Shown here: positions 1 through 30,616 of the stretch, piece by piece
Layout: each line of letters begins with the position of its first letter
How positions within the stretch are numbered: position 1 is the first letter of the stretch
Assembly (NCBI GenBank): GCA_023458215.1
Contig: JAEXAJ010000142.1
Span: 1 to 30,616 of the forward strand
Direction of reading: 5' to 3'
DNA length: 30,616 nt
Source of the DNA: Bacteroidota bacterium
GTDB taxonomy: Bacteria; Bacteroidota; Bacteroidia; Bacteroidales; Bacteroidaceae
Notes under the pieces: model-generated
What the model was told of the DNA's origin: nothing
Database searches by the model: none
What the model saw: only the letters and a program-made list of their open reading frames with translations
Translations under genes and position numbers: made by a program

Positions 1-2
1 TA

Positions 3-521
3 TACAAAGGGAATAATGGTAGCGTGTTAAATGCAACGGGAGTATCGCTTGTTATGCTATCCTCCCTTTCTTATGCACTTTATATAGTTGCTGTAAATAA
101 ATCCTCTTTAAGAATGTCATCTATAAAATTAACGTTTTATGTTCTGCTATTTTGTACATTAACCATCATGGTTCAATCGTTTTTTGACAGCAACAACCAT
201 CTACAGTTACTTACAACTCCTTCTATGTGGATGTTTGCTATAATGCTTGCATTGGTTCCTACTGTTATATCCTTAGTATTTATGGTAATTGCAGTACGCC
301 AAATAGGTTCAACACCTACTGCTGTCATGGGCGCATTGGAACCACTCACTGCGGTGGTTATCGGTATTACTATATTCAATGAAATATTCACTCTACGGTT
401 GGCTGTTGGCATTATAATGATACTAATAGCTGTAATTCTAATAATAATTGGTAAATCAACTCAAATTAGAACATTAACCGTTGCTATTATTTATATAGGA
501 CAAATACTTCATAAACCTTAG
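3..521 (+). CDS. EamA/DMT-family permease, C-terminal part (5' end outside window)
   Basis: The frame is open to the left edge of the window, so the GTG at 24 is not a convincing start and the gene begins outside. About 170 residues are visible, nearly all hydrophobic, with roughly five membrane helices. The stretch VMGALEPLTAVVIGITIFNE is the usual last-but-one helix signature of EamA (drug/metabolite transporter) proteins, where a conserved Glu-Pro and a closing FNE/FGE lead into the last helix. Such proteins are inner-membrane exporters of metabolites or amino acids; the substrate cannot be told. The tail after the last helix (about 20 residues ending ILHKP) is longer and more hydrophobic than usual, and the stop is followed at once by an IS scrap, so the natural C-terminus may have been altered. 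Confidence 0.75.
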   Translation, partial: YKGNNGSVLNATGVSLVMLSSLSYALYIVAVNKSSLRMSSIKLTFYVLLFCTLTIMVQSFFDSNNHLQLLTTPSMWMFAIMLALVPTVISLVFMVIAVRQIGSTPTAVMGALEPLTAVVIGITIFNEIFTLRLAVGIIMILIAVILIIIGKSTQIRTLTVAIIYIGQILHKP

Positions 522-524
522 TAG

Positions 525-581
525 CAAGAGAGGCAGATTGAGCTTTTTTTCGAATGGCTTAAACAACATCTGAGAACAACT
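525..581 (+). pseudogene. Scrap of an IS4-type transposase
   Basis: Read in frame from 525, the DNA encodes QERQIELFFEWLKQHLRTT. The core IELFFxWLKQHLR is the hallmark motif near the C-terminal catalytic Glu of IS4-type DDE transposases (recalled form: QRWQIELFFKWLKQHLKI). The Trp before Gln has become Arg by one base (TGG to AGG), a stop precedes the piece and the homology fades after it. It is a dead fragment of about 20 codons with no visible terminal repeats. Confidence 0.6.
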
Positions 582-730
582 CCTATTTACAGGGAAATTA
601 TAAGCTGTGTTTCCATGACCGTGCACATTTAGTTATACTCACAGGCAAAAATACGAAAAGCAAAACGCAATAATACATCAAACTCATTTTTTTTACTGAT
701 ATTTGTAGTCGAACCCATTTCTAATATTAT

Positions 731-1879
731 ATGAAAAGATTATATATTCTCTTCGCTTCCTGCTTTGCACTGTTTACCCAATGCACCAGTCATGAGAACA
801 GAACAACCACCTCTGCTGAAACTTCACAGCCCATCATTGTCGGCGTATTCGAAGGACATGGCGGAGCACAAACCTGTATTTGGGAAACAATGGCAGCTCT
901 GCAACTTGATCCCGACATGAAGTCACGTATCATCACCAGTGCAGATATAGCCAATAATGTGCTCGACTCTATAGACGCTATCATTATCCCCGGAGGCAGC
1001 GGAAAAAGCCAATACCTGAATCTTGGAACCTTGAATCAACAACGAATCAAAGACTTTGTAGCCAAAGGGCATGGAGCCGTAGGTATTTGTGCGGGAGCTT
1101 ATCTCTTTTCAAATACTCCCGGATATACATGTTTGGCACTTAATGGTGAGCAAGCAATAGATATTGAACACGATAATCGCGGACACGGACTTGCCAAATT
1201 CACTTTGACTGAAGAGGGTAAAAAGGTTTTTCCTGAATTAGCGAACCGGGACACTTGCTACGTAATCTATTATGAAGGTCCCGTCTTTATGAAGAATACA
1301 GAAGACAGCATTCTAAATACAACACTTGCCCTTATGGAAAGCGATGTACACGAAGAAGGAAATGCACCTGCCAACATGACAAACGGCAAACCTTTTTTTC
1401 TAACGAACCGGTATGGTAAAGGACGAGTATTCAGTTCAATAGCACATCCTGAAGCAACTCCCGGCATGATGTGGATGATTCCACGCATGGTGCGTTCAAC
1501 ACTAAATAAACCTAGTATTTCTTACAAAGAAGTCGCCGTACAGCCGTCCTTGTTTAATCGTGAACTTTTAATGACTACAGCCGATTTGAATCAGGAATCC
1601 GCTTACTTTCAGACGTTACTAAATGGGGATGCAGCACAAAAGGTCGCCGCCATCGATTGGTTAGAAGCTCATCACTCGTGGGATGCCAAACGTTGGATAC
1701 AAGGTATGCTCTATGATGCTTCACCCGAAGTACGCATCAGAGCGGCACACTATATAACCAACACGCAGTATTTGCACTTTCTCCCCAATCTCCGCTCAGC
1801 CTATCAATCGGAAACAGACAAGAAAGTGAAGGCGCAATTAAAAGAACAATTAGAAAGATTAGAAAAATTATTGCCTTAA
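731..1879 (+). CDS. BPL_N-domain (glutamine-amidotransferase-like) lipoprotein with HEAT-like tail
   Basis: A 382-residue protein. The N-terminus MKRLYILFASCFALFTQC is a lipoprotein signal with a lipobox ending at Cys18, so it should be anchored in the periplasm or outer membrane. Residues about 34-250 match the BPL_N family, a class-I glutamine-amidotransferase-like fold: EGHGGAQTCIWET near 41-53, IIIPGGSGKS near 84-92, and a nucleophile-elbow-like GICAGAYLFS with Cys120. The last about 110 residues contain HEAT-like pieces (AAQKVAAIDWLEAH, SPEVRIRAAHYI). The role of exported BPL_N proteins is not established; hydrolysis or amide transfer is possible but not shown. It stands alone: the neighbours on both sides are gene scraps. 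Confidence 0.75.
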   Translation: MKRLYILFASCFALFTQCTSHENRTTTSAETSQPIIVGVFEGHGGAQTCIWETMAALQLDPDMKSRIITSADIANNVLDSIDAIIIPGGSGKSQYLNLGTLNQQRIKDFVAKGHGAVGICAGAYLFSNTPGYTCLALNGEQAIDIEHDNRGHGLAKFTLTEEGKKVFPELANRDTCYVIYYEGPVFMKNTEDSILNTTLALMESDVHEEGNAPANMTNGKPFFLTNRYGKGRVFSSIAHPEATPGMMWMIPRMVRSTLNKPSISYKEVAVQPSLFNRELLMTTADLNQESAYFQTLLNGDAAQKVAAIDWLEAHHSWDAKRWIQGMLYDASPEVRIRAAHYITNTQYLHFLPNLRSAYQSETDKKVKAQLKEQLERLEKLLP

Positions 1880-2007
1880 AAAGCATTACTATCAACTCCG
1901 TCACCTTCATCAGTAACAACACAAACAGCCTTTACTACGCCATCGACAAGAGTAAACATTTCGCCACGGTCTAAATAACGGTCTATCATAGATTCCTGCT
2001 CATCAGC
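1876..2007 (-). pseudogene. Scrap of a GNAT-family N-acetyltransferase
   Basis: On the minus strand one frame reads LLADEQESMIDRYLDRGEMF, continuing TLVDGVVKAVCVVTDEGDGV, then DSNAF and a stop. I recognise the first 40 or so residues as the N-terminal part of a GNAT acetyltransferase (recalled consensus: ADEQESMIDRYLxRGEMFVLxDxGVKAVCVVTDEGxGVLEIKN). The homology stops right before the EIKN/acetyl-CoA-binding core, and no start codon with a proper N-terminus is present, so it is a non-functional fragment of about 44 codons. It overlaps the stop codon of the lipoprotein gene by 4 bases. Confidence 0.6.
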
Positions 2008-2149
2008 AAGCAAAAATACAAAAAGTCGGGTTCAATAGAAGCCAACACTCTACTTTTTATTAATATTGTACTCTGAATTTAGATCATAAGGTGATAAACT
2101 TAACAACTCTTTTTCACGTTTTACTTAAAGTACTAAATACATTATCGTT

Positions 2150-2971
2150 ATGACACTGAAAACAAATAGTTACTCGAAATACAAATTGCAAAAAGCACTG
2201 AGGCATTTCAAGCTTTATCAATTTATACAGTATAGCCTGAAAAGCAAATTATTTCACTACACTGTACTATTCTTTATTATTACTTCGATTGCAGCTATTA
2301 TTTTTTCGTCTTTCCAGTCGGCGGCTTCTTATCAAGTTCCCCTCTTTGGCGTCACTTACCTAGCCGCGTTCATATTCACAATTGAATATGCATTGCGCAT
2401 CATTGCTGCCCCAGCCAACCATCCCGAACTTAGCGCTTTCAGAGCCAGGCTACGCTATATTCTATCCTTTTACGGATTCGTCGATTTCGTAGCCATATTG
2501 CCTTTCTTGCTGGTATATCTATATTGGAATACAGAAGTGGCACATCTAATCATACTACCCTACATCTTCATTATCTTCAAACTGATCCGCTACTCCAAGT
2601 CATTCCGCCTTATCGGCGATGTGCTGCACAAGGCTAAAGAAGAATTGATTACGGCATATACCGCATGTGGCATCATGGTTTGTTTCTCAGCCATATTAAT
2701 GTACTACATCGAGCGCGGCGCACAACCCGAAGCATTCTCTAATATCGGCGACGGTTTGTGGTGGTCTATTGTAGCATTCACTACTGTGGGTTATGGCGAC
2801 ATATACCCAATTACCCCGCTAGGAAAGATACTGAGCAGCGTAATCAGCCTTATCGGTATCGCTATGATAGCCTTGCCGACGGGTATCATAAGTTCAGCAT
2901 TTATGAGTATCATGCAAAAGCAAAAGAAAGAAGAGGAACAAGCCGATTCTAAGGAAGCAGAATCCAAATAG
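2150..2971 (+). CDS. Voltage-gated-type potassium channel (ion transport domain)
   Basis: 273 residues. Helices S1-S4 are visible at about 36-55 (HYTVLFFIITSIAAIIFSSF), 66-86, 107-125 and 132-150. The S4 region FKLIRYSKSFRLI carries basic residues at roughly every third position, as in a voltage sensor. The pore has GLWWSIVAFTTVGYGDIYP with the K+ selectivity filter TVGYGD at 212-217, followed by the long S6 helix ISLIGIAMIALPTGIISSAF. The tail is short, acidic and lysine-rich (QKQKKEEEQADSKEAESK), with no RCK or cyclic-nucleotide domain. It should form a tetrameric K+ channel in the inner membrane. The gene stands alone between non-coding stretches. Confidence 0.9.
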   Translation: MTLKTNSYSKYKLQKALRHFKLYQFIQYSLKSKLFHYTVLFFIITSIAAIIFSSFQSAASYQVPLFGVTYLAAFIFTIEYALRIIAAPANHPELSAFRARLRYILSFYGFVDFVAILPFLLVYLYWNTEVAHLIILPYIFIIFKLIRYSKSFRLIGDVLHKAKEELITAYTACGIMVCFSAILMYYIERGAQPEAFSNIGDGLWWSIVAFTTVGYGDIYPITPLGKILSSVISLIGIAMIALPTGIISSAFMSIMQKQKKEEEQADSKEAESK

Positions 2972-3100
2972 CTTAACAGGGCAACTAAATGAGCATAAGG
3001 TGACACGTATTGCTCGTGAAAAGCTATTATACTATCAGTCTTGAAACACAGATGAGAGACTTTTTATAGAAATACAAGGTAATTTTCGAGTAAGAATGTT

Positions 3101-3108
3101 TACTTTTG
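3101..3108 (+). promoter_or_regulatory. Bacteroides -7 promoter box (TACTTTTG)
   Basis: A perfect TAnnTTTG box lies 21 bases before the ATG at 3130. No clear TTTG is seen 19-21 bases upstream. The box overlaps the TTG at 3106 that would open a longer reading frame, which supports starting the TerB-DnaJ gene at 3130. Confidence 0.55.
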
Positions 3109-3129
3109 CATTTTAAATACAAGAAAATT

Positions 3130-3909
3130 ATGGGAGCAGCAAAATGGATTGGCGGTATCATAGGCTTCATGGCCGGAGGACCGCTGGGTGCTTTAGCAGG
3201 ATATGCACTGGGATCATTATTTGATGTAAACACAGACTCAGCGGGCGGTGGTTACGAACAAGGACAGACGGAAAGCGCAAGATATACCGGTCAACGGAAC
3301 AGTTTTCTATTCTCCATGCTGGTCATGGCTTCTTACATTATCAAAGCGGACGGACGCGTCATGCACAGCGAAATGGAGTATGTCCGCCGCTTCTTGAAAG
3401 TTAACTTCGGAGATTCCTCGGTTAGCGAAGGCGAGCAGATTTTACTTAACCTTTTCGAGCAACGTAAGCAGATGGACAGGCAAAATCCCCTGGCATTCAA
3501 GAATACCATCCGTGACTGCGGGGCACAAATAGCCGCCAACCTGCCCTACGAAGCCCGTTTACAGTTACTTGATTTCCTGATAAACATTGCCAAAAGCGAC
3601 GGTAAAGTATGCAGTGAAGAAATAGCGGCACTGAAAGAAGTAGCACTTTACATGGGACTCTCCGCACAAGAAGTAGAATCCATGCTCAACTTGGGTGGCA
3701 ACTCACTGGACGAGGCATACAAAGTGCTCGAAGTAGAACCTACCGCCACCAATGACGAAATACGTGCCGCCTATCGCCGCCTGGCTTTAAAGCATCATCC
3801 CGACAAAGTAGCCATGCTGGGCGAAGATATAAAGAAAGCCGCCGAAGAAAAATTCCAAAGCATCAACAATGCCAAAGAGTTGATCTATAAAGCCAGAGGG
3901 ATAAAATAA
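3130..3909 (+). CDS. TerB and DnaJ domain protein (DjlA-like)
   Basis: 259 residues from ATG 3130 (the frame extends to a TTG at 3106, but that lies within the -7 box). The N-terminus MGAAKWIGGIIGFMAGGPLG and the following ALAGYALGSLFD form a glycine-rich membrane hairpin as in DjlA. Residues about 55-185 are a TerB-like helical domain containing two similar acidic segments (IIKADGRVMHSEMEYV and IAKSDGKVCSEEIAAL). Residues about 193-259 are a J domain: EAYKVLEVEPTATNDEIRAAYRRLALKHHPDK, with the HPD tripeptide at 223-225 needed to stimulate DnaK. It is likely a membrane-tethered co-chaperone that recruits DnaK. The Tricorn-like protease gene follows after 41 bases and may be cotranscribed, suggesting a shared role in protein quality control (inference). 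Confidence 0.88.
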   Translation: MGAAKWIGGIIGFMAGGPLGALAGYALGSLFDVNTDSAGGGYEQGQTESARYTGQRNSFLFSMLVMASYIIKADGRVMHSEMEYVRRFLKVNFGDSSVSEGEQILLNLFEQRKQMDRQNPLAFKNTIRDCGAQIAANLPYEARLQLLDFLINIAKSDGKVCSEEIAALKEVALYMGLSAQEVESMLNLGGNSLDEAYKVLEVEPTATNDEIRAAYRRLALKHHPDKVAMLGEDIKKAAEEKFQSINNAKELIYKARGIK

Positions 3910-3950
3910 ATCTCTATATGTAACTTAAACATCTTATATATATCCTTATT

Positions 3951-6900
3951 ATGAAGAAAATACTTGCCTACATTGCCTTCGGCTTTACAGCCATTGCCAG
4001 TCAAGCCGCCACTCCTCTGTGGATGCGTGACGTGCGCATTTCACCGGACGGAACAGAAATCGTGTTTTGCTACAAAGGAGACATTTACAAAATGCCCGCA
4101 AAAGGAGGTAAAGCTACCCAGCTCACCACGCAAGACTCTTACGAATGCACCCCGGTATGGTCGCCCGACGGCAAACAAATCGCTTTTGCCAGCGACAGAT
4201 ATGGCAATTTCGACGTCTATGTGATGCCTGCCAATGGCGGAACCGCCCGAAGACTGACGACTAATTCAGCCGGCGAACTGCCTTCAGCTTTTACCCCGGA
4301 CGGCAAGTATATTCTCTTTTCCGCTTCCATTCAAGACCCTGCAAATAGTGCCCTCTTCCCTACCTCGGCCATGACCGAGCTCTATAAAGTACCCACCGCC
4401 GGAGGACGTACCGAACAAGTATTAGGTACTCCAGCCGAAGCCGTAAACTTCGATAAATCCGGTAAGCTGTTCTTTTATCAGGATCGTAAAGGTTTTGAGG
4501 ATGAATGGCGTAAACATCATACCTCCTCCATCACCCGTGATGTATGGATGTACGATACACAAACGGGAAAACATACCAACCTCACTCAGCATGCGGGTGA
4601 AGACCGTAACCCGGTATTGTCTCCCGACGGGCAAACTGTTTACTTCCTGAGCGAACGCAACGGCGGTACGTTCAACGTCTATTCTTTCCCACTCGCCCAG
4701 CCGCAATCGGTGAAAGAAGTTACTTCCTTCAAAACTCATCCCGTACGCTTCCTTTCTATGAGCGACAACGGGACGTTGTGCTATGGATATGACGGAGAAA
4801 TCTATACCCAGCAAAACGGTTCCGCTCCACAAAAGCTTAATGTAGAAATCGTGCGCGACGACCAACCACAACTCGCCAATCTGGACTTTACCAACGGAGC
4901 TACTTCGGGAACTGTTTCGCCGGATGGCAAGCAAGTAGCTTTCATCATACGTGGTGAGGTATTTGTAACTTCTACCGACTACGCCACTACCAAACAAATC
5001 ACCCATACAGCCGCCCGTGAAGCTGGTCTTACCTTTGCTCCTGATAACCGCACCCTGGCATACGCCAGCGAACGCAACGGTAACTGGCAACTCTACTTAG
5101 CGAAAATTGTCCGCAAAGAAGACCCGAACTTCCCGAATGCGACTTTGATAAACGAAGAAGTCCTGCTGCCTTCCACCACCGTAGAACGAGCCTATCCGCA
5201 ATTCTCGCCCGACGGCAAAGAACTGGCTTTTATCGAAGATCGTATCCGCCTGATGGTACTCAATCTGGAAACAAAGAAGGTACGCCAGATCACTGACGGC
5301 TCTACTTGGTACAGCACCGGCGGCGGATTTGATTACGCCTGGTCGCCGGATGGCAAATGGTTCACTCTCGAATTTACCGGGAACAAGCATGATCCTTATT
5401 CGGATATAGGCATCGTCAGCGCTCAAGGCAACAGCCCGATTGTAAACTTGACCAATAGTGGTTATACGAGCGAATCTCCTCGTTTTGTACTCGACGGCAA
5501 CGCCATACTTTTCACTACCGAACGCTACGGCATGCGCGCACATGCCTCTTGGGGTTCTCAAAACGACGCGATGCTCATATTCCTCAATCAAGATGCCTAC
5601 GACAAATATTGTCTGAGCAAAGAAGACTACGAGTTGCGCAAAGAACTGGAAGACCAGCAGAAGAAAGACAAAGAAAAAGACAGCGATAAAGATAAAGGCA
5701 AGAAGAAGGAAACCAAGAAAGAGGATACCGAAGCCGCCAAGGTGAAGGATATCGTTGTAGACTTGAAGAATATTGAAGACCGCATTGTGCGTCTGACACC
5801 CAACTCTTCGGATATGGGTAGTACAATCATTTCCAAAGACGGCGAGACTCTTTATTACTTGGCTGCCTTTGAAGGTGGTTTCGATCTGTGGAAGATGGAT
5901 CTGCGTAAGAAAGACACCAAACTTCTTCATAAACTGGATGCCGGATGGGCAAACATGGAACTGGACAAAGAGGGCAAAAACCTCTTTATCCTAAGCAGCA
6001 AAGAGATGCAGAAGATGGATATTGCTTCCAGCGAGTTAAAGCCCATCAACTTCCGCGCCTCCATGAAAATGGATCTCGCTGCCGAACGCGAATACATGTT
6101 CGACCATGTCTACAAACAGCAACAGAAACGTTTCTACAACCTCAGCATGCACGGGGTAGATTGGGATGCCATGTCTGCCGCCTACCGCAAATTCCTGCCC
6201 CACATCAGCAACAACTATGACTTTGCCGAATTGCTGAGTGAGTGGTTGGGCGAACTGAATGTGTCGCACACCGGAGGCAGATTCTACCCGAAAGGACAAA
6301 GCGAACCTACCGCAAGCCTGGGATTACTTTTCGACTGGAATTATGCAGACAAAGGTATGCTGATATCCGAGGTTATTGATAAAAGTCCTTTCGACAAGGC
6401 CGATACAAAGGTAAAAGCGGGTGTGGTCATCGAGAAGATAGATGGCGTAGAAATCACCCCCGAAATGGATTACTACACATTACTCAATAACAAAGCAAAG
6501 AAGAAAACGCTTATCTCACTATACAATCCGCAGACTAAAGAGCGTTGGGAAGAAGTGACTATCCCCATCAGCAACGGTGCCCTTAGTGATTTACTCTATA
6601 CCCGTTGGGTAAAACAGCGTGCGGCTGATGTTGATAAATGGTCTAACGGTCGCCTGGGATATGTCCATATCGAATCGATGGGGGATGATAGTTTCCGTTC
6701 CATCTATTCGGATATCCTCGGAAAATATAATAACCGTGAGGGAATTGTGATTGATACCCGCTTCAATGGTGGCGGTCGCCTGCACGAAGATGTTGAAGTA
6801 TTGTTCAGCGGAAAGAAATACTTTACACAAGTAGTACGCGGCCGTGAAGCTTGTGACATGCCCAGCCGCCGCTGGAACAAGCCTTCTATCATGTTGATGT

Positions 6901-7214
6901 GCGAAGCCAATTATTCCAATGCACACGGTACGCCGTGGGTTTACAGCCATCAGAAACTGGGCAAACTGGTAGGTATGGCTGTTCCGGGTACCATGACCAG
7001 CGTATCTTGGGAAACGTTGCAAGACCCGTCATTGGTATTCGGCATTCCTGTGATCGGTTATCGCCTGCCTGACGGCAGTTATTTGGAAAACTCGCAGTTG
7101 GAACCGGATATTAAGGTTGCCAATTCACCCGAAACAGTGGTGAAAGGTGAAGATACCCAGTTGAAAACAGCCGTAGAAGAATTATTGAAAGAGCTCGACA
7201 AACAACTAAAATAG
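3951..7214 (+). CDS. Tricorn-like protease (S41 family) with WD40-like propellers and PDZ domain
   Basis: 1,087 residues with a Sec signal peptide (MKKILAYIAFGFTAIASQAA), so periplasmic. Residues about 25-540 hold repeated PD40/WD40-like blades, marked by recurring SPDGK motifs (near 71, 224, 323, 419, 465). A highly charged Lys/Glu/Asp linker (about 560-600) follows, then more propeller, a Tricorn C1-like helical region, a PDZ domain (about 785-880) and the S41 core. Candidate catalytic residues by comparison with Tricorn (Ser745, His746, Ser965, Glu1023) are Ser772-His773 in VSHTGGR, Ser989 in ANYSNAHG and Glu1046 in SYLENSQLEPD. The Tricorn Asp after the nucleophile is Asn here. GIVIDTRFNGGG near 931-942 is the S41 strand before the active site. 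Expected role: degrading oligopeptides from damaged proteins. A strong terminator follows. Confidence 0.9.
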   Translation: MKKILAYIAFGFTAIASQAATPLWMRDVRISPDGTEIVFCYKGDIYKMPAKGGKATQLTTQDSYECTPVWSPDGKQIAFASDRYGNFDVYVMPANGGTARRLTTNSAGELPSAFTPDGKYILFSASIQDPANSALFPTSAMTELYKVPTAGGRTEQVLGTPAEAVNFDKSGKLFFYQDRKGFEDEWRKHHTSSITRDVWMYDTQTGKHTNLTQHAGEDRNPVLSPDGQTVYFLSERNGGTFNVYSFPLAQPQSVKEVTSFKTHPVRFLSMSDNGTLCYGYDGEIYTQQNGSAPQKLNVEIVRDDQPQLANLDFTNGATSGTVSPDGKQVAFIIRGEVFVTSTDYATTKQITHTAAREAGLTFAPDNRTLAYASERNGNWQLYLAKIVRKEDPNFPNATLINEEVLLPSTTVERAYPQFSPDGKELAFIEDRIRLMVLNLETKKVRQITDGSTWYSTGGGFDYAWSPDGKWFTLEFTGNKHDPYSDIGIVSAQGNSPIVNLTNSGYTSESPRFVLDGNAILFTTERYGMRAHASWGSQNDAMLIFLNQDAYDKYCLSKEDYELRKELEDQQKKDKEKDSDKDKGKKKETKKEDTEAAKVKDIVVDLKNIEDRIVRLTPNSSDMGSTIISKDGETLYYLAAFEGGFDLWKMDLRKKDTKLLHKLDAGWANMELDKEGKNLFILSSKEMQKMDIASSELKPINFRASMKMDLAAEREYMFDHVYKQQQKRFYNLSMHGVDWDAMSAAYRKFLPHISNNYDFAELLSEWLGELNVSHTGGRFYPKGQSEPTASLGLLFDWNYADKGMLISEVIDKSPFDKADTKVKAGVVIEKIDGVEITPEMDYYTLLNNKAKKKTLISLYNPQTKERWEEVTIPISNGALSDLLYTRWVKQRAADVDKWSNGRLGYVHIESMGDDSFRSIYSDILGKYNNREGIVIDTRFNGGGRLHEDVEVLFSGKKYFTQVVRGREACDMPSRRWNKPSIMLMCEANYSNAHGTPWVYSHQKLGKLVGMAVPGTMTSVSWETLQDPSLVFGIPVIGYRLPDGSYLENSQLEPDIKVANSPETVVKGEDTQLKTAVEELLKELDKQLK

Positions 7215-7256
7215 ATTTTCGTCCGGTCGAAAAACCGGCGGAACAATGGAGAGCGA

Positions 7257-7289
7257 GGAGTTAAGTTTCATGCTTAACTCCTTTTTTTT
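7257..7289 (+). terminator. Intrinsic terminator after the Tricorn-like protease
   Basis: GGAGTTAAG (7257-7265) pairs perfectly with CTTAACTCC (7273-7281) across a 7-base loop and is followed by a run of eight T. A second small hairpin CCGGT/ACCGG lies just upstream (7223-7238). Confidence 0.9.
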
Positions 7290-7335
7290 ATGTATGACTA
7301 TGAAGCAATACTTTCCCTATCTCACTTTTTTGCAT

Positions 7336-7343
7336 TACCTTTG
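7336..7343 (+). promoter_or_regulatory. Bacteroides -7 promoter box (TACCTTTG) for the antiporter-pabB-pabC operon
   Basis: A perfect TAnnTTTG box 30 bases before ATG 7373 and just after the terminator of the previous unit. No clear TTTG -33 box is seen at the proper distance. Confidence 0.6.
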
Positions 7344-7372
7344 CAGCCTGAACCTCTAACCCTTTTAAACTT

Positions 7373-8971
7373 ATGTTTGCTGACCTTTTAAATTCCTCTT
7401 ATTTCGCACTTTTCCTCATTGTAGCGTTGGGCTTCATGCTGGGAAAAATCAAAATCAAAGGATTATCTTTGGATGTTTCTGCCGTGATTTTTATCGCCCT
7501 GCTATTTGGGCATTTCGGCGTAATTATTCCTAAAGAATTGGGTAACTTCGGATTAGTATTGTTTATCTTCACTATCGGTATACAAGCAGGTCCCGGATTC
7601 TTTGATTCTTTCCGGAGTAAAGGCAAGACACTGATTATCATCACTCTGCTGATTATCTGTTCTGCCGCGCTGACTGCCGTAGGACTGAAGTACGCTTTCG
7701 ATATAGATACTCCCAGTGTAGTAGGGTTGATAGCAGGCGCACTAACCAGTACGCCGGGACTTGCCGTAGCTATCGACAGTACTCACTCGCCACTGGCTTC
7801 CATCGCTTATGGTATCGCTTACCCCTTCGGCGTTATCGGCGTCATTCTTTTTGTGAAACTGCTTCCCCGCATCATGCGCATAGACCTTGACAAAGAAGCC
7901 CGCCGCCTGGAGAAAGAACGCCGCAGCCAGTTCCCCGAACTGACAACCTGCATCTTTCGCGTTACCAACCCTGCCGTATTTAACCGCAGTTTGATGCAGA
8001 TCAATGCACGCGCCATGACCGGAGCTGTTATCTCCCGTCATAAGCATAATGACGAAATCTCCATTCCTACAGCAAGCACCGTATTGCATGAAAACGACTA
8101 TATCCAAGCTGTGGGTAGTGAAGACGCGCTGAACCAACTTGCGGTTTTGGTGGGCGAAAGAGAAGAAGGTGAACTGCCACTAGCTGCTACACAAGAAATA
8201 GAATCTCTGCTGTTAACCAAGAAGGATATGATTAACAAGCAATTGGGCGATCTAAATCTGATGAAGAACTTCGGCTGTACAGTAACACGCGTTCGTCGAA
8301 GCGGAATCGACCTTTCTCCCTCACCCGACCTTGCTTTGAAGTTCGGTGACAAACTGATGGTGGTAGGAGAAAAGGACGGCATCAAAGGCGTGGCACGTTT
8401 GTTAGGAAATAATGCCAAAAAGTTGTCGGACACCGATTTTTTCCCCATCGCCATGGGTATCGTTTTAGGCGTGTTGTTCGGGAAACTGAATATCTCTTTC
8501 TCAGAAAGTTTATCTTTCTCTCCGGGATTGACAGGCGGTATCTTGATAATGGCCCTTTTCTTGAGTGCAGTCGGCAAAACAGGACCTATCATCTGGTCCA
8601 TGTCCGGTTCTGCCAATCAGTTATTACGCCAGTTAGGACTACTTCTTTTCTTGGCAGAAGTCGGAACATCGGCAGGCACGAATCTGGTAGCTACTTTTCA
8701 GGAAAGCGGATGGTTACTGTTCGGTGTAGGTGCCGCCATCACGCTGGTACCGATGTTGGTAGCCGCTATCATCGGTTTGGTGGTTTTCAAAATCAGTATT
8801 CTTGATTTGCTGGGTACTATCACCGGTGGTATGACCAGTACGCCGGGACTTGCTGCTGCCGACTCCATGACCGACAGCAACATTCCGAGTGTAGCCTACG
8901 CTACGGTTTATCCTATTGCAATGGTGTTCCTGATATTATCTATCCAGCTTATAGCCAGCGCTGTTTATTAA
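7373..8971 (+). CDS. AspT/YbjL-type antiporter (aspartate:alanine exchanger family) with RCK_C domains
   Basis: 532 residues. Two homologous membrane halves (about 1-165 and 355-532) flank a cytosolic part with RCK_C/TrkA_C-like domains. The halves carry the repeated family signature: GALTSTPGLAVAIDSTHSPLA followed by SIAYGIAYPFGVIG in the first, and GGMTSTPGLAAADSMTDSNI followed by PSVAYATVYPIAM in the second. The central loop has typical RCK_C pieces (ENDYIQAVGSEDALNQLA; ALKFGDKLMVVGEKDGIKGVARLLG). Known members such as AspT exchange amino or dicarboxylic acids across the inner membrane; the substrate here is not known. pabB begins 3 bases after the stop, so the genes are almost surely cotranscribed, an arrangement that is functionally unexplained. 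Confidence 0.88.
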   Translation: MFADLLNSSYFALFLIVALGFMLGKIKIKGLSLDVSAVIFIALLFGHFGVIIPKELGNFGLVLFIFTIGIQAGPGFFDSFRSKGKTLIIITLLIICSAALTAVGLKYAFDIDTPSVVGLIAGALTSTPGLAVAIDSTHSPLASIAYGIAYPFGVIGVILFVKLLPRIMRIDLDKEARRLEKERRSQFPELTTCIFRVTNPAVFNRSLMQINARAMTGAVISRHKHNDEISIPTASTVLHENDYIQAVGSEDALNQLAVLVGEREEGELPLAATQEIESLLLTKKDMINKQLGDLNLMKNFGCTVTRVRRSGIDLSPSPDLALKFGDKLMVVGEKDGIKGVARLLGNNAKKLSDTDFFPIAMGIVLGVLFGKLNISFSESLSFSPGLTGGILIMALFLSAVGKTGPIIWSMSGSANQLLRQLGLLLFLAEVGTSAGTNLVATFQESGWLLFGVGAAITLVPMLVAAIIGLVVFKISILDLLGTITGGMTSTPGLAAADSMTDSNIPSVAYATVYPIAMVFLILSIQLIASAVY

Positions 8972-8974
8972 AAG

Positions 8975-9982
8975 ATGCAAGTCTATTCTAAAAAAGAAGC
9001 CATCAACAGAATGAATGCACTGGCAAAAGCCGATGTACCCTTCCTTTTTATTATAGACTATACACAGAAACACTCTTACATTGAAACTCTTGACGAAATT
9101 GATGCCTCTACCTGCCTTTACCAATTCCGGAAGGCAGGCAACGTAGCTGAAACGGTTCCGGGTATTGTCGGGGAAACTATCGCCCGATATACAGGAAAAT
9201 TAGATTGGGCATTCACTCCTCCTACCCCTGATGCTTATAAGCACGCCTTCGACATCGTGAAACAGAATTTGCTGGCAGGCAACAGTTATCTGACAAATCT
9301 GACCTGCAAAGTTCCTGTTATCACAAACTTGACATTAAAAGAGCTATTTCAGCAATCAAAAGCACTCTATAAACTTTGGTTAAAAGATAAATTCACTTGC
9401 TTCTCTCCCGAAATCTTTGTTCGCATCGAAGAAGGAAAGATCAGGTCCTACCCCATGAAAGGGACAATAGACGCAACCTTGCCGGATGCGGAAGCTCGCT
9501 TAATGGAAGATGAAAAAGAAGCAGCCGAGCATGCTACCATCGTCGACCTGATACGCAATGACCTGAGCATGGTTGCAGAACATGTAACAGTAGACTCCTA
9601 CCGTTATATAGACCTGCTGCAAACCAATAAAGGCCCTATTCTACAAACCAGCTCCGAAATCTGCGGCACTCTGCCCGATGATTACACAGAACACATCGGT
9701 GACATCTTGTTCAAGCTGCTCCCTGCCGGTTCCATCACCGGTGCGCCTAAGCCTAAAACGATGCAAATCATTGCTGAAGCGGAAAAGTATGAACGGGGAT
9801 TTTACACCGGAGTTATGGGTTGCTACGCAAACAAGCAATTGGATAGTGCCGTCATGATACGATTCATAGAGCAGGAAAACGGGCAACTTTATTTCAAGGC
9901 AGGCGGCGGCATCACCGCCAAAAGCCAATGGGAAAACGAGTACGACGAAGTAATACAGAAAGTTTATGTGCCGATTTATTGA
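8975..9982 (+). CDS. pabB: Aminodeoxychorismate synthase component I (PabB)
   Basis: 335 residues, shorter than the about 450 of the E. coli enzyme because the N-terminal part is reduced. It converts chorismate (with ammonia from a glutaminase partner) to 4-amino-4-deoxychorismate for folate synthesis. The chorismate-binding core is clear: CFSPEIFVRIEEGKIRSYPM then KGTI with Lys162, the Lys of the PIKGT motif that separates PabB from TrpE (which has Ala); IVDLIRNDLSMV near 189-200; LPAGSITGAPKPKTMQIIAE near 249-268; YTGVMGCY near 277; and FKAGGGITAKSQWENEYDE near 307-325. No pabA lies in the window. It overlaps pabC by 17 bases, indicating translational coupling. Confidence 0.93.
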   Translation: MQVYSKKEAINRMNALAKADVPFLFIIDYTQKHSYIETLDEIDASTCLYQFRKAGNVAETVPGIVGETIARYTGKLDWAFTPPTPDAYKHAFDIVKQNLLAGNSYLTNLTCKVPVITNLTLKELFQQSKALYKLWLKDKFTCFSPEIFVRIEEGKIRSYPMKGTIDATLPDAEARLMEDEKEAAEHATIVDLIRNDLSMVAEHVTVDSYRYIDLLQTNKGPILQTSSEICGTLPDDYTEHIGDILFKLLPAGSITGAPKPKTMQIIAEAEKYERGFYTGVMGCYANKQLDSAVMIRFIEQENGQLYFKAGGGITAKSQWENEYDEVIQKVYVPIY

Positions 9983-10565
9983 AACCATACGCATTGATGA
10001 CAGAGAAATCCGCAATCTGCCCTACCATAACAGAAGATTGAACAAAACCCGCTCCCATTTCTGGCAAGGAAGTTCTCGGCTGCAATTGGAAGATTACATA
10101 AACACCGTACAGAATGCAGGGATATTCAAAGCACGCGTGGTATATGGAGAAACGGGCATTGAAGAAGTAGACTATTCTGCCTATAATATAAGATGTGTAC
10201 AGTCATTAGCCATTATTCAGTCCGACACCATTGACTACACCTACAAAAGCACAGACCGGATGGCACTGAACGATCTCTTTGCCCGGCGTGGCACATGCGA
10301 CGATATTCTGATTGTAAAACAAGGATTATTAACCGATACCTCCATTGCCAACATCGCCCTTTACGACGGCAACTATTGGTACACCCCTAAACAGCCGTTA
10401 CTGAAAGGAACCAAGCGGGCGCAACTTTTAGACAAAGGTATTCTCCGGGAAAAAGAAATCAGACTAGAAGATTTATCCTCATACTCCATCATCCGCCTGT
10501 TCAATGCCATGATAGATTGGGGCGAATTGGAATTACCTATCAGTGCTTTGCACTCCACATTCTAA
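9966..10565 (+). CDS. pabC: Aminodeoxychorismate lyase (PabC-like class IV PLP enzyme)
   Basis: 199 residues starting MCRFIETIRIDDREIRNLPY within the end of pabB. Class IV aminotransferase fold: the N-terminal LPYHNRRLNKTR; a likely PLP lysine, Lys94, in YTYKSTDRMALNDLF, matching the K..N/DR pattern of E. coli PabC; and GLLTDTSIANIALYDGNYWY then TPKQPLLKGTKRAQLLDKGI, the usual PLP-phosphate and substrate-binding region. It would release pyruvate from aminodeoxychorismate to give p-aminobenzoate. The protein is shorter than the E. coli enzyme (about 270), as is usual in Bacteroides. The coupling with pabB strongly supports the function over a D-amino acid or branched-chain aminotransferase. 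Confidence 0.88.
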   Translation: MCRFIETIRIDDREIRNLPYHNRRLNKTRSHFWQGSSRLQLEDYINTVQNAGIFKARVVYGETGIEEVDYSAYNIRCVQSLAIIQSDTIDYTYKSTDRMALNDLFARRGTCDDILIVKQGLLTDTSIANIALYDGNYWYTPKQPLLKGTKRAQLLDKGILREKEIRLEDLSSYSIIRLFNAMIDWGELELPISALHSTF

Positions 10566-10572
10566 GCATATA

Positions 10573-10962
10573 TTACTCGTTCATATCGTTCAGATGTAAT
10601 TCCAATGCCTTGACAGATATGTAAATCTCATAGACCGATATGGTCAACGAAATAATCAACAATACCAATGCTAACCCGAAAATATAAACAGACACAATGT
10701 AAAGTTGGATATAAATAAAGAACATACTGACCACACACAACAACAAGCTTCCTATTCCTGTAACCTGCATGGCACGCGTCAGATAGAGCCGCTTTCTGAG
10801 ATTGGCAATCTGCGCCGCCTTCACCGAAGAAGGGTTCTCACGGTATTGTTCTTTCAAGGTACGCACCAGTTGTGCGTATGACAAAAAGCGGTTGGTGTAT
10901 GCCAACATTATCAATGATATAGCCGAAAACAGTAAAGCGGGGGTGGTTAAGTCTATTTCCAT
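10573..10962 (-). CDS. DUF2721-type membrane protein
   Basis: 129 residues, function unknown. Its pattern matches the DUF2721 family: an N-terminal helix TTPALLFSAISLIMLAYTNR, a basic cytosolic loop (SSVKAAQIANLRKRLYLTRAMQ), and two adjacent C-terminal helices (VTGIGSLLLCVVSMFFIYIQ; VSVYIFGLALVLLIISLTIS), then an amphipathic tail EIYISVKALELHL. It runs toward pabC with only 7 bases between the stop codons and no obvious hairpin, so the two units may read into each other. Confidence 0.75.
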   Translation of the reverse strand: MEIDLTTPALLFSAISLIMLAYTNRFLSYAQLVRTLKEQYRENPSSVKAAQIANLRKRLYLTRAMQVTGIGSLLLCVVSMFFIYIQLYIVSVYIFGLALVLLIISLTISVYEIYISVKALELHLNDMNE

Positions 10963-11024
10963 ATTTATCTGATTATTAAGTTGGGATTATGCTTGCAAAG
11001 ATAAGATGAAAGAATGACAATCTA

Positions 11025-12356
11025 CTATTTTGCACCATGGTCAATAAGAAATTGTTTCAATTCAGGTAAAGGAGACAGTTCCCCATCAGCAAGTTCAATA
11101 AGAGTTTCTCCACCCGGGTAAGCGCGCGTCAAGACTGCACCCGCTTTTATCAGAAGCATTGCAAGTTCACTCTTGCCTTGAATCACTGCCCTGTATAATG
11201 GATCGTAACCATAAGTGTCAAGACAGTTCACATCGGCACCTTGCTGAATAAGCAAAGCCAACAATTTGGTATCTTGCCCCGAGCGATCTACTGCCGCACG
11301 AATCATGCTCCGTCCATCTTTGGTTATCTGTTTCGCGTTAGCCCCATGCTGTAGCAACAACAGAGCAACGTCTTTGCAGCTATTTTCCGAAACAGCATTA
11401 TAAAGTGGCGTTTCGCCCAATACGTCAGCGGCGTTGACCTGCGCACCCTTTGCAAGCAACAGTTTTACTACGTCAGCCTTGCTATGAGAGGCTGCCAGAA
11501 ACAAGGGCGTTCTGCCGGAATTATCGGTTACATCTACCTCGATACCCTTCGCCAAAAGTTGCTGCACAACGTCCAAATTTCCTTCACCCGCTGCAATAGC
11601 AAGTGGAGAGTCCGCTCCCGGTTGTACAAAGACGTCGATGCCGCGAGACAGAAGCAGTTGCACAGCCTCGTTGTCATGGTTGGTCAGTGCTATATTAAGC
11701 ACATTATCTGTATAATAGTTTGAAGTGTTGATATTACATCCGTTGTCCAAGAGGAACTGTATCTTTGCAGCACGCGAAATAAGAGTATCTTGATTACGAC
11801 TGGCATTATAACTGTCCCTCAGATAATCTACAAAATGAAAACGGCGAATGTCGTACCCATAATCGAGCATCATACGGGCAAAGTCGAAGCGTTCGTGGTC
11901 AATCAGTTTCCCGAAAGTAGTAGTGGGCGATACATCGGCTTTTCTTTCGAGTTTTTTTGCCAGTGAGTAGAATTCATCCCAAGTGGTAGCGGGACTAACT
12001 ATCTTGTCGGACATTTCCATTTGAAGACGGAATATCTCTTGGCGTTCGTAATATTCATAAGCGCCACTTAACGGCAAAAAAGCATAAACGGCAATAGTAA
12101 TCCCCCATATTATACCTAATTTTGACATTTTAGAGCATTTGAAGACAGCCCAAAGCAGTATGATAGGAAAAGCAAGAAGTATCAGGAAGATAATAATTAC
12201 AGCAATCAGAAACTCTGCCCCAGCTGCTATACCTATGTTCAGATCCCTGTCTATAACCCAGTAATAGCTTGCCCATATCAAAAATGATATGACTATTGCA
12301 ACTATTCCCAATGCAACTTTTACCCCTCTCATACACAAAAAATTATTATCAGTCAT
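11025..12356 (-). CDS. Membrane-anchored ankyrin-repeat protein
   Basis: 443 residues from the ATG at 12356; the frame extends to a TTG at 12368 but the ATG is the better start. The N-terminus has about three membrane helices (VKVALGIVAIVISFLIWASY; FLIAVIIIFLILLAFPIILL; LGIIWGITIAVYAFLPLSGA). From about residue 135 on there are seven or so ankyrin repeats, the clearest being NSGRTPLFLAASHSKADVVK, LGETPLYNAVSENSCKDVAL and YGYDPLYRAVIQGKSELAML. Ankyrin repeats bind proteins; the partner is unknown. A perfect -7 box lies upstream on the same strand. The region is AT-balanced like its neighbours, so there is no sign of recent transfer. Confidence 0.85.
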   Translation of the reverse strand: MTDNNFLCMRGVKVALGIVAIVISFLIWASYYWVIDRDLNIGIAAGAEFLIAVIIIFLILLAFPIILLWAVFKCSKMSKLGIIWGITIAVYAFLPLSGAYEYYERQEIFRLQMEMSDKIVSPATTWDEFYSLAKKLERKADVSPTTTFGKLIDHERFDFARMMLDYGYDIRRFHFVDYLRDSYNASRNQDTLISRAAKIQFLLDNGCNINTSNYYTDNVLNIALTNHDNEAVQLLLSRGIDVFVQPGADSPLAIAAGEGNLDVVQQLLAKGIEVDVTDNSGRTPLFLAASHSKADVVKLLLAKGAQVNAADVLGETPLYNAVSENSCKDVALLLLQHGANAKQITKDGRSMIRAAVDRSGQDTKLLALLIQQGADVNCLDTYGYDPLYRAVIQGKSELAMLLIKAGAVLTRAYPGGETLIELADGELSPLPELKQFLIDHGAK

Positions 12357-12393
12357 ATTTTCTTTCAAGACACTTTAGCAGTTTATCTGCGCA

Positions 12394-12421
12394 CAAAGAT
12401 AGCATATAAAATCATAGCAAA
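12394..12421 (-). promoter_or_regulatory. Promoter of the ankyrin gene (-7 box TATCTTTG)
   Basis: On the minus strand TATCTTTG (12394-12401) is a perfect TAnnTTTG box, 37 bases before the ATG at 12356. A TTTG lies upstream at 12418-12421 but with a 16-base spacer, shorter than the usual 19-21, so only the -7 box is firm. Confidence 0.55.
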
Positions 12422-12459
12422 CTATTAGTGAAAGTCATTCCCAGCATAAGCAAAAATTT

Positions 12460-12658
12460 TTAAGCAAGACTGTTCATTTTAAGAACATACTTCCATTTCC
12501 CAAAGATTTATTCTACTTTTGCAGCTACATATCAACTCTCTATCTTTATAATTAAGCAAATACGACCATGCAATATACCGTTTCAGCTCCCACAGCCATA
12601 CATGCCAGTATCCAATTGCCGGCATCCATAAGTATCAGCAACCGGGCACTCATCCTGC
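12460..12658 (+). repeat. Direct repeat copy A: aroA promoter plus first 30 codons (truncated copy)
   Basis: These 199 bases match 15374-15573 with only about six substitutions and one single-base gap (about 96% identity by eye). The first about 87 bases, including the -7 box, are identical. Most differences are in the short leader just before the ATG (one gap, three changes), and three are in the coding part. Identity ends abruptly after CATCCTGC at both copies, and begins abruptly at TTAAGCAAGACTG. Confidence 0.95.
12514..12521 (+). promoter_or_regulatory. -7 box (TACTTTTG) of the truncated aroA copy
   Basis: Perfect TAnnTTTG box, with flanking sequence identical to the box of the intact aroA at 15428-15435. 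It faces the unknown gene at 12799, which has no promoter box of its own in the interval, so it may now drive that gene. Confidence 0.6.
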
Positions 12659-12681
12659 TCCTCAGTATTTTACAGACATAA
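12568..12681 (+). pseudogene. Truncated 5' fragment of aroA
   Basis: The ATG at 12568 corresponds to the aroA start. The frame gives 37 residues, MQYTVSAPTAIHASIQLPAS then ISISNRALIL, and then a foreign tail LLSILQT and a stop. Codon 21, the conserved active-site lysine of EPSP synthases (SKSISNRA), is ATA (Ile) instead of AAA. No catalytic domain is left, so it can only act as a leader peptide or dead remnant. The rest of the 12369-12798 interval holds two further tiny frames, 12684-12737 (17 codons) and 12738-12782 (14 codons), touching as TGAATG, with no recognisable function. Confidence 0.9.
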
Positions 12682-12798
12682 AAATGACCAATTATAAAAC
12701 TGTATTGCTTGAATTGAGAAAAGAAGAACAACATTGAATGAATTACAAGAATCGGTATGTTCTGAGTAAATGGTATTCATGATTATTTTCTTGGGCCT

Positions 12799-13692
12799 AT
12801 GAAGACAAAACGATGTTATGATTTTGTAGAAAAGGCAATTTATACTAATCCTATTACTATTGAGTTGGATTTTGTATCACCCTATATGCGGGGTAGTACC
12901 CTTAAACGTTTGGATAATGACCGCCTGATAATCTACCAACTTTCTGTTGGATGGATAGAATTATTATTCGCTATTTTTGCTTTTTGGTTATTTTTAGATG
13001 GTATTGTGAGTATAAATAATCGTGTGCAGAAACAACTTGATGAGTATAAGAAAATAGCAACTACAGAGATTTTTTATAAAAATGTAGATAATCCCAATAC
13101 TATCAGCCCATATCGTGCTAAAGTTGAACGAAAATCTAAAATTGAGGAGTCTGAAATGATTGCCAAATATAAAAATCTTGGAGAAGAAGGATACCGTGAA
13201 TATTTGAAAGAAAAAGAGTGGGCAAGAGGTTCGGAAAAAAGCTATGCTATTTTGATAGTAGGGACAGGCATGGTACTTTTGGTCATGGGCTTCCCTCGTC
13301 GCAAACGATTTATATTTGACCGCAAAACAGGTACAGTAACTTATCCTCGTTTCATGGGGATAGGTAACTACAAACGCCCTTTTCAGGAAGTTAATTTTAT
13401 ATATGCAAGAGCCGGTATGTATGTGACAGAACGAAAAGGTTTGGCTATTCTTCGTCCTAACGGAGTGGGACGGGTATTCATAAACTCTCAGTATCCAGAG
13501 CGTTTTCTCTCGTTCTATGTGTGGTATATGGACAAGAATCGTCCGTTACCTCCCGGAACTGCTTTCGACCCGTATCGTGAGCTTGATTACAATAATCGGA
13601 AAGCAGCTGGTTTTCCGCCTCCTTTATATCCGTCACTCATAGAAACCCCGGAATGGATAGGGGCTGGCAGTATGGAGCAGCGGGAAGATTAA
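12799..13692 (+). CDS. Unknown protein with two membrane segments
   Basis: 297 residues, family not recognised. The first about 50 residues are soluble, then a membrane helix near 53-71 (IELLFAIFAFWLFLDGIVSI), a long charged, lysine- and glutamate-rich stretch (about 75-145) that is probably helical, a second helix near 150-166 (AILIVGTGMVLLVMGF), and a soluble C-terminal part of about 130 residues opening with RRKRFIFDRKTGTVTYPRFM. The FDRKTGTVTYP phrase resembles PH-like membrane proteins in which a FDR..G.V..P hairpin follows the second helix, but this is only a likeness. The gene lies directly downstream of the truncated aroA copy inside the duplicated-end segment and is more AT-rich than flanking genes, consistent with acquisition. 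Confidence 0.7.
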   Translation: MKTKRCYDFVEKAIYTNPITIELDFVSPYMRGSTLKRLDNDRLIIYQLSVGWIELLFAIFAFWLFLDGIVSINNRVQKQLDEYKKIATTEIFYKNVDNPNTISPYRAKVERKSKIEESEMIAKYKNLGEEGYREYLKEKEWARGSEKSYAILIVGTGMVLLVMGFPRRKRFIFDRKTGTVTYPRFMGIGNYKRPFQEVNFIYARAGMYVTERKGLAILRPNGVGRVFINSQYPERFLSFYVWYMDKNRPLPPGTAFDPYRELDYNNRKAAGFPPPLYPSLIETPEWIGAGSMEQRED

Positions 13693-13707
13693 ATAGTTTT
13701 TATTTCT

Positions 13708-13715
13708 TATCTTTG
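13708..13715 (+). promoter_or_regulatory. -7 box (TATCTTTG)
   Basis: A perfect TAnnTTTG box just after the stop of the preceding gene and 30 bases before the ATG at 13746. It supports that ATG as the start over the frame's earlier ATG at 13653. No -33 box is evident. Confidence 0.5.
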
Positions 13716-13745
13716 ATGCTAGATTATCAAAAAACAAAATGCTAT

Positions 13746-14138
13746 ATGGAAACAAGAATGACCTCGAACAGAATCACCGAACTTAAGCCCGGTGAGATTT
13801 TCGTATTCGGCAGTAATCTGGAAGGTGAACATGGCGGTGGTGCCGCACTACTTGCCTGGCGCGAGTGGGGTGCCATATGGGGACAAGGCGCCGGACTGCA
13901 AGGACAAACATACGGCATCCCCACCATGCACGGCGGACCGGATGCCATAAAGCCTTATGTGGATGAATTTATCAGCTTTGCCAAAGAACATCCCGAAATG
14001 ACTTTTCTCGTCACGGAGATAGGTTGCGGCATAGCAGGATTCAAACCTTCGGAGATAGCCCCGCTTTTCAGAGAGGGCACAGATATTCCCAATATCTATC
14101 TGCCTCAACGTTTTTGGGATGTATTGAATGCGAAATAA
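13746..14138 (+). CDS. A1S_2505-like (macro-domain-like) protein
   Basis: 130 residues from the ATG at 13746. The earlier in-frame ATG at 13653 would overlap the previous gene and lies before the -7 box. The sequence ELKPGEIFVFGSNLEGEHGG followed by GAALLAWREWGAIWGQGAGL and QGQTYGIPTM matches a small conserved family annotated in other genomes as A1S_2505 phage-associated protein. The FGSN.....GGGAA pattern recalls the ADP-ribose-binding loop of macro domains, so a role in ADP-ribose or nucleotide-derivative metabolism is possible but unproven. The 3' end overlaps the convergent MFS gene by 34 bases. Confidence 0.7.
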   Translation: METRMTSNRITELKPGEIFVFGSNLEGEHGGGAALLAWREWGAIWGQGAGLQGQTYGIPTMHGGPDAIKPYVDEFISFAKEHPEMTFLVTEIGCGIAGFKPSEIAPLFREGTDIPNIYLPQRFWDVLNAK

Positions 14139-15307
14139 AGTCGTACGCGTTTTCTGCCCAATGCCAACAAAATACAAATCAACGAGCAGAGGGCGCTGAC
14201 GGCAAAGATTATCCCCGTTGACGTAAGAATATTCCCAATACCCACCAACGGGGACACTATTCCGCCAGAAGCAAAACAAACAGCACCTAATAAAGCGGAA
14301 GCAGTACCGGCATTGTTACGCTGACTCTCCATTGCCAAAGTCGTAGTAGAAGTAAAAGTCATTCCCATCATAAACAGAAGTACTAATAACAATAACTCAT
14401 ACATCCAGAAACTGCACCCTGACATCAAAGCCACGCACTCTCCGACAGCAGCTACCAACATCCCCAGACATCCGGTAAGAGTACAACTAAGCGGACGGTG
14501 AAACTTAACGGATAGTGCCGCCGCAACCCCAATCGCCACGGCATTCACTGCAAAGCAAAAGCTGAAGCCTAACGCTGAAAAACCGTAATGTTGCTGCACG
14601 ATAAATGGCGAAGAGGAAATATAAGTAAAAAGCACTCCTTGGGCAAATGCCATCTGTAAAGTATAAAACACGTATTGACGGTCTTGAACTACCACTTTGA
14701 AACTACGGAACGTATCGTTCCACCTAGCTACCTGACGACTCTCCTTCGGTAACGATTCCCGGAAGAAATAACTCCCCGCAAGCAATATCAACCCAAGCCC
14801 TAGCAGTATGCAGAATATACCTTGCCAACCAATAATCTCCGTAAACACTCCTCCAATGACCGGCGCCACAACAGGTGCCACCCCATTAATCGCTCCAATA
14901 ACCGCCAGCATTTTTGCCAACTCTTTGCCTGAGTACTTATCCGTTGCCACCGAACGTGAGATGACAATACCACCCGCTCCTGCCACACCTTGCACCAAAC
15001 GAAAAGCAACAAACTGCTCTATATTCTGTGCAAACAAACAGAAAAGTGTTGAGATGATAAACAGCCACATAGCTACCAACAAAGGCAAGCGTCTGCCGTA
15101 ACGATCGCTCAACGGACCAAAAAGAATTTGTCCCGCAGCCAAGCCTATCATACTGGTAGTGAGTCCCAATTGTACCATTGAGGAAGTCGTATAAAAATAA
15201 TCTCTCATAGCCGGCAAACTGGGCAAATACATATCTGTAATAAAAGGTCCAAACGCCGTAAGCATGCCCAGTAGTACCAACAAAAATATTCTTGAATTTT
15301 CCTTCAT
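14105..15307 (-). CDS. Bcr/CflA-type MFS drug efflux transporter
   Basis: 400 residues from the ATG at 15307; a GTG at 15334 in the same frame overlaps the -7 box and so cannot be in the transcript. Twelve membrane helices are expected. The N-terminus FLLVLLGMLTAFGPFITDMY then LPSLPAMRDYF carries the D-x-Y-LPSLP signature of the Bcr/CflA family, and GPLSDRYGRRLPLL is MFS motif A in the loop after helix 2. GVAGAGGIVISRSVATDKYS is the helix 4 motif C/B region. Such proton antiporters export chloramphenicol, bicyclomycin or other small molecules; the substrate cannot be told. It is divergent from aroA and lies in the segment bounded by the aroA repeats. Confidence 0.9.
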   Translation of the reverse strand: MKENSRIFLLVLLGMLTAFGPFITDMYLPSLPAMRDYFYTTSSMVQLGLTTSMIGLAAGQILFGPLSDRYGRRLPLLVAMWLFIISTLFCLFAQNIEQFVAFRLVQGVAGAGGIVISRSVATDKYSGKELAKMLAVIGAINGVAPVVAPVIGGVFTEIIGWQGIFCILLGLGLILLAGSYFFRESLPKESRQVARWNDTFRSFKVVVQDRQYVFYTLQMAFAQGVLFTYISSSPFIVQQHYGFSALGFSFCFAVNAVAIGVAAALSVKFHRPLSCTLTGCLGMLVAAVGECVALMSGCSFWMYELLLLVLLFMMGMTFTSTTTLAMESQRNNAGTASALLGAVCFASGGIVSPLVGIGNILTSTGIIFAVSALCSLICILLALGRKRVRLYFAFNTSQKR

Positions 15308-15333
15308 CTTATCATACCTATTTATACTGACCA

Positions 15334-15341
15334 CAAAAGTA
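15334..15341 (-). promoter_or_regulatory. -7 box (TACTTTTG) of the MFS gene
   Basis: Perfect TAnnTTTG on the minus strand. Transcription would start about 5-8 bases downstream, leaving a leader of about 20 bases before the ATG at 15307. Confidence 0.55.
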
Positions 15342-15373
15342 CACTAAATGCTCTGCACACTCGCTTTAAATTC

Positions 15374-15573
15374 TTAAGCAAGACTGTTCATTTTAAGAAC
15401 ATACTTCCATTTCCCAAAGATTTATTCTACTTTTGCAGCTACATATCAACTCTCTATCTTTTATTATTAAATAAATACGACCATGCAATATACCGTTTCA
15501 GCTCCCACAGCCATATATGCCAGCATCCAATTGCCGGCATCCAAAAGTATCAGCAACCGGGCACTCATCCTGC
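15374..15573 (+). repeat. Direct repeat copy B: promoter and first 30 codons of the intact aroA
   Basis: Partner of the 199-base copy at 12460-12658 (offset 2,914-2,915 bases). Here the sequence runs on without a break into the complete aroA frame. Confidence 0.95.
15428..15435 (+). promoter_or_regulatory. -7 box (TACTTTTG) of aroA
   Basis: Perfect TAnnTTTG box 47 bases before the aroA ATG; no good TTTG is seen 19-21 bases upstream. Confidence 0.65.
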
Positions 15574-16772
15574 ACTCGCTTGCCCACGGCAACATTCTCC
15601 CATCCAACCTGAGCGATTGCGATGATACCCGTGTCATGATCCGTGCACTAGATGGTAATCCCGAACATATCGACATCCTGGCCGCCGGAACCGCCATGCG
15701 TTTTTTGACGGCTTACTTAAGCGTAACACCAGGAACTCGCATCATAACCGGTACACAGCGTATGCAGCAACGTCCCATCCGCATTCTTGTAAATGCTTTG
15801 CGTGAGCTTGGCGCACAGATAGAATATGTCAATAATGAAGGATATCCTCCCCTACGCATCACCGGAGGAGAACTGAAAAAAGAAGAAATTTCCCTTGCCG
15901 GAAACGTTAGTTCACAATATATCTCCGCTTTATTAATGATAGGCTCTGTTTTGCCTAAAGGTCTACAACTGCATCTTACCGGTGATATCATCTCCCGTCC
16001 TTATATCAACCTCACGCTGCAACTGATGCGTGACTTCGGAGCTCAAGCAGAATGGAGTACAGACAACAGCATTACGGTAAGTCCCGGCGGTTATCGAGAT
16101 GTGCCTTTTACGGTTGAAAGTGATTGGAGCGCCGCTTCTTATTGGTATCAGATAATGGCACTTTATTCAATTAAAAATGAAGAGTTAAAAATTAAAAGAG
16201 GAGAAGAGATAAAGAGGAATTATGGAAAAGAAATTTTTGAGATTGAACTTCTCGGTCTTTTTTCTCACAGCTACCAAGGTGATAGCCGCGGTGCAGAAGT
16301 CTTCTCCCGCCTAGGTGTAAAGACTGAATACACTGAACGAGGAGTAAGGCTAACCAAATCCGGTACTCCGGTTGAATACCTCGAAGAAGACATGGTGGAT
16401 ATACCCGACCTGGCCCAAACTTTTGTAGTGACCTGCTGCCTAATGAATATTCCTTTCCGTTTCACCGGACTGCAAAGTCTGAAGATAAAGGAGACTGACC
16501 GCATCACCGCACTTATCACCGAATTGCATAAATTAGGTTATGTGATACAGTCCGAGCAAGACAGTATCCTAATATGGAACGGTGAACGTTGTCCGGCTGA
16601 AGAAGCCCCTATCATCGCTACTTACGAAGATCACCGCATGGCAATGGCTTTTGCGCCTGCCTGCCTGGTGCTTCCACAGATTGAGATCGACGAACCACAG
16701 GTAGTATCGAAGTCTTATCCCACTTATTGGGAAAATCTAAAGCAAGCAGGTTTCCGGATTGAAACCAAGTAA
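15483..16772 (+). CDS. aroA: 3-phosphoshikimate 1-carboxyvinyltransferase (EPSP synthase)
   Basis: 429 residues. It joins phosphoenolpyruvate to shikimate-3-phosphate in the chorismate pathway. Diagnostic motifs: LPASKSISNRALIL with Lys21; LAAGTAMRFLTAYLSV near 66-81 and GTQRMQQRPI near 90-99; GNVSSQYISALLM near 140-152; VESDWSAASYWYQI near 211-224; LKIKETDRITALITELHKLG near 350; and TYEDHRMAMAFAPACLVLPQ near 385. An extra AT-rich stretch of about 25 residues (about 228-252) interrupts the usual sequence between WYQIMAL and EIELLGLF. It is in frame and lies at a surface-like loop, so the enzyme may still be active. A hairpin terminator follows. The product chorismate feeds the PabB/PabC pair encoded 5 kb upstream. 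Confidence 0.95.
   Translation: MQYTVSAPTAIYASIQLPASKSISNRALILHSLAHGNILPSNLSDCDDTRVMIRALDGNPEHIDILAAGTAMRFLTAYLSVTPGTRIITGTQRMQQRPIRILVNALRELGAQIEYVNNEGYPPLRITGGELKKEEISLAGNVSSQYISALLMIGSVLPKGLQLHLTGDIISRPYINLTLQLMRDFGAQAEWSTDNSITVSPGGYRDVPFTVESDWSAASYWYQIMALYSIKNEELKIKRGEEIKRNYGKEIFEIELLGLFSHSYQGDSRGAEVFSRLGVKTEYTERGVRLTKSGTPVEYLEEDMVDIPDLAQTFVVTCCLMNIPFRFTGLQSLKIKETDRITALITELHKLGYVIQSEQDSILIWNGERCPAEEAPIIATYEDHRMAMAFAPACLVLPQIEIDEPQVVSKSYPTYWENLKQAGFRIETK
16164..16238 (+). other. In-frame AT-rich insert within aroA
   Basis: About 75 bases encode YSIKNEELKIKRGEEIKRNY and GKEIF, rich in Lys, Glu and Ile, unlike the surrounding enzyme. The DNA contains TTAAAAAT repeated (TCAATTAAAAATGAAGAG followed by TTAAAAATTAAAAGAG), resembling the low-complexity TTAAAAATGAA-type tracts common between Bacteroides genes. 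Boundaries are approximate, judged from recalled Bacteroides AroA sequences in which MAL is followed within a few residues by ELLGLF. Confidence 0.6.
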
Positions 16773-16790
16773 GTAGCAATGCTTTTAAAT

Positions 16791-16828
16791 ATTACGCCTA
16801 TACCCCTTTCTCGTATAGGTGTAATTTT
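16791..16828 (+). terminator. Intrinsic terminator of aroA
   Basis: ATTACGCCTATAC (16791-16803) pairs with GTATAGGTGTAAT (16813-16825; one G-T pair) across a 9-base loop and is followed by TTTT. It lies 18 bases after the stop codon. Confidence 0.85.
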
Positions 16829-16862
16829 AGTGATGCAAGATACTCTTAAGGCATAAACAATA

Positions 16863-16928
16863 CTTTACTCGAGCATATTTTGTGCAAAAGATCTTAACGT
16901 AAAATGCACAAAATACGCCCGAGTAAAG
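16863..16928. repeat. Large isolated inverted repeat (24-bp arms, 18-base loop)
   Basis: The left arm 16863-16886 (CTTTACTCGAGCATATTTTG then TGCA) pairs with 16905-16928 (TGCACAAAATACGCCCGAGT then AAAG), with two mismatches that are wobble pairs when read on one strand. It lies between the aroA terminator and the PUL, with no T-run, so it is not a simple terminator. It could be a small mobile repeat, a protein-binding palindrome or a structured RNA. Confidence 0.8.
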
Positions 16929-16949
16929 CATAGTTACAAATACAGACTT

Positions 16950-17246
16950 AGGGCCTGTCAAAAAACGACCAGTGCCGTATTTTTCAGCACATTACCTCCT
17001 TTTTTTAGTAAATTAACACTATAGAGATAAATATAAGGTTCACCCAAAGAATAGAAGAAAGAGTAGTTCCTGGCCAAGTTCCAATTGCATAGCTTGGCAC
17101 GAGAACTATTCAGCAGACTCAAATTAAAGAGTTGCGGAATTTAAGAACATATAAAATATAAATTTCCCCTGACATGGGTAAACATTGCTCGCCATTGAGG
17201 CGTCCATCCTTTCCACCGCCTTCAAACGATCTTCTATTTTTCGCAT
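16950..17246 (-). other. Relic-like intergenic sequence downstream of the PUL
   Basis: No gene is recognised. Two minus-strand frames stand out: one from the ATG at 17246 to 17124 (40 residues, MRKIEDRLKAVERMDASMAS then NVYPCQGKF), overlapping the end of the GH97 gene; and one open frame of about 60 codons (about 17140 to 16958) containing SLGEPYIYLYSVNLLKKGG and VLKNTALVVF. Neither has a good ribosome-binding site. GGGCCTGTCAAAAAA at 16951 resembles insertion-sequence tips. It may be a decayed mobile element or a dispersed repeat. Confidence 0.3.
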
Positions 17247-19093
17247 ATAACCATTGCACAACCTCCACGAGGTAACAAATCCAGTTTTAGGATGGTTTTG
17301 CCCGTTACTTCTTTGCTCATTATAGCAACTTGAGTACGTGTCTTCACCTTATCACCACCATCTGTATAGAGAGTAAGATCATACTTTTTATTAACATCTA
17401 AAAAGCTTAATGGCAACTGGAATTTACGCTCTTCATTATTCGTAATGCATCCTACATACCAAACATTGTCTTTTTGACGGGCAATTGAAATGTACTCCCC
17501 TATGCTACCTTCAAGTACCTTCGTATCGTCCCACGTGGTAGGCAAGTTATCGAAGAACGGTAATTCCGGTTCATTTTGGAAATCCTGTGGAGCATCATAC
17601 CAATACAAGAATTGTAACGGACTGTAGTTAATAACAGAAAGTGCCATTTGGTGACAAGAAGTGTTTTTCAATGAACGGGCATTTAGCGGCAAATTAGTCT
17701 TTAACTCCTTACGATGATAATAACAAACTGTACAATCTGCGGCACCTGACAAGAATCTGGTAAATGGTAAAGTCGTATTATTCACACCATCGGGGAACTC
17801 TTCATTGCCTCTGACCCCTTCCTGAGTAAGCAAATTAGGATAAGTACGACTAAAACCAGTCGGTCTATATTCATCATGGATATCTACCATCAAATGATGT
17901 TTCGCACATTTTGCCACAGCATTATGAAGCCAGGTAGTCCATTTATACGATCCCACATGAACGAATCCGAATTTAATTCCGGCTACTCCCCAAGATTCAT
18001 ACAAAGGCAAAATTTCATCCAAATGTTCCGTTAGAGCGCGTTGATTAACATATAGCCATAATCCTACTCCTTTTGAAGTTGCATATTCTACGATTTTAGG
18101 TATATCCAAGCCACGTTGAGCTACTCTAGGATCAGATTCTTTTGATGCTTCAGCTCCATACCACCCTGCATCAAAATGGATATACTGTAGATTTCTTTCT
18201 GCTGCCAAATCAATCGCTTTTTTTGCACCTTCCATTGATAAAGATACGCACCTGATAACAGTTCCCGGCTTAATCCAATTCGTATTTCTTATTTGACAAG
18301 GCTTGTTTAAGTTTAAAACCAAGTCATTGTTTTCCAACAAGTCTTTAGGTTGCTTTGCAACCATAATGACACGCCAAGGAGTAGAGAACGGGATAAAATC
18401 TTCTACAGGATCATACATCTTACATCGAATCACATTCTTCTCGCCTTCTTTAACAACAAACTTAGTACGACTATAGTCCACCATCTCAGCTTCAAGCAGA
18501 CTGGCAAATAATCCATTTTCTAATTCTAATGTCAAAGGTCTCTCAGCCTCTCCCGGCCAATTTTCAACGGGCATACGAGTATGTATTGCTTGAGCATAAG
18601 GAGCAAACCAACAATATGTGTTTTCAGGCACTACAAAACTCGTTTTCTCTGAATCAACATACAAATTTTGGTTACTTCCTACATAATGATAGCGGAAAGC
18701 AATTCCTTCATCATAAGCACGAACTATCAAATGCATGCGATTTGCTGTTCCATCCTTTTTTATTATATATATAGCTTGATTATAGCAATCTTTGATCTTC
18801 GCTCTTTCCCCGTAAACCGGTTTCCAACATGTATCAACAATCTCATTTTCCACTTTCTCAACTACCAAATTATTTTCCCAGTTGGTAATTCCTAATTCAG
18901 ATTGAAGAATGACCTTTTTTTGCTGATAGGAAACATCATAACTCAGATATTTATTATTTGCAAATAAGTTGAACACCAAATTACCATCAGGAGATTTCAA
19001 ACTAAAATTATCTTGCGCAAACAAAGTTCCGTGCACTAATACTATTGCAAAAAGTAAACCTAAGAATCTTCTCATTGAATTCATCTTTTTCAT
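17234..19093 (-). CDS. GH97 glycoside hydrolase, lacking the retaining-type nucleophile (SusB-like inverting type?)
   Basis: 619 residues from the ATG at 19093 (a TTG precedes it in frame). Sec signal peptide MRRFLGLLFAIVLVHGTLFA; an N-terminal beta-sandwich (about 27-260), a TIM barrel (about 270-530) and a C-terminal beta domain, the GH97 layout. After barrel strand 4 the sequence is GIKFGFVHVG, with Gly (about 376) where retaining GH97 enzymes have the nucleophile Asp. The strand-5 motif is VDIHDEYRPTGFSRTYPNLL, followed by TQEGVRGNEEF. By alignment with SusB (VNAHEAVRPTG...NESARGTEYE) the Glu at about 425 and the Glu at about 431 match recalled Ca2+-binding and acid residues, while SusB Glu508 is Asp. 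GH97 enzymes act on alpha-glucosides or alpha-galactosides; substrate unknown. It is the last PUL gene, behind a terminator-like hairpin. Confidence 0.88.
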   Translation of the reverse strand: MKKMNSMRRFLGLLFAIVLVHGTLFAQDNFSLKSPDGNLVFNLFANNKYLSYDVSYQQKKVILQSELGITNWENNLVVEKVENEIVDTCWKPVYGERAKIKDCYNQAIYIIKKDGTANRMHLIVRAYDEGIAFRYHYVGSNQNLYVDSEKTSFVVPENTYCWFAPYAQAIHTRMPVENWPGEAERPLTLELENGLFASLLEAEMVDYSRTKFVVKEGEKNVIRCKMYDPVEDFIPFSTPWRVIMVAKQPKDLLENNDLVLNLNKPCQIRNTNWIKPGTVIRCVSLSMEGAKKAIDLAAERNLQYIHFDAGWYGAEASKESDPRVAQRGLDIPKIVEYATSKGVGLWLYVNQRALTEHLDEILPLYESWGVAGIKFGFVHVGSYKWTTWLHNAVAKCAKHHLMVDIHDEYRPTGFSRTYPNLLTQEGVRGNEEFPDGVNNTTLPFTRFLSGAADCTVCYYHRKELKTNLPLNARSLKNTSCHQMALSVINYSPLQFLYWYDAPQDFQNEPELPFFDNLPTTWDDTKVLEGSIGEYISIARQKDNVWYVGCITNNEERKFQLPLSFLDVNKKYDLTLYTDGGDKVKTRTQVAIMSKEVTGKTILKLDLLPRGGCAMVICEK

Positions 19094-19118
19094 CAATTAT
19101 CTATTTATTCATTTATAT

Positions 19119-19169
19119 AAAAAGCCCATACATAACTGTTATAATGATTGCCAATAGCCATGTATGAGC
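19119..19169 (-). terminator. Terminator-like hairpin between the DUF4466 gene and the last GH97
   Basis: On the minus strand GCTCATACAT (complement of 19160-19169) pairs with ATGTATGGGC (complement of 19124-19133; one G-T pair) across a 26-base loop, followed by TTTTTAT. The next gene of the same strand starts 25 bases further on and no TAnnTTTG promoter lies between, so this is more likely an attenuator or transcript-end stabiliser than a full stop. Confidence 0.6.
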
Positions 19170-19182
19170 CAATACTTAGAGT

Positions 19183-20172
19183 TTATTTCAAGTTACTCAG
19201 TTTCTTTATTCCAACTACCATTGATTTGGTTTTATCATTTAATGAATTGATATAAATATAAGCAACATGTTTTCCATCAGCAGACTTCATAAATATGCTA
19301 CCTTCAGCTTTTAAATCCAAAATTCCAGATGCAGAGCCATCAAATGTCTGAGATTTCAAATCTAAATCATCTACGTAAATATTGTTGTTTTTATCATCCT
19401 TCAACTGTCCATCCCACACATACAACTTCTTATCCATCAAAGTTTCCTTAGCAGTCAGGCCTGACGGTAAAGAGAATCCATCTGGATAATAAGCCTCAGC
19501 ACCCGGAGCAAAGAATGCGTGTTTGTATGCATAGGAATTTTCACCTACTGTTTTGGTATCTGCATAAGCATAAATAAAATCAATCTTAGATGACAAATTT
19601 CCAGTTTGCACTTCTTCCTGTGTATACGCTTTCATATCTTCTATTGAAAAATAACGAGCACCATTCTCCTCTCCTGATAGTTCTATCATCTTCCTCATAT
19701 CCATAGATGAAGCCTCATATGTAGGAGTTTTGAAAGTAGCCGTTTCTCCATCTTCTGATGTTGAAGAGAAAATAAATGATATGCTTCTTCCTTTTAATTC
19801 TTCAGGAATAACATAGTAATAGCGTAATGTCGTTGCCTTAGAATCAATAATGCAGGCACTGGATACACTCCCCTCTGTCTTACAGTCAGTTGCCACTACC
19901 GTCGAAACATCATTTCCGTTTTCAGTACGCCAAGTATAAGGTTCAAAATTAGTACCTTCAGCCCCTGGAACTGAAGCAACAACTTTAAAACTTTGCAATT
20001 TACTTTTTGTTGTACCCGCCGCATAAGAGAACTGAATCTTCTCTCCTACAACCAAAGGAGCAACACTTTTTTTAATCAAATCATTCTGCAAGGTCGTATT
20101 GTCATCATCAGAGCACCCTGCAAAACTAAACAGTGTCAAAATTAATAAATTCAATGATATTATTCGTCTCAT
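19183..20172 (-). CDS. DUF4466-type surface lipoprotein
   Basis: 329 residues. Lipoprotein signal MRRIISLNLLILTLFSFAGC with Cys20, followed by SDDDN, the acidic run typical of Bacteroides surface-exposed lipoproteins. The body matches my recollection of DUF4466: TLQNDLIKKSVAPLVVGEKI then QFSYAAG, TLRYYYVIPEELKGRSISFI, YFSIEDMKAYTQEEV and NNIYVDDLDL. The family is found beside SusCD pairs and its function is not established; a glycan-binding or SusE/F-like role is inferred from position. It starts 17 bases after the stop of the preceding lipoprotein gene. Confidence 0.8.
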   Translation of the reverse strand: MRRIISLNLLILTLFSFAGCSDDDNTTLQNDLIKKSVAPLVVGEKIQFSYAAGTTKSKLQSFKVVASVPGAEGTNFEPYTWRTENGNDVSTVVATDCKTEGSVSSACIIDSKATTLRYYYVIPEELKGRSISFIFSSTSEDGETATFKTPTYEASSMDMRKMIELSGEENGARYFSIEDMKAYTQEEVQTGNLSSKIDFIYAYADTKTVGENSYAYKHAFFAPGAEAYYPDGFSLPSGLTAKETLMDKKLYVWDGQLKDDKNNNIYVDDLDLKSQTFDGSASGILDLKAEGSIFMKSADGKHVAYIYINSLNDKTKSMVVGIKKLSNLK

Positions 20173-20189
20173 ATTTACTCAAATTATTA

Positions 20190-20597
20190 TTATTCAACCG
20201 TTACTGTAATTGTATATACTTTCTTTACCTGACGATCTCCGGAAATTAAAGTATAGCGTTGCGGTTCGGTAAAATCCATAAATTTTCCCATACCGGGCTT
20301 CACTATAATATCATCAGTCACACTGCAATAAGGCTTCACTTTCTTAATATTAGTACCATATTTTGCAACAGCAGTCACAGTACACTCAAGGGTATCAATA
20401 AGTCCATTAGCAACCGTAGGAATTTCTCTCAATACAGACTGATTATCTGTACCAACAAGACTAAACGAACTCATATAGCAAGAATGTCTATCTGTAATAA
20501 GCAAACCGTTTTCATCAATTGGGTAATCATTACAAGAACCCAAAACGATAGCAGTCAATATACTAAATAAAAATATTCTAAGATTCATAGCTTTCAT
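20190..20597 (-). CDS. Small DUF5018-like lipoprotein
   Basis: 135 residues, with a lipoprotein signal ending VLGSC (Cys22). The rest is one beta-rich domain with the pattern VTAVAKYGTNIKKVKPYCSV then ..IIVKPGMGKFMDFTEPQRYT and ..VKKVYTITVTVE, the layout of DUF5018 and related domains (a KYGT.L..LKP strand pair, a P..G..MDF turn, and a Y.V.V end). Such domains sit in SusE/F-position lipoproteins and are thought to present or bind glycan. It begins 24 bases after the susD-like gene, clearly in the same operon. An internal ATG three codons in is an alternative start. Confidence 0.72.
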   Translation of the reverse strand: MKAMNLRIFLFSILTAIVLGSCNDYPIDENGLLITDRHSCYMSSFSLVGTDNQSVLREIPTVANGLIDTLECTVTAVAKYGTNIKKVKPYCSVTDDIIVKPGMGKFMDFTEPQRYTLISGDRQVKKVYTITVTVE

Positions 20598-20621
20598 ATA
20601 TTCTATTATTAAAGTTTAAGT

Positions 20622-22370
20622 TTATAACCAACAATCATTTTGAATCAAACCAGGATTCTGAACAATTTCACTTTGAGGAATTTTAAAGAGATAAAAACGT
20701 TGGTAATCCCTATCTTCCGCATTTTTGAATTCATCACGATACCAGTCTGATTCTCCCCACGTACTTGTAAGACGAAGTCCATCAGGTGCCGGCCAAATCT
20801 CTTCTACTTTATGCCAACGACGAATATCAAAGAAACGGTGTCCCTCAGCAACAAGTTCAATTATACGCTCTTGCTCTATTGCTTTGAAGAAAGTTTCTTT
20901 GGTATTGAATTTATTGTAATCCAATGGAGGCAAACCACCTCTGTGACGAATTTTATCGACTAATTCAAACAACTCATTTGTAGGACCATCGTTTATTTCA
21001 TTCACAGCTTCACAATACATTAACCAAAGATCAGGTAATCGCATTAAATACGTATCCTGCTGACCAGATTCACGACCTCCCCAAGCATAATCACGTACAT
21101 ATTTGCGAAAAATATAACCTGTTGTCGGACCTTGTGCATTAATATGAGTTACATTATTATTAGTACGATATAAGAAAATCAACTGTTCCGGACCGATTGT
21201 CAGACCATCAGGAGAAACACGTGGAAATGTTTGTCCATCCCACATGCATGAACGAATTCTATAATCACGTCCTTCATACGAAGCAGGATTACAAGAGCCA
21301 TTAGGCATATTAGCTCTCTCTTCAGGTGTTAAACCATCTTTGACAACCAATGGTTCAGCATAATCACCCGTTGAAAGCAACTGATATCTATTCATCAAAC
21401 GTATTGTAGGAACTGCATTAGCACCACCATTACCCGTACTACGCGTTCCAAAATCATATACATAAGGATCACCTACGCCGGATAAATTAGGACCCGCATT
21501 GCTGGTTGCAAAAATAACTTCGCTATTATAATCGTTTCTTCCGTCAAATAGGTCCAAATAATTAGGGTGCTCAGGAGTTCCCGGGTCACCATTCCTGAAT
21601 AATGCGAGTCCATATTCAGGTTTCATAACCTCTGCAAAATCTGCTGCTGCGGCTTTATAATATTCAGCAGCTTCAGTCAGATTTCCTTCGCTTTTCATCC
21701 AACAAGCCCAATAAAGCTTTATTTTGCCACTGAATCCATAAATGGCAGCACGTGTAGCACGACCTCTTTCTGAATTATCTATCTTTATAGGAACATTTTC
21801 TTTGGCAAATTCCAAATCATTAAGGATATGCTCTTTTATATCTTTACGTGGAGTTCTGGTCAAAGAATATGCTTCGGAATTACCATCAAGCACTTTTGTA
21901 TAAAATGGAACATCCCCCCATAAGTCCATCAACCGAAAATACACAATAGCACGTAAGAAATAAAGTTCTCCTTTTACACGTTTTAATTCTTTTTGCATAT
22001 TTTCCTCTGTATACAAACTAAGCATCGTTTCCAAATGCTCCAAAGTTGAATTAGCCCGATTGATTACTTGATACCCATTTTTCCAATGAGCATCAAAACC
22101 TGTTCCAATTCCTGAATTCGGATTTAATTTAAAATTGGGAATATTATTCCCCCACATCATTTCACTGGCACCATCCCATCCATAATTTCTATGAAAAAAA
22201 GTACGTGTTGCATTATAAACTCCATGCAGAGCTAATGTTGCATCCTCAGCCGTTTTCCAATACAAATCTGATGAAACTTCTGTTGTCGGTGCAAAACTCA
22301 TATCCACGCATGATGACATCGAGAAGGACATCATAACGCCACATGCTGCACTATATATATATTTTTTCAT
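20622..22370 (-). CDS. SusD/RagB-family glycan-binding lipoprotein
   Basis: 582 residues from the ATG at 22370, preceded by AAGGAATTG as ribosome-binding site (a TTG two codons earlier is also in frame). Lipobox SMSSC with Cys21. SusD features: SSDLYWKTAEDATLALHGVY near 35-54 (SusD-like N-terminal TPR helices); a stretch ending ELYFLRAIVYFRLMDLWGDV followed by PFY, the most conserved SusD motif; YLMRLPDLWLMYCEAVNEIN; IRHRGGLPPLDYN; and QERIIELVAEGHRFFDIRRW followed by H near the C-terminus. It forms the lid over the SusC transporter at the cell surface. Only 14 bases separate it from the SusC gene. Confidence 0.96.
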   Translation of the reverse strand: MKKYIYSAACGVMMSFSMSSCVDMSFAPTTEVSSDLYWKTAEDATLALHGVYNATRTFFHRNYGWDGASEMMWGNNIPNFKLNPNSGIGTGFDAHWKNGYQVINRANSTLEHLETMLSLYTEENMQKELKRVKGELYFLRAIVYFRLMDLWGDVPFYTKVLDGNSEAYSLTRTPRKDIKEHILNDLEFAKENVPIKIDNSERGRATRAAIYGFSGKIKLYWACWMKSEGNLTEAAEYYKAAAADFAEVMKPEYGLALFRNGDPGTPEHPNYLDLFDGRNDYNSEVIFATSNAGPNLSGVGDPYVYDFGTRSTGNGGANAVPTIRLMNRYQLLSTGDYAEPLVVKDGLTPEERANMPNGSCNPASYEGRDYRIRSCMWDGQTFPRVSPDGLTIGPEQLIFLYRTNNNVTHINAQGPTTGYIFRKYVRDYAWGGRESGQQDTYLMRLPDLWLMYCEAVNEINDGPTNELFELVDKIRHRGGLPPLDYNKFNTKETFFKAIEQERIIELVAEGHRFFDIRRWHKVEEIWPAPDGLRLTSTWGESDWYRDEFKNAEDRDYQRFYLFKIPQSEIVQNPGLIQNDCWL

Positions 22371-22384
22371 ATTCAATTCCTTTC

Positions 22385-25300
22385 TTAAATACCAATATTA
22401 ACACCTACAGATAATGTTCTCATAATAGGATAAGGGTCTTCACCAATACCACCTACAGAAGCTTTTTCCGGGTCAACTCCGTCCCATCCTGTCAAAGTAA
22501 ACAGATTCTCTGCAGAGAAATAAAGGCGAATTTTGTCAACTCCAATACGTTTCATTAATGCCTTAGGGAATGTATAACCAACCTGTAGGTTCTTCATACG
22601 CAAATAATCCATATTTTCCAACCAAAAAGATGACTGCTCCATTGATCTTGGTGTTTTTCCATCCACCATACGGGGAAGCCAAGCATCACGATTGTTCAAA
22701 TTCCAAGTATCATTCCAGTGCCACTTCTGAAATGCATAACGTTGTGAGCCCACGTATACAGTATTCATTCTAGTCATCCAATAGTTCTTTCTACCTGTAG
22801 CCCCTTGGAACAACATATTTATATCAAATCCTTTATATTCGGCAAAAAGATTTAATCCATAGTTTCCAGTAGGACGATTCATATTAATATTAGGATAAGC
22901 CTTTTTATCAGCACCTGTAATCTGACCGTCACCGTTCAAATCAACATATAACACATCACCGGGGGACATATTGTCATTGCCATGGTATGGAGCATTATAA
23001 ATATCCTCCCAAGACTGAGCAATTCCAGAAGAGAGCATAGTATAGAGGAATTGATACGGCATATCAATGAATACATTTCCCGGACCTAAACGTTCATTCC
23101 ATTTCTCCAAACGACTACTATTATATGAGAAATTGAAAGAAGCTCCATAATTGAATTTATTAATTGAAGACATCCACTTGATATTCATTTCAATTCCCCT
23201 ATTTCTAAGGTCACCCATATTAACACGAGGAGCTGTATAACCGGCAAGTATCGATGACAGTTGAGAAGGACGAATCATGCCCGTAGTCAATCGATCATAC
23301 AAATCAAGTTCCATTGTCAACTGATTATCAAATAATCCCAAATCAAGACCGAAATTAGCAACCCGCGTCTTTTCCCAAGTGAAATCCTTATTAATCATCT
23401 TATTGACAGCAAATCCTTTAGATATATTATTTCCATTCAACGGATAAGACGCATTTGCCAAAGTTTCTTTTTGCTCATATTTTCCTACCCCCGAATTATT
23501 ACCTAATGCACCCAATGAAACTCTTAATTTACCTGAAGACACGTATTTTTTCAGTGGCTCAAAGAACTTTTCTTCAGAAAATCGCCATCCCAGTGAACCT
23601 GAAGGGAAAAATCCATATTGATAACCTGGTAAGAATTTAGAAGAACCATCTACACGGAAGTTAATTTCAGCCAAATAACAGTCATTAAAAGCATAGTTAA
23701 AACGTCCCACATAGGAGCGCAATGATTCTTGATCCGAATTACCTCTTGTAAACTGGTTCAATTCCAAAGCTCCATTTACTTCTATGAGACTGGAATGAAA
23801 ACGACCATCACGCCCGGCTCCCATGGTACGGTTAAACCAATATTCTTCATTATAACTGAATAATGCAGATACTTTATGACGTTTGGCAAATGTCTTATCA
23901 TATCTTAAAGAAGCTTGAGCTAACGTTTTGTGTCCTTGGTTAAGAGCATCTCTCACACCGGCATTTTCACTTATTAACTCGTTAGTAGGATTTCCTGTCT
24001 GGAAGTTCCATAATTCCAAGCCTGTAGGACTAGAATAACTCTTTATAAATTGATTATAATATCTTAGTCCATACTCTACTCTGGCCGTCAAACCATCAAT
24101 AATATCCCATTCAGCAAAGACATTTCCATTAAACTCTTGTCTCTCTTTATTATTATGGTATACATTATAATCAGCATATAAGTTATAAACATTAGTCGGC
24201 TCACCTTCAGCCATATATCCGCCATATTTCCCAGTTTCTTTATCGTATGGTAACAGACCGGGAATCGCCATTGACAACTGCATATCAGCACCTCCAATAC
24301 TTATCAAGCCTTCATCGTGAGGATAGGTCATTTTAGTCCATTGCCCATCCATTTTAGCACCAACTCTGATATTCTTACGAATATTATAATCGACATTCAA
24401 ACGAAAATTATAACGATTATGATCATTGTTTATCATATATCCGGTTTCGTCCAAGTAACCTATTGAAAGATAAAAATTACTCTTATCAGTAGAGCCTGAA
24501 GCAGACAAATTATGCGATTGCACCATAGCTTGTCTCGTTACCCAATCCAGCTGATCGACATTCGGGAAGCGTCTCGGGTCAACCATTCCCATTGATAACC
24601 ATTCATCAATTGTCCCATCTCTAAAACGAGGCGTGGTACGTCCTGCGTATGCTGCCCATTGGTGCATAGTCAAGTTCTTAGGATAATTAGTCATAGCATC
24701 ATAGAATTCAATCGGATTAGCCCAAGCTACAGAGCCAGTATAGTTAACCGTCAGTTTATCAGTTCCTTTACCTGTTTTAGTTGTAATTAAGATTACACCA
24801 TTGGCAGCACGAGAGCCGTATACAGCAGAGGAAGAAGCATCTTTTAAAACAGATATACTTTCTATATCATTCATGTCAATACGATTGATGTCAACATCAG
24901 GCATGCCATCCACTACAATCAAAGGACCGGCATTATTGACAGTACCTAAACCACGTACCAGCAAAGTAGAGTTATTACTTCCTGCCATACCAGAAGACTG
25001 TTGAGTAGAAAGTCCAGGTATCAGACCAGATAATGAGGACGATACACTTGTAACTGTTCTACTAGACAATTTTTCGTCAATTTTTACAGCACTTACAGAA
25101 CCGGTTAAATTAACTTTTTTCTGAGTTCCATAACCCACAACTACAACCTCATCCAAAAGTTGGTTATCATCCGTTAGTTCAATACGATAAGGTCCTGCAT
25201 TTTTCACCTTCAAACTATAAGGGAGATATCCAATAAAACGAATCTCCAAGGTACTATTTACATCTGCTTTTAAAGCAAATGCACCATCAATATTCGTTAC

Positions 25301-25483
25301 AGTAGCATCCGTCGTTCCTTTTTGTACTACAGTAGCCCCCACTACAGGTTCACCCGTTGATTTTTCAATCACCACTCCCTTTACTTGAACACTCTGAGCC
25401 ATTATGGTAACAGTACATACAAACAAAAGGATTAATGCAGAGAATAACCTCCGCCCAATTTTTAATCTCCTAATCAGATTCAT
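22385..25483 (-). CDS. SusC/RagA-family TonB-dependent transporter
   Basis: 1,032 residues. Signal peptide to about MAQ30; a carboxypeptidase-regulatory-like beta domain (about 32-105: VKGVVIEKSTGEPVVGATVV ... NIDGAFAL); a TonB-box-like DEVVVVGYGTQKK at 111-123; a plug domain with LLVRGLGTVNNAGPLIVVDG and SISVLKDASSSAVYGSRAAN then GVILITTK, both strongly diagnostic of SusC; then the outer-membrane barrel ending LSVGVNIGI. No STN or secretin domain precedes the regulatory-like domain, so signalling through an anti-sigma factor is unlikely and control by another regulator is expected. It has its own promoter behind the upstream GH97 gene, and with SusD forms the glycan uptake complex. Confidence 0.97.
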   Translation of the reverse strand: MNLIRRLKIGRRLFSALILLFVCTVTIMAQSVQVKGVVIEKSTGEPVVGATVVQKGTTDATVTNIDGAFALKADVNSTLEIRFIGYLPYSLKVKNAGPYRIELTDDNQLLDEVVVVGYGTQKKVNLTGSVSAVKIDEKLSSRTVTSVSSSLSGLIPGLSTQQSSGMAGSNNSTLLVRGLGTVNNAGPLIVVDGMPDVDINRIDMNDIESISVLKDASSSAVYGSRAANGVILITTKTGKGTDKLTVNYTGSVAWANPIEFYDAMTNYPKNLTMHQWAAYAGRTTPRFRDGTIDEWLSMGMVDPRRFPNVDQLDWVTRQAMVQSHNLSASGSTDKSNFYLSIGYLDETGYMINNDHNRYNFRLNVDYNIRKNIRVGAKMDGQWTKMTYPHDEGLISIGGADMQLSMAIPGLLPYDKETGKYGGYMAEGEPTNVYNLYADYNVYHNNKERQEFNGNVFAEWDIIDGLTARVEYGLRYYNQFIKSYSSPTGLELWNFQTGNPTNELISENAGVRDALNQGHKTLAQASLRYDKTFAKRHKVSALFSYNEEYWFNRTMGAGRDGRFHSSLIEVNGALELNQFTRGNSDQESLRSYVGRFNYAFNDCYLAEINFRVDGSSKFLPGYQYGFFPSGSLGWRFSEEKFFEPLKKYVSSGKLRVSLGALGNNSGVGKYEQKETLANASYPLNGNNISKGFAVNKMINKDFTWEKTRVANFGLDLGLFDNQLTMELDLYDRLTTGMIRPSQLSSILAGYTAPRVNMGDLRNRGIEMNIKWMSSINKFNYGASFNFSYNSSRLEKWNERLGPGNVFIDMPYQFLYTMLSSGIAQSWEDIYNAPYHGNDNMSPGDVLYVDLNGDGQITGADKKAYPNINMNRPTGNYGLNLFAEYKGFDINMLFQGATGRKNYWMTRMNTVYVGSQRYAFQKWHWNDTWNLNNRDAWLPRMVDGKTPRSMEQSSFWLENMDYLRMKNLQVGYTFPKALMKRIGVDKIRLYFSAENLFTLTGWDGVDPEKASVGGIGEDPYPIMRTLSVGVNIGI

Positions 25484-25553
25484 AAGTAAAATTAGATTTA
25501 ATTATATAACTATTGGTAATTCGTACAGTAATATTATAATAATATTTATTACG

Positions 25554-25584
25554 CAAATATACTCCACATAACAACTCATGCAAA
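25554..25584 (-). promoter_or_regulatory. Strong Bacteroides promoter of the susC-like gene
   Basis: On the minus strand TTTG (complement of 25581-25584), a 19-base spacer and TATATTTG (complement of 25554-25561) match both the -33 and -7 consensus exactly. Transcription would start near 25547, giving a leader of about 60 bases. A palindrome AATATTAT-A-ATAATATT (25530-25546) lies at the expected start point. Confidence 0.85.
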
Positions 25585-25610
25585 TAGACAAAAAACTTTA
25601 AAGATAGACA
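25585..25610. promoter_or_regulatory. TAGACA direct repeat upstream of the susC promoter
   Basis: TAGACA occurs at 25585-25590 and 25605-25610, exactly 20 bases apart (two helical turns), and the first copy touches the -33 box. This is the layout expected of an activator dimer site such as that of a hybrid two-component system. The regulator is not in the window. Confidence 0.45.
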
Positions 25611-25630
25611 ATCTTATGATTTTAAGTAGG

Positions 25631-27583
25631 CTAATATATCTTGGCAACCCAGCCACCACCAGATACCATATCAATAATAACCTGATCTCCTTTTTGTACT
25701 TGACGAATTTCCTTTTTATAGTCAATAGCTCTAGTATCAGCATTTATTCCATCAGAGAAAATTTCCATCTTATAGGTCTTTCCTGCTGGTAGAAAGTCAA
25801 AGTTTAATTTTAATGTACGGGGAGTCCAGTCGGTTATTGCAGCTACATACCAATTCTCACCATTTCGACGGCTCAGAGCAACATAGTCTCCTATTTTTCC
25901 TTCCAAAGGAATAATCTCATCCCACTCAACCGGAATGCTTGTCAGAAAACGTGTACATTGTTCTTCACGATAATAATCAGATTGAGGATCGGGTAACATT
26001 TGCATCGGACTTTCTGCAATAACAGCCAAAGCCATGGAATGAGCGCGTGTACCTTGTCCCATCGGTGTATCCGGATTAAAACGGAATAATCTTTTTGTCG
26101 AATTATTCATTGTACCCGGAATATAATCCATGGGACCGGCTACATTACGGATAAAAGGTAGAGTACAATGATGGTCAGGATTATCATCATATCGACCACC
26201 ACTTTGTTCGAATTCAATGAGAGCTTCACGAGTCAATACATTAGGATATGCACGTCGTAGCCCATCCGGACGGTATGCACCATGAAAATCAACTACCATA
26301 TTGTATCGAGCTGCTTGTTCGGCAGCTTTCCAATAGAAGCTATTTACTTCCTGATCTGAGCGATTGATAAAGTCGATCTTAAGGCCTTTGATTCCCCATT
26401 CAGAGAATTTCTTTAATGCTTTATCCATCTGGCTATCAATCAAGTCATAGGTAACCCATAGCATAATATCCACATTTTTAGATGCAGCATAATCTACCAC
26501 TTCTTGCATATTAAGCCCGTCAATAGGGCGAGTCAGGTCTTCACGATATGTCCATCCATCATCAAACAGGAAATAACGAATTCCAAAATTGGAAGCAAAG
26601 TCAATCATATATTTCGCTGTTGCAGTGTTAATGCCAGCTTTAAAATCAACGCCGTACAAGCCTCTACGAGCCCACCAATCAAAAGTAACCCAGCCGGTAT
26701 TTATCCATGAAGTATCTTTAATTCTACATTCTGAAGCCAATATATAAACTAATTGGTTAGTAAGCAGATCTGTATCATTTTTACCTATTGCAAACACTCT
26801 CCAAGGAAACTCACGTGTACCCTGTGTTTTAGCAATATAATCTTCGGTCGACAAAACTCGTCTTCTATTGAAAGAAGTACCATTCACGTTATATGTTTTA
26901 GGATATCCCCAGAAATGGGTTTCCAAATTATGCTCCCCCTTTTTCAAAAATAAGCAGGGGTAATCCACTACATTAGATTCCAAAAACAGTATATTTGTAC
27001 CTGAAGAGGTCTTTACCAAAGCGGGACAGTTACCCATAGTTCCTACTTTGGCATCTTGAATCTTCTGAGTTATGTAAGGTTTCTCATAATCGCTGTTCAT
27101 ATTGGAATCTACCTGCATAATCAATTCAGAAGCATCGTCAAACAAGAAGTTTGCCATTTCGTTTCGAATAATGATCTCACCTTTTTTGCCAGTGATAAAA
27201 CGATAAGCCACACCATCATTGAAAATACGGAACTGTAGCCGGGTTTTATCACTCAAGTTTAATGATAGTTCATTGCATACTTCAGGAATCAACGCTTTTT
27301 TCTCTCTAATTTCAGGTTTTATCATCCTGTTTATACTTAGACGTTTTACTTTGGCAAGACTTGCATTTTTGGCAGGAATCGTTCCTTTATCCGTGTCCAG
27401 ACAAATATTAGTTATCTCAAACAATAGCTTATCACCTTCAAAAACCAGCATAGAAACCTGTTCGTCAACATGAACTTCTAATTTGAGTCCGTTGTCCGGA
27501 GAGTAAGCTACTATCTCTTTACCATAGGTTAGTAAAGAGAAAGTAGCAACTAATAGTAGTAATGTAATTTTCATGTTTTTCAT
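25631..27583 (-). CDS. GH97 glycoside hydrolase, retaining type (alpha-galactosidase-like)
   Basis: 650 residues with signal peptide MKNMKITLLLLVATFSLLTY. N-terminal beta-sandwich (about 25-280), TIM barrel (about 290-560), C-terminal beta domain. Barrel strand 4 reads WGIKGLKIDFINRSDQE with Asp404 as the likely nucleophile, followed by VVDFHGAYRPDGLRRAYPNV then LTREALIEFEQ. HGAYRPDG and KIDF are the pattern of retaining GH97 enzymes such as the B. thetaiotaomicron alpha-galactosidase BT1871. The acid/base is probably one of the Glu at 453-459 (spacing 55 to Glu459 fits Asp415/Glu470 of BT1871, recalled). Predicted to release alpha-galactose or a related alpha-linked sugar. It begins 24 bases after the DUF5107-TPR gene. 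Confidence 0.92.
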   Translation of the reverse strand: MKNMKITLLLLVATFSLLTYGKEIVAYSPDNGLKLEVHVDEQVSMLVFEGDKLLFEITNICLDTDKGTIPAKNASLAKVKRLSINRMIKPEIREKKALIPEVCNELSLNLSDKTRLQFRIFNDGVAYRFITGKKGEIIIRNEMANFLFDDASELIMQVDSNMNSDYEKPYITQKIQDAKVGTMGNCPALVKTSSGTNILFLESNVVDYPCLFLKKGEHNLETHFWGYPKTYNVNGTSFNRRRVLSTEDYIAKTQGTREFPWRVFAIGKNDTDLLTNQLVYILASECRIKDTSWINTGWVTFDWWARRGLYGVDFKAGINTATAKYMIDFASNFGIRYFLFDDGWTYREDLTRPIDGLNMQEVVDYAASKNVDIMLWVTYDLIDSQMDKALKKFSEWGIKGLKIDFINRSDQEVNSFYWKAAEQAARYNMVVDFHGAYRPDGLRRAYPNVLTREALIEFEQSGGRYDDNPDHHCTLPFIRNVAGPMDYIPGTMNNSTKRLFRFNPDTPMGQGTRAHSMALAVIAESPMQMLPDPQSDYYREEQCTRFLTSIPVEWDEIIPLEGKIGDYVALSRRNGENWYVAAITDWTPRTLKLNFDFLPAGKTYKMEIFSDGINADTRAIDYKKEIRQVQKGDQVIIDMVSGGGWVAKIY

Positions 27584-27607
27584 TTTCGTGTTGTATTATA
27601 ATTGATA

Positions 27608-30600
27608 CTATGAGCACATCATGTTGTGTATCTGCACGCCTTGATGATTATTGTCCATTTCGGCAGCAGCATCAAAATATTTTTTTGCTTTTTCAAATTC
27701 AGTTAATCCTAAATATCCCAAGCCCATCAAATAGTTGCAATGAACCTTATTTTTCTTATTCATATCGCATTCCCATATCAACAAATCAGGTAAGGAAACA
27801 GCAAAATAATCCATCTTAAATTTATCAGACAAATGCTTTTCACCAAAAGCAATCAAACTATTAAATCGCTTACGTGCTTCCTCTTCATATCCCAACTTAC
27901 GCAATGCGAGTCCCTGATAAAATATTTTGTCTGGTTTCTGATCATTATAATACATAGCCGGAACTAATTGGGTGCCTCCATTGCTGGCAGCAATAAAAAG
28001 TTCTTTGGCTTCCTGTACACGTCCAAGTGCTTCAAGAATACAACCTTTATAATAATTGATGTCATTTTCTTGTGTACCATGAAGTTTTCCTTCTCCCAAA
28101 TTAGATGGATAGATGTAACATTCGTCTACTAATTTCAAAGCTTGCTTATATTTTCCTTGTTTAAGTCCTAGTCTAACTAATTCCAAACGAGACAACTGAT
28201 ATTGTGCGGGGACTTTCCCTTCGCCACCTTCCCAAGGATGAAACTTATGTGCATCAAGCAAAGCCATCCCCTCTTCATAATGCCCCAATTGATTCAACAA
28301 AGTTATATACTCTAAGTATAAATCGTCACGAGAAAGAGTTAAATCTTTATGTTTCTCTAAAAAAGCCAAACGTTCTGTATGAGGGTGGTTCAGGTATTTA
28401 TACAACTGATCTAATTCCATCAAGATGCGTCCATCGGTCATATCCAAGTCAAAAGCACTTTCCAAAAGTTTCACAGCCTCCGCCGGACGATGAAGCTTAT
28501 TGAAATAAGCTAACGCTAAATTACGTCTTACAGTTGGGAATGTACCATCTTGTTCTAAAGACTTCTCCCAAGCAGCAATTGCTTCTGCATATTGACGTTT
28601 GTCATACCACAGATTACCCCAATAATACCATGCTTTCGGAGTTTTACCTAAACCTGTGACAACATTAAAGGCCAATATAGCTTCTAAAGCATTTGGAAAA
28701 CAGCAATCCGATGGTTGGCTTTCGGCAATAAGCAATGCTTTCTGCGCTTCTTCAATGCAGTTCAATTCATATAAGAACCAACTTCTATAATAATGAAGCA
28801 GAGTCTGACCTGATGCCGGTAGTGCAATTGCTTTATCAACAACCAGTAATGCTTCATTCCAACAACCTGCGGATGCATAGTCTAATGCAAGTTCCTCATA
28901 ATTATGGGCTTCATTGCGCATCAATGCAGATAAAGCATTCCAATCACTCTCTTCGCCATTCATTATATATGCTTCAAAGCTACATCCGAAATTAAACGAA
29001 TCTATCGACAATGCCTCCCGAATAACCGACTGTGCTTCTACTTTACGGTCCAAATGACGCAATATAATGTTTTTAAGATGCAATGCTCTGGAATTATGCG
29101 CATTGCGTACCAAGGATTTATTAATTTCATCCAACGCTTTCTGCCAATGACCGAAGGAGGAAGATATTTGGGCTAATGAATAATATCCAGCATCCTGCCA
29201 AGCGGCATTCCAACAGGCTTTATAGAAAACATCGTATGCTTCTTCCAGCCTGCCCTGATACTTTAAAGAAAGTCCCAGATTATACAAAGGTTCTCCATCG
29301 TATGGATTAGGGTTGCGCTCGGTCAATGTTTTAACAGCCTGACGCAAATGTTTTTCTGCCTTGGTAAACTGTCCCTTACGAATAAGCCAAAGACCCATTG
29401 CGTTATTGTTACGTATATCCCCCGGTTCCCTGCGAAGAGCCTCTTGATAATAATCAACAGGAGAATAAGTAGCATGACGATACTGTTCCAAATGCAAGCC
29501 TGTCAAATAAAGTTGCTCGATACTGGAAATTTCCGCAGGGTCAAGAGCTGCCTTTGCTGGTTCGGGAATTTCATCATTCTTATCGGGTTCAGGAGTCCAA
29601 GACAATAATAGTATATTTTGATTATTATAGATATTCACTTCAATATCTACAAGATCTTCTACGGGAATTTTCTCTTCCAAAAGGTTCTCAGGAGTGATAT
29701 CACACACACTACTCCAGACTACTTCACCCATTTTTATGACGACAATATGCACATCTTTCTGTACAGAGGTCGCAAACACTTTCAAACGAGAGCTATTCCC
29801 ATTCGGTTCAATATTCATCAATAAGTCAGCAGAAGCATTTTTTACTACTCCCAATTCTCTGTAAGGCATAAAATACTGTGTAAAAGATTTCTCTTCGTAT
29901 GGTTGTAACCAGGAAAAATCCGGTTGATTATCTGTAAAGATACCGGTCATCAACTCAATATAAGGTCCGTCCTGATCTGTAAGATTACGGTCCCATGCTT
30001 GTCCGAAATCTCCATTTCCCCATGTCCATTGTTTTTTACCCGGTGATACATGATGATCTGCTACATGCAATAAACCGGCACGTGTATCATTTTCATACCC
30101 ACCTACAAAATCATATTTAGAGCAGATAGCCATATAGGATGTCGGAACAGGGATATTCTTGTATCGTGAAATATCTACTCCTGCCGAATAATCCATCTTA
30201 TAATAAGTTCCCGTAGCAATGGGATAACGGGAAACATCACGCTTTCCATGATCGAAAACAGCATTCACATCTCCCGGAAATACTGATTGATAGAAATCGT
30301 TAACTGCAACCGCAGGATTTGCCCACCATAAAAAGGTTTGGGGTATAGGGGTCGGATTATATAATTTACCTTGAACCTCGAGTACAGCTCGTCCGGGACG
30401 CAAAGTAAACCCTGCCATTCCTTTCTGATGGAACATTCGTTCCCGCTCACTCACCCATACAATGGCGCTACCATCTTCACATTTTTCAATTGTAAAATCA
30501 ACAGGCATAAATGTGCTGGGACGATGATGCTGGGGCCAGTTAAACTCTATGCCTCCCGAAATCCACGGACCTGTCAAACCTACCAACGCAGGTTTAATGA

Positions 30601-30616
30601 CATGATTATAATAAAC
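27608..30616 (-). CDS. DUF5107 and TPR-repeat protein, N-terminus cut by window edge
   Basis: The frame is open to the right edge; the TTG at 30586 is not a real start. About 1,002 residues are visible. The first about 300 are a DUF5107 domain: PWISGGIEFNWPQHHRPSTF, NPTPIPQTFLWWANPAVAVN, YENDTRAGLLHVADHHVSPG and KKQWTWGNGDFGQAWDRNLT. A linker follows, then about 600 residues of tetratricopeptide repeats (for example YDGEPLYNLGLSLKYQGRLE, PKAWYYWGNLWYDKRQYAEA). DUF5107 is a carbohydrate-active-enzyme-like beta-rich domain seen in PULs; activity is not established to my knowledge. No signal peptide can be judged because the start is missing. It is the first visible gene of the PUL and is tightly linked to the retaining-type GH97. 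Confidence 0.85.
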   Translation of the reverse strand, partial: VYYNHVIKPALVGLTGPWISGGIEFNWPQHHRPSTFMPVDFTIEKCEDGSAIVWVSERERMFHQKGMAGFTLRPGRAVLEVQGKLYNPTPIPQTFLWWANPAVAVNDFYQSVFPGDVNAVFDHGKRDVSRYPIATGTYYKMDYSAGVDISRYKNIPVPTSYMAICSKYDFVGGYENDTRAGLLHVADHHVSPGKKQWTWGNGDFGQAWDRNLTDQDGPYIELMTGIFTDNQPDFSWLQPYEEKSFTQYFMPYRELGVVKNASADLLMNIEPNGNSSRLKVFATSVQKDVHIVVIKMGEVVWSSVCDITPENLLEEKIPVEDLVDIEVNIYNNQNILLLSWTPEPDKNDEIPEPAKAALDPAEISSIEQLYLTGLHLEQYRHATYSPVDYYQEALRREPGDIRNNNAMGLWLIRKGQFTKAEKHLRQAVKTLTERNPNPYDGEPLYNLGLSLKYQGRLEEAYDVFYKACWNAAWQDAGYYSLAQISSSFGHWQKALDEINKSLVRNAHNSRALHLKNIILRHLDRKVEAQSVIREALSIDSFNFGCSFEAYIMNGEESDWNALSALMRNEAHNYEELALDYASAGCWNEALLVVDKAIALPASGQTLLHYYRSWFLYELNCIEEAQKALLIAESQPSDCCFPNALEAILAFNVVTGLGKTPKAWYYWGNLWYDKRQYAEAIAAWEKSLEQDGTFPTVRRNLALAYFNKLHRPAEAVKLLESAFDLDMTDGRILMELDQLYKYLNHPHTERLAFLEKHKDLTLSRDDLYLEYITLLNQLGHYEEGMALLDAHKFHPWEGGEGKVPAQYQLSRLELVRLGLKQGKYKQALKLVDECYIYPSNLGEGKLHGTQENDINYYKGCILEALGRVQEAKELFIAASNGGTQLVPAMYYNDQKPDKIFYQGLALRKLGYEEEARKRFNSLIAFGEKHLSDKFKMDYFAVSLPDLLIWECDMNKKNKVHCNYLMGLGYLGLTEFEKAKKYFDAAAEMDNNHQGVQIHNMMCS

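Follow-up and report, generated by a model that had tools for sequence, protein, structure and literature searches.

A truncated aroA 5' end beside the complete gene in a Bacteroidaceae contig resembles a scar left by uneven exchange of DNA

Homology-facilitated illegitimate recombination (HFIR) has been described experimentally in competent bacteria and in Escherichia coli conjugation. A homologous join paired with an illegitimate one, as in HFIR (PMC3240628), would account for the layout described here, and nothing mobile is needed. In the T6SS immunity arrays of Vibrio cholerae, orphan immunity-like genes pile up together with displaced gene remnants, and HFIR has been proposed as the mechanism (PMC5361080). 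In Bacteroidales, immunity-like genes outside T6SS loci occur in rAID systems, in which a tyrosine recombinase precedes a series of short genes in one orientation and the intergenic sequences share conserved motifs (PMC12247911). Bacteroidales also possess VasX-type pairs, such as the effector Bte2 with its adjacent immunity gene bti2 (PMC12718326).

The window (the whole stretch of 30,616 nucleotides analysed) resembles each of these systems only in part. In contrast to the experimental cases of HFIR, both joins would here be deduced from the layout: two copies of the aroA 5' end are 96.1% alike, identity falls to 18% beyond position 12658, and no parental haplotype was found in 154 aroA loci. 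The V. cholerae arrays, as far as they are described in PMC5361080, lie at the 3' end of T6SS clusters, whereas the present locus adjoins a housekeeping gene and no T6SS gene was recognised in the window. In contrast to rAID systems, no recombinase was found among the 17 window proteins scanned, and several short genes do not follow one another in a common orientation. The likeness to VasX-type pairs is that relatives of its membrane protein follow a VasX_N protein in one genome (G019) and that members of the family weakly match the model bfi2_fam; the window protein itself, a truncated one, reaches only E 0.027, and no effector was recognised next to it.

The earlier note had reported that about 199 bases of the aroA 5' end occur twice, at about 96% identity. 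This repeat proved slightly longer, at 12454-12658 (copy 1) and 15368-15573 (copy 2), both on the forward strand. The blastn alignment joins 205 to 206 bases over 206 columns, with 7 mismatches and one 1-base gap (E 5e-92), and is the only match of the window to itself at E <= 1e-10. Outside the repeat, ungapped identity between the flanks is 38% over 50 bases on the left and 18% over 50 bases on the right, and the right edge of copy 1, at 12658, is sharp. Upstream of the ATG the repeat spans 114 bases in copy 1 and 115 in copy 2; downstream it covers the first 30 codons and one further base. Much of the 5' half is one long run without a difference between the copies. Copy 2 belongs to the living aroA (15483-16772, forward strand), of which it forms the promoter, the leader and the first 30 codons; this gene is complete, as the note had also stated (429 codons; EPSP_synthase, 256 bits in Pfam), and its product has a 96% identical relative, P0121. 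In copy 1, the frame opened by the ATG at 12568 runs for only 37 codons, to a stop at 12679-12681.

Copy 1 is dead: besides the early end of its frame, codon 21 reads ATA (Ile) against AAA (Lys) in aroA, and Lys is the residue of 119 out of 120 AroA relatives. At position 12, by contrast, copy 1 has the His found in 80 of the 120 relatives, while the Tyr of the living gene occurs in only one; copy 2 also carries apparently derived bases. Since copy 1 retained His12 and copy 2 retained Lys21, neither was recently copied from the other as each now stands. Moreover, the closest other species compared shows 81% identity over the repeat region, and the two copies, 96% alike, therefore originated in a single species or a very close one. 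In copy 1 the conserved promoter block is complete, and the left edge of this copy lies within about 3 bases of the point where similarity upstream of aroA begins in Bacteroides fluxus and in two other genomes, G001 and G012 (query bases 4, 3 and 3, respectively). In the remaining matching genomes this similarity starts further in, for instance at base 33 or 38, so the argument from a natural edge rests on three relatives. With its full promoter block and this left edge, copy 1 looks, from its sequence, like the stranded 5' end of a formerly functional aroA.

Whether the aroA block had been acquired from a different species was considered because the closest relatives differ between proteins: G001 for AroA and the A1S_2505-type protein, B. 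fluxus for the DUF2721 protein and G025 for pabC. Such a transfer was rejected on the same comparison of 96% between the copies with about 80% between species. In the AroA tree, neither the grouping of the window with B. fluxus, G119 and G025 (p-AU 0.184) nor that with G001 (p-AU 0.23) was rejected; in the MFS tree, the window stands beside G012 and G001, with a path to G001 of 0.31, against 0.27 in the flank tree.

The variable stretch is limited on the left by a DUF2721 gene (10573-10962, reverse strand; Pfam DUF2721), whose promoter side ends near 11000 according to a comparison by eye of its 5' flank with those of relatives. It is followed by a gene for a membrane-anchored ankyrin-repeat protein of 447 aa (11025-12368, reverse strand; Pfam Ank families). 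The best relative of this protein, P0241, is 98% identical, was found on 5 contigs of up to 16,738 bases and starts 12 codons later, while the next best reaches 31%. When five proteins were submitted to PADLOC, only the ankyrin protein matched, probably through its repeats. Between the two aroA copies, the three genes first described were found again: a 297-aa membrane protein, an A1S_2505-family protein (13746-14138, forward strand; NCBIfam NF049995, 142.5 bits for a cut-off of 45) and a Bcr/CflA-type MFS efflux pump (14105-15334, reverse strand; TIGR00710, 268.5 bits). These had all been regarded as incoming cargo. That view holds for the membrane gene, present as a gained fragment, but not for the other two, which gene order in relatives reveals as long-standing neighbours of aroA across Bacteroides; the MFS tree is likewise compatible with vertical descent. 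Before aroA, relatives show haplotypes both with and without the A1S_2505-MFS pair, and in G158 and G026 the DUF2721 and A1S_2505 genes are separated by 140 bases, an order that we took as ancestral. On these sequence comparisons, three parts were gained, namely the ankyrin gene, the truncated aroA copy and a membrane-protein gene fragment of about 1 kb (12659-13689, forward strand), a piece of a tandem array of such genes cut at both ends.

The membrane-protein gene itself (12799-13692, forward strand) has an intact start, and its product has a shorter C-terminus than seven close relatives of 320-335 aa. One relative, P0001, is 92% identical to the product. The gene is preceded by the decayed 3' tail of another member of the same family (12765-12806, forward strand; one internal stop), recognised by tblastn to P0003 with 28.9 bits, the best of 500 shuffles giving 22.3 (481 gave any score). 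An extension of this tail leftwards, from 12765 to the junction at 12658, would have provided a short microhomology, but it scored 0.5 bits, within the range of 1000 shuffles (up to 7.7), and was dropped. The protein has no Pfam match even at E 5. Against the NCBIfam model bfi2_fam (NF053700) it scores 13.9 bits (E 0.027), below the curated score of 350 bits; of eight relatives, five score 15.1-30.8 bits and three do not match. In G019, two relatives follow the VasX_N protein in a locus that also encodes TssC, a VgrG-like protein and PAAR. Judged by these similarities, the protein is related to a family with T6SS immunity-like members, its gene being truncated at the 3' end; by their names, bfi2_fam and bti2 would be one family. 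No VasX-type effector was recognised beside the gene among the window proteins scanned, and no relative of the membrane protein or of AroA was found in viral contigs. The predicted fold (mean pLDDT 83.6) gave no structural match at E <= 0.001; the best match, to 8kei_D from the NADPH oxidase 2-p22phox-EROS complex (E 8.8e-3, probability 0.99, TM 0.29 by query), is too weak to use. PH domains appear lower among the fold matches.

The locus resembles a scar left next to aroA when DNA was unevenly exchanged, a curious trace but ordinary in kind. With somewhat less than even confidence, we favour a mosaic produced by splicing two haplotypes of one species through one homologous and one illegitimate join. 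In one haplotype, aroA would have been immediately preceded by the ankyrin gene; the other would have carried the membrane gene, the A1S_2505-type gene, the MFS gene and aroA, in that order. The homologous end of the exchange would lie either on the right, at aroA, or on the left, on the pabC/DUF2721 side; the other end would be an illegitimate join from aroA codon 30 to the membrane-gene array. Such an exchange would strand the old aroA 5' end and retain a whole aroA. The selected part may be the ankyrin gene or the immunity-like gene, with aroA only the anchor. Directly observed are that the repeat ends sharply, that copy 1 is dead, that A1S_2505-MFS-aroA is an old gene order and that the membrane gene is cut at its 3' end. 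The natural left edge of copy 1, the 96% identity of the copies, their different residues at positions 12 and 21, the two haplotypes among relatives and the double cut of the membrane fragment speak for the splice; that neither parental haplotype occurs among the 154 aroA loci, and that the decayed gene tail did not extend to the join, speak against it. Recombination at aroA had already been proposed in the earlier note: the stranded 5' end beside a full gene fits this proposal, but the genes of the interval are not all incoming.

Somewhat unlikely, but to be taken seriously, is a break between the DUF2721 and A1S_2505 genes mended with copied filler, namely the ankyrin gene, a 206-base copy of the nearby aroA and a piece of the membrane-gene array. 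The ancestral DUF2721-A1S_2505 order places all three gained pieces at a single site, and the cut ends of the membrane-gene piece also suit this reading. However, both copies must then have changed since, copy 2 with its apparently derived bases included, and a random piece of aroA would end on the natural promoter-block edge of three relatives by coincidence. When an element or DNA circle carrying a gene 5' end integrates, the interval is usually left flanked by direct repeats of that end, and integration at aroA by an integrase or a single crossover, followed by loss of most of the element, would leave the repeats seen here. This origin is nevertheless improbable: none of 17 scanned window proteins (a set without SusC, the second GH97, the TPR protein and small ORFs) was named recombinase, integrase or transposase, and the interval contains none, its genes being the no-hit membrane protein and the A1S_2505-type and MFS genes, the last two old residents. 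Megablast of 10500-17500 against a plasmid collection and of 12300-15600 against a phage collection also gave no match. Slightly less probable is a tandem duplication around aroA followed by deletion, which the note had offered as an alternative. It yields direct repeats with a truncated copy, but copy 1 should keep the old left neighbour, which in fact belongs to copy 2 (MFS, as in relatives); because copy 1 has the new neighbour, a plain duplication does not fit and an extra rearrangement would be needed. Finally, a false join of two co-assembled strains, whose expected product has this layout and for which the long identical 5' half could have mis-threaded reads, is very improbable, as no repeat in the window carries the junction at 12658, the copies differ at 8 places with copy 1 decayed, and the MFS-aroA order is old.

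The suggestion of a cargo-exchange hotspot at aroA was not borne out. Neither an ankyrin gene (at least 25% coverage) nor the membrane gene was found in any of 154 aroA loci (not all distinct, and from species other than that of the window), and none of the 153 loci tested had a second aroA 5' coding end. The two arrangements expected under that suggestion, an ankyrin gene beside a single aroA or a truncated copy with other cargo, were thus missing from these loci, and an exchange of changing cargo is therefore not demonstrated. Presence of the segment in all relatives, named in the note as a refutation of its proposal, was not observed either: many relatives lack it. Judged by title and beginning of the abstract, none of the papers that mention Bacteroides, aroA, insertion and recombination together deals with such a locus.

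At present, the evidence extends to one scar on one contig. If the two-haplotype splice is true, the stranded 5' end records the entry of small non-mobile pieces without an element of their own, and an essential metabolic gene would have served as the anchor for the entry of an ankyrin gene or an immunity-like gene. It is clearly unlikely that orphan VasX-immunity-like genes land repeatedly at the aroA start in Bacteroides, loaded by one-sided recombination that is anchored in aroA and strands old 5' ends; if they do, interbacterial-defence genes beyond the rAID and T6SS loci already known could be sought in the aroA flank. AroA matches and close relatives of the membrane gene come with identical longest-contig sizes (46,253 bases once and 7,943 bases twice). 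At 7,943 bases, AroA shows 99.3-99.8% identity to the AroA of G119, a genome that itself lacks such a membrane gene. These coincidences in size hint that relatives of the membrane gene are situated near aroA elsewhere.

We compared the window with itself by blastn and found the aroA 5' end twice in direct orientation, at 12454-12658 (copy 1) and 15368-15573 (copy 2), with 96.1% identity (7 mismatches and one gap over 206 columns; E 5e-92). This repeat, already described in the earlier note together with the complete aroA that begins with the far copy, is thus confirmed, and it is the sole self-match in the window at E <= 1e-10. Its flanks are unlike (38% identity over the left 50 bases, 18% over the right 50). 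Copy 1 is dead, since its reading frame stops after 37 codons and codon 21 encodes Ile, whereas this position holds Lys in 119 of the 120 best AroA matches and Asn in one. We take this Lys, retained in copy 2, to be the active-site Lys22 of E. coli EPSP synthase. At residue 12, copy 1 has His, as do 80 of the 120 best matches (including P0122-P0133); the living AroA has Tyr (1/120), and its closest match, P0121, has Asn. Because copy 1 has His12, copy 2 has Lys21 and each carries apparently derived leader bases, neither descends simply from the other. Further into the living gene, at 16160-16240, lies a charged stretch of variable length in this species complex (AroA has 429 residues here and 417-430 in close relatives).

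Judged by its closest relatives, the window is a piece of a Bacteroides chromosome. Of 158 Bacteroides genomes, 70 have a single match to the repeat at E <= 0.001 (the best being 81%, B. fluxus, G002), and 65 of the 158 match the longer aroA region at E <= 1e-60 (best 78%, G001); as the best matches reach only 81% and 78%, the window's own species is not among these genomes. A tree built from as many as six flank proteins (20 rows) groups the window with G025, B. fluxus and G119 (support 94/93, not starred), followed by G154, G100, G001, G012 and others. On its left side, the repeat has its edge about 3 bases or less from the onset of similarity in B. fluxus, G001 and G012, and similarity starts further in for the remaining matching genomes. 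Such a position is more in keeping with an ankyrin-aroA arrangement that once worked than with a random piece.

The three genes between the copies had been read as incoming cargo. Two of them, the A1S_2505-type and MFS genes, are rather old residents beside aroA, given the gene order in relatives and an MFS tree that fits vertical descent. A1S_2505-type (+), MFS (-) and aroA (+) adjoin in that order in G035, G037, G046, G083, G117, G007 and G140. In B. oleiciplenus (G004), G127, G154 and G100, efflux and other genes separate the pair from aroA by 5.4-6.8 kb; an MFS-aroA arrangement occurs in G012, G088 and G139, and an A1S_2505-aroA arrangement in G003, G158 and G026. We also surveyed 113 distinct aroA loci (103 with at least 1 kb upstream), a sample biased by some loci having been chosen for carrying the MFS gene. 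Of the window's genes, the one met first in the 700 bases before aroA was MFS in 11, A1S_2505-type, DUF2721 or pabC in 4 each, Tricorn or an AspT-like permease in 2 each and TerB in 1, with none of these genes in 75. In the MFS tree, the window stands beside G012 and G001 (98/97), and its path to G001 (0.31 vs. 0.27 in the flank tree) is as vertical descent would predict; branching in the A1S_2505 tree is not resolved. The pair is absent at the aroA locus of G025, B. fluxus and G119, for which one loss could account. G001 has the pair at the end of one contig and aroA at the start of another. A near-identical stretch of 23-24 bases is common to the ends before MFS and before aroA (contigs C3 and C30; L179 start, L180 end); should the two genes adjoin, this stretch would form an inverted repeat, and something may lie between them.

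In G158 and G026, the DUF2721 and A1S_2505-type genes are divergent and adjoining, with 140 bases between them. Compared by eye, the DUF2721 promoter side stops near 11000 in the window and the A1S_2505 promoter starts near 13690. The gained parts, namely the ankyrin gene, copy 1 and the fragment with the membrane protein, are found between these points; of the supposed cargo, only this last fragment is then an acquisition. Across 154 aroA loci, not all distinct, there was no match to the membrane gene and none to the ankyrin gene with coverage of at least 25% (E <= 1e-8). The ankyrin protein has matches in 25/158 Bacteroides genomes (best 38%) and a 98% relative in 5 metagenome contigs.

Relatives of the membrane protein occur in 4/158 Bacteroides genomes (39-69% over part of the length), and at E <= 0.001 it has 830 matches among database proteins. 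Its start is intact, it has 297 residues vs. 320-335 in seven close relatives (P0002, P0003, P0005-P0009), and the 3' end of its gene abuts the A1S_2505 promoter. Two other close relatives, P0001 (285 residues) and P0004 (293), are likewise short and have a common end residue. Upstream, at 12765-12806, a second family member has left its decayed tail (28.9 bits to P0003 vs. a best of 22.3 in 500 shuffles). With the shortened 3' end, this tail suggests that the piece derives from a tandem array and was truncated on either side. Of 8 family proteins tried, 5 matched the Bacteroidales immunity family bfi2_fam of NCBIfam (E 0.012 to 1.9e-7, all far under the cut-off) and 3 did not; the window protein reached only E 0.027. 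The protein likely has an orphan immunity-like role. Bte2 of B. fragilis is described as a pore-forming effector of the VasX type whose immunity gene adjoins it (PMC12718326). In G019, a T6SS locus that also holds TssC carries VgrG-like, VasX_N, two membrane-protein relatives and PAAR in a row (L202, 7553-14647), a candidate effector-immunity module. Four proteins from G060, G031 and G059, checked by family for T6SS, gave no Pfam match. G031 has two relatives a few kb from a Tricorn-like gene 77% identical to that of the window neighbourhood (L201, 4244-17744), with no aroA nearby in this stretch.

Most likely, an uneven recombination next to aroA left this locus as its scar and introduced the ankyrin gene, the immunity-like gene fragment, or both; the earlier interpretation was about half right, failing for the A1S_2505-type and MFS genes. 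Our preferred reading is that two haplotypes of one species were spliced, by what would be a homologous join on one side and an illegitimate join of aroA codon 30 to the membrane-gene array on the other. Homology-facilitated illegitimate recombination (HFIR) has been described for competent bacteria and for conjugation in E. coli (PMC3240628) and proposed for immunity arrays of Vibrio cholerae (PMC5361080). Tandem duplication, previously offered with a later deletion as the alternative, does not fit in its plain form, because the new left neighbour belongs to copy 1 rather than to copy 2. There is no support for an integrase-driven element, no recombinase being named among the 17 window proteins scanned.

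A recurrence at aroA with other cargo, as a hotspot would show, was not seen: no second match to the repeat in the 70 matching genomes (with up to five candidates scored in each), and no second aroA 5' coding end in 153 loci, not all distinct (92 with at least 3 kb upstream), a search that recovered the full repeat in the window as control. Nine loci gave small matches, all noncoding or with at most 32 coding bases. When the nine closest membrane-protein matches were paired with 120 AroA matches, 3 of 1,080 pairs had longest contigs of exactly the same size (46,253 bases once; 7,943 twice, same source label). Pairing 111 distant family members with AroA gave 3 of 13,320 (3,978, 6,190 and 10,682 bases; different source labels), and ankyrin with AroA matches 0 of 14,040. 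These equal sizes suggest, without proving it, that other species and strains carry family members close to aroA. P0213 and P0228, the AroA matches of the 7,943-base contigs, share 99.8 and 99.3% identity, respectively, with AroA of G119, a genome in which no family member was found; P0126 is 89.5% identical to the window AroA. The scar is ordinary in kind, and the hint of repeated site use is testable. In B. fluxus (L147, 8724-18052), about 9.7 kb between DUF2721 and aroA, with a FecI/FecR-like pair and a SusC/SusD-type locus (named by eye), is another large gain at this place. In Candidatus Bacteroides pullicola (L020; aroA start 10001), the noncoding stretch preceding aroA turns up as many as three further times over 5 kb (about 5195-5440 and 9746-9832), at 74-84% and in both orientations, much as a small repeated element would.
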